From positions 186,001 through 250,000 of the forward strand of contig NBAY01000050.1 in NCBI GenBank assembly GCA_002794775.1: a stretch of 64,000 nucleotides of DNA. Direction: 5' to 3'. Position 1 is the stretch's first letter, and each line of letters opens with the position of its first letter. Source of the stretch: Porodaedalea pini. Its lineage: Eukaryota; Basidiomycota; Agaricomycetes; Hymenochaetales; Hymenochaetaceae. Shown in pieces: positions 1 to 64,000 of this stretch. The position numbers and the translations under genes are program-made. Under the pieces are notes generated by a model. That model did not search any database, was not told the origin of the DNA, and saw only the letters and a list, made by a program, of their open reading frames with translations.

Positions 1-1
1 G

Positions 2-1312
2 TTTTTCATCGCAGATGGACAACTTTGGAGGAAATGATACTCAGGACCGCACCAACTCGTACTTGCACGAGATCGCCGATTCTCAGTCATGCAGTCAGCA
101 CACAATGACCTGGGACACAAAGGATTCTTTTCAGTACAACTACAAATCCACGATCGATTTTGGTGGCCCATGATGAGTTCCGACATACATTGGTTCCTGA
201 AGACATGTCACTTGTGCCAGACTCGGCAATTCACTCACATACAAATTCCACCAAACGTCCCAACACCAGCACCACTATTCACCAGGGTACACATAGATGT
301 GATGCTCATGCCCAAATCAGGGGGATTCAGGTATATTGTCCAGGCAAGAGACTCTCTCACAGGCTACCCGGAATTCTGACTCTTATGTGCTGACAACTCG
401 AGATTGATCGCCAACTTCATCTTCTAGGACATCATATGTCGATGGGGTTATGTACACGAGATCATTTCAGACAATGGTCCATCATTTGACAGCAAAGTAA
501 TCAGGATGTTGGCAAGATACGAAGTCCACAATATCCAAATCTCCCCCTATAACTTGAGAGCAAACAGAATTGTAGAGCAATGCCACAGGGACCTTAGGGA
601 AACACTGATGAAACTTGCCAGGAACGACAAAACTCGATGGTCACAACATGCATACCATGCCATATGGGCGGAGAGGATCACGATTCAGAAAGCAATGGGA
701 TATTCGCCATACTACATGGTCCATGGAGTCCAGCCGATCCTTCCATTTGACTTGGCCAAACAAACATACATGTCACCAGTATATACATTGAAGGTATCCC
801 AGTCAGAACTACTCACAGCATGAGCAAGGGCACTCCAGTGTTGACCAGAAGACTTGAAACAAGTACACTCGGCAGTCATGCGTGCTTGCTTCAAATCAAT
901 CCAGCAATTCGAAAAACACTACCAAAACACAATCCGAGACTACGACTTTGGCCCTGGAGCCCTGGTTCTGGTTCGAAACTCACAAATCAACACAGAACTA
1001 AGCCGGAAAGCCAAACCCAAATACCTCGGACCAATGGTAGTTGTTTGCCGAACAACTGGAGGATCATACATTCTCGCAGAACTCACAGGTGCAGTCTCAG
1101 CACTACGATATGCAGCCTTCAGAGTTATCCCGTACCACCCCCAAGCAAACATATTGACCCCAGTCACCCAGATAGTGGAGCAAACCAACTCAGAACTCGA
1201 CGATCTCACTAACAAACATTCAAAAATCAAAGGGGAGGAGCTCGGTGCCGAGGATCAGCCACAACCAACAGAAATCCTTGACACCGACTCTGGAACCGAA
1301 TCTGAATCATGA
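2..1312 (+). pseudogene. Gypsy integrase of element A, broken by five stops
   Basis: One frame runs from position 2 to the stop at 1312 and would encode the C-terminal end of Pol. It contains the HHCC zinc-binding module (H..HKG, then CHLC near 210), the catalytic core (HIDVM near 285-300, SDNGPSF near 468-490, the ANRIVEQ glutamate near 560-580) and a GPY/F-like module (YLGPMVVV near 1021). Integrase inserts the cDNA into nuclear DNA. In-frame stops lie at 35, 377, 425, 821 and 842; four are TGA and one is TAG. The paralogous integrase of element B has Arg at the position of the 377 stop, so that one is a CGA to TGA change. The copy is dead as it stands. An acidic tail follows the GPY module. 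Confidence 0.9.
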
Positions 1313-1530
1313 TACCCCATTATTCTCTTTGATATCTGTACTCATTCTGTTTCCTTTCACACAACAAACCCCCACTCTCAAACTTCGAAACTGCGAAATC
1401 CACAAAAAACAGTACCCTACTGAGCCTGGAAGGAAAAGCCGAGTCTTATACTTCCGTTGTAAAGCACAGTGTAATGTGGTACCAACCATAGACTAAATTC
1501 CCTTAATAAATAACAAACACCAAAACTACC
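1313..1530. other. Short non-coding gap between integrase and antisense gene of A
   Basis: A 218-bp stretch between the convergent ends of the integrase frame (+) and the antisense gene (-). I see no ORF or repeat. It would hold the 3' ends of two converging transcripts. Confidence 0.5.
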
Positions 1531-2747
1531 CTATTTTCTACCCTTCCCTTTTCCCTTCTTCTTCTTTTCCTTTTCTTCCTTCTCCTCCTGTTCTTGAACA
1601 GTCCGATAGTTAATGAAAGATTCCTTGTCAAGGAAGGGCATAGGCAGCATCCAGTCCTCAACCTCCTCATATTCGCTGAGATGACACGTAAGCTCATCGA
1701 CACGAGCCTCATACACCTCAAGATGACAATGAACGGCAGCCTGGCGCTCGCGAATTGACACACAAGACTTGGCAACATTCCTAGCCAACGCCCCAACCAG
1801 GACATTGATGGAAGCTGTGTCTGAGTAGTTGGGCACATCACTGAACTGCCAGACTGCACTGCCAATACTGATCAGGTCTGCCATGGAAAGCACGAGAGGA
1901 GTGAGCTGGGTACCACCATGCTGCCCATGGAACCTCTCAAAGACGCAGCGCACCTTATTCCATGAACAGCGAGTGCACCGCTGACTCTTGGGGACACCAT
2001 TGCATGACGCGCCTGCGACAATGCAAGTGTCGCAAGTGAGGGCAAACTGAACAGTCCGCCCTAGGTGTACCCCACCTCTGAGCAAATCCGGGTCCGGGCC
2101 ATCAGAAACGGCCTCTTTGGGCTTCACATCTCTCGCAGAAGATGCACCCACAGCACACGGAACCTTGGACAGACCAGGATGAGAAGGTCCTTCATTGCCG
2201 CTGGATTCAACCAGAACCGGCTTTCACTTCATCCCAGGCCTCGTAGGAGGGACGTTAGCTGCCACCACCTCAGAATGCGTGCGCAAACCACCAACCTACA
2301 TGGGAACAGTCAACCATGAAGATCAGGATTGGTACAGAAAGGAATGTTCACCTTCGCCACCTCACGCGGTATCTTCATGGATGAGGTGCTTCTGCTGACT
2401 GTCGAAGGATCGGTTTTTACAGTCCCAGCCGGCGCAGCCAGGAAAGGAGAGGTGGAAGTCCTATGAGGGGGCACGGTGGGCCCACCAGTACCTCAACGAG
2501 ACATGGCACTCGCATCTGAACCAGCTTGAGGCAACAATGTGGGAGAAATGACCTCCCCAGTTTCTGCTCCCAAACGTGTGAAGACAGGATGAGGGTGAGG
2601 CTGACGCATATGTGATCCATGACGGGGCAGAGATGGAATCAACTGAATAGGAGCAGAAGGGATCGCAGACAAAACTGGCAGAGGAGGACTGACCATACAT
2701 TGGAGTCGGCCCTGGAGCTCCTCGTCCGTCGCTGTAGGATACAGTGT
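1531..2747 (-). pseudogene. Antisense gene of element A, 3' part with Zn2Cys6-like cluster
   Basis: Continuation of the gene that starts at 14380. It covers the end of exon 2 (2747-2352), an intron at 2351-2296 (GTGAAC...TGTAG, 56 bp, phase 0) and exon 3 (2295-1531). Exon 3 encodes six cysteines spaced CX2CX6CX8CX2CX6C (codons 2034 to 1945), which fits the Gal4-type binuclear zinc cluster consensus, although the usual basic stretch between the cysteines is weak. A Lys/Glu-rich tail (KEEKEKKKKGKGKGRK) ends the protein. Two in-frame TGA codons, at 2493-2495 and 2224-2226, interrupt it. The gene runs opposite to pol, between integrase and 3' LTR. The family resembles proteins annotated as Zn2-C6 domain proteins in Agaricomycetes (recalled, not searched). 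Function unknown; DNA binding is inferred only from cysteine spacing. Confidence 0.7.
1945..2034 (-). other. Zn2Cys6-like cysteine cluster (element A)
   Basis: Spacing C-x2-C-x6-C-x8-C-x2-C-x6-C, with CDTC and CTRC as the two CxxC pairs. This falls inside the fungal Zn2Cys6 consensus (x2, x6, x5-12, x2, x6-8). All six cysteines are present despite stops elsewhere in the gene. Confidence 0.75.
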
Positions 2748-2751
2748 GCGC
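2748..2751. repeat. Target site duplication of element B, left copy (GCGC)
   Basis: GCGC abuts the first base of the left LTR and matches GCGC at 13493-13496 next to the right LTR. Four bp is short but within the gypsy range, and the frame restoration supports the junction. Confidence 0.85.
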
Positions 2752-3685
2752 TGTAGATCCTGACTTAGGGGTGTCTGGGATCAGCAGTCCTTTTGGGGAC
2801 GTGATCGTGTTGCTCTGGGAGGTTAGGGGTTGACTGCGGTGAGATCACTCGACGTACCGGTACGCATCGGTACGCTTTGGTACGCGCTGGTACACGTCGA
2901 TATTGAGTGCTAAGGTCAGGTACTCCTGTCGGCTCTGTACTTGACCAGTATGGAGTCGGTACGCACAGGTAATCAACACCGGTACAATGTGATCACGACA
3001 AGCGACGAGGTTCGAGTTACGGAGTAAGAGACGAGAGATGGTTTTGAGAGACGAGATGCTAAGACGAGGATGGAACGACTACGGGTTTTACAAGAACTAA
3101 GACAGATTGCACTCAAGTTACCCTATCTGAGGGAGACTCTGCGGTAGAACTGACTTGTCCTCTACCTACGACATGGGGTGCATATTTATACTAAGTCCAA
3201 AGATCTATCTACAGTTAATATTTTCCATACGGGCATAATGTGCATATCAGTTGAAACATAGAGAAGTCAAAAGGAAAAGTCATAGGTCATAGAGGCGCAC
3301 ATAGAGTGCATAGAAATCAGAAGAACATAGGAAAAACATAAATCATAATGAAGAAAAATGTCCGCATTGCGTCCGACCATACCGGTGCTCCACCAGAACT
3401 CAGATCGTCCAATCGGTATGTGGCTCCCATCATCGGACAGCAGTCTGGTACGCATCTTGGCTGTATGCTCCATGTGACCATGTCCCTAATCATCCAGATA
3501 AGATCTCCAGTACGTTCTGATATGCATTTGGAGGTCTCGGAACGTGTTGCTGATGCGATTGCGGGGTTCTGATTCAAAACTGGACTGATCAGATTCAGTC
3601 CAGTATTGATCGGTACACGTCAGAACCAGTTCTCGAGTGCTTCTGGAGTGATCGGCAGTGATGGGATGACCGGCATGGCTCTACA
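2752..3685 (-). repeat. 3' LTR of element B (left copy, 934 bp)
   Basis: Aligns end to end with 12560-13492. The first ~304 bp differ at about 26 positions and the last ~268 bp at about 29, nearly all transitions, yet the ~362 bp between (3056-3417) show no difference. It carries a 10-bp-phased GGTAC array at 2859-2893 and, on the - strand, a TATAAATA box (3183-3190). Termini form the inverted pair TGTAGA/TCTACA. Confidence 0.95.
2859..2893. promoter_or_regulatory. 10-bp-phased GGTAC array in left LTR of B
   Basis: GGTAC starts at 2859, 2869, 2879 and 2889, exactly one per 10 bp. Several copies read CGGTACGC, so CGG triplets recur with 7 bp between them on one strand. The same array is in the other LTR. 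Confidence 0.7.
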
Positions 3686-3846
3686 TCTCCTGGGGTGTTT
3701 AAATCGTGACTGTCCCCAGTCACGCCTTCTCTTCTTCTGATACGCGTGAGAAGCTTGATTACGCTGATCATGCATGTCAGGACATGCGAGAGAGGGCATT
3801 GGAAAAGTGGTCATACCGGCGGGTTTTTCTCCTGCTTCTTCCAACC
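3686..3846. other. Gap between 3' LTR of B and its antisense gene
   Basis: A 160-bp stretch with no ORF. Read on the - strand, CCCCAGGAGA directly precedes the LTR start and is the likely polypurine tract. A second purine run (GAAGAAGAGAAGG type) lies near 3725-3740. Confidence 0.5.
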
Positions 3847-6016
3847 ATGTCATCTCCGCACCGCAACAGCAGCAGCAGCAACAACAACAGCTCAGCGCCG
3901 CCTCAGCTGGCACGCAAAACACCCCGCGTACCAGGGTTTGTCGACAATGTCGACCCCATCAAGCATGAGAGGATCACGCAGGATGCCCACGAGATCGAGG
4001 AACGGCTGGTTGACATCGACCGGTACGTGCGACGCCGCCTTGGGCGGTATGTGAAGCAGCGGGAGATGTTATTGGCGGGGAGTCGGGGTCACGAGATTGG
4101 CGAATGGTGGAAGTGGGCCGAGTAGGCGTACGGCATGAAGGTGAGTCCTCAAAACTTGATCAAGCACACGTACCGAGCTGACCGACTCGAAATAGCGCAC
4201 CCTGGAGAGCTACTACCAGCTCTACTGGGACTCTGTGGTGCTGGCGAAGCGCCACCCGATCGTGTCCGATCTGCGGATGTACCTCCTGGTCATGCGGGTC
4301 TGGAAGGAGATGTGGTGGGTGCTGGATGGGCTCAACAAGCCCACCGCCAACCGGCTCTACAGTTGGTATTTCGCTGACCACCAGACGGTCGACCTCACCA
4401 AGTACCGGGGTGAGGGAGTCATCGTACCAGTTGCGGACTGGCTGGACGACGTACCGTACATCGGCGGAGAGCTCGAGCGCGTACTCGTACCCGATGGGTA
4501 CAGGTATAAGTTCACCTACCCTGTGGAGCGCGAGGTGCAACCGCGCTTCATCGGGGTCCCATCAGCTGTACCGGCAGTCAAGGTGTTCGTCGAACGTCTC
4601 AAAACGCCTGGTCTGCCCAAAGTTGAGGAGCGTGAGATTGAGGAGGAGGAGCGTGCCATCCCATGTACCAACGGTACCGCGTCTGCGCAACAGCAACAGC
4701 AGATGGGTCCGCACGAAGTTGAGGCGAGTGTGATGCATGAGGAGGAGTCTGGCGTACAGCATACTGGTGACGCCCCATCGGCACAACAGCAACAGCAGGT
4801 GGGTGCCGACAAGTGGCAATGGTGTACCACCATCGAAATCGCATCTGACAACAAGGACGCAATGCGTACCGGACAACACAAAGAGCCACTGTGGCAACAG
4901 CAGCAGCAACAATCCGCGCCAAGCACGGCGACGAGTGTCCTGCCCCCAGCAAATGCGCCTAGGGGTCTATTCTTTGAGATGGAGGCAGCCGCGGAGCACG
5001 AAGCCGAGCAGCGGGTGGAAGACGAGGCCGGTCTCACTGCCATGTTAGCCACTCAGGAGGAGGCTCGCAAGAAGGCAGAAGCGACGCGACAGGCACGTGA
5101 GCGCGGCCATCGGGAGAGTGGAGGAGGTGCACGTCGAGCATGTGAGTGAGGTCATGGGGGCCCTCACATGAAGCAACGCCGGGAGCCGCAGGTCGAAGAA
5201 GAGGGGGAGCATTTTGCCCCTGCAGAGCCTGATCCGGATCTGATGGAGGCTGAGAGTGGTGGCCCGTCATACCACCATGCAGACGAGGGACGTACCGACG
5301 GTACATTGGGTCCCACAGTCACCATGTTTGACGAGGTTGAACTGGTTAACCCAGCGACTGGTCGCCTATGCTGGGTGGGGCCGCTGCCAGTCCCTCTCGA
5401 GGAGACGTGCGCGAACTGCGCATGTTGGGGGAGAGTGTGCAAGGGGCAGCCTGGTAGGGCTTGCTTCCTCTGCATGGTCATCTGGTGGATGGGATGCTCA
5501 CTGGCGACCCAGGGACGTGCGAAGGAGGTCCGGGGCGGAAAGTCGGGTGGAAAGCGGAAATGCGCCGCCCACGACAAAGGCGTACCACGTGCCATGCCCA
5601 AGGCACTGCAGCAGCAGCAGCAGCCGTCTGCATCGTCTGCGCCACCTGCGCCGGCCTCTCTGATTGTGGTGGACACGCCGTCCCCACCGCCTCATGTACC
5701 AAGGCCCGCTGCCACATGCGTACTGCGGCAGCAGAAGCAACAACAGAGGGGGCGTGTTGCCTCGCCACCCGTTGCTGGGCCAAGCCAGTTCGCCAGCACC
5801 TACGAGGACCCGCACGAGCTTGTCTCGGAGCACGACTCCGAGGACGAGTTCGACCACGTCATCGCAGAGCTCGTCCACAATGTCCGCGAGCTCAAGCGTA
5901 GCTCACATTGTCTTGCTGCGGAGGCGACTTGTCAGGTGGCCAAAGTGGCCTCGATCCACACGTGCCTTGTGGCGCTCGAGAAGGGGAAGTGGGGCACTAG
6001 GGAGGAGGAGGACTAG
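3847..6016 (+). pseudogene. Antisense gene of element B: helical/polyQ protein with Zn2Cys6-like cluster
   Basis: Encoded opposite to pol, between integrase and 3' LTR. Exon 1 starts at ATG 3847 and runs to 4140; the intron is 4141-4195 (GTGAGT...ATAG, 55 bp); the next exon opens at 4196 in the same phase. The N-terminal half is charged and helical. The middle carries glutamine blocks (AQQQQQ twice, WQQQQQQ, LQQQQQ). A Glu/Arg/Ala-rich probable coiled coil lies near 4980-5110. The C-terminal part has six cysteines spaced CX2CX6CX7CX2CX7C (5408-5497). Damage: TAG at 4123-4125 in exon 1, TGA at 5147-5149, and a likely +1 slip near 5100, because the alternative frame there reads as coiled coil. 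The last exon ends in an acidic/basic tail at 6016. No function is known; it has the same position and cluster type as the gene in element A. Confidence 0.7.
5408..5497 (+). other. Zn2Cys6-like cysteine cluster (element B)
   Basis: Cysteines at residues 81, 84, 91, 99, 102 and 110 of the 5168-6016 frame, with an extra Cys at 86. Spacing fits the Zn2Cys6 consensus. The segment after the second CxxC is hydrophobic (MVIWWMG) and not basic, so specific DNA contact is uncertain. Confidence 0.65.
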
Positions 6017-6448
6017 TCGGTACACATTGGTACGCATTGGTACGACTTGGTCCTGCGGACGAGAAAAAGAAAAAGAAAAAAAAAAAAGAAAAATAATACA
6101 AAGTGTAGTAATTTATTTGTATATATTTTTGAATATGGATTTTTCTTTGTTTTTGTTAAGTTTTCGGTGTGATAAAACGAAAGAACAAATAGAAAAAGAA
6201 AAAGAAAGATCGTCCTTAAGTGTCCATTTGTGATTTTACTAATGTACTGGAAGGGAAATCAAAGATATGCCATATAGTTAATGTTTCAATAATCGAGAAA
6301 GTGTTCCGTATGAAAGAATTTAAAACAGTTCCATGGTCAAAACATAAACAGATCATAATTGATTAAAAGATAATAAAATAAAGAGGCATCGGTATGTGTC
6401 GGTATGCGTACCGGTACCTTGGATGGCGAACATAATCAGAATTTGCGA
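6017..6448. promoter_or_regulatory. Spacer of B with two GGTAC arrays and an A-rich tract
   Basis: Between the convergent ends of the antisense gene and pol. GGTAC occurs at 6019, 6029 and 6039 (10-bp phase, next repeat degraded to GGTCC at 6049), and GGTAT/GGTAC at 6391, 6401 and 6413. An A/G-rich low-complexity run lies at 6061-6096 and the middle is AT-rich. No ORF is convincing. The arrays bracket the antisense gene together with the LTR array at 2859. Confidence 0.55.
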
Positions 6449-9400
6449 CTAGGTATCAGAGTCCGATTCGGAGCCGTCTTCTTCTACCAGATCTTCCTTC
6501 ATCATGCTATGTTTGTCATCATCCTGTCGAAGGATTTCGTCAAGGGGAACAGAAATGTCAGATTGGGGAAAATAAGGAATGAGATGAAAAGCTGCAACCC
6601 GAATCTGGGAAACTGATCCATCGAGTTCCGAGATGATATATGCTCCGGAATGTGCCCTACGGACAACGATGTATGGTCCTAAGTACCGGGCCTTTGTCTT
6701 TCGGTCCAACTCCTTTTCGATCTGGGTGTTCCGTACAAGTACGAGTCGACCAGGCTGGAAATTGTAGTCCTTGATGACATGCTTATGGACTTCGGCGAAC
6801 TGTCGAGCATACTTGTGTTGAGCATCTCAAACCAACTGCGCAATCCTATCGAGGTCCGCCGGACGCTTCTGTAACTGGCGTGCCCAGGTCACTATCAGTT
6901 CCTTGGTATGCATCAGGGAATCCAACAGCAGAGTAAGATAAGTGGCCTCGGCAAGATCGAACGGAAGTACCGGCTCGACTCCATGAACCATGTAGTACAG
7001 CGACATACCGGTCGATTTCTGGATTGTGATGCGCTCGGCCCAGAATACTGAGTAAGTGTGCTCATGCCACTTGGAAGCGTTCCCATCGGCTGCCTTGATC
7101 AAGGCTTCCTGGACGTTGTAATGCCGTCATTTGACGATCCCGTTGGCCTGAGAATTATATGCCGAGATCTTGATGTGCAAAATGTGGTACCGATCCTGCA
7201 ACCAATCAAGCGCAGTGATAAATGGAGTACTGTTGTCGGTAACGAGTTCGGGACACGCACTGTACCGACACAGTAATTCCTGAAAAATGAACTGCCCGAT
7301 CGTGTGACCAGTCTGCTTTCACAACAGTCGGAACTCCGGGTAACTGGACAAGGAGCACCATGCATGTACGATGTAGTGAAAGCCTCCTGAAGCAGGCATG
7401 TGCTTCGTGTCGATGTGGATCCGGGCAAACAACGTCGGTACGTCCGGTACCGATGGCAGTATCGACACTTTCGTAGTCTGGTGCACCTGACAGATATGAC
7501 ATGTACACACGAAGTATTTGATGTCTTCCAAAATCGATGGCCACCAGAACCGATCCAGCAATCGAGTGCGTACCAAGTACACCCCCTTGTGTCCGAGATC
7601 GTCATGAGCCTGCTGAACAAGTGACCACCAGCGTTCTGGCTCAATGACCAACTGGGGATGCTCTCATCGGGTCTTTTGCCAAAGTCATCCCACTCGCACA
7701 AAGAATCTGGAGGCATACCGGACAAATGAGGGGAAGCGCTTCTCATCGATCTCCGAGGGCTTCCTTCCGTGTTCGAGGAGGTACCGAACCAACTCTAATC
7801 ACTTATCTCGCGACTTTACTGAATCCGAGGCCGGGAACTGCTGCCCCTGAGGATCCGTGGCTGTACCGGACCCTTCTTCGACGTCAGTACTCAACACCGC
7901 TCCATACAAAAATGCATACGCTGCATCGATCCACTCTTCATAGTTGTCTTCCTCCTGTGGGTCCTCTGGCATGGCTTGCCACCTCCACAGTCCGTCAGTA
8001 CACGTGAATTCCACAGCTGGTACATGGTGAAGCTCAAAGTCGAAAAGGAGAATTCCTGCGATCCACTGGTTTATCGTCGCGTTCAGCTGTAGATCCGGAT
8101 TGTTAATCATCCCTTTGACGTACGCTGCATCCATCTCGACCACCAGGAGCTTAACTCCATAAATAAACAACCTCACCGCCCTCAACGCCCTAAACAACCC
8201 GAATAACTTGATCTTCGGCTGGGAGTACGTCGCCTGTACTGAGTTCCAGTTGATCGACCCGAACTGATTAATCCTTCTCCTACCGTCTGGGTGATCCTGG
8301 CCTAACGTCCACCCTACTCCTATGATTGATGAATCCACCACTAAGTTAACCACTCTGTCTGACCCGTAGTCGATTGCGCACAGCGCTGGGCAGTCGATAA
8401 CGGCGTCCTTCAACGTGTCCATTGAATCCTGCTCTTCTGGTCCCCAATTGAATATGCTGTTTTTACGCGTAAGTTGGGTCAACGGTCGAGCTTTCTTTGT
8501 GAAATCCTTAATAAACACCCTCAACACACCAACCGTACCGAGAAATCCCTTCACCTCGGTCACCGTTTGACATGGGGGCCAATCCCGCACTTTCTGAACC
8601 TTCGAATTGTCCGGTTCGTGTCCTCGGTATGTGAGTTTATTCCCCAAAAATATTGCCAAATCGGTACACGCCTGGAATTTCTTCCCGGAAAATGTACCAC
8701 CCACTTTCCTCATCCTCTGCAGCACTCGGTTTACATTGCACAAGTGTTCGTAGATGAACCGGCGGATGCCCAGGTTCTCGGGAATTGTTTCAAACCCTCT
8801 GTCAGTACGCTCATACCGTGTAAACCCTCCTTGCATAATCACATCGTCCACAAACAGCTGTGCCACCTTAGGAATTTCGTCGCTGAGAATAAATTTGACG
8901 TCTCCATGGAGAATCTGCAGCAAATTTGTGTATCCCATCAGTAGTACCTTCAGCCGAAATGTACCGAGCGGGGTCTGGAATGTCATTAAGTCCCGGGACC
9001 GTTCATCGAGCATCCGCTGGTTGAAAGCAACAGCGAGATCAAGTACCGTGTAACACATGCACCCGCTGCACACATCCACTAGCATCTTGATGTCCGGTGG
9101 TACGGCTGAATCTTGAATGGTCACTCTGTTCAGATCCTGCAAGTCGATAACGAACCGTAAGGACGCTCTGTCTTTCTTCACCACACAAAACCACCTCGAG
9201 CGGTACAAGGAGTTCGACAGTTTGATAACTCTGGTGGCGATCTTCTCCCTGAGTATGTTTAGTGTCTTTTTGAGTATCCCAGGGGGGATCGGTATGTTCT
9301 TCCATACCCACGGTACGTGTGCCACTGTCAGTATGCATACTGGATCGAAATACGTCAGGTCCAAGGTTCCTCTCTCCGTCTCCGACCACACAAATGCTCC

Positions 9401-10021
9401 TTCCTGCAACATGATCAGATTCACCACCAACTTCCTCTCTTTGTCCCACAGAAATCTGCCAGAATCCAAATCCATTGTGTCCAGCCTTTCCTGCATAAAC
9501 TTTCCCGTTGGTACGAATGGTACCGGTTTTGTCGGCAACTTTGGCATGTCCGCCAATGGATCGGGATGTCCCCTTCGAACTATATGAAACTCCTCCAGTA
9601 ACACTCCCGGTATGGGATGGACCTTCTGTGCCACCTGCTTGTACGCCAAAACACTTCCTTCCTCCTCCATTGAATCCAACTCCACTGAGCCAAAGGTGTC
9701 CGAAGAAGCGTCCAAAGCAATGGTATAGGGAGACAAAAGAAAATTCAATCTCTGCGAATAAATAAACAGAGCTGGGGTATTCAAGATAAAACTTGGAGAA
9801 ATGTAACAGGAAATAGTTGAATCAGATTGATTTAAAACATTAGAAGACATTTGTTGAAAACTGTAAACGGGTTGAACAATTCGAGAATTAATTTTGGTCC
9901 GAGAAGGGGTCAGACGACAAGACAAATAATTGGGGTCATTAAAACGCAAAGATAAAATGTCTGTACACGAGCTCGGTACGCATACCGATGGATCCACTCC
10001 ATGGCACGTATTGCATACCAT
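6449..10021 (-). pseudogene. Pol of element B: reverse transcriptase, RNase H, integrase
   Basis: A single frame from about 10021 to 6449 holds RT, RNase H and integrase. The RT keeps the VLDLAVAF aspartate and the FVDD catalytic box. RNase H keeps the first Asp (VVDSS) and MDAAYV, but the usual Glu of the K-L-E-L-Y-type motif reads KIKLFG, so a catalytic acid appears to be lost. Integrase has HHCC (HDDLGHKG, CHIC), HIDTKHM, TDNSTPF and a GPY/F-like stretch (YLGPYIVV), ending in an acidic tail. Stops lie at 7799, 7685, 7664, 7319, 7127 and 6827 (leftmost base of each); every one is TGA. The protein cannot be made in full. The frame differs from the gag-protease frame, so either a frameshift was used or one has been acquired. 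Confidence 0.93.
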
Positions 10022-10053
10022 TGGATTCCACGCGTCTCGCCAGCACCGATGCG

Positions 10054-10842
10054 TCAGTTCCTCAACTTGTGAAAACCCAATTCCGGAGCACGCCAGAACG
10101 CCTGGATACCGGTTGACACCTTGCTCCTACGATTCCGATCTTGGGGGTCCATGATGGTTATATGCTGATCGCCCGACAAGAAATCCTTTGTTTCGCATTC
10201 GGTAAGAGCGAAAAATGGTCGCCCCAACAATACTTCAAATGGTGCCACCAAAACCACCTGAACCTGCAACTTCAAATCCACACCCGCTACCCTGAATCTG
10301 GTGTCTCAAATCCTTCCCAATGTTGATGACTTCCCTGCATCCGCGGCTTCGAGCATCATCACGTGATCCGGATCCAAATGAATTCCTAACTTCTCCCACA
10401 CGTCTTCCCGAATGATGCATACCACCGCCCCTTGATCGAGTATGGCTTCTGCTTTGATGGTGTCCTCGATCAATACCTTAATTACGCGGATGGGAAGCAC
10501 GTCATGTGCCACCGGTCCGGACTCCAAGAGAACCAGAGCCAACGACTCCGGTACCACTTGGTACTCTGCGACTTCGCTCCCTTCCTGGTCCGACTCAACG
10601 AGATTGACATTACCGACCGCGTACCACTTCGCTGTTGTCAACTCCTTCATCTGCCGCCTCATATCTGAAGACAGAGTGAGGAGCTCCCGCTGTGTCACCA
10701 TTACTGCTGAGTCTAACGTCCTCAACAATACCTTCTGAACCGTCGCCGGATCCTCAATTGGAGCAATGTACCAGAACTGTGGCTGGTTTCCGCCCGAATT
10801 CATCATCGATCTGCTCTCCTGGGGAATGTTCGGGTTACCCAC
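10054..10842 (-). pseudogene. Aspartic protease (retropepsin) region of element B
   Basis: The frame continues directly from gag. The active-site motif reads ILDQGAVVCII, so the usual DSG/DTG is DQG; variant third residues are common in basidiomycete gypsy elements as I recall, so this may or may not be inactivating. A second characteristic segment (VVLVAPFEVLLGRPFF) follows after a TGA at 10306-10308. The frame ends at 10054, and pol resumes in another frame. Confidence 0.8.
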
Positions 10843-10905
10843 TGGCTTCGGTACGCTCGATTTTGCATTCGAGGTCGTTGGTACGTTCGCTGGACCGGGT
10901 TTCGG

Positions 10906-12558
10906 TCATACCAATATCTCGACTCCATCAAACTTGGCTTTCTTCGCCGCCGACGCTCGCTTCTTTGCTTCGTTCAACAATGTTTTGTACTGCGCCACCT
11001 CCAACTCTTCGTCTGATACTTCTTCTGCAATCTCGGCCATCATTGCTGGGCCTTCTGACACTTCGGTACCCATTGTCATCGATGTCGCCACCTCTATGAG
11101 GTTAACTGAGGCCGTACTGGTCTCCTGACGCAGAAAATCTATCTTCTCCATCAAATTATTACCCACCGCCGTGCTTGGTACGAACCCTCCATTCGGTAGC
11201 ATCACCTTTCCGTTCGCATCCCTCACACACTTCCCTGCCTGGATATACTCCAGCACCTTTGGGCACGACCTAATGTAGTGGCTTGTGTCGCCACAGAACG
11301 CACACCCGGGACTCCTCTGGGACGTCGTTGCTGGCGGTGGTCTTCGCCCAAGTGACTGCACCTGAACCTGAATGTTCTTGACCGCTTCCCACACCGTACC
11401 GATATCTACTTCCTCCGACTTTACCTTTGACTGATTTGTTGGGTCAGGCGCTCGAGTCGTTGGTACGTCGTCGAAAACCATACCGGCCAAGATGTAGTCC
11501 GCATGCTTTACCACCAAATTGATCGTATAAGGTTTGCCTGGGGATGGGTCGGGCTCCTTCATCTCTAGGTGTTGCTGCAACCTATCCTTCAGTTTGCCTG
11601 TAAAGGCTTGGATGAACGCACATGCCGCTTCCTCTGCTGAAATGATCAAATTACGCTCCAAATACTTTGACCTCACCATGAACTCTCTCTTGTATTCTCC
11701 AAAATCCTCCCTCGACTGTATTCCTTTACTCTTCCAACCCTCGACGAGCCTATTGAGGTCTTCCCGGGTGAAGCACACACCGGGTGCCAAAGCCGGGTAA
11801 AACGCTATAATCGCCTCCTTCACTTTCGTCCAATCGTTCGCTCCCGTACCGACACCATCGGCGGTATCCCACAGCTCAGCTATGGAACTAGAAGCATAAT
11901 ACTTCACGTACCAGATCTTTGCCGCGTTGTCTAAGTTGCAGTCAGTCGTGATATATTCGATATCCTCGAAGTACCGAGGAAGGTCTAATGGGTTATTTCC
12001 ATTGAAGAAGGGAGCATCTCTAGCTCCGCGACGTGGAGGACGGTTTGACATGATTCTAACTGGAGGTACTGGTTGCACCGGCGCTACTATGGTTGATGTC
12101 CGGGGCTGCGTAGCCTGTGTGTTAACTGGGTTTGACAGAACTGATGACGTACCAACGGGTGAAGACGTCTGTCCTGGTACAGATGAACTAGGATCCGGTA
12201 AGACGAGCTGAGCAGTATCGTCTGGGTTGTCGCTCTCGAGCTCGGTTAGTGGTGATGAGCTAGTCGATGGGGCTGAGGGGACTGTCGACAGAACTGCGGA
12301 CGAGCTGATTAATGAGAAGGGAGACTGCGCTCCAGAGTCGAATGATGTGTTAAGTTGTTCTAAGTCCAAATCAAGGTAACGCTCTACAGACTCAGAATCT
12401 GAATCCGTAGTGCACTCTTCAATACGGCGTCTATGCTGCCAAGCATTAGCGGTTCTATATGGATGAGGGGGTTCAATAGTCTGCTGAGATGTCCCACGCG
12501 ATGAATGCAGAGGACGTGAGGATCGCGACACATTTAACCCCCTCGTGGTGGGCTCCAC
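10906..12558 (-). CDS. Gag of element B (capsid and CCHC zinc knuckle)
   Basis: An open frame of 550 codons. The first ATG in frame is at 12051 (MSNRPPRRGARDAPFF), giving about 380 aa. The upstream ~170 codons are open but have no ATG, so an original start may be lost. The capsid-like core includes LPRYFEDIEYI, WDTADGVG and LNRLVEGWKSKGI. A zinc knuckle CAFCGDTSHYIRSC (C-x2-C-x4-H-x4-C) near 11265-11305 binds the genomic RNA. The stop at 10906-10908 is TGA and the same frame continues into the protease, so it may be an acquired or read-through stop. Gag forms the virus-like particle in the cytoplasm. Confidence 0.9.
   Translation of the reverse strand: MEPTTRGLNVSRSSRPLHSSRGTSQQTIEPPHPYRTANAWQHRRRIEECTTDSDSESVERYLDLDLEQLNTSFDSGAQSPFSLISSSAVLSTVPSAPSTSSSPLTELESDNPDDTAQLVLPDPSSSVPGQTSSPVGTSSVLSNPVNTQATQPRTSTIVAPVQPVPPVRIMSNRPPRRGARDAPFFNGNNPLDLPRYFEDIEYITTDCNLDNAAKIWYVKYYASSSIAELWDTADGVGTGANDWTKVKEAIIAFYPALAPGVCFTREDLNRLVEGWKSKGIQSREDFGEYKREFMVRSKYLERNLIISAEEAACAFIQAFTGKLKDRLQQHLEMKEPDPSPGKPYTINLVVKHADYILAGMVFDDVPTTRAPDPTNQSKVKSEEVDIGTVWEAVKNIQVQVQSLGRRPPPATTSQRSPGCAFCGDTSHYIRSCPKVLEYIQAGKCVRDANGKVMLPNGGFVPSTAVGNNLMEKIDFLRQETSTASVNLIEVATSMTMGTEVSEGPAMMAEIAEEVSDEELEVAQYKTLLNEAKKRASAAKKAKFDGVEILV
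12541..12558 (-). promoter_or_regulatory. Candidate primer binding site of element B
   Basis: On the - strand the sequence two bases inside the 5' LTR begins TGGAGCCCACCACGAGG. PBSs normally start TGG, complementary to tRNA CCA ends, and lie within a few bases of the LTR. I cannot assign the matching tRNA. Confidence 0.45.
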
Positions 12559-12665
12559 TTGTAGATCCTGACTTAGGGGTGTCTGGGATCAGCGGTCCTT
12601 TTGGGATGTGATCGCGTTGCTCTGGGAGGTTAGGGGTTGACTGTGGTGAGATCACTCGAAGTACC

Positions 12666-12700
12666 GGTACGCGTCGGTACGCTTCGGTACGCGCTGGTAC
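12666..12700. promoter_or_regulatory. 10-bp-phased GGTAC array in right LTR of B
   Basis: GGTAC at 12666, 12676, 12686 and 12696. The intervening bases differ between the two LTRs while GGTAC itself is kept at all four positions. Confidence 0.7.
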
Positions 12701-12989
12701 GCATCGATATCGAGTGCTAAGGTCAGGTACTCCTGTCAGCTCTGTACTTGACTGGTATGGAGTCGGTACATGTGGGTAATCAACACCGGTACAATGTGAT
12801 CATGACAAGCGACAAGGCTCGAGTTATGGAGTAAGAGACGAGAGACGGTTTCGAGAGATGAGATGCTAAGACGAGGATGGAACGACTACGGGTTTTACAA
12901 GAACTAAGACAGATTGCACTCAAGTTACCCTATCTGAGGGAGACTCTGCGGTAGAACTGACTTGTCCTCTACCTACGACATGGGGTGCA

Positions 12990-12997
12990 TATTTATA
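12990..12997 (-). promoter_or_regulatory. TATA box in 5' LTR of B
   Basis: TATAAATA on the - strand (+ strand TATTTATA), identical in both LTRs (left copy 3183-3190). Orientation matches the gag-pol direction. It lies in the LTR segment with no differences between copies. Confidence 0.6.
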
Positions 12998-13492
12998 CTA
13001 AGTCCAAAGATCTATCTACAGTTAATATTTTCCATACGGGCATAATGTGCATATCAGTTGAAACATAGAGAAGTCAAAAGGAAAAGTCATAGGTCATAGA
13101 GGCGCACATAGAGTGCATAGAAATCAGAAGAACATAGGAAAAACATAAATCATAATGAAGAAAAATGTCCGCATTGCGTCCGACCATACCGGTGCTCCAC
13201 CAGAACTCAGATCGTCCAATCGGTACATGGCTCCCGTCGTCAGACAGCAGTCCGGTACGCGTCTTGGCTGTATGCTCCATGTGACCATGTCCCTAATCGT
13301 CCAGATAAGATCTCCGGTATGTTCTGATATGCATTTGGAGGTCTTGGAATGTGTTGCTGACGCGATCGTGGGGTTCTGATTTGAAACCGGACCGATCAGA
13401 TTCAGTCTGGTACTGATCGGTACACGTCAGAACCAGTTCCCGAGTGCTTCTGGAGCGATCGGTGGTGATGGGACGACCAGCACGGCTCTACA

Positions 13493-13496
13493 GCGC
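13493..13496. repeat. Target site duplication of element B, right copy (GCGC)
   Basis: Directly follows the terminal CA of the right LTR and matches 2748-2751. Confidence 0.85.
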
Positions 13497-14380
13497 AACG
13501 ACTCATGCATGCCCCTCAGTTTTGCCATGCGCTCCTCCTTTTCCCAAGCGTGTTTGGCCACCAGGAGATCTGTACGCTCGAGCCAGAATTGCGCCTCCTC
13601 CACAGCCTGTTTGGCACACTCGGCATCCTCACAAGCCCAGCGCTCTACCCTCTCCTGGGCCTCAGCAGCAGCGTGCACATGCTCAGCAGCAATGAGCCTG
13701 CATTTGCGCTTACACTCAGCCACCTTCTCCTCCTCCTCAGCAATAAGGGACCGGAGACGCTTGGGGAGCGTCTCCTCGGTTGCATTCTCCACCGCCTCCT
13801 CAGCCTCAGTCCAGAACACGTCCAAAAGGACATCCATCATGGTAAAAGAGATATGGGTGGCTTTTGCATGCTCAGAAATGCCATCCCACGTGGTAGAAAG
13901 GGAGCGCTAGAAAAGGGGTATCAGAAGCAAAAACAAGAAAACAAAAACAAGAAGCACACCCAAGTAGCCCACACATATGCCATCGCCTCCTTGTGAGCCT
14001 CTTCACTCAACTTCTCAAGATCGTCGAGAGCCAAGTTGAAGTCTTCCATATGTGACGAGAAAGGATCACACTGAATGAGACTCGGCAGGACAGACTCAGC
14101 TGGGGGAACACCAACTTCCCTGGCAGGTTCCCCCTCTCCACCCACTTCTCCGCCCAATGAGGATGACAGTAGCTGCAATGGACATGGGAGATCCACGCTG
14201 ACGAGTGCACCTCCCACATCTCGGTTGCCGTCATCAGTTTCCTGCAAAAAACCAGGGGCCGCTGGCACGTGATTACTAGCCCCCAACTTCTCCTGTGGTG
14301 GTGTCGAAGAACCCCCCCCCCCCATCCTTGGGAGACATGGGGGTGCACGGGACAGTATCAGGAGTCGTAGCATTGTCCAT
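13493..14380 (-). pseudogene. Antisense gene of element A, 5' part (exon 1 and coiled-coil exon 2)
   Basis: Exon 1 begins at ATG 14380 (MDNATTPDTVP...), runs through a Pro/Ser/Gly-rich stretch and ends at 13960. The intron is 13959-13907 (GTGTGC...CTAG, 53 bp, phase 0). Exon 2 (13906-13493) encodes a strongly helical Glu/Ala/Lys/Arg-rich segment, a probable coiled coil, and breaks off at element B's right TSD; it resumes at 2747 in the same frame. A run of twelve C at 14312-14323 (G on the coding strand) separates two reading frames of exon 1, so a homopolymer indel is likely. Without lesions the protein would be about 660 aa. Same architecture as the antisense gene of B, but low visible sequence identity. 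Confidence 0.65.
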
Positions 14381-15091
14381 CAAATGGGTAAGGTGAGACA
14401 GAGGAGGTGATAGTAAAAAGTAGAGGGGGGCATGTTTCAAAAACTACAATGATCTTTACCAACAGGAATCACGCCCCCACATTACCGGACCGGAACAAGC
14501 ACTGTGATCGCACTCAAGAAGCACGATGTGGAACCTGGTCATTTCAAGATCACTGAAGCGCCTGAAATGGTTCTCAACGATCACACACCTCAAAAGCCAA
14601 TCACACGCAGATCCAGACCACACCAAATACAGCACGAACCTGCCGATCACTCACAACGAACCCAGGTACACACTGAACACCAGCATTCAACAACGAGGCC
14701 ACTCCAAAAATGAAAAGAAACCATGAGGCACACAACACACAGATGCTCAACCGAATGCGAACACCAAAGAAAATAACTACACTGAGCCAAGACCACCAAA
14801 CAAAATTACAACTGGCCAAACAGAGACACGGACCAGCACCAAACACACAAAATACGAAACAACGGACTAAAAGACAAAAACTTGCTGATCGACCAGCCGC
14901 CAACCACAAGAAAATGACACTATTGCTGTCATGAATCACCCACTGAAGGACCGAATTGAAGCATGCGAAAGAATTGCCCAAAACACGCAATGAATGCGAA
15001 CTCCGCTGACAGACAGCATGACCAATACAGAGAGGTCCTCCTGAAACAGACACACAAATGACTCAGGCGATGCATCTGTCCTTAAAAAGAC
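14381..15091. other. A/C-rich non-coding stretch of element A
   Basis: No supported ORF. The + strand is strikingly poor in T and G, like the rest of A's sense strand. A purine tract AAAAAGTAGAGGGGGG ends at 14430 and is followed by CATGTTTC, resembling a polypurine tract plus LTR start; this reading is discussed under rejected items. Confidence 0.4.
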
Positions 15092-16027
15092 ATGCCATTA
15101 CTGAAAGCGACAAAAAGGAAAAAGAGACAACACCCGACCCTGCCCACAATGGAACGTACTGACATTACACCTCCCCATGTGATCATCCTCAAGGACATGG
15201 CACGCTGTATGCCCAACCCGACCCCTGGTGACCTCGCATTAGCCAACCCTTGCCCGATGGGTATCTCACAGATAGTCATATATGACCCCGCAACGACCTT
15301 GTTCGCCAAGTTTGCAGCGGAGTTACTGTTCGCATTTGACAAGCTTACGCCCACAGACCTGACTCTGATTTATGTGGCCTACATGTTCTGCACACCGAAA
15401 ATACAAGAGTGACTCTCGCAGTCACCCACACTCACCAGAGGTTCATGGTCTCAATTCTGTACCGCAGTCGCCATAGCCAGTCCCGATTATGAGGGCCTCA
15501 CGCAACTTGCGTATGAAGAAGTATACCACACAGTGTTCAGACGGATCGTGAGCAGGAAGGCGACTTCTTACAAATCAGCCCTGACCCTCTCTCAGTTCAA
15601 CGTGGCAGCAACGGTGTCCTATGTCCAGCCAGCATACCTCAGCCAACTGTACGAAGCCCGAGAATCGCTGATTTCTACAGAAGCTGAGCAGGCTGACTTT
15701 GCAGCGATGCTCGAAGACGCCAAGCAAGAATGCACAGCACACAAAGCACAACAGTCGGCCCTTCAGGAAACAGCACTCAGGATGGCCCGCCTTGCCAAAG
15801 TCACTCGGGAACAAGCCATCAAAGCCCACGATCTACTCTCACAGTTAGTTGGTCAATTAAACGAGCTACATATTGCACCGATCAACCTGGGTGAGCACAT
15901 GAACCTGATCGCGTCCTGGAATGACTTCAATGTGATGTTTGCAGCCAAGTATGGAAGGGTCACACAGGAAGGATCAGCCATGACGAATGGGCAGGCCAAA
16001 GCCAAACACCCGGTGCAATTCTCTTGA
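15092..16027 (+). pseudogene. Unrecognised sense ORF of element A (coiled coil), one TGA
   Basis: One frame of 311 codons broken only by TGA at 15410-15412. A start at 15092 or at a later ATG (MERTDITPPH) is possible. The first part is mixed; the C-terminal half (EARESLISTEAEQADFAAML onward) is a long Ala/Glu/Gln-rich helix typical of a coiled coil. I recognise no domain. It lies in the pol direction, downstream of the antisense gene and upstream of the 3' LTR, where gypsy elements sometimes carry extra genes; no signal peptide or membrane segment suggests an envelope protein. The single stop is compatible with CGA to TGA decay. Confidence 0.5.
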
Positions 16028-16207
16028 AACCCCCCTGATTCAAACGCCTCACGTTACATCAGGCAAAATAGAGTACCCCTCCATTTCCCTTAATAACAAG
16101 AACCCCATTTCGTATGACAACAAGCACTGACCCTCTCTATTGTTACTTTCTCTCCGCCAAAATTTTTTTTTACACCAAACATTGCACTAACTAATAACCC
16201 TGAGTCT

Positions 16208-16216
16208 CTATAAAAT
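16208..16216 (+). promoter_or_regulatory. Candidate internal TATA box
   Basis: CTATAAAAT about 105 bp upstream of the ATG at 16315, followed by a pyrimidine-rich leader, the arrangement of a normal fungal promoter. It suggests a separate transcript for the small downstream ORF. Confidence 0.4.
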
Positions 16217-16314
16217 ACTCCCTCCTTTTTGTTCATTCAGAATCATCTGCTCTACAATATCCCCCTCTTGAATAATTCAACTTTGTTCTTATTCACTTCT
16301 ACCCTTCACCAACC

Positions 16315-16866
16315 ATGCGTTCAGACCGAACCAGCACCGAGTCTTTCTATGACAACCGAATCCTGTGCCCGGACGACATACGTGGGGTTCACAACTGGTC
16401 GATATCATTCACTCTTGTGGTCGCATGCCATCACTCATGACAGGCCACTCTTGAGGACGTCCTACATCACTCCAGATCTCACCAGCGCTTCTGGCGCTCA
16501 ATCGCCAAGCCTGGCATGAAGGTGCATGAGTTCTTCCTGCACCTGTACATGGTGATCGACATCCAGTACCGACCCCAACCAACCTTGATCAACAACCACA
16601 CAAAATACATCATTAATCAAGGCCTGGAGCTGCCAGTGAATCAGCATCTACGTTCGGCAGTGACACATGACCTCATCCATATTGCAATTATCCCATGGCA
16701 CCCAGACCTCCAGATGAGCATACACCACCCAGCCCCGTCAGTCCAACTTGAGAACCTCTGTGACACAGTCACGCAGCAGATAGCGCACATTACGAAACTC
16801 CAGGGTGCAATTTTGGCATTGATCGGTGAACCGTCAACCTCTTCTTCTTCTTCTTCACACCATTAA
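16315..16866 (+). pseudogene. Small unrecognised sense ORF, one TGA
   Basis: ATG at 16315 (context ACCATGC), one frame of 183 codons to the stop at 16866, interrupted by TGA at 16438-16440. It ends in a serine run and HH. No family recognised. It sits between a TATA-like box and the 3' LTR of element A. Like the preceding ORF it has a single TGA, so both decayed in the same way. Confidence 0.45.
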
Positions 16867-16959
16867 AAACCACAGAATGCACCAAACCTCACCCATTACA
16901 CATTCTTTAATTTCCAATTCAACCACTTCTCATGTACACCACAAACACTTTTTTTCTGG

Positions 16960-16971
16960 CCCCCTGGGAGA
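16960..16971 (+). promoter_or_regulatory. Polypurine tract of element A
   Basis: CCCCCTGGGAGA directly precedes the LTR start TGTAGC. Element B has the closely similar CCCCAGGAGA before TGTAGA, which supports the boundary and the + orientation. Confidence 0.6.
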
Positions 16972-17817
16972 TGTAGCGATTAACCATCACCTATGTGCCG
17001 GCCGAGTCTTTCTCCCCTCACTTACACTACTCCTTTGAATCCCTTTACCAGCCGCCGAACTTTACCATTTATTCATTCATAATTGGCGGCCGACTCTTCA
17101 TTATAATTCTTGGTATGGACACGATCAGACAGAGGGATGTCGCACAAACTCGATCAGCACATGGACAACCAACTCTCGTGGGGATAGGTGGAAGGAATTA
17201 GGTGAGTAAGGACAAGGACGTGGGATACAGGTGTGCAGTGGTGGGAGACAAGAGAGCAGGTTGGGCACTCCAACATCACTCCACGACAATCGGCTGCGTG
17301 ATGTGCGCAGGCCGATCACCGACTCACTTTCACATCCATTCACACAGACTCGGCCGAGTCTTGCACCGCTTTCTCTGCTTCAGTTTAGTATAAATTCGCA
17401 GTAGTTTGTAGAGACAGGGACGGAGAGATAGAGAGGGATAGGGAGAGGAGAAACAGTACAGAGACAGACAGTCCCCTCTCCACCTCTAGACCGCAATCCA
17501 CTACATGCATTACTACGCACTACTCGCCCGACTCTCATTCTGAAAACAGTATACACCGACTCTGTCACCGACTCTCAGAACTCCGTCACCCAATCACCGA
17601 ACGCCCTCGGCCGCTGCCACAAGTGCCGATTCTACCCGCCCGAGTCTTGGTCCAACCGGAATCCTGCAGGTATCCGTATCGCCGAGTCTTCATATCTCGA
17701 ACCTCGCTCTACTTAGGTTGTCCCTCTCGGTATACCGAGTCACCGCAGTCCCCCTTGGGTCGATCACGAGCCGTAGCCCGAATCGCCCTTCGGATTAGAA
17801 GAGTCTGCACCCCTACA
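16972..17817 (+). repeat. 3' LTR of element A (846 bp)
   Basis: Starts TGTAGC after the purine tract and ends CCCCTACA where dehydrogenase sequence begins; TGTA/TACA are inverted ends. It contains a TATAAAT at 17389-17395 and ten copies of CCGA(G/C)TC. The partner LTR must lie left of the window, so the limits are inferred, not aligned. The expected target duplication would begin GCAGG at 17818. Confidence 0.65.
17002..17741. promoter_or_regulatory. CCGA(G/C)TC motif cluster in LTR of A
   Basis: Copies start at 17002, 17090, 17319, 17354, 17528, 17556, 17568, 17640, 17682 and 17735; five extend to CCGAGTCTT or CCGACTCTT. One forms the perfect 14-bp palindrome GACTCGGCCGAGTC at 17347-17360. 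About 0.2 copies would be expected by chance in 846 bp on both strands. A further copy is at 16338. Confidence 0.65.
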
Positions 17818-18230
17818 GCAGGATTCCTGCAGACGCGACACACACGTTTACCTGACTCTCCTTCGTCATCTGTACGACGTCCCACATCGCCTTCTGGTCC
17901 GTCACATCTACTCCACATACTCCAGACGTGCGCCCTCGGCTAGGCTGAGCTTGCCAACGTAACTCCTTCGTTACTGAGAATGTCGCGTCTGGTTTGTCGA
18001 GGAAGTTGAGGCAGTAGACAGCTGCACCGACTTCTGCGAGCGCTTCGGCCATCTCGAGGCCAAGCCCGCGCTGTGCACCGGTGACGACTGCAATGCACCC
18101 AGCGAGGGAGAACTCCCTCTCGGGGAGAGTCAGACGCATTTGCAAAGAGAAGTCGGAGGCCGCACGCAGAGTAGCTTCGATGCCGGAGAGGTGAGGCGGT
18201 GTGGGACTTCGAGAGGAATGTCGTGTGCAT
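17818..18230 (-). pseudogene. Short-chain dehydrogenase/reductase, cut by element A
   Basis: The N-terminal half of a classical SDR: Rossmann motif VVTGAQRGLGLEMA (TGxxxGxG), then DVTDQKAMWDVVQ and ASAGIL, where the family has the NAG motif, just before the LTR. It would be an NAD(P)H-dependent oxidoreductase of the polyol/sorbose reductase type (inference). An ATG at 18230 opens a transit-peptide-like segment (MHTTFLSKSHTASPL) in another frame, so a frameshift lies near 18160. A second lesion near 17915 turns the expected ARLEYVEVDVT into other frames. The active-site Tyr-x-x-x-Lys and the C-terminus are absent; they should lie beyond element A's 5' end, outside the window. Confidence 0.75.
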
Positions 18231-18399
18231 GCGGGAGAGATATCGGCGAGTGGGAACGGCACGGGCGATGTGCCTGAGCAAAGATGAGCGTTTCGTCGTC
18301 GCTATATGAACGTGTCTGAAAAGCTCGAGCTCTGAGACAACATGGCGAAGGTCGGCCCGGGTCTTTCTCGTCCTTCCAGCGAATTGACGTCCCAGAGGC

Positions 18400-18591
18400 A
18401 CGGTCGTAGATGAAGTCGGCCCAGTAATCGACCGCGGGCTCGTACAGGTTCATCTTTTCGAGAATTTCGTCCCCAAAAAAGTTGTTTGACGGGAAGTTGT
18501 GACCGAGCTTGAAGCCAAGCTGGTCGTCTCTCGTTGAGCAATGCGAGCCGAATGTCGACGAGGCGTACTCAGATATGCTGATGTAATTCAA
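18400..18591 (-). CDS. Unrecognised partial ORF upstream of the dehydrogenase
   Basis: The frame from 18591 reads as ordinary protein (DDQLGFKLGHNFPSNNFFG, then YEPAVDYWADFIYDRASG) before a possible GT donor near 18400. I cannot place it in a family. It may be an exon of a gene that is itself truncated, since only low-complexity frames follow it. Confidence 0.3.
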
Positions 18592-19219
18592 AGCGAGTTG
18601 AGACAGAATTTGAGGATTGGAGGGGTCGCGTTGCCTTTCTGCGATTGGCGTATTGTTGGATTCGTCGCCTCCTTGGCCTATTTTCGAGCTTGTGCCTCGC
18701 TGGCAGCATTCTCGCCAGTGGTTAGGCGGTGCAGCACCCGAGGTGCTTGTGATCCGTCTCTCGCAGTGGCCTCATCAGCTGCGGAGTTCGCATACTGTAG
18801 AATACATAAGAATACGATTCGTATGATCGAAGACTTTTGTATGTAGACGCACATTCCTCCAAAGCCAAGACTTCGCACTTGGGCTTTTTCTCCAGCGCCA
18901 TTCAGTTCATTTTCGCCTGACGACACGTGTTCATACGAGGACTGTTCGCTTCAATAACCAGCGACACGAACGGGTCTTCATCGTCGTCGTCGTCGAGCTC
19001 GTCGATTCGATTCTGGCAGGGCCCCGGACACGATCAGTTCTGAAAACACGAAGCATTGAGATTCTGGACGAGCGGCGTACTCTGCAATATTGGTTCCGTT
19101 CGGTTACGCTAAATTGAGTTCGAGGTTCGAGGTCATGATGGTTGGAGAGACCGAGCTTTGCCGGTAGCTGATGCGTTGGCCACGTAACATCCACGTGCCT
19201 TATTTGTTATAATTTCTGC
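18592..19219. other. Intergenic, nothing recognised
   Basis: No ORF with family signal on either strand between the partial ORF and the 3' end of the LINE. Confidence 0.4.
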
Positions 19220-19349
19220 TATCTACTACTAACAGACTACCAACCGCAACGGACCGGAACAAGACAAACGAAAAGAAAACATACGTAGTGCGTGAATGAG
19301 GTGTGATCGTGAAATTCGAAGTACGAGCGTTAAGGGGTGGGGTTTAAGA

Positions 19350-22300
19350 CTAAAGGTAATATGATGGGGGTAGATCGGATAGTAAAGGCATGCTGTCGGG
19401 TGGACGACGGAATGAAAAATACGCAAATTTTAAGAGAAGAAGAAAGTTGTTTGGACGAAACCATTCAGAAAATGATAGCGGAAGAGATCGTTGACGAAAA
19501 AGGCCATTGCGGACTAATGCGAAATAGGGGCAAATGTTAAGGGAGTGACGGACATCATGTTTGATGCACGAGGGGTCCGGGCAACGCGGGTGGAGGTTTC
19601 GATCATGCAAATCGAGCGCGTTCAGCATGATGCTGGCAGCGCGTGAAAGAACCGAGCGATGTATCTTCTTCCGTGGGGAAAGCTTCAGAAATGGGTGTAG
19701 TGACCGGGTTGGATGAAGGATGAATGAGGACGGCTCGAGGATAGAGCGATGTCCGTGTAAGTTTACGATGTCGGCTTTCCAAGCTCGAATGAGGTCGAGA
19801 TGTACTTGCGCCTTCAGATTGGGAAGTGAGTCCGGTATGGTCTCGCGATGAGGGTTGGATGCTGCGTCTTTTGCCAGTTTATCAGCTTTAGAATTGCCCA
19901 GTACTCCACGATGGGACGGGAGCCACTGGATGTTGATGTGAGAAGCCTCGTGATGAAGGGCTAGGAAGATACCGCATAGGTGGCGGAATGTGATGATAAA
20001 GTCGGCATGGCGAGCGTCATCAGAAAAGATGAGCTGGACGCAATTGAGCGAGTCGGAGACAATATGGATATGGACCGGTGTGAAGCATTTCGAAAGGAGA
20101 GTGGAGATACGACGCATAGCTGCGATGAGCGCTTCCTGCTCTTCAAACAATATGTTTGAACGAGAGTGCGCTGCTGAGGAAAAGACAGCAAATTCTTGAT
20201 GATTATGCATGATAACGAACCCATGGCCGCCGTTGAGGAAACCATCGGCATCAGGGACGATGGAGCCATCTGTAAAGATAAAATATTGATAGGGAGGGGG
20301 ATGTAAAAAGAAAGAGTTGAAAGTGCGAATGGCGCGAGGACGCTGCTCTAATGTAGGGATGGGGGTCATAATAAGACGTGAATGAATTGGAGTAAATGAA
20401 GGGAAAGAGGTTTCTTTGGGAATCTGAACGTCAGGAAGAAGAGACGACAACAAATATTGTTTAGAGGTGGGAACCTGTTTAGAATGAGCGAAATATGACA
20501 AAAGAAATCGTTTTGAAAGAGAACGAATGAAAAGGTGAAGGGGTGGACATGATAAGAAAGATTCAGCTACAGCCGGAAGAATGTTGGCATGGAAAATAGC
20601 GTGAAAAAAGCTGTTTTGGGTTTTTTGGAGAATAGAGGAAATAAAAGAAGATTCAGGGAAAAGAACGGCACCGTAAATGGCGACAGAACGAATTAAACCA
20701 AAATAAAGTTGACGGGCATATTGAAAATACGCGCCATTGGACCGGTTAAAGAGGAAGCGACGTTGATGAAGAGTAGAAAGGGCTTTGTTTGCCCGGGATT
20801 CGAAGTGAAGTTTGGGCGAAAGGTCGAATGAAAAAATGACACCTAACCACGTAAGATGACGCGAAGGGGGAATGACGCGATTGTTGGGTAAAGATAAGGC
20901 GGCTTGAGAAGAGGAAAGGGAATTGGTTAAAAAGGAACGAAAGGTGTATTCGGCAATGGAACGGTTAGGAAGAATATGAAGGAGATCGATAGCATCTGGG
21001 TCGATAGATAAGCCGATGGATTCAAATTGAAGTGAAAGAAATTGAAATTGGTTACGAAGGCGCACTAAATTAGTGCGTATGCTGAGTGAACGAGCGAAAA
21101 GAAGATGATCGTCCATATAAGCAAGTAAAGGGCGATTGGGACCAAAACGAGAGTTGTAAGCGGTGATGACGTCTGCTGCTGCGAAAATAGAGATGAGGGG
21201 GGATAATGGGGACCCTTGAGGGACACCGCGGTTGGGTTTGATAAAAGGAGGGGAAAAGAAATTGTTAAAGTGAAAAGAAATTGGACGGTTTTGGAGCCAG
21301 GATGCTAGGACGCGAATGATGTTGGGGTGAACATTGGACCGAATAAGTTTAGAAAGAAGAAGGTTATGCGAAATGTTGTCGAAAAAACCTTGAATGTCAA
21401 CAGTAAGGACAGAAGTAATAAGATAGCGATGTCGACCGTGTATGGACCCCACGTTGTCGCCACCAGCGTAAATAAAAGGCTGGTTAAGAATAGAAGATAT
21501 TAACTCGTAGCAAGCAGTGAGTGAAGAACGGTGTTTTCGGCAACCGTGTTGGGAGTCAGGAAGGAGGTTGTTGAGTTCGAAAAAGGGTTGAAGAAGGTTG
21601 AAAAGAACGCGTTCAAAGAGTTTACCTATGGCGTCAACCAAGGTAATTGGTCGAAATGCGCGGGGGACTGTGAAGTCGGTGCGCTTGGGTTTGGGAATGA
21701 GCGTAACAAGGGAGGTTTTAAAGGAAAGTGGGAAATGACCGATCTTTAAACACAGAGAAAAAAGGTCGACGAAAAATTGCCCTTGATGCTCGACTAGAAG
21801 CTCCAAATGTCTGTACGAGATGTGGCTGTTGCCAGGACTCGTTTCGCGATCAATACCCTGGAGTGCAGCGTGGATGTCACTTATTTCGATAGGGCGGATG
21901 TCGCGGAGGGCAGGAAGAGGTATGGCCTCCGGCGCATTTGTTAACGCAGGGAAGAACGTCTCTCGAAAGAGGGATGATTTGTCGGCTTCGGTAGTGGTGA
22001 AGACCCCATTCGACATACGAAGTGCACCTATAGGGTTGCGGCGGCGTGCTGTACCCAAATGCTGATTGCGCCAAACAGACTGCGCATCAGATCGCTGAAG
22101 GCGGGCGCCATAGAAGGCGTTCTTGGCTCGAGTAATTTCGGAATCGAGACGATGCTTCGAGTCGGGTTGAGGGTTGCGACAGTGTTCGCGATAGAGACGG
22201 GAGCATGCCTCGGACCACCAATTATTGGGGCCAAAGTATGAGCGGGCTTTTCGTTTCTGAAGAAAGGTGGTGGCAAAGTCTGAGATGGATGAATTAAGTA

Positions 22301-23177
22301 GGAAAAGAAGGTCGTCCAGCGCCTTCGGAGAGTCAATCCCTGTTAAAGAAAAGGGGAAAGAGCGAGCATCACAAAACTCCGAAATAAAGGAAGGTAGATC
22401 GCGGGAGCGAATAGAACGCAGGGGGTGTTGTGGGTCTGCAGATAAAATATTAACGTTAAACGAGAAACAAAGAGGACGATGGTCTGAAGAGATGTCCAGA
22501 GAAGGGTCGGAAACGGAAACGTTTTGTAAAAGAAGAGGAGCGAAATCGTCAGAGGCTATGATGAGATCGATAATGGACTTGGAACCAGAAGAACGCTGAA
22601 AGAAAGTGTATTGATCGCGAGGGTTGCAAACTGTTAGATCATTCGCGTTGATCCAGTCAACGAGGGATGATGAATGAGAAAAGGAGGAGGATTGTTCTGG
22701 GAAAGACCAGAGGTCCGAATGGCGATTAAAATCGCCAGCGAAGATATTAGATGAGTTATCAAGGGATGGGAGGGGATCCTCAAATTCATGCAAGGAAGGG
22801 GAACTGTAAACGTTCCAGAGTAATAAGGGGGATAGGTCACCCCGAGAAATGGAAATGACTGTAATGTTAGGCGATGAATGGGAAGGAACGTAAAGTGAAA
22901 CGCGATGAGCGATGCGAGGGTGCACAAGAGTGCAAACCTTAGGTCTGTCCGGAGAAGGGGGACGGAACGCAAAATAGGGAGTATGGTTGCGGATATTGAA
23001 GACTCGCGAACCGGACGAAGAAGATTTAGAAGGAATAATGGAATAGACTGTCGGGATCTCCTGAAAGCAAATAATATCAGGAGCCGTGTGGGTGGAAGAA
23101 AAGGTTCGTAAAAGAAAATCAAATGTGGGTTCTGAGCGTCGGATATTTAGAGAAAAAACAGAAATCGTGTCAGTCAT
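19350..23177 (-). CDS. LINE ORF2: endonuclease, reverse transcriptase, RNase H
   Basis: Open for about 1275 codons from ATG 23177 (MTDTISVFSLNIRR). Residue numbers count from a GTG 14 codons upstream. The endonuclease keeps FQE (54), GDFN (162-165) and SDHR (245-248). The RT keeps the VDIQGFFD aspartate (608) and YMDD (701-704). RNase H keeps TDGS (983-986), a Glu in the EEQEAL segment (about 1030), SDS (about 1055) and KADKLAK (about 1112). A Cys/His cluster (CPDPSC...H...CPYF) follows near the C-terminus, as in many LINEs. The protein nicks target DNA and copies its own RNA there. No stop or frameshift is visible, so the copy may be fairly young. The start lies 5 nt after ORF1's TAA (TAATCTCTATG), suggesting reinitiation. 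Confidence 0.95.
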   Translation of the reverse strand: MTDTISVFSLNIRRSEPTFDFLLRTFSSTHTAPDIICFQEIPTVYSIIPSKSSSSGSRVFNIRNHTPYFAFRPPSPDRPKVCTLVHPRIAHRVSLYVPSHSSPNITVISISRGDLSPLLLWNVYSSPSLHEFEDPLPSLDNSSNIFAGDFNRHSDLWSFPEQSSSFSHSSSLVDWINANDLTVCNPRDQYTFFQRSSGSKSIIDLIIASDDFAPLLLQNVSVSDPSLDISSDHRPLCFSFNVNILSADPQHPLRSIRSRDLPSFISEFCDARSFPFSLTGIDSPKALDDLLFLLNSSISDFATTFLQKRKARSYFGPNNWWSEACSRLYREHCRNPQPDSKHRLDSEITRAKNAFYGARLQRSDAQSVWRNQHLGTARRRNPIGALRMSNGVFTTTEADKSSLFRETFFPALTNAPEAIPLPALRDIRPIEISDIHAALQGIDRETSPGNSHISYRHLELLVEHQGQFFVDLFSLCLKIGHFPLSFKTSLVTLIPKPKRTDFTVPRAFRPITLVDAIGKLFERVLFNLLQPFFELNNLLPDSQHGCRKHRSSLTACYELISSILNQPFIYAGGDNVGSIHGRHRYLITSVLTVDIQGFFDNISHNLLLSKLIRSNVHPNIIRVLASWLQNRPISFHFNNFFSPPFIKPNRGVPQGSPLSPLISIFAAADVITAYNSRFGPNRPLLAYMDDHLLFARSLSIRTNLVRLRNQFQFLSLQFESIGLSIDPDAIDLLHILPNRSIAEYTFRSFLTNSLSSSQAALSLPNNRVIPPSRHLTWLGVIFSFDLSPKLHFESRANKALSTLHQRRFLFNRSNGAYFQYARQLYFGLIRSVAIYGAVLFPESSFISSILQKTQNSFFHAIFHANILPAVAESFLSCPPLHLFIRSLSKRFLLSYFAHSKQVPTSKQYLLSSLLPDVQIPKETSFPSFTPIHSRLIMTPIPTLEQRPRAIRTFNSFFLHPPPYQYFIFTDGSIVPDADGFLNGGHGFVIMHNHQEFAVFSSAAHSRSNILFEEQEALIAAMRRISTLLSKCFTPVHIHIVSDSLNCVQLIFSDDARHADFIITFRHLCGIFLALHHEASHINIQWLPSHRGVLGNSKADKLAKDAASNPHRETIPDSLPNLKAQVHLDLIRAWKADIVNLHGHRSILEPSSFILHPTRSLHPFLKLSPRKKIHRSVLSRAASIMLNALDLHDRNLHPRCPDPSCIKHDVRHSLNICPYFALVRNGLFRQRSLPLSFSEWFRPNNFLLLLKFAYFSFRRPPDSMPLLSDLPPSYYL

Positions 23178-23182
23178 AGAGA

Positions 23183-25415
23183 TTAGAAAGGAGATCGATA
23201 GTTGCGACGAGCTGGACACTCTGATGACCTGGCACTATGATTGCCCTGGCAGTTGATGCACAGGGCGAAGTGGTCGCAATGAAGGTTGTTGGAAGCTGTA
23301 CACGGTGCGCATTTGGCTACGTGGACAGCGGTACGGTGGGGTTCCGAACAGATCGCGCAGCGGGCTGTTGATCGGCATTTGGCTGCGGGATGTCCCAAGC
23401 GATGGCAATTATCGCATTGGTTAATGGTGGGACGGGCTTTCATTTCCTCGAGTCGACGAATGACGCCAAACACGGGAACGGATCTGTTGTTGTGTAAGAA
23501 AAAGTGGTCGAAACAAAGCCAGGAGTCGTCTTTGAGGACGACCGATACGTTGCAGTAATCACGTTGGTTAAGGCGTTCTATAGACGACATGAACCGTGGT
23601 GGGAACATGAATTCCTGCCCTTCGAATTGAGGTAGGGAAGAGATCTCGTCTATGAGATCTTTTTCTGAGTAAATGAGGTTAGTTTCCTTGTCGTATACAG
23701 GGACTCCAGGGATGACCATTTTGAACTGAGGCGACGGAGTGAAAGCCTTAGCCCCCGAAATGTTAATAATGCGGTTGAGTTGGGAAACGAGTGCGCTGTG
23801 TTGTGAATCAAAGTCCGAACGAATGTTAGTGAATGCGATGAGTAAATTGCTGTTGGAAGTGTATTCCACGTTCAGGATAACCAGGTGTTTAAAAAGCGGA
23901 TTGCCCTTAAGGCCCGCACGGACTGCATTTTTAACAGAAAGAGGGGACGGCCGAACAGCCAGGTCTCCCGGGAGTGAAAAGAAAATTCGTCGAACATTGC
24001 GAACTCGGGTGTTAACCGATCCGTTAGACCGGTTGATGGGAATTGTAGAGACTTCCCCTTGGGGGTTCTGCTCGGTTATGCGAACTACCTTGGTAGGGGT
24101 AGGCTTGGGTTTCCTTTGTGCCGCTTTCGCATAAGATACTGTTGTGAACCCATCCTGGTCGGTGCCGGTGGATACGATGGGAGGGTAGTGAACCTGGGTT
24201 TGAGAACCTCGAGGGGCGTTATGCTCCGAATGAGCGTAACCGTCAGGCGCGATGATGACGCCCTCAGTAGTCATGCGGAAGCCCGAACCTGGAATTCGGG
24301 TCTTGGCGATGGCAGCAGCGTACTCGGTTTTACCGTTCTTAGGGACTGGGACGCGTTGTTTGGTGATCGGGGCCGGGGGAGGGAACCTAGGGTCATGAAC
24401 GAAACGGGCCCCCAAGGGGTCCGGAAGAATTTTCTGTTGTTTATTCTGATTGACGTTAGTAGGAATGGACGAGCGAACAGGGGAACGGGAACATCTGAAA
24501 GCTGTTTTTCGATTTTGTTAGTTTTTTCCGAAATGGATGAAATGACCGCAGAAAGGTGTTGAATGGATCGGGACATTGAGTGCATGGTGTCGGTGATCTC
24601 CTGATCCCGGACGGTCTGACTGTTAACATAAATATTTTCAAACACATGTTTGAAAGAGGGAGAATGAATGCGAAACGTAGAATGGAAAGACTCCAAACTT
24701 TCGTTGGCTGAGTTAACAAGACTGGTTTCGTCGTCCAACGTGTTTGACTTGTTTATCCAGGACACTAGATTGGATCCGATATTAGCAAGAATGGATCCGG
24801 CCCGATTCGGGTCGTCGAACCAGGGCGTATCAGATGACCACGTCGGTTGGGAAATGAGCGTGTTAATTGTGTTGATAGTTTCCTTTGTAAGGTCAGCGAA
24901 AGAGAGGTTGACCTTTTCGGCGATGGCCGGATCGTACATTTCATCGATATCCTGCATAACGTTGTCGACCTGGGGGGCTTGACTAGTGTGCTCGTCGGGG
25001 ATGTACAGATCGTCGTCCATAGCATCGTCGTCAATGCGGGCAGGGGGAGGGATAGACTGATGTTCTTCCTCAGAGTTCGAACGTTTCAGGGTGTTCTGTG
25101 ATTCGATATCTGGGGTCGGAGGGAGATCCCCTTGTTTACGAAGTTTGGCGGCATGTTCGTCCGCCTCGACATCGGGAGACCAATTGGCACGGTTCGTTTG
25201 TACGGTGCGCATACGTTGTCATTGTGGTTGTAGGTCTTGTCGCGACCACAAATGACGCATAGATTGGCGGTCCCACTAACACATTGGCGACTGTGATAGG
25301 GGAGATCCTGTTTACACTCCTCACACTTGGTGGGGTCCTTGGGATTAACAAGGGAACGATACGACTTTGTCTTGTTAAGAGAAGCTTTCGCTCTGGTCAA
25401 CATCTTGTTGTCCAT
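23183..25415 (-). pseudogene. LINE ORF1 (zinc-knuckle nucleic acid-binding protein), two frameshifts
   Basis: The probable start is ATG 25415 (MDNKMLTRAKASLNK), followed by a Cys/His cluster (CEECKQDLPYHSRQC, then CVICGRDKTYNH...C). The frame breaks near 25200 (an A seems missing in TACAAACGAACC) and continues as RTVQTNRANWSPDVEADEH. It breaks again near 24480 before NKQQKILPDPLGARF. The last part (24415-23183 frame) has the typical ORF1 triple Cys motif region (CDNCHRLGHPAAKC, CAICSEPHRTAVHVAKC, CINCQGNHSARSSEC). It would coat the LINE RNA. ORF1 damage with intact ORF2 means either recent death or sequence error. Confidence 0.8.
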
Positions 25416-25550
25416 AGGAAAGGAGAGAGAAATAACGAGTTGACTGCAAGTTTCCCACGATCTAGATGGTGATGGTAGGAGATCAAGAAGTGCCTTATTT
25501 GCAGAGTCGTGCTCTCTCTCTCCAGTGTTACTCGCAGAAGCGAACACAAC

Positions 25551-25812
25551 TCGGAGTACAGATGTACCATGACCTACTACTCAAGGGACCCAGTAACTGC
25601 AAGACTCGAGCAAAGCTGAAACTCGTCTCCAAAAGACTTCGAGTCAATGGCACACGCCATCTGATAGCGGTCTGACCCTGCTGGTTTCGTCAACCATCTT
25701 TACGGCCAACGTCGGCCATAATCTCGCCGTCCTGTGAGGCGTACACCATCAAATGTACCTTATATCCCCCATCGGAGTGATATCCGCATTTCCAGTTGTT
25801 CCGCCTTGAACG
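25551..25812. other. Spacer between LINE and Kre9-like gene
   Basis: About 260 bp with no supported ORF; upstream region of the next gene. Confidence 0.4.
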
Positions 25813-25822
25813 CCCATTATAA
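25813..25822 (+). promoter_or_regulatory. TATA box of the Kre9/KNH-like gene
   Basis: CCCATTATAAAAAAGG about 70 bp upstream of ATG 25885, followed by a short leader. Confidence 0.5.
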
Positions 25823-25884
25823 AAAAGGAAGCTCGGCTGCCTTCTGAACTTCCTCGATCGCTCTGCGCCCAACTTCGATATAAC

Positions 25885-26538
25885 ATGAAGCTCACCATTC
25901 CCTTTGTTGCCTCCCTTATTGGTACTGCGTACGCGCAAACTCTGAAGGCCCACACACCGTAAGTCCACCTGTCCAATCCACGACATGTCTAGCTAACACC
26001 ATTTTTTTTTGTTTACGCGTCGCTTCATACAGCTCCGACGTCACCCAGTGCAACCCTACCATTCTCTCTTGGGAAGTTGGGCAAGGCTATACTTTCTTCA
26101 TCGTAAGCACGGGACTCTCTCAGTGCCTTTCTTATTTGACCTCAACTTGACTCAAATACCCCATTTCTCAGTCGTCAGTGCTCACATTCATGTCACCCTT
26201 TACCCTGTATTCTGACGTGTCTCGTGCAGCATCGTCCTTGCAAGCGACCCTAACGGTACAGCAATCGAGACTTTACCCACTCAGCATGAAACTCAGGTAA
26301 CATGGGTTGCAAACATCGCTGCAGGTGTGCTCCACTTCCCGTTGTCCACCTTCAATTACAAACCGCTGAGCTTCATGTCAATATGAGGGACGACTGTGGA
26401 GGTGCACATTGTCGACCAAGCCAACGAGACTTCGTTTTCCGACCCATTCACAATTGGACCCAGTGGTATGTGCGAGCAAGAAATTGCGGCCTATGCGATG
26501 CTGACGAATAAATTTGGCAGACAATGACAGCTGCCTCT
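25885..26538 (+). pseudogene. Kre9/KNH-like small secreted protein, possibly broken
   Basis: Exon 1 starts at ATG 25885 with a signal peptide (MKLTIPFVASLIGTAYAQ). An intron (GTAAGT...TACAG) precedes SDVTQCNPTILSWEVGQGY. A second intron starts near 26103 (GTAAGC) and ends in GTGCAG at 26229. Then follow VLASDPNGTAIET and VTWVANIAAG. A last intron (GTATGT...GGCAG) leads to DNDSCL and the stop. This layout, with Cys-x-P...LSW and VTW-x-NIAAG, fits the PF10342 family of cell-wall-linked or GPI-type proteins of basidiomycetes. Two problems: exon 2 to exon 3 is out of phase by one base with the obvious splice sites, and a TGA lies in frame before GTTVEVHIVDQ. Either the gene is decaying or one splice site is different. 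Confidence 0.6.
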
Positions 26539-28659
26539 AGTATCAAACTCGGGCCAGTCGCGTTGCATACTTTGGTATCGTTGGCCATGTATGAAACGCG
26601 TTTGCTTATATATAAGTATTTGATACTTTTTGTACGTACCTCGATCACGAGGAAGACCCTTCCGTGCCGAATTCAGGGAATATTCGAATTTTGCGGAACT
26701 CCCGTCATATTGTCCGATATTTTTTTGTTGGTTGAAGCTCAAGTCCGCAATATATATGTCAACAGGTTCTGCATCTTCCTCGCTCAATCTTTTCACTCTA
26801 AAAGAACCCTTGCGATAGGTTTTGACATTTCATGGCAGCTCCTAATACGCGAGAGATGATTTGTAAACATGAGTAGACAATCCGGAAGTAGGTCGGAACC
26901 AAATCACCTCCCGCTGAACAATTGAGCGATATCCCAACGATTTTGAACGTGGCGGAGCGTAAACCTGCAGCCCTTGCGAAACTCTCCCAGAAACAGAATT
27001 CTATAACTCTCGTGTCAGAAATGCACACTGATAGCTCAGATAGACCGAAAGCGCACCTTCTCGACCATTATAAAACTCCATCTTACTCGCGGACCTCAAT
27101 TTACAGCTAGTTCCTTCAATAATAACTAGCCCGGCCGCTTCTTTGAGATTGGAGAGCACCCGACTGCTGAGAACACAGATACGTACATTGAGGACGAATG
27201 AGAGGCTCTTTCACTGCATTCATTATACGAGCTTCATCATTCTATTCAATTACAGGCTCAGGCAGTGCTGCTTGCGCGGGAAAAGGAAGAATGTAAAAGA
27301 TAAGCAATTCGCCAGTTGCGATGCGAAAGCTGAAAAAATTTAGGAGAGACCGGGCTTGGAAACGGATTGGCCATGAGAAACAGCGAGATTCTGGGAGGTT
27401 CATATTGAGATGCACGTTTCAAATCGAGAAAGAAAGCCACTCACCCAAGACTGCCAGTTACCATTGCCCGTCGCCTGTCATCCACATCTCCATATTGGCT
27501 TTTGAACGGGTTCTGTCGTGCGCACTAACCTCTGCGTCATGGACGCTCCGTTCTTTTGCTGCACTTGTGTCTCACTATACAGCTTCTTCACATCTTCAGT
27601 CTCGTCTCGATCTTGCTCATACTTCGGTTAATAAACGTTCGTAGACATACATATTGACGGTTAGGTTCATCAATTACGACTAAACCAGGAGAGAGGGAGA
27701 AAAACGAGCTGGTGCGAGAAGAAGGGAGCAAGTCGAAGAGCAAAAGTGCGGCCCGGCCGCCACGTGTTCCTTACGTAACACATTTATTATGCATAATTCT
27801 GAACAAATTAGTTCACAAATTACTCTCACTTGCTTATGCCTGGCAGGCCTTGCGCCTTTGATTAATAGAATCTATCGAACGATACATATTATAAATATTC
27901 AGTGATTCTTGAGTGTGCAACCATCCATCTCGCCGCTAACGTCGACTTGCCCCGTCGCTCATGGCTGTACTCTTACATGAGATAGATCGGTCAACACCGG
28001 TGAGCCCAGGTTCGCCGTGATGTACTGATGCTAATATTCGAAGGTTTGCGTTCACCATTCGACGAAATGGGTCTTAATCTCCTGCTCATCAACGAACTGT
28101 CGATTGTCTAAATGGAACGTACCAAGATGCTGAGATTGTTTACTGTAAATGGTATGCGAGTTAGGCAATTATTTCGAAATTTATTGCTGTGAAGGCCGCC
28201 GGAGCTGATGAGAATGGAGGAATCACAGATGAGACGATGCTATAGGCAGCTGTACTCAGACATGATTGACAGGATCTTTTTTTTTTAATTTAGATCGGTC
28301 AAATAATTAGTTCTTTGAGACGCTCGTTGTCTTCTGCTCCTGCCGTGAGCGTACGAACTGAATAGCGTTTGAGCTCACGACTTTATTTTCAATGACGTGA
28401 GTCTGCACCACGTCTCTTGGAGCCATAGGAACCTTCGGGTATGGTATGCAATCCAATTGCTCCGTCCTACTACAACCTACATACTTGGCCCTGCGCAGAG
28501 TACCGTCAATTTCAATTTGACCTCGACGATGGTTGATCCACAGGAGATATCATCAGACAATTACCGGCAATAGGTCTTGAAGTTATAAAACGGTCCTTAC
28601 AGATCATCTTCTCCTGAAGCACACCACCTTCCACGTAGGTGCCCGTTGTTCGTGCAGTC
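26539..28659. other. Long intergenic stretch with a decayed DUF6533-like 3' exon
   Basis: No intact gene. On the - strand near 27175-27105 the sequence reads VLSSRVLSNLKEAAGLV, matching the C-terminal LGCRLLVNLKEAGELGV of the DUF6533-like gene at 37045, and the DNA around it also aligns. This is probably the remains of a third such gene. A pure T run lies at 28279-28286. Otherwise nothing is recognised. Confidence 0.45.
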
Positions 28660-30421
28660 ATGGACGAGATCTCAGTCGGCGCTCGAGATGCAGTCAATGC
28701 GCGGGTGAGAGCAGAATGAATAACATACACACCTTGTACTGACCCGTTGCTGATACTAGTACTTAGTCGGTTCGTACTCGTTGCCCGCAGAAGGACTCTG
28801 ATTGACTTTTGTGTTATCGCAGTTGCCACCGTCGCATTCCAGGTTCGAGACATAGCTTAGTCTTCTAAACTGTCACCAGGCTAACTAATCGTCAAGATAT
28901 ATGACTACATTATAAGTCTCGATGACGAGGTTGGTGCAGCGCAACCTCTTGAACACATATCATTTTCTCAGCCCTTTCTATAGATACGTCTAGTCTGGAC
29001 GACTAAAGTTGACATGCGCCATTTGCATTTCTTTCTCAATCGCTATGTCCCATTCGCAACTTCGTTTCTCTCTTTTTACTGTGAGTAGATGCATTTGCGT
29101 ATGTGCACCGATCGTTGTTCTGACTAGTACTACGCCAAGTCGTCGTTCTGAATAATAACATGAAAGTAAGCCTCGACTCAACATCGTCCATGTCGTTCAT
29201 TGACCTTGCGTGAAGACCTGTAGCCCGGGTTTTGGATCATTAGTATGTGCGTGAGCCCTTTTTTCTGCGTCTCATGTGATCAGTAGCTAATTGATTACTT
29301 GCTTCAGTTATGACAGTAATCGGCATGCTCATCGCTGAATGTAAGTTTCTGTGTCTCTATGCCTAGAAGTAAACTGATTTAACGATCCAGTTACCGTTTT
29401 CCTACGAGCCGATGCAGTATGGGGACATAAACGGGTTATACGGATCCTCCTGATGTCCTTCTATCTGGTACGCAAAACAGTACATGCTTTCACGCTTGTG
29501 CTGATTTTCTCAAGTGCTCGACCTCCGTCATTCTCTACTTTGCCTCTAAGCACGTCAAGGCGAACTCTGGTGATTGAGACACTGCTCTTAGTACTTTCAG
29601 TGTTTCATTGATTCAAATCCTCTTTTAAAGTTCTGCCATTCCACTTCCTTTCCGGCTGTCTGTACTTTCACAAAGACAGGAAGATATGGATAGGACTGCT
29701 CGCATATTCAATCTGCGAGTTCTGTGAGCCAAATACTGCCTCTTTTTTGCTCTTCATAGTCTAAAGTATGGCTTTATCGTTTGTCTAGTTGCTCTCATCC
29801 TCTTGCTCGCAAAAGTAGCCATAGGTCGTAAGTGCCAATTAATCTAGGTTATCTCATAATGCTCTGCTGATGATTATCTGATAGCCCGCTACCCAAGTTC
29901 TCCCGTTATGCGAAACCTGTATCAAGACGGTATGGTCTTTATTGATCAGCTCCTCGGAACATTCAGCCTTACTCGTATTTCAATAGGGATCGTGTACTTC
30001 AGTATTATCACAGGCGAGTTCATTCCCCTGGACCAGTTCCTACAGGTAACTAATCGATCATAACAGTGTCATCAATTGCAAACCTTGTTTTGCTTGTAAC
30101 CGCTTCGGTGAGTGACTTGTTATCTATACAACTATGTTCTTGAGTCTCACGAAGTTAATTATAGCCAACACTAAGCGATGCTTTCTTAGTGTAAGTATCT
30201 CTTTGTGTTGAGATTTATTATATCATTCATCACACTGATGAACGGACTGATGCACTATGTAAACAAACAGACCAGAGAGCGTCTTGGTCAACATTCTCTG
30301 CTCCCATATGCACCTTAGAATTCGGGAGTCGCACCTCGAGTCGCTCTACCAGCTGGACGATACGTTGGGAATAGAACTTCGAGCTCCTGTCTTCGCATCA
30401 ATTAACAGTTCTAGATCGTAG
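28660..30421 (+). CDS. DUF6533-type seven-helix membrane protein
   Basis: Built from short exons. ATG 28660 (MDEISVGARDAVNAR) is followed by an exon ending VIAVATVAFQ, then IYDYIISLDDEV, then HLHFFLNRYVPFATSFLSL (the family's conserved NRYxPF), then AEFTVFLRADAVWGHKRVIRILLMSFYL (family pattern LRTYALWG), then LSGCLYFHKDRKIWIGLLAY, VALILLLAKVAIG, SSPVMRNLYQDGMVFIDQLLG, and a last exon with SVLVNILCSHMHLRIRESH, stop at 30421. These are the landmarks of PF20151-like proteins, large families of unknown function in Agaricomycetes, presumably in the plasma or an internal membrane. Exon borders in the 29465-29620 stretch are unclear. No stop is evident within the assigned exons. Confidence 0.65.
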
Positions 30422-31462
30422 AAGGATCCCGATGCTCAAAGCTGACAGTTTTCTTCAGTGTACGTTCTCCATACTATAGAGTGCAGTTTCTCCATCAAAG
30501 AGCAAATGGACCGGCTTTCCAGATTTGCTTCCATGTTGTACTATGTAGTGGGCGGAGTCCGACGATATCGGAATGCAAGCTTGACTAAAACTTAGGAGAG
30601 ATACGAGTGTGCGATATTGTAGTTTAAGGGCCTCCGTTCGGATAACTGCGTTGGTTGATGCTGTATACGATATGAAATTCCGTCGGGCGAAGATACGGGC
30701 AAAACGGCCAACTCCGCCATCCCTGCCTTGAAAATGTCACTCTCCGTCACAACTCAGAACGTGCGAATGAAGGGCTACCTTGATATGAGAAGAGTAGAGT
30801 CTGTTCTTGACAGAAAGATTCCTGAAATTTACGGATGTCGAAGTAAGAACGAAGAAGGAGAACTGACGAAGGAGATTTGACGGTAAGAATCTAGTCTCGA
30901 AGTCGCATTAAGAGCTCAGTTCAGACTTAACTTAATCTTACAAGGTCAGGAGAAAACATGACAATTGATGCGGCGGCGAGACACTTACGACACGAGCGGT
31001 CTCCAGAGCTGGCTTTTGTCGAAGCGTAGAAGGACCAATTCTTGTGGGCTCACTAACACAGCCAGCGTTCTGCAAAGCCACTCTTCTGTCAAAACCAGTA
31101 GATCAACATTCTGAATCAACAAGCGTACTTTAGCGTTGACCAGCTGATCAATAAAGGCGGTACTGGTAAGCGCATAAATAGAGCTGATATTTGATATTTG
31201 CGACACGAACGACGGAGCCTCACAGCTGAGCTGATGTTCTGCGCAGTCAGAACGGCTGTGCGGCGTTATCCACACCCTCTCGAAGGCGTTCGTATGATTT
31301 ATAAATGCTCCAAGCATATCAACACGGACCACAGAAGAAAAACACTACTACAGTACAACCTTCATCGGACTTTGCCAGCCCCGTGTCCTTGGCCTCTTAT
31401 GTGCCTATTCACAATCAGCCGGTAATAGAGATGACATATACATAAGAAAACACATATTGCAG
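30422..31462. other. Intergenic between 7-TM gene and glutaminase 3' end
   Basis: An open - strand frame of 115 codons (31332-30985) has no recognisable domain and no splice support. Nothing else is seen. Confidence 0.4.
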
Positions 31463-34400
31463 TCAAGGAAGTCCGGGATCAGAGTAGGATGGTGGTGCTT
31501 CATCCATTCCATTCTCCCGCATGCGTTCTATCACCTGTCTCAGATTCTCAACTTCCGCCCGTAAATTATCATCAACAGGAGGTGCCAATTGTCTCGAGTC
31601 TCTCCTGTCTGTGACCTCATTCTCGAGCGCAGGCTCATGGTTGTCTCCATCAACCCGAATCGTAGTCGACCCCGAGGGCTCCGGCGGGTTGATATGTGGA
31701 TCTGATTTGCGTACAGGTAGCATTGTGCTAATAGCCACATAAGCATGCGGCATGCGTGATTTACTGACTTGTAAGCTGGAGGGCGTTGCTTGGCTAGAGA
31801 GATTTGAGGGCTGAGAAGGTCCCTTTCCTTCTAAAGAACCAGTATAGAGAGTCGTCGCTAATGTTCCAGTCTGAACAGTCGATGTTGTATCCATTGGGTC
31901 TACGCGTGCATCATGTGGATGGCCTCTGCGAACTCTGCGGCGCCAGAGAACCACAGCACAGCCGATGACACAAGCAACGACAACTCCTGCTACAATTCCG
32001 CCGACGATAACACCTATTCTTGGCTTGTTAGACTTCGATGCAATCCCTCCCGGGTTTCCATTGGTCGGAGGGACGTTATTTCCATTGGCCGTGGTGTTGA
32101 TTGGCATGACTGTGGTACTTTTTGAGAATGAGAGACTTTGTCAAATGATATGATGTAGTTAATTTACTTCAATGCAAGTAGTGCAAACATCGCTCCCTGA
32201 GCAGGGCTAAAAGGAATCAGCAAAGTCTGCCGAAAGCATGCATACGGACGAACCTGTTTGCTCCGTTTCCGTTCATATTGATGATGGCTCCTGACGTTGG
32301 ATCATAGTTGGTGATCAGTGGATAAAAGTTACCCGGGGATAGACTGTTCGAAGTGACGTAGTCGTGCACTTGCGAAATCAGGAGGTCTCTGGTTTCGGAA
32401 CTCGTAACAGTCGAGGCTGCGAACATCATCCAGTCTTTGCGAAATGAAATGAGACTGGGATTTAATGCAGGTGATGCTGAAAACAACTGACTCGTCGATG
32501 AATTGTGAGGTTGTGCGTTGCTCAGTGGAACCCCATACTTATTTTGACCTGGCGATCGTAAGAAACCAAGTTCAGCCATGGGAATTGTAGACAAAACTGG
32601 TCTCACGTACTTGGTATAGTCTGGTAATATTCAGTCAAGGCCTCGTACACCGCATCCGATACCAGTCCGAGGTGGAGCATCTTGTCCGCATACACATTAT
32701 AGATTAGTCCACTTGTATTCGACAATCCGTAGAAGAAATTGACATGTGACTGGTCGGGAGCAAGTGCTTCGTTCTGCCATTCGCTGATAAAGGATGTCGC
32801 TGTGTCCTGTAAATTAACTTGAGTGCATAACCCACGCCGAGGCAGCTAGGAGCTCTTACATTGAAGCTCTTCTGGTCATCACTCGCACCCATGATCTCGG
32901 AAATTTTCGCCATGGCCGCGATGCCTATGATTCCCTTCAACGCAGTATTGGTCTGGTTGTCGTTCGAAAGAGCAGAAAAGGGAGAAAAGTCCGCTGATCT
33001 CCTGAATTGAAGGAGTACAGTTAGACATCTCATACATACTCTGTTCTTTTTTTGACTTACTGATTGGTTAGTGTAAGTAAGTTATCGCCCAGAAATTCAG
33101 CCCAGCGTTGAAGCATCGCATACTGAAAAGGTTAAGCAACGTTAGGTTGGTGGTAAGCAAGACCGAGCGTACATGGCTGCTGAGAAACGTTCCGTTTCCC
33201 GAAGCTTGCGAATAGGCCAGAGTCATTATCAGCATATTTGCAGTCTCTAGAGAAGGCGGTGAGGGGAAAATTATCATCTCAATAAAGCACTTCGTCAATG
33301 TACCTTCTACACCGTAATCATGTCCATCGTTAATGCCATCCGCCGTCGCGTTCGGGTACGCCGAGCCTTGAATCAGCCTAAATCAGCTTAAGCGGAGAAA
33401 GGAACCACGGATAGAAAAATGGACGTACCGATATTCTTTGCAGCGTAGCTCAGAGTATACGCCGCTGAGTCCTGGTACTCCAACAACGGCGAAAGAAGGT
33501 ATCCTCCTAGTTCAGGGTTGAGATACATAAAGATGGGAAAGGCCGCATACAACGTATCGACCGTATTAACGCTCATCGATGTCCTTTCGAACCGAGTTCA
33601 ACTCAGTGAGAGCATAGATTATGAAGTAAATTTAGAGACTATTACTCACCCAGTAGAGTCTGAACCGGCGCCGCCCATGTTCTTCATAAATATCTTCACA
33701 TCCGACATGTTCCACTCCCCGTCGCCGGTCTGGGATAGCGTGATGTCCATGCAGCCCATCGCCTGACGTGCACTCAGGGAGAGCAGGTGTACATAAGCCA
33801 GAGAGATTTGCTGGCCAGCTGCGGCTAGCTGCGCATCGAGTGTCGCAGCAATGGCTGCCGCACGCGAGAAATCATCCAGAAATGCCTTTGCCTGCAGCGA
33901 TGAAACATGTAACTTGACCATAGAAGGAATAGGGAAGAAGGAAAGACTTACCGCGGTTGATGTGTCATTGTATGTAGACAAGAAGTAAGGATAACGTTCC
34001 TCGATCGAGCCAGACGCGGTTTTATACTGTATTGATGGGCTGCGCACCACACCGATTGCCCAGACAGCTGGCTCCGGCGTCGACTGGACTTCTCCCCAGT
34101 CCACGGCGATACCTAAGACAGGTTGGTTGCTGGATACCGCGGTGACTGAGTATCAGACTTAAACAGAATAAACGCGCACGCACTTTCCGAATGTACTGAC
34201 TGCACGAGGTGTCGGGTCTGTTTTGTTTCCGAGAGAGAGACTTCTGTTAGCCGCATTTCCACGGTTGATCGTGTCTTCTGCGATCGCCCAAGTAGTCGTC
34301 GTCCCGCTGATCTACGCATCCCGAGTCCGAAATTCCCATGTAAGCTAATGGAGCTGAAAGTCTCTTCACATTGACAGTATGCCCGACGGACCTTCTTGAA

Positions 34401-35250
34401 CGAATAGTACTCCGTTGCATCCTGTGCGAAGCTGTTTGTTTCGGAGAACGGCTTCTGCGTCTGGAGCTGCATGCTTAGAACCACGTAATCACCGCTGTCA
34501 TCCGCCGTCCACTGGGCGATCTGAGATGTGTCGCCTGCGATGAACTCTGATGGAAGTCGATAATATGATGAAGAGAATCGGGATTCGGAAGAACACACGT
34601 ACCTCCTGAGATGTCCGAATACATTTGTAGGGAGTGTGAATTCCCGTCGGTCGAGGTTGCAGATATTGATAAATAGGTGAATGGGAGGGATTGGCGCACG
34701 AGGTCCGTCGGCTAAACACCCATATTGTAAACGAACAGACATAGCAGAGTGAACAGCAAGCTCCACATAAAGAGGAGAAGCTTACCTCAATCGGGCTGAG
34801 GAACGACACATTCATCTGCATGGGGCCCGCCGTAAGCTGAACGGACGTCTGCGTCGGCGTGAATTCAATCGCGGTCTGGTTGGCTTCCGATACGTTTGGG
34901 ATTGGTGCTGTACCTATGAGACGGTAGGCTAAACCATCGACCACTACAGATGCGTACCAGCTGGTAACCTACAACTTTGAAGTAATAAGCAAAGAAGACT
35001 GTGCAATGGCAACGGAGCTCACGGTGCCGTCGATGTTCCATAGGTTTGGCCACGTATGCACGTCAAACTGGGTAGGCCCGAAACCCTGAGGGAGCCAAGT
35101 ATTTAGATATGGTGAGCGGACAGCGAGCGGAAGAGCAGGAGGGCTGAAAGGGGTAGTTGTCCAACTAGAAGGCCCAGACTGAGAAGTGACTAGCAGAGCA
35201 ACGGTGCCAAGGACCAAGTAACGAAATATCAAGTAGAGGCGGGAAGGCAT
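31463..35250 (-). CDS. Glutaminase A-like protein with added transmembrane tail
   Basis: ATG 35250 opens a signal-type sequence (MPSRLYLIFRYLVLGTVALL). The enzyme part follows over many short exons: LPLAVRSPYLNTWLPQG (35130-35190), FIAGDTSQIAQWTADDSGDY, SARQAMGCMDITLSQTG, VDTLYAAFPIFMYLNPELGGYLLSPLLEYQDS, NATADGINDGHDYGVE, NMLIMTLAYSQASG, QRWAEFLGDNLLTLTNQ and SPAQGAMFALLAL. These match the DUF5127/DUF4965/DUF1793 arrangement of fungal GtaA, a secreted enzyme converting glutamine to glutamate and ammonia. Splicing at 32206-32155 (GTAAAT...AAAAAG) reads on in frame to NTTVMPINTTANGNN, a Gly/Asn/Ser linker, a transmembrane helix (IGVIVGGIVAGVVVACVIGC), an RRRVRRG stop-transfer, and a ~170-residue tail ending in a short coiled coil and a PPSYSDPGLP motif. 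It would therefore be membrane-tethered. Unspliced, the enzyme would end at LALK. Confidence 0.8.
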
Positions 35251-37044
35251 GGGAAGAGACGGAAAAGAAGAGAGCAAGGTTTTGCATTATGAGGCCCTTT
35301 CAAGTAGGGAAAGAGGCGGCGGTGGGGACAGTTGCGTGGACAGATTGATAATCAAGCACCTTTGATTATATGCTATTACTGCTCTCAGCGCGAAGCACAG
35401 GAGAACAGATATGGCCATCGTGACGGGACGTGATGTTGGCGCTCTTGACAGCTCGGACGTGTAGAAAGAATGACGATCGCGTGGCAAGCAGGGTTACAAT
35501 ACCATTTAAATTACGCCCCAACATTACTTAGTTTAGCTGTTGCCCATAATCAGGTTACTTCGACATCAATTGATGGCGGCCACACGGACCACTCTTGTAC
35601 AGTAAGTACTTGCTTTGACTCTGCTACCAATGACACTATCGCTACGAGATGAGCACAGCCGAAAACTACGGACCAGGATAGCACCAGAATGCGTGTCGTC
35701 TTCTGTTTGGCTTGATAGGAACCAGGCAAAAAATATGCAGGCAGTACGTGCATAAACAATCATCTCTTCGGAGTTCGCTCCATGTAATTCACTCCGAAAG
35801 AGTCTTTCAGTTTATGAAAAAAGGGAAAGGTATGTCAAGCTATTGCAACCTTTTCAAACATCAAGCCCTTTGAAGCGTCTGCCTAATGAACGCTTCACTT
35901 ATTTCTGATTCGCACTGCTTCAAGTTTCAGCCAGTGCTTCCCGTCTCGTGCATCCTCTTTCCTTCCTCGTCTCCTTCTCAGTAGCGCGTGCGTTCACATC
36001 TGGTGGTGAGTGCCCACGTTACATCATTTCTCGTGACTCTCTCAATCGAGCTGAGCCCACAAATTCATCATGTCTGAGAACTTCTCTTACAGGGCAAAGC
36101 AAGCCTCTGGTCCTGATGCCATCCAGCTCGGTGGTGGGCCATGAACATGGCGCCGGGCTAATTCTGGGCCATAAATTTACCCAGTGACTTGTGATCATCA
36201 CAGACAAATTTGTCGGTGATACACATCAAAATCATAAGTTGTACGAAGGAAGAAATGGTCTTCCTCAGACTGCTACGTTTTTCAGAGACTGTCCCAGCCA
36301 TCCTTTCTCTCCGACCCACATGTGAATATCAAAGAAATATAACTCCTGCGTGCAGCTGGCTCTATCGTATTAATATTGCCTGGACTGTTATGCAGGGCCG
36401 TCGTATTTATTTTTTTTTTCGTTGAAGATGAAGCCGCAATGCTACTTCTGGCTCCTTCAATAAATATGTTTCATCACGTCCCTTGACAGCGAAGACCGGC
36501 TTGCTTGCCTACACGTCCTGATTGTGCAATCTCTCGAAGGCTATTTCTGGATGTGCGTATATAGTTGGTCTAGTTCTACTAAGAGAAATTGATCCGTTTG
36601 TCTGCATCTCTCTCCCTTAGCAATGCATATGGGTCGTCGGAATAAGAAGCAGAGGCTTACATATATTACACCCTCTTCGCAAATCTGTGGATCAACTGAT
36701 CTGGCGTTGTAGAGAACCTTCTTACTGTAATCTCTCCCCCCCCCCCCTTACCGCTTTAATGTCATTATTGATACCATCTACGTGTACCAAAGTTTCATTC
36801 GATCTCTCATAGAGGTAACATGTTATCAAACGGAGTGATATAAATATTGACAGCAGATATACATATCGACGACAGATGGGCCTGAGGGGCCAACAAACGG
36901 GGTGCAAACTAAGAACTGTTGGGGTACAGGATGTTGTTCCTCGTGTACCAGAACGCTCGAACCTGGCGGAGATTCTTTAGGTATTAATATTTACCGTAAG
37001 TCCAAAGCAGATAAACGGTCGACGTACGATGCGCTTCCAAGGAC
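35251..37044. other. Intergenic with one copy of a diverged duplication
   Basis: Upstream region of the glutaminase and downstream region of the second 7-TM gene. The part 36340-36700 resembles 38780-39140. Mononucleotide runs occur at 36411-36419 (T) and 36738-36747 (C). No gene recognised. Confidence 0.45.
36340..36700. repeat. Diverged duplication, copy 1
   Basis: Shares ordered blocks with 38780-39140: GTTTCATCA(C/T)GTC, CTTGACAGCGAAGA, CTTAGCAATGCAT, TACACCCTC and others, interrupted by small indels. Identity looks like roughly three quarters by eye. It may be a segmental duplication that included a neighbouring gene, or an old mobile element. Confidence 0.5.
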
Positions 37045-38600
37045 TCAGGAAAACTCCATAGCACTAACGGATGTTGACCTGTAGCTCGTTCCCTCATTGA
37101 CTCCCAGCTCTCCGGCCTCTTTCAGATTGACCAGCAACCTGCAGCCGAGAATAGACAAAAGCGAGGGATTGCCCAGAGATGCTGTTAAAATGCTCAAGAA
37201 GGTGCTCTCTTCGGCGAGCCTGAAATCGACAATGTTTAGAATAGAACAGGAGACGGCACTTGGGCAAACAGTGAAAAGTGTTAGAATGTTCAATAGCAAA
37301 TGACTGCCAATAAGAACTTACAAAATGTAGTATATGAACTGGTCGGTGATGAGCACCTTGACAAGAGGGAACCCCTTGAGTCCTGAGGACAGCTTCCAAT
37401 ACTCTGCAGCATAGTAGAGAGCCGCGGCCATCAGTATAAGGCCGTATACCATAGGGATTATCCTTCAAAGAATTAGCAAAAACTGCAGGCAGTATATTGA
37501 CGCATGCATACCAGTCTACAACGCCCAAGAAGAATGGAACATCCCTAATATCGTTACAAACAGAAATATCCGCTGTAAGTAATGTGGTACTGGCTAAGGC
37601 ATTTTATCAAAACTCCATTCAACCGTTAGCAGTCGTTGATATAGACTCACTCTCCAAGAAAAGGGTAATGTAAATAGCAATGGCCAATTTACACACCACA
37701 TCCACGATAAACATCGTTTTGAAGAAAATATACACTTTCTTGTCTGAGCATGATAATTAGATGATACAAAATGGCATTGATTAGTCCTACCATGAGACGA
37801 CAGAGCTACTACTCTCGCCATAAGGATATCTAGATAATATAATTTTTAAGTACCTGGGCCTATTTTGTTTATAGACTAATGACGTACAATCAACCAGAAG
37901 GATAGTCAACCAGCCTGCCACAGTATAAGTTGCTGTTCCCTTTAGGAAATACCAACTGTAAGCTTACCGGCTATGCTTTTAGTCCAATTGGCAAAGAGAC
38001 CTGCGATTCACCACATTCATTTCATTTCTTAATTCAAAGCCGTGTGGCACCAACATCTAGGCAAATGATTGAATATTCCGGGTGGTGAGGATGGAGCGGA
38101 ATCAACTCACAATGTCAAACTGAGACCAAAAGTGCTCCCTTCAGGTGCACAGTCATTAAAACTGTAGAGAAAGAGCATGTCAACTCATGAACGCACAGTA
38201 TAGATTCAACAAGGCGCCCAGGATGCCAACATAGCGGTTCTTTGACGAGAGGAGTGTCAAACATAAAACAGTATGCTCTGAGAAGCTAGGCTCACGGAAA
38301 AGTAGATGATGTTAACCAAGCTTCTGCTAGATGTCTTCGAACAATAAATGGCGAAATAAATGTTGTTTGTAGAAATATAGAATTGAGTGCTCACCCAAAA
38401 GTATCTGACCTGGTTGTGAAATACATTTAATCAGTGCAATTGACTGTGGAGGTTCGAAGAAGTCCTTGCCTCCTTGTCCATCGTAGTCACTTAGGAACTG
38501 GTGAGTTTGGGGCCAAGATACGCAGAACAAAGATGGGAATTTACGAGTATCATAAACCAAGACAGTTACAATTGCCACTTGAAAATATTGGCCTGTAGTT
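37045..38600 (-). CDS. Second DUF6533-like membrane protein
   Basis: Reading right to left: VAIVTVLVYDT (38580 region, the family's first helix), CAPEGSTFGLSLTL (38150 region), LILMAAALYYAAEYWKLSSGLKGFP with LVKVLITDQFIYYIL (37440-37325), then a GTAAGT...GGCAG intron and the last exon with NILTLFTVCPSAVSCSILNIV, GNPSLLSILGCRLLVNLKEAG, ending at 37045. The order and the C-terminal (S/G)-R-x-(L/V)-x-NLKEAG box fit DUF6533/DUF6534-type proteins. The conserved NRY segment and the true start are not clear, so the 5' limit is approximate and one exon may be decayed. Confidence 0.5.
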
Positions 38601-38779
38601 ATTGACTATACAACAAAAGGCACGACGCTGGGGTCAACAGGTACGAAATCGGATCGAATGTGGGGTATCATTTACTAGCTAGAGACGTATGCAGTGGATA
38701 GGAGATAGAGTCTGGGTGCTTGAGGCACAGTAACGTACGCACTTTATGTGTCCTTGCAATGCGTAGCTATTTGACGGCT

Positions 38780-39140
38780 TCCAATGAATTCTTCTGCTTA
38801 CATCTGAATCTATCGCATTGGCTGTGTTGCTATGCAGAGACCTCTTTTTTTGTTCTATCGAAGATGACTCTCCAGCGCGTTATTTTTAGCGTCTTTGCGT
38901 CGCAGTCAGTACGTTTCATCATGTCTCTTGACAGCGAAGAATGGAATACGTACCTAGACGCCTTGATTGTCCGAATCTCTCAATACTCTTCCTGGATGCG
39001 CATATATTGTTGGCCTGGTTCTGTTGTTTGGAAGTTGATCAGTCTGCCTACATCGCTTCCCCTTAGCAATGCATCTGGATCATCAGGTTCAGGAGAAAAA
39101 TGTCGTACATGGTACACCCTCCTTCCAAGTTTGCATTGAT
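38780..39140. repeat. Diverged duplication, copy 2
   Basis: Partner of 36340-36700 in the same orientation, lying just upstream (- strand sense) of the second DUF6533-like gene. Confidence 0.5.
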
Positions 39141-40279
39141 CTTTGCATAGCTATCATTGTTCTGGAACAGACTTCGAGAGATCAGTCGAGCTGCTCACGC
39201 ATCTTAAAAGAAATCTCACTTGCTACGAGCAACGGCATCGAAATGTCGTCCTGTAAAGAAGAGGCTCAGACATGGAGTTTACTGAATGAGTAGCTCACTT
39301 GGCGCGTTGTTTGAGAACAGTGGGACCATGTTCGTGATGAAATTAAGTGAGAGAGGAAGCGCGTCAATGGCAGAAAACGTACTGGACGATGGCATGAATG
39401 CAATAATAGATAACTCAAAATAGAACGAGACGAAAAATTCAGCTCGCATGCCGAGTCGAAGGGAAAGTATCTGGGGGCGAAACCAAAATACGAGTGGCTA
39501 TCGAGCGTATACAGTATGTGAATTACACGCGTAGGAATGCACGCAAGCGTGGATAATACCACGTGCAATTAGAGCAGGTTTGTACATGATACATGACGCC
39601 TCCAAAACGCATAGCATGTCCGGATGAAGATGCTGTCACGTATAAAACGGGAAGCTCGCAGAACAAATTCGTAGTTAGGACAGATGAAATCGCATTGAAC
39701 CAAAAAAAAAAAGAAACAGACGGGCATGTCTCGGGCGTGATGAGTCGTGAATGCGATAGATGTCGTGACCTATCAGCAGGCGTCGTCAATCAGAAAACAC
39801 GACGTCAAAAATGTCGAAGCAAGAACGTACGAGATGAAGCATGGGATAGAAAAGCGAGAGTCAATGTCTGCCTCTGATAAATCAAGGTTGTCTACCTGAT
39901 TGTGGCGGTAAAGTTATTAGTTTATGTGTGTTCCACGAAGTAAACATAAAGAGATAGAGACAAAGGTCACGCACCTGGCCATAAGAAGCCGTGTCCTTCC
40001 TCACTGCCTGGCTCGACATACTACGTCCTACAACGCCAGTGCAGAGAGTAGACACGCAGAGACGACGGCCCCAGAAAAGAGAACGGGGACCATGTGGCTT
40101 GTGGCGGGACTGGGGTTCGCTGTCTCGACGTCAGTATCGCGAGTCGTGAGTCTAGATGGTGATGTATTGCGGTTGAATCGCTGAACGATATTTCGATTCT
40201 CAGGTCCAAAGAAGGATGGATCCTCATATATGTCGAAGGGAAGCCCGGCACCCATGATAAAAGAATATGATGAAGAGCG
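39141..40279. other. Intergenic, nothing firmly recognised
   Basis: Short open frames on both strands (for example 39593-39877 +) lack family signal. A short A run lies near 39702-39713. Confidence 0.35.
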
Positions 40280-41172
40280 GTGAGTGAAGTGGAGATGGAC
40301 AAAAAAGAGAGGGCACTGCAGAATAAAGACGGATGTCAGCGTCCAGAGGATCTATATAAGCTGCGCACGGCGTGGCGCACTTCGCACTCTATCGCGGATC
40401 CCAAAGAGCGCGAGATCTTCGATAACTCGCAGACAATTGTAAAAGAGAGATGTACCAACAAAAGCAGCTTGCGATGTGCCGCTGATCTAACCCTGATGAC
40501 TGACCTGGCCTCTCAGCAGCGCGTCTTGAAGCGGGAGGACGTACGAGCGATGGCTGCGCAGATTATCGGCGATGAAAGAAGACGCTTGGGCGTGGTGCTC
40601 AAAGTTGGAAACATTTTAGAAGAACATGAAGCTGTGCGTAGAGAATGCTACGCGCGAGGAATTTCTTTGGGCGAAAACAATAAGAGCCTGCTCTTTGTCC
40701 GAGGATGAAGAAGACAAAAAGGACCGTACCGTGCTTATTGAAGGACGGGCTCGAGGCATGCTAGTCCTTCTCGCTTCAAAATCCAGAAAAAATTTTAACG
40801 TTTCAATTGTCGCCGATCCATCGTGGAATGTAGCCTCGCCTCCGATCGACAAGTGAGCATTGCATATCTCAACAATAAGGCCGGGTCCCTTAAAGTTAAA
40901 GCAACTGAGCTGTCTCGGCGACTGAGAAGGGACGGAGAGAAGTTCGAAGTGCGAATTGAAGAACCGGAGAATGCCGTGATTCTGATCACATGCATACCGG
41001 ACCCGCCAAAGCCTGGAAACGTCCTCATATTGTGCACAAGCAGGCAATGAACCTGAGAAAAGAAGATGAAATAGCAGAAGACGAGCCTGTTCTGTTACTA
41101 CATAGGCATTATCGTAATAGTCCGACAGAAAAGTGGCAGTTTACGTTCGTAAAACGTCCCAAAAGTAAATAA
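40280..41172 (+). pseudogene. Unrecognised charged protein, probably frameshifted
   Basis: Four overlapping + frames join into one plausible charged, helical protein: RVLKREDVRAMAAQIIGDER, then IEGRARGMLVLLASKSRKNF, then KVKATELSRRLRRDGEKFEV with PENAVILITCIPDPPKPGN, then LRKEDEIAEDEPVLLLH and KWQFTFVKRPKSK at the end. The frame changes near 40680, 40855 and 41030 have no obvious introns, so decay or sequence error is likely. No family recognised; no signal peptide or membrane segment. Confidence 0.3.
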
Positions 41173-41227
41173 GATCAGGTCCACGATACACTTCGTGGCA
41201 CTCCTATCCACATTTACCACCAACAGT

Positions 41228-42608
41228 TTAGAAAGCCCGATGTCCGGTGATGCGCGAGCGCCTCACACGTTCTACGAACCGACGGTCCAAATCCGCTGCG
41301 AGTGCGAGCTCTGCGTCGTGAATCGAAGTATCATCCTTGTCCTCAGAGTTCGTATCGCGAGCCAGTCGAGAGCGGAAGAGACCGAGCTTCGCTGCGACGG
41401 ATTTGGCTTTAGACGTGTTGCCCTTGGCGGTCGAAGTGGCATCTTCCGCAGGGTCGGTATCACTCTCTGTGCTGCCTGAGTCTGCACCTGTGTTAGAACT
41501 CGCAGTAGCGGATGAAGCGGCGGGAGAAGTGGCGGGAGAAGTAGCAACAGCTGCGGCCGAGTCGGTAGCGGTGAGAGAGGCTGTGTCAGCTGCGGTCTCA
41601 ACCGAAGAGTCAGTCTCTGTTGCGTTTGCATCATCTGCAGTCGATTCAGTAGCGCTTGCATCGGCAGTCGCGTTTGAGGCAGTCGCGTTAGCACTCCCCG
41701 CATTAGTTACTGATAACGAAGATAAGAGATTAGAACAACGTCATTGGATGGAACAAATATACGAACCAGCGACGCAGCCGCCAAAAGGACCTGCTGCAGC
41801 AGAATTACGGCAGCGTACGAGGCATGCATCAGCGTTTGCACCACCAGTGCAAGTTGACCCAGCTGGCATCTCTGTCCATAGACAAAGGCAATTATTTATA
41901 AGTTTATCCCACCGATGAAACATTGACCAAAAGAAGAAACGTACGGGCGACAAGTGCGAAGTCGGTTGCCTTTGCGTTACTACGTGAGTTCTGACCTGGA
42001 ACGTTTGTCGTGACGGTCATAGCCGCAAAGCTAGTGCCCGTAGCGTCTGTCGAGACTTCGCATGTGTACGGACTATGCAATCGCGTCAATATTTAGAAAA
42101 ATAGTCTCGAAGGAGTGACCTACCCGGCGCCATCCCCATTCACCTGATGGAGCGTCATGCTAACCGTGCCGGACGCATCTGCAGATGGGAGACCGGCAGA
42201 TACGGCGGCTACGATTCAGAAGTAAGCATACTAGTTTAAATAAGTACACAATGAAACCCTACCGTCCAGCTGCGTCGAAACGTCATTATTTCCGCCGGCG
42301 AGGGTTCTCCCGCACACACCAGCATTTCCATTTTTAATCTCTTGGTCACGGATGATGCTTGTGTCTTGCTGCTCCGCATCAAGTCCGAGACAGGAAAGAA
42401 AGAGTTAGCTCGGAGATGAAAGAAATGCAAGAAGACAAAAACGTACCTGAAAGGGATTGCGCTTCGTTCCATCGCGCGGTGTGCTTGCAATGACACCGAA
42501 GCCTTGCCCGTTAACGCCGTTAGTACCAGTGACAGCCGTAAGTACGCCATGGGCATGCACATGCAGCGCGAGTGCAAGAAGGGGGAAGAGTTGGAGAATG
42601 AGCTTCAT
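41228..42608 (-). CDS. Egh16-like secreted protein
   Basis: ATG 42608 starts a clear signal peptide (MKLILQLFPLLALALHVHA) followed by HGVLTAVTGTNGVNGQGFGV and STPRDGTKRNPFQ. After an intron come DTSIIRDQEIKNG and VCGRTLAGGNNDVSTQLD, then SMTLHQVNGDGAG, PYTCEVSTDATG and a Cys-rich end (GSTCTGGANADACLVRC). These are the hallmarks of PF11327 (Egh16/Gas1-like), extracellular proteins of fungi that are often expressed during surface or tissue penetration. A His directly follows the predicted cleavage site. The last exon is a long Ala/Thr/Ser/Asp repeat-like tail and a basic end (FVERVRRSRITGHRAF), stop at 41228. Introns are short; no stop seen. Role here unknown. Confidence 0.75.
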
Positions 42609-44189
42609 CGTAAAGAACCGAGGAAAAGATAAAGTGTCGCAAAAGCAACGAGTTGAAGAGAACAAAGAGTAAATTTGTAGAATTGAGGCTCTGCCCGATG
42701 GGAAAGGTAATGATAGTATGAGGAATGAGAACAAGAGGGTAGAGAGACGTGCGCAGCACGAGAAGAACGTGAAAGAAGCGAAAAAGAAGATAGAGGCGAG
42801 GATAGGACTAAGTAGAACGCTCTGAGGACTTGTCAGTGCATAGCGAAGCGTTTTATACCAGAGTCAACCCTCCTCGCTTCATACCCGGGCCCTGAACCGA
42901 ACACCTTGGCATCCTCAATTCGAGTCTCAAGCAGATCAAAGTTGAGCTGAGCTTCATAACTCGCACGGCACGGGTGCAAACACAGCTTCTTAAAACCCAG
43001 CAAACAACTGCACCCGTGTCTGTCGGTTTTAAGGAAGCTGGTGTGGGAGCTAAAGACATTCGGAAGATTCTTAAGAAGAAATGTATGAGGATGTATTATT
43101 AGCAGTTATCAGAATAAGGCAATGAATGAAGAAGATAACTCACTTCATCAGAATGTCGAGTTAAGAAAGTAAGTGAGAACATCTATCGAGTCGTAAAGTG
43201 ACGCAGAGTGAGAGTGAGCGCAACCATCTCGGACGGAACCTGCAGGAGGCGAACAGCACATGACATGAAGCGGTTCCCAAGAGCCTCGCGACGTCCACTG
43301 CACAGCAAGTCTTGAAGAACAGATCTAGATGCTGCCTCACTTCCTCACCAATGGAAGTCAAAAGCACATGATAGGCGAGTATGCAATGGACATGCACGAA
43401 AACAATTGGATGCGCGTCGTCGCGTTGCGCCGTTGGTAGGCCGGGCAAAGCCTTGGTGGCAATTTAGAGCACGATGGTGACACTGCCTTGCGGCCTTGTA
43501 CAATTCGAGCTTCTGCCGTTACGTGACTGTCAATGAAAGAACCCCATCCGAAGTAGGTCCAGCCTTCACCATGCCTGATATGCTCTAGTTCGAAATATTC
43601 ACCGCCAGCGGGAGAAGGCGTCGTCATCGCTATACAGTATACCACTATGCTATGAAATGATGAACGAATGAGTTTTGAGAGATGGAGACAATCTGCGCGC
43701 TCACCTCGGCGTCGAAGATATTTTTCGACACGTCTGCTCCCGACACACCGTCCTCGCCGCTGACGTTTTATGAAACGATACGAGAAGTCGTTGGGAACGG
43801 GAGGCACAGAGCATCGCGTCACCGAAGTCGCCGGCAGATCGCGTGCCGAAAAGTCCGGAACACGTGATCGTAATCACGAGCGTAACGTCTTCTGTCTCGT
43901 GATTGGCTCCCGCGCTATCGCACCCGCGTCAGCGTACCTTCATGCGCCTTCCACGTACTGCACCGAGTTTGGCGGCTCAATCACTCTTGTACTCAATGAT
44001 CTCGGTACATTCAACGATTCCTAACAGAAATCCTTCACACATTGCTGCCTCATACAACCGCAGAAATTCTCTCTCGGCTGGAGGGGATGCTCGTGTTGTG
44101 CTCCGTGGCCTCGTTCAGCCTACCTAGCAACAAGGGATCTCGCGAGGCGCATTAGCCGATTCTTCCGAGTCGTACGGGAACAAAAACTG
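42609..44189. other. Intergenic with a small interleaved inverted repeat
   Basis: Apart from the repeat at 42969-43045 and short frames without family signal (one - frame near 43625 reads SPAGGEYFELEHIRHGEGWT), nothing is recognised. Confidence 0.35.
42969..43045. repeat. Interleaved inverted repeats (A-B-A'-B')
   Basis: CACGGGTGCA at 42969-42978 pairs with TGCACCCGTG at 43009-43018. CACAGCTTCTTAAAACC at 42981-42997 pairs, with one bulge and mismatches, with 43025-43045. The order A-B-A'-B' would fold as a pseudoknot, not a nested hairpin. Confidence 0.5.
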
Positions 44190-45715
44190 TATACGGACGC
44201 GAACCTTCACCACCTACGCTGCGCGATTCTTCTCGCCCTCGTACGCGTTCGCACTCAGCTGGAACTACTAGTTCAACGATGTCATCTCCGTCGCGTCAGA
44301 CCTCACTGCTACGCAGCTCGTTCTGCAGTTCTGGACGGAATGGTCCTGGGCTATCTCAGTCGTGTTTCTCGTATTCTTGCTTGATGTAAATGCACCCATG
44401 CGCTCCTACGCGAGATGGTGTGTCCTGTCGTTTCCCTCGCAGAACTCTCGCTTATGCTTACACCTCAACAGAATAAATCATCTCTTCCCTTAGTCCTCAC
44501 CATCACCGCCTTCGTCATCACCGAAGCACTCCATTCCCAAAACTGACGGATCCCCGGTACGCCGTTCGCCGATGGAATCGCAGGCTTTGTTTGCGTATGG
44601 TGGGACGGAGAGTCTGGCGGTCACAGTGAAGAAGACGAAGAAACCGACGAGGAGCGTGCTGCGCGTCGACCGCACTGGGTTTCGGCTCATCTTCCTTTTT
44701 ATGCGTTATCTATCCTCATGAGTGGTCTGAATGGTAGGTTGTCATTCGGGCGTATCTACACATTTCTGATCTTACCGTTGCCAGTGTCTTGCGACTTTCC
44801 AAGCTTTGCCGACCGCGCGACGCCAACCTGGCCATTTGCAGTTGTATTCCGTGAAGCTGGATCAAGTGCGTATTTCTCTTAGTATGTAGCTAAAAAGATC
44901 TGACTGATGAGATAAAAATGTAGCTGCGTCCCTCATGAATATCATTATCATCATCTCTGTTCTCTAACGGAAACAACTTCTCTACGTTGGAACGCGTTTG
45001 TATTTCATCCTCTTTACTGGTATTCTCAAGGTGGCTAAAACGTACTCCCAGGCACCCACTACTCCCATTCTATCTCTACACCTAGTCACGCTCCACGCTT
45101 CTTCGCACAAACAACCTCTTGCGGCGTCCCTCTGCGCACACTTTTAGGTGCGGCGAGCGTCAGCTCCGCGAGCTCGTTCGTTGAATCCGGAGCGCTTTGC
45201 TTTGAAGGTGGCTACAGAACATTGTTGGTATCTAACCAGGTTCATTTCGTTCGCTCTTCGGTCTTATCCTTCCCCATTTTCTCTTTTTTCCTCAATCTCA
45301 TCTTTCTCTCGTTGGTCATGTGGGGAAAGTTCTGATGAGCTTTTGCTGTAGATTTCCTGGCCCTCGTTCGGGCTCGCGAGCTGGCGATTCCATAAGGTGT
45401 GGGTTGCGCAAAGATGACCACTGCCCGAGATGAAGTTCCGCGTTGGGTGGACGTGGGTGAGGTCCTCCTTTCTCTGTGCTCGCCGTCTTTCATTTCATCT
45501 CGCTCTCTTTTATATTTCACATTTTTATGTTTATGTTCGCATTAACTCTGTACTTCACTTTCCGATCAGAAAGTCCAAGGCTGGTCGTCCCCACTCCGAC
45601 TCTTCATTGTCTCCTGTTCTTATCGTATCGGTTACAAATCACGTCGGCACGCAACTGGTGAATATAAATGCGGATGACCTCTACGCAGACGAACGCGCGG
45701 AGGAAGATTCGTAAC
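44190..45715 (+). pseudogene. Decayed amino acid permease, paralogue of the 52611 gene
   Basis: Sequence from 44200 matches the live permease exon by exon: YAARFFSPSYAFALSWNY, then TAG where the paralogue has Trp, then FNDVISVASDLTATQLVLQFW, and later the IAW-type segment near 45350 and the C-terminal VGTQLVNINADDLYADE (the paralogue has VGAELVDLNTVDLYADE). The 5' exon encoding the cytoplasmic N-terminus and first helices is missing, and there are stops and frameshifts. A former YAT-type amino acid transporter. Order and spacing of introns are kept, so it arose by DNA duplication, not through mRNA. Confidence 0.85.
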
Positions 45716-48700
45716 ATTTTGCAAGGAGGAAGAGGCGATGACGGTTGGCGTGGCTGGTTTGGGGTTATCGCGTAGGAATTCACAACTGAAGGCGTCGAGG
45801 TGGTGAGCGGTACTCTCTTCTTCCGATACTACTTGGTGTGCCTCTCTTGATAGAGTAGCCTTATTCAAGATCAGATTCGTCTGGCACCCTGCCTCTGATA
45901 TTCAGATATAATAAGACCTTTGTCGTCGTTACCTTCAGGTTCTTCTCAAAGGGTCAGCTGGGTTGTACGGAAGTTTCAACGTGCCAGATGCCGGGCATTT
46001 TCTGCATCTTATTATAGAAAAACAAGTATTGGGCCGGAATGAGAAAGGTCTAATACAAGTATATTAATATTCATCTGCGTTCATACCATGTAGTCGTATA
46101 GTCTAGTAAAGCAGTTTAGTCTAACCATTCATAGTCCTCCGTCGCGCTCTGCCACATCCGGCCGCCGGACTTCGAGAACGATTGCCTTCCGTGCTGGCAC
46201 AGACGTTTCTCGTCTCGGTGGTTGAGACGTCGGCTTAAAAGGATTGGTTGATGGAGCTCTGGGTGCAGAATGAGGTGCAGCGGCCTGAGGGACTTTAATC
46301 GGTAGATTACCCTGAACAGAAGTAGAGGGACGTGCGACTATTTAGGATTGTAATACCTAGCAAGATCCCGAGGAAACGGGAGGACTTACAAGAGAGGTAA
46401 AAGTAAGAGTAGGGAGAGGGGAAGGGAGACGGATGCAGACGAAATTTCTGTCAGCTGGAGGGTACGAGATCGACGCGAAAGGACATACCATGCTGCCGCC
46501 AGAGCATGCTTCACCACAGCCTTCTCCATCCTTTGCTTCGACCCCAACCATCTGCGATCTGCTGTTACGTACGCGCAGACCCTTCTGCCTATGTTCTCAA
46601 GCGATGAACCGACGCAGTCGAGTTCATGAGAGAAAATTGGTCAACGAACGCTGTCCACCGAAAGGCTCATGCAGACGAGTGCTGCAGTACTAAGAAAGAG
46701 GTGGTATGAGATACGACCGGCAGCCTTTCCCCATCCTGCTTCAGAGTTCGGCTTGTCGTAGATTGGATGGACCTCAGCGATGTCAATGCGGTCACAATCG
46801 TCATCAGCACATAGACTCACAAAGAACCAGCTGATATTGCTAGCACAAACATCGCCGCGTCATCGACGTTCTGGGGTGAAAATAGCTGCTGAGAGTAGCC
46901 AAGTCCTGAGTATTGGCCCCACGGCTGAGCTGAACATGTTTCTTCTTGCGTTATCGATCCTCGACTGAGATACACAGCACCGGAAAAAGATTGGTGCCTA
47001 CCCGGATGGCGCGAGAGGATTTGGACAAATACTATGAGAAGACGCGTGGTGCAAACATTCAACGACGCGCGCTGCGTGCCAGGCACATGATTTGCACTGC
47101 TGATGGTATCGCCACCAGTTCCGCTCGCAGCCCTCAGAGGCAGTGACTGTAGGATTTGCATCCGTGGTGAGATCGCCGTGCACCAATAGGCCCAAACAAT
47201 GCCAAGCAACCTCACGGCCTCCCGTCTGAGATGCTCGTCGATGGCGCATTGCTTTATTTGAACGAACATATTCGGAATGTTGAGACTCTTACGGCCGTTT
47301 GCAACAGCAACTACGCAGCCGCCTCATCGGAGGGACGCATCGGATGGCGCAATCTTAACATGAACAAACAACACATTCAGAAAATTGAAACTTTTGAGCA
47401 GTGTTCTGACTTCAAAAACGATAGTGAGAATGAGAGAGGGGAGGGAGGGACGGAGGGCGAAGGACGCGGACAACGAGGGTGCCGTGCTGTTACAGCATGT
47501 TCATTCTATTCCTGTCTGCCGGGTCTAGAGTGGCCATAGACGAGCGTCAGTCGCTCTATTCCGCTCGTGCATTTTCTCGACAGTTTCTTTTGGTCGTTCA
47601 GCATAGCGGCGACCAACGTGATAATTAGGACCTGGAATAGAGCATCAGCCGATACCAAATCTGGCCACACGTGTTCACGCGCCGAGTCGCGACTCGAATC
47701 CGGCCTCACACTCGACCTCGAGTCGTTACATCCAATGATTTTAGAGATACTCTTTTTGATGCCACCATGACATGCATCTTAAAACAATATTCTCGACCCA
47801 AGGGATGCTGAAATTGCAGACGTGCTTCGGAAAATGACACATTAGGTGCCTTCAGGTTTGGCACGACGCTCTTCGACGATGGTATTACAGTGACGGGCGG
47901 TCTCTCTATATTCATGCACATCCTCGAATCTGCCACATCGGTGATGAAGTACACCACTGGATTCTTCTCCATTGACCTACGAACTAATCTCGTCCAAGCC
48001 CAGAATTTCATTTCAACTGTGCCCCCCGGGTTCGCTGTGGAGCTTACCAAAGATGATGCACTAAACCCGCCTTATCGCCAATCCCAGGTCGTAGAGCGAA
48101 AGGTACTCATCGTGAAGTCTGGTCAGCTTATCCACGGCGCTATGTATGTGCCTCCTCGATCTCGTCACCTGAGAACGTGCATGTGATGTGGTTTGCGTCT
48201 GTCTTCCTCGCCATACATCAACAGTACGTTCAGCAAGTGGATTCTCAACCGACGCTTCATACACTCCCGCCGCTACTGTCAGGAACAGAGGATCTCTTTG
48301 GATCTCCGGAAATGGAACTTCGTCTTGCTTGCTTGCACGAACACATGGGGCAGGGACGAGTCGCTAACAGCTCATTTTGCTTATATCAGGAGGGGAGGGC
48401 AAAGCAATGAGCGATTTGGACTCACCACGACGAGATCAACGAGATCTTAAGGCGGACTCAGGGTTCTGAGAGGTGAAGTGACCTTCGATTGTGGACCGGA
48501 AGACAATAGAGGCATGAAACGAATATGGCGTGGACGTTTCTCGGCTGACAGCCAAGCTTGATCTAATTGACTTTCAAGACAGGGAAGTGGGCGTGAAATA
48601 ATCTATCTTTCTATATGTAGCAGTAGTGAGTAGACGTTATGTGTATACATGTAGAGGCACTCGGGGGAAAAAAAACTATGGCTGCAACAATAGTACGAGC

Positions 48701-48965
48701 AACACATGCGTATCACCATCCGCATTCAGAAACATCTTGTCACGGAACTCTACATGTTTTCATCGCCATCGAGTTCAACTGCGTTCTCATCGACCTCTAC
48801 CTCCCAGTCTTCGTCTTCTTCGTCTTCTTCGTCCTCTTCCACTACACTCAGAAGAACTGACATCTCAGACTGCCAGACACAAGGGATATCATCCAGAGCC
48901 ACTTTCCCCACCTTGTGCGAGTCTTCGCGGATGCAGTGCTCGATCTGAATAATGTGAACTGAATT
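45716..48965. other. Gene-poor stretch with unassigned ORFs
   Basis: Frames that look protein-like but are not recognised: + 47840-48186 (GTTLFDDGITVTGGLSIFMH ... QVVERKVLIVKSGQLI) and - 47269-46817. No start, splice pattern or motif allows a call. A short A run lies near 48667-48675. Confidence 0.3.
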
Positions 48966-51137
48966 TCAGCCCCCGTTTCTAAGCAGATCCAAAGGAAACA
49001 GACGCACAAACTTGGACCAGATCATTTCAACGCCCTCATCGCATTCATGACAGACGAATGTCAATTCCTTCATTTGTTCCTTTTCAGGAGCAGAAATATC
49101 CCATCCAAGGTGAGCGAGCACACTCTCCGCAACACGCACCGCACGCGCCGACACCTCATACATACTGTCATCCCAGACAACCTCATCGCATTCCCAGTTT
49201 CCTCCCCTTGTTCTTTTACGGTCGATATCCATCAGCACCTCGTCGTATGTTTTCAGCTCCCATCCTTCAGGGCAAACATCACTTCGACACCTGAAAAGCG
49301 TTGTAGAGAATCGCAGAGCCGAACAGTTCATGTCTTCGTTGGGGCCGTCCTCCATAACATGCATCGACACCTCGCTCCGTACGCGCTCAACCTTCTCCCT
49401 TATCTCCACCTCAATTGGGAGCCATCGTTCAAAGTGCAGACGGATGGTGCTATCCTGGATATCATTTAGTAACTCAGAGGGTGCACTTTCCTTCAGGCTA
49501 TCATCCTCTAAGATACGCTGCGACGTAGGCAGCGCGCGGAGTTCCTCCATAGAGAAGCAAGGGTAATGCCCCAACGTGTACCAGATCATCTCCCAGATGC
49601 CTACCGCGAGCTTATCAAGTAGAACATTCCGACAGTTTTTCCTTCGGACGCGCCAGGCCTCTTTACGGATTGCTACTATCACTTCGAGTTTGACAAGCAG
49701 TTCTCCCTCGGCTTGGCAAAGGATATATTCAGCATCTTTTAGAGCAGTGGAGAGCCAACTAAAGGTTACACTTACCATCCGCAGAGAGGTCTCCAATCTT
49801 GTCAAGATGCTCCTTCCAGGATGCCGCCAGCTCCGGACTGTCCATCACTTGGGTCAGATTTTCCCAGTCATGACCACGTTTGTTCAGCTTTCGCTTTATT
49901 CTGTGCAACGAAACTCAGCTTGGTGTAGATGAATGATAAAACACGTCAATTCATACTCACCCCTTCTTGAACGCTCTTCTTTCCTCCTTCCACCAGCATT
50001 TCATCTTCCACTCAAACTTCGTCAAGGAGAACCAATTGAACATCGACTGTATCTGCAATGCACAGAACTGGATGAAACTCACATCACGCCTGTCTTTAAC
50101 GACTAGTCGCCTCTCTTCAAAAAAAAATTCCTGCCAAATACCCAAGCGAGCGTGTTCCAACTCCATGTATCTCTCGAGCACGGGAGCAATTTTCGGAATA
50201 TAGTATAGCTTTTTCAAGTTCTTGCTTATTGTAAGGTCATCGATACCACTCCAATGCGGATATGATCCTGAACAAGTATCAATACTGTTGAAAACATTCT
50301 AATTGAATATGTTCAGATTTACCAGTCGTTTCTCCGGTAAGGATCGCGTGTAAATTCAGGTTCACAGACGTGCGCTCACTCGAAGATCCAGCAACACGGT
50401 AGATAAGTTCGGAGCCCTTCATACAGCTGTAGGCGTGATGTCCGTCAGTCTCAGTGATCAAAAGGAGCTGTGAACATCACTGACCGTAATTGAAGACAGT
50501 CCAAGCAAAGTCTTGTCATCAAGCTGACATCAAACTTCGCATCTACGCTACCGCATACCTGGTCAAAACAGGTAGAATATAAGATCGAACATGGCATCTC
50601 TTATTCAACGACAACACTCACTTTACAGTCGTTGTCATACACGAGCGCCGCATACTGAGGCCCTGTAAGTGTGGGTGGACAGCGCGGTATTCCCACCGCG
50701 CGTTCCGCAGCCACCCAGATATAGTACGCATCGGACTTTCCGTCCTTCACATTATACGTCAAATCGAACCAGAGTGCCTTACACGTACGCGCGAGCGCCA
50801 GAAGAGACTGCGGTGACATGAAAGATGCAATCTACAACGAGGGTGAATGAGAATCTGTGGGCATGAGAAACACAAAGGAAGGCACACATTGTGCAGAAGG
50901 TCGTATGGAATCCGCAGGAGCTGCACCACATGTTCTTCTCGGCAAGCCGCTAAATATTCAGGTGAGAGTACCTTTGCGCTGCCTGCAACAGTGTAAGGCC
51001 AAACCGAGGAAGGGAAGGAAAGTCGGAGGCGACGATTCGACGGGGGCAAAGGCCAACTGTAAAGCGCGTGAGACTGCGGCTCCGCTGCAAAAGAGTGAGT
51101 TGAGAGTAGGAACGTACTTCACACTACGCTTCGACAT
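48966..51137 (-). CDS. F-box protein
   Basis: ATG 51137 (MSKRSV), then short introns. The F-box-like core reads LLRIPYDLLHN, spliced (GTGTGCC...TTGTAG) to IASFMSPQSLLALARTCKALWFDLT (50880-50740), the usual L-P-x-x-L-x-x-I...LxxLxxTCKxLW pattern of Agaricomycete F-box proteins, which link substrates to an SCF ubiquitin ligase. Further exons (50217-49957, then 49805-48966) encode a helical charged body and a C-terminal Cys pair region (FVCHECDEGVEMIW), as seen in this expanded family. Stop at 48966. Exon 1 to exon 2 splicing is inferred. Substrate unknown. Confidence 0.65.
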
Positions 51138-52610
51138 AGCGAACTTATCTAGCAGATGACTTCCACTAGGTACAGCAGTTGAAAAGTGTACAGTAGAATT
51201 CAGATAGAGAGGCGATGGATGAGGAAGGCAGTTGGGGCGCAAAAGAAGAGCCGCTATGAAATAGAGCCGCTATCGTCATGTGATCGCGTTTAGGCCACAA
51301 GCCACTGGCGGAAAAGGATCCCGATCTTGACATACGTCGTCGTCTTTCGTATGCTCAAAGTTTTATTGTTGGCCTTGATCCTTACTTGTTTCAAACATCA
51401 GCTCTCGTCCGCAGTTTCAACTTTGGATGACTACTACGACACGTTAAGTTAAAATTGGAAGGAGGTCGGATTGCAGTATGTGCACACCATTGTAAGTTGA
51501 CTCTTGTGCCGAGTGGAATCTTTTATCCTCTTTGAAAGTCTTCATTAGCGTCTAACGTCTTCTGTGCTTGCGTAAGGGTAGACAAGACTCTGCACTCTTG
51601 CCGCGAGTTGAGACTGCATTTCACGAGAATAGTGAACACATCGTCCGTAGAGCGCACTGCCAGACGTACACAAACTGCCTTCCTCTTTTGCACTCTCTCC
51701 TCCTCGCATCGTTCTTCACACCGTTTCATCAAGATCGTCGGAACCTCGTGAGAACGCACCAATAGCGGTCGGAAGCAGCACTGGGTCCCATGCGAAGAAC
51801 GAGCGCGAGCAAGAAGACCATCCCATGGACACCTTGGTCTTGGACCTTCGTCTCTTCCACTCCTGCCGCTGCAGACGCTATCTCGTTGTCATTCATAGCT
51901 CCTGCTCACTTCAAAGCTACTCCTTCGTCGCCGTCCTGGAGCACAAACGTTGTATCCTTTCGCTTCCAGAGGCTCCGTGGGTGTTGCAAAAATGCAGCGA
52001 AGCTGAGTGCGTCGTCCTTAGGGAGCATGGAGGTTAGAACGCGATAATACCTGTTTACAGAAGAAAATCATCGTCAAAATCTGATCAGGAGAAGTATGAT
52101 TGATAACAGACAAGCTGATGGGAAGGAACAAGTGGATACGCACCCCGGTTTTGCAGCCAGCGAAGGAGTCGAGTTCTAGTGCTGAACATGAGTAGTAAAG
52201 AAACTGCGTGTCAAAAGTGAAACCGACATTCCACCGCGAGTCATGACTCACCGATACACACCCTGACTTATCATTGCTGAGCAAGCAAGACTTTGTCGCG
52301 TTTTGAGTAAATAATGAAGCGGTGTTCCAGTTTTACGCCTCGACAACAATGACGATAGACACCAGAAGGATGATGGCTTGCTTCGCACGACGACGTCCTC
52401 GAATCACATGCAGAAATGCTCTGATTTGGAGTGTCGGACTCGTATAATGTCTGCTAGTCGGTCATGGACGTCGTTGAAGTAAAGGGCAGCAATGGAAAAC
52501 GTCGATCACAAATGCGTGAGCGCGTCCGACCTTGAGATGACGCGAGCTTCACTCTGAATGTCAACACTCGCCATGACTCCTATCAGCCTCTCGTTTATCC
52601 TTCTTACCCT
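51138..52610. other. Intergenic between divergent F-box and permease genes
   Basis: Divergent promoter region of about 1.5 kb. A - strand frame near 52035-51910 (MLPKDDALSFAAFLQHPRSL) reads as protein but is short and unassigned. Nothing else recognised. Confidence 0.35.
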
Positions 52611-54886
52611 ATGTCGGCCCCGACCGACCGCGAGCCGCTTTTGGGTGCAGAGGAGGGTGGCAGACGCTACGACAGAGAACAAACCGCCATGAACGATGTG
52701 CAACAGGACTCAGAGATCGCTGCCGCACCAGTGTGGACTTCAAATACGACTGAAAGCGGGCTACGACGAGAGTTGTCGGCACGCCAAGTGTCAATGATCG
52801 CAATTGGAGGCACGATCGGGACAGGTCTCTTCTTGGGTACAGGCCGTTCGCTCGCCCAAGGCGGTCCAGCAAGGTCAGTCTCTTTCCTTTTTCCCTGTGT
52901 CTCTGTACTCATCCCACGTCTAGTATCCTCATTTGCTATGGCCTCATCGGCTTCATCGTCTATGTCACTTTACTCCTCCTTGGAGAGCTCGGCACCCAGT
53001 ATCCCATTGCAGGCTCCTTTACCGTCTACGCCGCGCGATTCTTCTCGCCCTCGTACGCGTTCGCACTCAGCTGGAACTACTGGTTCAACGACGCAATCTC
53101 TGTCGCGTCTGACCTCACTGCTGCGCAACTCGTACTACAATTTTGGACTGAATGGCACCCCTGGGTCATCTCTGTTGTATTCCTCGTGTTCTTGCTTGGT
53201 GTGAATGCGCTGAGCGTGCGCTCCTACGGCGAGATGGGTGCGTACAACAAACTCGATATATGGCTAGCGCTTACATATCAATAGAATACATACTCTCTTT
53301 ACTTAAAGTCCTCACCATCGTCGCCTTCACCATCGTTGGCGCTCTCGTCAACGCAGGTGTCAACAGATCGCATACACCGATCCACTTCCACAACTGGCGG
53401 ATCCCCGGTGCACCCTTCGTCGACGGGATCGGCGGCTTCGCGCGTGTCTTCGTTACCGCTAGCTTCGCGTATGGTGGAACAGAGAGTCTTGCGATCACAG
53501 CCGGAGAGACGAAGAATCCGACGAGGAACATGCCACGTGTCGTCCGTGCCGTATTCTGGCGCATCCTCCTTTTTTATGTATTATCTATCCTCATGATCGG
53601 TCTCAATGGTTGGATTTAATTGTTATGCGTACGCTGATCACCTTTACTGAATGGCATCAACAGTACCTTACAACTATCCGAATCTTTCAAATCGTTCGAC
53701 AACCACCTCTCCGTTTACGATTGTGTTTCGTGAGGCCGGATCCAGTGCGTGTTGTTTTAATCTGTACTCAAAAAAACATGATCTAACAATAATACCCTGG
53801 GCGAACGGAATGAAATAAAGACATTGCTGCGTCCTTCATGAACACTGTCATCCTCACCTCCGTACTCTCTGCTGGGAACCACGCTCTCTACGCTGGAACA
53901 CGTATGTTTCCCGTGTTCTCCACTCTTGTTTAACCCACTAAAGCGTACTCACAGGTATTCTATACTCCCTTTCGACCTCCTCACCCCGTCTCGCCCCGCG
54001 CTTTTTCTCACAGACGACCTCTCGCGGCGTCCCTCTGCGTGCACTTCTCGGCACTGCCAGTATAAGTGCCCTTTGCTTCGCAAGTTCCTTCGTTGGGTCT
54101 GGCGTGCTTTGGGGGTGGCTGCAGAATATTGTTGGAGTGTCTAACCAAGTTCGTTCATTCGCTCTCTCTTGTCCAGTTCTCGTCATCGTCTCATTCTCCA
54201 ACGTTTCACTTTCTTCGCCTTTTCTCTTTCTCGCATTCAATATGCAATGCAAATTCTGATGGTTTTCATTCGACAGATTGCATGGGTCTCGATTGGGCTC
54301 GCGAGCTGGCGCTTCCGCAAGGCGTGGATCGCACAGCGCCGACCGCTCTCCGAAATGAAATTCCGTGCTGGATGGACGTGGCCGTGGGGTCCTCCCTTCG
54401 TCGTGATCACCGTCTCTCTCATTATCCTCTGTACGTTCTCCCTTTCTCCTTTGTCTCTCGTTCATCTTCTAGTCCTAACTATCACGTTGGTTCTGCAATC
54501 CGCATTTTGGCCACGAAGTTCAAGGCTGGACGTCCTTCTCCCCTATCTTCTCACCCGTCGACTTCGTCTCACTCTACCTGGAGCTGCCCATCATGGCGCT
54601 TATGACGCTCGTCTGGTACCTCGTCCGCCACCGGCATTCATTCAGCCTTCCTCATTCTCACACCTTATCACCAGCACCTGCTTCCGATCCATCAATAACT
54701 TCTCGCAACCTGTCCGCATCAGATACAAAGCATGTCGGCGCGGAACTGGTAGATCTAAATACGGTCGATCTATATGCAGACGAACACGCGGAAGACGAGC
54801 GGGATGCGGAGGAAGATGCACGTCGTGCAGCGAGGAGGAAAGGTCGATGGGGCTGGGCTTGGCGGGTTTGGGAAGTTGTCGCATAG
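52611..54886 (+). CDS. Amino acid permease (APC superfamily, YAT-type)
   Basis: ATG 52611. A hydrophilic N-terminus leads to LSARQVSMIAIGGTIGTGLF, the family signature in the first helix. Later exons give LGELGTQYPIAGSFTVYAAR, SWNYWFNDAISVASDLTAAQ, TAGETKNPTRN-type loop residues (AGETKNPTRNMPRVVRAVFW), VPYNYPNLSNRSTTTSPFTI, SFMNTVILTSVLSAGNHALYAGTR, TTSRGVPLRALLGTASISAL, GWLQNIVGVSNQIAWVSIGLA and MKFRAGWTWPWGPP. The C-terminal tail is charged (DEHAEDERDAEEDARR). Short introns separate the exons. It would import amino acids across the plasma membrane with protons. No stop is seen in the assigned exons. A dead paralogue lies about 8 kb upstream. Confidence 0.85.
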
Positions 54887-55590
54887 AAATCCTGACGTTG
54901 GACCCGGTTCTTTTGCATTCACATGACGCGAAATAAACAGATATCACGCACTAGTAGTTGCTTCAATCATAAAATAACAGAGGGGGTAGAGCCGCAGAGC
55001 ATCATGCACGATGTGGCGTGTAGTCGTAATACCCAGGCTCATGTTTAAAATGTTCTTTCATGACTCCCAAGAGACCCACAGTAGCAGACGTTCGTCCACG
55101 TTTCGACCCCATTCTTCTTCCGCTTTAGCGAGAGGAGTTTGTGAACGTGGCTGGGCAAATAGTTGGTCCTCTGTTTCTAGTGCTCCTCCCGATCATCAGG
55201 ACAATATGTGTATGAACAGAATTTACTACGAGATAGCTCGCAGACCGGAGCAATATTCAGAGTATCCCAGACGCAGATGGTCTTGTCGAAAGACACAAAG
55301 ACAGCGCGACATTCAGTTCGAGAATAAAAGACAGGGAGATCCCATTCGCCGTCGCTCTGAAGGGATCTAGACCATTCTTTCCTCTTTTTCTTATCTCCGT
55401 TCCGAGACACTGTGGCTTAGGCATTACATAACGGTTGCCCTTCATACGTAAAACTTGATATACAAAAATCGAGCATCGAAGTAGTTTTGCTTCTTTCAGT
55501 CCCCTACGGTAGAGATACCTTTATACACATACCAATACAGCGTTGCGTGCTTGCGAGAATCACGCCGCTTATATTTAACTCTCGAGAGCT
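54887..55590. other. Intergenic between convergent permease and hydrolase genes
   Basis: Convergent 3' region; no supported ORF. Confidence 0.4.
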
Positions 55591-56943
55591 TCATTTCGTG
55601 AATCGATCAAACCACGCAATAACACCCCTCGCACACTCTTCCTTAGCCCAGCCTGTCCGAATAAGCATCAGGAAAGTGATGATAATAATAAAAGAGAAAA
55701 ATCCTCGAAAACTCACGCTCAACATCGACATTGGGGTCCCCGCGGACCGCAAAACCATGTTTGACACCCCCAAAGACCTGAAAGTGGTAGTCGTGCTTCT
55801 TCTCGACGAGAAGGTCCTCCGCGCGTCGACGGAACTCGATGGGGAAGGTATGGTCTATCTCTGTGGGGATGTTAGCATGCCATTCGTTAAACGGCTATTA
55901 TCAGGAGCTTAGGCGTATAGAGTTAGGTGTATAGGAGGAAGACGACTCAAGGACTGGTAGCTGTGGAATGAAGTAGATTAGAGACACCTGTACTCACCAG
56001 CACACGATAGTAGAAGTGGAGCTTAAGAAGAGGATGAACATATCAGTTACGTTGAACCAATTTGAGGGCATTAAGAAGCATCTTACCGGTTATATCGGTG
56101 AAGTGCTTCTCATTGAGGAACGCAGGATGGGCGATGGCACCTGTGGGAGAACAACGAAAGCAGCAGCTATGTTTAGCGTATAAATAGAATAAAGTTACGC
56201 GAGAAAGGTTCACCCGCGACTATCTTGCCGGTCGCGCCGGCCTCACAGACGAAAGGTGCTCCAAAACAGTATCCTGATGCCGATGAAAAGAAACACGTGC
56301 GAGTCTCATCAAGGACGAAAACTTCAAGTATCTCTAGATATCGTACGACTCACCGACAGCAGTATACTTGCTTCCTTGACCTTTATTTACATCGTAAGGT
56401 ACGAAATCAGGAAACAAGCCAAATACTTTAAACGTTGCATGGATATTATCGATTCGTACCATATCTCTCCTTGATTGCCTCGAACCACTTTGGCTCGTAT
56501 TCACGGGCCTGCGCTTTGCTTTTCGCCATCCAGGCGGGCCTGTCAAAGCCCTCCTCGTCGTTATGAATGTAGACAGGGTCACCAAAGAAATAGTCAAGGC
56601 CAGCGACTATGTAGCCTGTTTGGGAAAAAGGCGTTAGTCTGCTATTCTACAGTGGAATAATAAGAGTGTGATATATGCAGAAGCAAAAGGAAACGAATTG
56701 AAAGTATATAATCTAACCTTGCGTTGCGAAATAGTCTTGAACGAGCTTGTTATTGATGAACAAAGGCCCCCAGACATCTGCATAAAATAGTATCACGCCC
56801 TTCGCAGTCTGTCCTTGAGGTGGAGTGGCGATATATGTCTCGACACCCGCAATCTTCTCAACCGTGCCTTTCGGCTCGCCAAAGTGCTGCACTCCACTGC
56901 AGCAGTCGTCGCCTGGCATTCTCGCGAGTACGTTTCCCGCCAT
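55591..56943 (-). CDS. Dienelactone hydrolase family protein
   Basis: ATG 56943 (MAGNVLARMPGDDCCSGVQHFGEPKGTVEKI). The next exons read VETYIATPPQGQTAKGVILFYADVWGPLFINNKLVQDYFA, then YIVAGLDYFFGDPVYIHNDEE, FDRPAWMAKSKAQAREYEPKWFEAIKERYG, AIAHPAFLNEKHF, and FPIEFRRRAEDLLVEKKHDYHFQVFGGVKHGFAVRGDP, ending WAKEECARGVIAWFDRF. This is the DLH alpha/beta hydrolase family, with the catalytic His in VKHGFAVRGD. The nucleophile exon (usually a Cys in a G-x-C-x-G context) lies in the 56290-56160 stretch and is not resolved by eye. Probably a cytosolic carboxylic ester/lactone hydrolase. Small introns; no stop seen in the assigned exons. Confidence 0.75.
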
Positions 56944-58296
56944 GTTGGTTGCTAGAGTGAAGGGTTGCTGAGTGAGAAAACTCGCACGGAGGGACCAGAA
57001 TACGCATACGAAGCAGAAGTCGAAGTCTTCGAGAAAGCACAGGTGGGCCCACAAAAATACCAGCACCCTTTTTAAAGCGGTTTTTTATTTTCAGAGATTC
57101 ACTCGCTCTGGCCATGGAAGAGGCCCAAGCTGGCCAAAATGCCTAAGCCCACTTCGAAATTCGAATGAAGGTGGCGAGCCAGGCGGGTGCAGATGCCCTT
57201 CCACATAAGGCAGGTGCTGATTTGAATAATTTCCACGCCACCTGACTGACTCCCGTGACCCCCATTTTCCGCCAGCGCGTTTCGTCGCTGCTTTCTCTTC
57301 ATTCTCCACTATCGTCCAGCTTACCTCTCAGAAGAAATCATATAGTAATCTGTTCGTCTATGAGCCGGTCTTTTTATTCTGGCCGAGAGACTCTTCTAGA
57401 CTGTAAACATTGCTTGCCGATGAACAAGAATCCTGCGAGGACTGAAAATTGATAGCCTTTCGTTAGAGGCGTGGCCTGCTCCTTGTTTTCTTGCGAATCT
57501 CCCAGGCGCTCCTTGTGCAAAGTATTGTGCTGTAATTGGCAATAGAGATTTTAGGAATGCCAGTCAGAGTTCAAACCAGTACGTATCATGATCATATTAT
57601 TTTGCGATCTCCTTGTCGTCTGTTATACCTCCTTTGAAAATTTCGCGTTAAGATGATCTCTTATAATTATCATGTTCATGAGCCTCGGCCATGATTGCTT
57701 TCAGAATCGCACTGAATACGCATCTATCTATCCTGCTTCAAACTCACCTCTGGACGTCACGCTGACTTTCGATTTCCTTACAACAGTGACAGCATGAAAA
57801 TCCAGCCTAGGTTGCGGATGGGCGTCGGACGGAACGCGATTTGTTCTTTGTGCATAGGATCAGACTTTGTGACGATGAGGAAGAAGAGGACTTGGTCGGC
57901 GGGGGCGAGCGAGCTCAGCGTCACAAATTCATCGCAGAGTTTTGTACGTCTGCTCTAAAAATTTGTGTAGGCAACTATAAAGAATCCGAGCTTCACGTGC
58001 TTCATAGTCACAGACTGGTATGCAAGTGGTTACAACATGTGTGTCAAAATACTGATCGCAACGTCAACTTTGACTTTTGTAGAATGGAAAGTCAGCTTCA
58101 CGCGACTGCATTACATAAACAACTCGTCGGACCTGTTTATCCGAACGAACCCAAATAAAAATAGACTTGAGCTTCCTCTTCTCCGAGCGGCATTCATGGA
58201 GGTGCGAAAGTAGAACACGTTGCGTCTCAGCCTTTGTCTGCGAGGACACTCTTGAACAGCGCTTGAGCTCAGTGCAGAGTCAACTGCCCAACAGTC
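56944..58296. other. Divergent intergenic region
   Basis: About 1.35 kb between the hydrolase (-) and MFS gene (+). Short open frames without family signal; nothing recognised. Confidence 0.4.
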
Positions 58297-61137
<2,841 letters not shown>

Positions 61138-61529
61138 AATGAGGAAACTGGATCCTCAGCGCACGAGACAGATGGCTTGAGTGGACCAGAGTGTAAGGGG
61201 CGAAATATACTATAGATTTCGGGTACGATTTTAGCCAATTTTTCTACGCTAGTTCTACGTACAGTATGTATTCCTTGGGATTATGAATCTGAGCTCAATT
61301 TTGTCGGATCTCGCTGGGTGCGACCGTCTTGACTTGAAAGCCGAGTAGTCTCAATCCCTTCGTTAAATGAAACGATAACTCTATACAACTCGAAATCCAA
61401 AGGTACACAACAATCATACACTACTTAGAACAGATTTTGATAGTTAGACTTCCCCTTTTACCCATCTAACGGAGTCAAGCCCGAGTCCCACCCTTCATCG
61501 CCTGCACTCACTTCGACCCGGAGCCAGAA
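61138..61529. other. Intergenic
   Basis: 3' region shared by the convergent MFS and dehydrogenase-like genes; no ORF. Confidence 0.4.
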
Positions 61530-62400
61530 TCAAGCACGCGACGCGCTTGTCCAAGCAAAGTCGAGCACAGTCTGTACATCGCCAGCATCGCGTCCCTTCC
61601 GCGCCAGCTCGCTGTCCTCCCGCGTATGCAGCGCAGCGAGCCTATGATACACATCTCCGGGGGTTCCTCCTCTCCTTCCCGCTCCGCCTTCACGTCATGC
61701 ACCAGCCTCCGGATGACTTGGAACAGATGAACCCGAACCCGAACTCAGCCCAGCATCGATGAACGCAGAAAACTCCTCCATCTCACCGACCCAGTGGTAT
61801 GCCTTGGAAATCATCGGTGAGGTGCTCGTTCCGATGTGCTTGAGCAGGACTGGCTGGTTAAGAGACAGTCCGGAGAGGAAGGCCGAAGCTGTACGCGGTG
61901 AGGAGGCATGTGCAGCTGGGACGATATCGTTGAAGAGTGCAGAGAAGAAAGGGTCGCACCGAGGACCATGGTAAAGAAGGCCTACGAATACTCGTTAATT
62001 GTGGTATTCTGACATAGCCTGGCCAAACGCCCTTCGCAATTCCCCATAGAACTAAAGGAATTGGCATGGATCTCTTGACGGGTAAACATAGTGAGTACGG
62101 CGGCGACGCACCGCATACGACATCTTCAGTGGGCTTGCGTCGCCTACCCCTCCGCTTTCTACACGTCGTCATCGTGCAGCGTGCGTACCTTGAGTCTGAG
62201 CTCGTTGAAGCACTCGAACGCGTCGAAATGTCCCGCGTCAGCAGCGTCGGCACTTGCATAGATAGTGGACCCCTCACTCGGCGCGCGGCCTATGATGCCT
62301 GCATCGAGGAATGCGATTCCACTGCCTGAGAAAAGAGAAGAGATGCTGTGCACAGTACTAGTGGCAGGAGAGACCACGTCGCAGTCGACGAACACGCGGG
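61530..62400 (-). pseudogene. 6-phosphogluconate dehydrogenase-like (DUF1932) gene, decayed
   Basis: Reading right to left: FVDCDVVSPATSTVHSIS and GSGIAFLDAGIIG, then YASADAADAGHFDAFECFNELRLKVRTL (62400-62160). After an intron-like gap come AAHASSPRTASAFLSGLS, NQPVLLKHIG and MISKAYHWVGEMEEFSAFIDAGL (61930-61740). Finally YHRLAALHTRED and VQTVLDFAWTSASRA end at 61530. This is the order of NAD-binding 6PGDH-like proteins with a PF09130 C-terminal domain. The N-terminal Rossmann GxGxxG segment is absent upstream, and the last part changes frame near 61700 without a clear intron, so I treat it as a 5'-truncated pseudogene. Confidence 0.65.
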
Positions 62401-62984
62401 TTGGATTTCTGGAGGGTTGAAGCCATGGTGTAGGACTGTCGTGTGTTGAGTGAGCTTAGATCGCACGAGCTTCAGTTCTAGGTGTACAAAGCGGTGTGCG
62501 GTCGACACGGCAGAAAAATCCGGAGTTTTCCGTGAGGGAGAAGGAATCTCGCCATTAGATTCACGTCAACTTCTCGTACTTTCACCAGTGTCTGCTCGAG
62601 GCCGCGTGTCAGTAGAAAAATGTTTAGTGCCTGCCCAACGAGCATACGAGGTGGTACGTCTACTGTAGGCAGGTGTAGTTAGGCAACCGTAACGCGTAAC
62701 GCGAGGCCAGTTGGGTCGCTAACTTGACCCTGTGTAACGCGTAACGGGTGGGTGGTTGCTTGACTTGGACTACCTTACAAAATTTCCTTTTTAGGAATAT
62801 ACTTTAAATCGGCAAATTTTCACAAATAAATCTTTCTGCGACTCTTCCTTCTTTTAACTCGCAAAAATAATGCTTCTGTTTCAATGTAATTACAAGGGAG
62901 GAACCATTAATGTATTTATGTGTCCAAGAAACAAGAAATTTGACTAGAAAGGATACTTTTCACCCATTCCTAAAGTGCCTCCTA
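62401..62984. other. Spacer containing a direct repeat, possible transposon end
   Basis: GTAACGCGTAACG occurs at 62689-62701 and 62734-62746. The sequence becomes AT-rich from about 62770 onward, towards the transposase. This is a plausible left end of the DNA transposon, but the other end is outside the window. Confidence 0.45.
62689..62746. repeat. Direct repeat pair GTAACGCGTAACG
   Basis: Two exact 13-bp copies 45 bp apart, each made of two GTAACG units around CG. Such subterminal repeats are common transposase-binding sites; this role is inferred. Confidence 0.5.
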
Positions 62985-63940
62985 CTAGCTTTCATTCACT
63001 TCGGCCATTGGCACACCAGCAGTAGCCCAGGTAACTCCTTCATCATTATAAGCCCATATGTCTTCTTCCTCTGAGCTAGGAATAAGTCCAGGGTGGGTGT
63101 CGGACTGTTTAATGCAGTCCGAATGTGTACAATAATGTGTACAGTGGTTCAGGATCTTGATCTTGAGAACACTCTTGACAACTGATGAGACAAGGACAGC
63201 AGCATCATCCTCGTTAGGCTCATCATACCCTTCTGGTGTCAATTCAGTCTCAAGGCCATCCTCAACAAAAATTTGATTTCTTTTCCAAGCATGTGTTGCA
63301 ATCTCATCTGCCAATGTTTTATCCTTGTCAAGATAGGCCTCAAGGTCATTAAGCCAGATGCTTGGGCCTGTCAGCTTGTCTCCAGACAAGTTATACCCTT
63401 TCACAGAGCATTTTTGCCAGGCCTGAAATGATTATCAGTAGGCATTCAAAAGAAATATGTATATATAGATATATAATCATACCATTTTGATGATTTTGCA
63501 TCCATCTACTGAAGTCATATGTTTGTCGACACTCAACATGGCCTGGACTGATGCATTGCAAAGGATAGTAATCAAGTTAAAGAAAAGGACATCCTCAAGG
63601 GCAGTTCCATTGGCAAGCTGTTGCTGCTGTGATTTCACGAGTTCCTCTACAAAAACCTGCTTGATCATATGCTTGATGATGTGCTGCAGACCAACATCTG
63701 CAGGCTGAAAAACACTGGTACCTAGGAAAGCAAGGAGTCAGATTGACATTGAATGATTTATGGGTGTTGTAATCAGACAGGGCATGAGACAAATTTATTC
63801 CTTCTGAATGTTGTAGTTTGACAATGTGCTCAAAAAAAGAACTCATAGTTAGCTGGGACAAAAATTGGTAAAATGTATGGGTGTTCCTTGTTGTCAGCGA
63901 TGGACTATGGGTACGCAAGGGGTAGCCGGGTCGCACGGAA
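62985..63940 (-). mobile_element. DDE_1 (pogo-like) transposase, C-terminal part
   Basis: On the - strand an exon with EHPYILPIFVPAN (about 63890-63855) leads, after an intron ending CTTTCCTAG, to TSVFQPADVGLQHIIKHMIK, the pogo/Tigger/Fot1 pattern TS-x-x-QP-x-D-x-G that holds the last catalytic Asp region. Then follow FVEELVKSQQQQLANGTALE, a further intron (63476-63420 region), and KGYNLSGDKLTGPSIWLNDLEAYLDKD to the stop at 62985. A cut-and-paste transposase. The N-terminal DNA-binding domain and first Asp would lie right of the window. No stop within the visible exons. Confidence 0.7.
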
Positions 63941-64000
63941 CTCAGTCAGAGGAGGAGGGAGAAGAGAGAGAGAACAGTGAGCCAGGGGAACTGACACAGC

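Follow-up and report, generated by a model that had tools for sequence, protein, structure and literature searches.

Antisense zinc-cluster-like genes and family-specific motif arrays in gypsy retrotransposons of Porodaedalea pini

Antisense genes and self-binding proteins in described elements

The VANC protein of Arabidopsis VANDAL elements binds family-specific motif arrays in its own elements, causes loss of methylation and reverses silencing, as passages of PMC5735166 describe; VANC and RdDM are the topic of a further paper (PMC10398659), and TET/JBP in fungal DNA transposons that of another (PMC12730594). Antisense extra genes are already known from gypsy retrotransposons, in plants and in the fungal element Boty (PMC7264820, in part). 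The Boty elements of Botrytis, fungal and of the gypsy kind, have brtn as their extra antisense gene (Zhao et al. 2011, as covered in passages of PMC7264820, PMC8365987 and PMC4227169); in plants, the antisense genes of Retand (TRP28), Grande (gene23) and RIRE2 lie between pol and the 3' LTR and are kept in most copies; the Retand protein is predicted to bind DNA, with a suggested regulatory role (passages of PMC7264820 and PMC11963269).

Here we describe two nested gypsy elements, A (outer) and B (inner), in a window of 64,000 nucleotides, the whole stretch of Porodaedalea pini DNA analysed, together with a third gypsy family, C, found in the genome, whose gene is related to the antisense genes of A and B. 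In all three, the gene lies between pol and the 3' LTR, opposite to gag-pol, which is the aORF-3R placement, and it occurs in many copies with the protein conserved, as is characteristic of aORF-3R genes. The likeness to brtn is drawn from its description, and the plant genes differ in having other domains; element-wide arrays go unmentioned in the passages on them (PMC7264820, PMC11963269). The likeness to VANC, as far as passages of PMC5735166 extend, comprises an element-encoded, fast-diverging protein and a dense, family-specific short motif that differs among related families, its arrays often tandem; a motif of this kind is present in the family's own element in A, B and C. However, VANDAL is a plant DNA transposon whereas these are fungal LTR elements, VANC motifs are mainly non-coding whereas those of B are in genes too, and binding and methylation loss have been demonstrated for VANC (PMC5735166, same passages), whereas for A, B and C they are proposed. 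What is new here is that the motifs are element-wide and that every family shows an excess of its own one; neither an element-wide motif array nor a Zn2Cys6-like antisense gene was found described for a fungal retrotransposon in the literature searched (titles and abstract starts, with few subscription papers).

Architecture of the nested elements and their antisense genes

The inner Ty3/gypsy element B occupies positions 2752-13492, inside A, and is flanked externally by GCGC on both sides. Its pol is on the minus strand and its spliced antisense gene on the plus strand (about 3848-6016), between integrase and 3' LTR:

2752..3685, minus strand: B 3' LTR; 94% identity to 12560-13492; ends TGTAG...CTACA
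3848..4140, plus strand: B antisense exon 1; frame and splice donor read in the sequence; stop near the end in the window copy
4141..4193, plus strand: B antisense intron, GTGAGT...AG
4194..6016, plus strand: B antisense exon 2, with polyQ, the cluster and a charged C-terminal region; carries a frameshift in the window copy
5408..5497, plus strand: B cysteine cluster, C-x2-C-x6-C-x7-C-x2-C-x7-C
6449..7663, minus strand: B integrase, in pieces; open frames; 45-57% match to A and C integrase
7799..10126, minus strand: B reverse transcriptase and RNase H; Pfam RT_RNaseH_2 and RT_RNaseH above cut-off, RVT_1 below
10906..12588, minus strand: B gag-like frame, by position and a zinc-knuckle-like pattern; Pfam zf-CCHC_2 only at E 0.4
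12560..13492, minus strand: B 5' LTR; 12 GGTAC/GTACC sites; TATAAA at LTR position 496

The pol of A is on the plus strand and its antisense gene on the minus strand, split by the B insertion into 14379-13493 and 2751-1531:

1..1312, plus strand: A integrase, in pieces; Integrase_H2C2 above cut-off; 64-87% identity to C
1534..2295, minus strand: A antisense exon 3; interrupted once by a stop in the window copy
1945..2034, minus strand: A cysteine cluster, C-x2-C-x6-C-x8-C-x2-C-x6-C
2316..2751, minus strand: A antisense exon 2, near part before the B insertion; left end approximate
13493..13906, minus strand: A antisense exon 2, far part past the B insertion; coiled-coil-like
13924..14379, minus strand: A antisense exon 1 region; borders approximate
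15086..16027, plus strand: further A frames in sense orientation, divergent from the antisense gene, between it and the A 3' LTR
16972..17817, plus strand: A 3' LTR; 11 GASTCGG sites

Family C has a frame related to the extra frames of A (24-35% identity). A candidate 5' LTR of this A copy is found beyond the window, at C50:166118-166955. A preliminary description of this DNA had reported two nested gypsy elements, each with a spliced antisense Zn2Cys6-like gene, and the frames, LTRs and cysteine spacing confirm this; two corrections are that the A 3' LTR falls beyond its coordinates (1531..14380) and that the sense-strand frames listed above intervene between antisense gene and LTR.

The window copies of the antisense genes are broken (in that of B, exon 1 contains an in-frame stop and exon 2 a frameshift), and intact copies occur elsewhere in the genome. 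The B intron borders are kept in all 15 readable rows of 17, and of the 18 copies compared, 8 have an uninterrupted exon 2 of 609-617 codons; no stop interrupts A exon 3 in 27 of the 37 matches that span it. On shared non-CpG substitutions, omega is ~0.29 for B exon 2 (p 5.9e-10), with B integrase as a control at ~0.11; B exon 1 gives ~0.66, not significant. Among seven copies of A, omega is ~0.08 for exon 3 (p 0.009) and ~0.28 for the far part of exon 2 (p 0.03). The signal is confined to the gene's own frame, the shifted frames that served as control being without it. Both antisense genes are real genes under purifying selection, a result on which the preliminary description had made its proposal depend. 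That the antisense transcript itself acts, as dsRNA or by interference with the sense transcript, with the frame incidental, has been suggested where other elements bear an antisense promoter (PMC7264820, in part), but these omega values, together with the preserved intron borders and open frames, make it a most improbable account here. As a sole explanation antisense RNA is contradicted by selection on the frame; it may hold in addition.

Gal4-type Zn2Cys6 clusters follow the pattern C-x2-C-x6-C-x(5,12)-C-x2-C-x(6,8)-C and are typically located near the N-terminus, followed by a linker and a coiled coil; six cysteines so arranged are typical of DNA binders. The clusters of A, B and C all have this spacing, with a common G and P between the cysteines, and the two in the window agree with the x2-x6-x7/8-x2-x6/7 originally reported (x2-x6-x8-x2-x6 in A, x2-x6-x7-x2-x7 in B). 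A regular expression for the pattern, allowing no internal stop, matched only the three antisense genes in 572,640 six-frame residues (the analysed loci, overlapping ones counted). The spacing is more than chance, and chance as an explanation was set aside. All six cysteines are present, as the preliminary description had required, in 18 of 18 B rows and 8 of 8 A copies, and also in family C; within B, this strong-looking invariance was downgraded by a column control to weak on its own (chance 0.005 to 0.23). Between A and C the antisense genes diverge far more than the integrase, with 33% identity over 88 residues compared with 64-87%.

The assignment as Zn2Cys6 stands for the cysteine spacing and falls short in the Pfam score: A aligns to Zn_clus (PF00172) at full length and weakly, with 10.5 bits (E 0.7) where the curated cut-off is 21 bits; the Pfam scan gave no Zn_clus match for the B and C proteins, and no demethylase-type or VANC-like domain in any of the three. 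Set beside the Gal4-type layout, the clusters sit in the last exon, in the C-terminal half of the protein instead of the N-terminus, and a long, high-confidence helix is predicted by AlphaFold after the A cluster (residues 160-215 of exon 3). The fold of the cluster was not resolved in either AlphaFold model, and the best Foldseek match, at E 6.3, was vimentin, i.e. a coiled coil.

Capture of a host regulator as cargo would be compatible with the ordinary Zn_clus genes in the genome, which has 28 matches, but by position none of the 28 is the A, B or C cluster, genome searches with the three proteins yielded no host gene, and place and orientation are identical in three families; we regard cargo as very improbable, and recent capture was set aside. 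Two of the host matches (L039, L040), considered as further elements, look like ordinary host regulators. No relative outside the genome was recovered by protein searches with B exon 2 (7976 candidates scored, the words probably dominated by glutamine runs), A exon 3 (2434 candidates) or the B cluster region (108 candidates). Viral contigs held none for the A/C profile, the B protein or the C integrase, NCBIfam none, and PDB sequences none beyond a single match at E 0.39. This absence is weak evidence on how widely the genes are spread, the collections searched being suspected to be poor in fungi.

Motif arrays within and beyond the LTRs

Every family has an excess of its own motif: CGGTAC occurs 51 times in B (expected 4.2), GASTCGG 23 times in A (expected 2.5) and CGYTCGA 46 times in C (expected 7.2), counts that none of 300 shuffles reached, while the motifs of the other families occur at 0.6 to 2.3 times expectation. 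Three of the motif counts for C depend on one genome copy. The repeats first noticed in the LTRs are far above dinucleotide shuffles, with 3 and 4 copies of CGGTACGC per B LTR (0.00 and 0.02 in shuffles) and 11 of CCGASTC in the A LTR (0.41). With no motif preset, the top 8-mer is CGGTACGC in the B element of the window and AGACTCGG in the A pieces. At k 6, 7 and 8, k-mer z-scores are 11.6, 11.6 and 14.4 for B, 5.4 (not over controls), 10.1 and 18.6 for A, and 7.7, 7.5 and 9.9 for C, with control maxima of 6.6, 7.1 and 8.6 (gypsy L037, copia and four 11 kb host stretches); since C barely exceeds the controls, its case leans more on coding shuffles and own-motif enrichment. Within the internal DNA of A, protease part included, runs of C and one other word outrank the motif, which comes third at k 7 and second at k 8.

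The arrays were initially taken for LTR operators, and a Gal4-like transcription factor whose CGG-containing targets lie in its own LTR and whose effect is limited to tuning LTR transcription would accord with the Zn2Cys6-like spacing, the weak Zn_clus alignment of A and the CGG within the A and B motifs, as well as with LTR arrays that flank the TATA box on both sides, in one-sided orientation and, in many genomic copies, with a 10-bp period. We nevertheless consider this unlikely, because motifs spread through the whole element, filling internal and coding DNA in B, the Zn_clus score is below cut-off and the C motif is devoid of CGG; the CGG/CCG argument of the preliminary description fails for C. 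In B, arrays in coding sequence exceed synonymous-codon shuffles (0 of 500; six pol frames and six antisense exons examined), as they do in two likely C genes (0 of 500); the A coding array is slight (2 against 0.16 and 0 against 0.55). Of 22 GGTAC columns, 20 retain the site in at least 9 of 18 B rows. Coding arrays imply that a DNA signal is selected for at synonymous sites and are, for this reason, unusual in themselves; the mixed orientation across the whole of B (42:49) fits DNA rather than RNA.

Such arrays could instead serve a host factor, DNA packaging or integration, with the protein having an unrelated task, e.g. nuclear import or chromatin tethering. The nuclear location of plant antisense proteins (PMC7264820, in part) is in keeping with this, and nothing but the family specificity of both links protein and motif. 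Three clusters accompany three motifs in three families, however, with a cysteine pattern characteristic of DNA-binding proteins, and we hold separate roles to be rather unlikely. Across all three families, an enriched motif particular to the family accompanies a cluster sequence of its own, in line with the element-specific recognition that had been proposed for A and B; overall, the earlier interpretation is partly supported.

A possible system of self-recognition

The best explanation, to which we give somewhat better than even credence, is a self-binding accessory protein that relieves host silencing of its own family. Each of the three related families would encode a fast-diverging antisense protein, zinc-cluster-like and with coiled-coil-like regions, that most likely passes into the nucleus. 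There it would bind, probably as a dimer, the motif of its own family, CGGTAC(G) in B, GASTCGG in A and CGYTCGA in C, and so would act on that family. Each family would have built up its motif in the LTRs; B, and in part C, would have done so at synonymous positions of genes as well. The likeliest effect would be VANC-like: host silencing (CpG methylation) would be lifted, LTR activation being one part of this. Of the three families, A alone has a low overall observed/expected CpG ratio (0.64, compared with 0.94 in B and 1.15 in C), for which reason methylation is deduced from the kind of substitution. Zinc, nuclear entry, DNA binding, protein-motif pairing and anti-silencing are what we infer for A, B and C, a system that appears to resemble Arabidopsis VANC more closely than a simple LTR operator. 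Put more broadly, and more tentatively, at rather less than even probability, a clade of fungal Ty3/gypsy elements may possess a self-recognition system in which a diversifying zinc-cluster-like protein reads its own motif across the element's DNA, synonymous sites of genes included, changes together with it as families split and lifts silencing from that family alone, as an independently evolved counterpart of VANDAL/VANC among LTR elements.

Silencing evasion without harm to the host has its well-worked case in Arabidopsis, and the fungal LTR elements would, if this is true, provide a second, unrelated one. Self-specific regulation by pairs of protein and motif would then be a recurring strategy, the antisense genes of plant and fungal gypsy elements would gain a testable role, and the natural protein-motif pairs would show how a zinc-cluster-like protein shifts its target.

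Arrangement and copies of the antisense gene

The inner element B and the outer element A, which B splits, each carry an accessory gene between integrase and 3' LTR on the strand opposite to pol, and their parts are laid out in the window as follows.

Parts of elements A and B (window positions unless a contig is named)
2752-13492, pol frames on minus: B, whole element
2752-3685 and 12560-13492: B LTRs, 94% identical to each other
Within 2752-13492, minus: B gag-like, RT/RNase H and integrase frames
1-1312, plus: A integrase
Order of A on plus: integrase, antisense gene, extra sense frames (15086-16027), 3' LTR (16972-17817)
C50:166118-166955: candidate 5' LTR of A

The B LTRs differ by 53 transitions (36 of them CpG-type), one transversion and one indel, and GCGC is present at both outer flanks. 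Upstream, A is interrupted by a copia-type element (locus L009, 2103-8074) with 283-bp LTRs that are 98% identical; its leader holds an A-type LTR (L009, 6523-7355), 91% identical to window 16972-17817. A frame at 17813-18301, which starts right at the outer end of the A 3' LTR, presumably resembles a short-chain dehydrogenase.

The window is C50:186001-250000 of the genome searched, which comprises 53.3 Mb in 201 contigs and looks fungal in gene structure. DNA searches with B and with A scored 40 candidate places apiece, nearly all of which matched, and gave at least 47 matching stretches for B and at least 51 for A, some being pieces of one copy. In protein searches the B cluster region matched 42 stretches and A exon 3 matched 70; two of the latter belong to a third related gypsy family, C, discovered by this search. 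Of the four C stretches in the genome, one is full-length and free of stops. The setting in C is that of A: integrase lies on plus and the antisense gene on minus, followed by a sense frame and the LTR. An extra sense frame lies beside the antisense gene, divergent from it, in both A (window 15086-16027) and C (locus L041, 943-2106); these frames are 24–35% identical, and a Pfam scan gave them no convincing match.

Among 18 aligned rows of B (17 from among the best-scoring copies, plus the window copy), exon 2 is a single open frame of 609–617 codons in eight, and the intron boundaries GTGAGT and AG are kept in every readable row (15 of the 17). A exon 3 lacks stops in 27 of 37 spanning matches, the query among them, a spanning match being one that begins no later than residue 20 and ends at 253 or 254. 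The antisense gene is a genuine gene.

Constraint on the protein and its cysteine cluster

Purifying selection on the antisense ORF, raised in the preliminary description, is borne out: the gene is constrained as a protein. Selection was counted on substitutions present in at least two copies, CpG-type transitions being left out because they recur. With p values that take sites as independent and ignore the tree, B exon 2 has 57 synonymous and 44 non-synonymous changes against 27.4 and 73.6 expected (omega about 0.29, p = 5.9e-10; 0.11 in B integrase, the control), and seven copies of A give 5 and 1 in exon 3 (omega about 0.08, p = 0.009) and 7 and 5 in exon 2 (about 0.28, p = 0.03); B exon 1 has 8 and 13 (about 0.66, p = 0.23). 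For the other five frames of B exon 2 the values by class of change lie between 0.31 and 4.4; the two low ones, 0.61 and 0.31, both come from the reverse frame that shares its third positions with the B gene. The value is 0.76 for the shared CpG-type changes that were left out and 0.66 for changes present in one copy, as decay following insertion would predict.

The six cysteines are likewise conserved, in 18 of 18 B rows and in all eight A copies compared; the seven other cysteines of the B reference copy are mostly Arg or His in other rows. Invariant columns make up 41% of B overall and 78% where codons lack CpG-like steps; six invariant cysteine columns have a chance probability of 0.005 to 0.23, so that invariance in B by itself is weak evidence. 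Across eight A, B and C sequences, the cluster columns that are invariant comprise the six cysteines, two glycines and one proline, in the common pattern C-x2-C-x3-G-x2-C-x-G-x-P-x(3,4)-C-x2-C-x(6,7)-C. A and C share a basic KKGKGKG tail; their identity is 33% over the 88 residues that surround the cluster, the one region concerned, against 64–87% in integrase; the antisense protein thus diverges between families far faster than integrase. Since a profile comparison of B with A plus C aligns the cluster alone (probability 2.75%, E 0.017), common descent of the B gene with those of A and C is suggested by place and pattern.

The description of the cluster as Zn2Cys6-like stands in so far as its spacing agrees with the Gal4-type cluster, but the Pfam family Zn_clus aligns with one A copy (L034) at positions 2-37 of 39 with 10.5 bits, half of the cut-off, and a Pfam scan found no match to it in the B or C antisense proteins. 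Window pieces scanned with an E limit of 1 likewise gave no Zn_clus match, and the 28 matches in the genome all lie elsewhere than the A, B and C clusters. The predicted structure of the A protein has a long helix after the cluster (pLDDT up to 92), the cluster itself being unresolved. We call the cluster Zn2Cys6-like and do not assign it as a Gal4-type member. Some Zn_clus genes recur with identical scores (G000:C64:151287 and 155563 with C88:374; C44:322601 with C136:56732), perhaps on duplicated or haplotype contigs.

Family-specific motif arrays

The LTR motifs of the preliminary description are real; they are not, however, confined to the LTRs. With no motif preset, CGGTAC is the leading 6-mer of B (51 vs 11.6 by a trinucleotide model); the leading 8-mers, low-complexity words excluded, are CGGTACGC in window B, AGACTCGG in the A pieces and ACGCTCGA in C; in locus L016 and the internal part of B, a glutamine-repeat word leads at k 8 and CGGTAC at k 6. 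Another gypsy element (L037, 1-4500, minus), whose pol frame stays open for 1110 codons, was used as motif control.

Motif counts, observed vs dinucleotide shuffles (300), in the order CGGTAC; GASTCGG; CGYTCGA (the last picked from the same C element in which it is counted)
B: 51 vs 4.2; 5 vs 3.5; 7 vs 3.1
A pieces: 5 vs 2.2; 23 vs 2.5; 3 vs 1.4
C: 6 vs 4.0; 4 vs 7.0; 46 vs 7.2
Control gypsy: 2 vs 1.3; 3 vs 2.5; 1 vs 2.9
Copia: 2 vs 0.4; 0 vs 0.5; 0 vs 0.4
Rest of window (45.5 kb): 9 vs 10.7; 11 vs 12.2; 11 vs 15.9

Some entries outside a family's own motif are mildly raised: CGYTCGA in B (reached by 14 of 300 shuffles), and CGGTAC in the A pieces (20 of 300) and in copia (21 of 300). Because the A and B motifs were derived from LTRs, internal DNA is an independent test; there GGTAC occurs 44 times vs 8.4 in B (6450-12559), and CCGAGTC 7 vs 1.0 and AGACTCGG 6 vs 0.25 in the internal A pieces. 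The orientation of GGTAC is mixed over B (42:49) and one-sided in its LTR (1:11). Genome-wide, triple GGTACG arrays number 149, and many of them repeat every 10 bp; the reversed control occurs 14 times. Longer tandem GGTACG arrays of that period lie at G000:C21:578874-578969 and G000:C5:1410507-1410632.

Coding sequence was assessed by shuffling codons among positions of the same amino acid (500 shuffles). Six long B pol frames hold 17 (L014), 21 (L015), 14 and 11 (L017), 9 (L019) and 23 (L025) copies of CGGTAC vs 1.6–3.1 expected, and six copies of B antisense exon 2 hold 9–14 vs 2.5–4.0, in every case reached by 0 of 500 shuffles. For pol of the control gypsy element the count is 2 vs 2.9, and two long frames mostly or wholly outside B (L017, 851 aa; L014, 425 aa) have none. 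In C, the integrase frame holds CGYTCGA 7 times vs 1.7 and the extra sense frame 6 times vs 1.1, neither value being reached by any of 500 shuffles; a gag-side frame has 3 vs 1.0 (26 of 500), the antisense exon 1 vs 0.35 (156 of 500) and a further frame, half of it in the LTR, 14 vs 2.8; codon shuffles gave nothing clear for this motif in three other frames opposite the antisense gene. In the two A antisense exons tested, the counts are 2 vs 0.16 (3 of 500) and 0 vs 0.55. The coding array is thus strong in B, partial in C and slight in A. Across B exon 2, GGTAC is well kept (in at least 9 of 18 rows) in 20 of 22 columns, more than any other letter permutation.

A possible anti-silencing role

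Antisense genes in gypsy elements are already known (PMC7264820, PMC11963269, PMC8365987, PMC4227169); PMC7264820 calls their function unknown, and for the Retand gene a DNA-binding domain has been predicted and a regulatory role suggested. Our literature search found neither a Zn2Cys6-like cluster in such genes nor family-specific motif arrays of such elements; the cluster and, above all, the arrays would be what is new here.

Here a constrained, fast-diverging protein that has a zinc-cluster-like motif is combined with a family-specific DNA motif spread over the element, as in the Arabidopsis anti-silencing protein VANC and its element VANDAL. PMC5735166 demonstrates that VANC binds YAGTATTAY arrays and causes loss of methylation, and reports that VANC6 is paired with another motif, its authors arguing for joint evolution of protein and target. 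CpG-type changes predominate among the copies, which suggests methylation by the host. The observed/expected CpG ratio is low in A (0.64) and in the copia (about 0.58) and not in B (0.94) or C (1.15).

The main alternative is that the protein activates its element through the LTR, where B sites flank the TATA box on both sides; further sites run throughout the B genes, and coverage of the element therefore fits this distribution better than a promoter switch. Our leading guess is anti-silencing, in which a putative motif-binding antisense protein would counteract the silencing of its own family.
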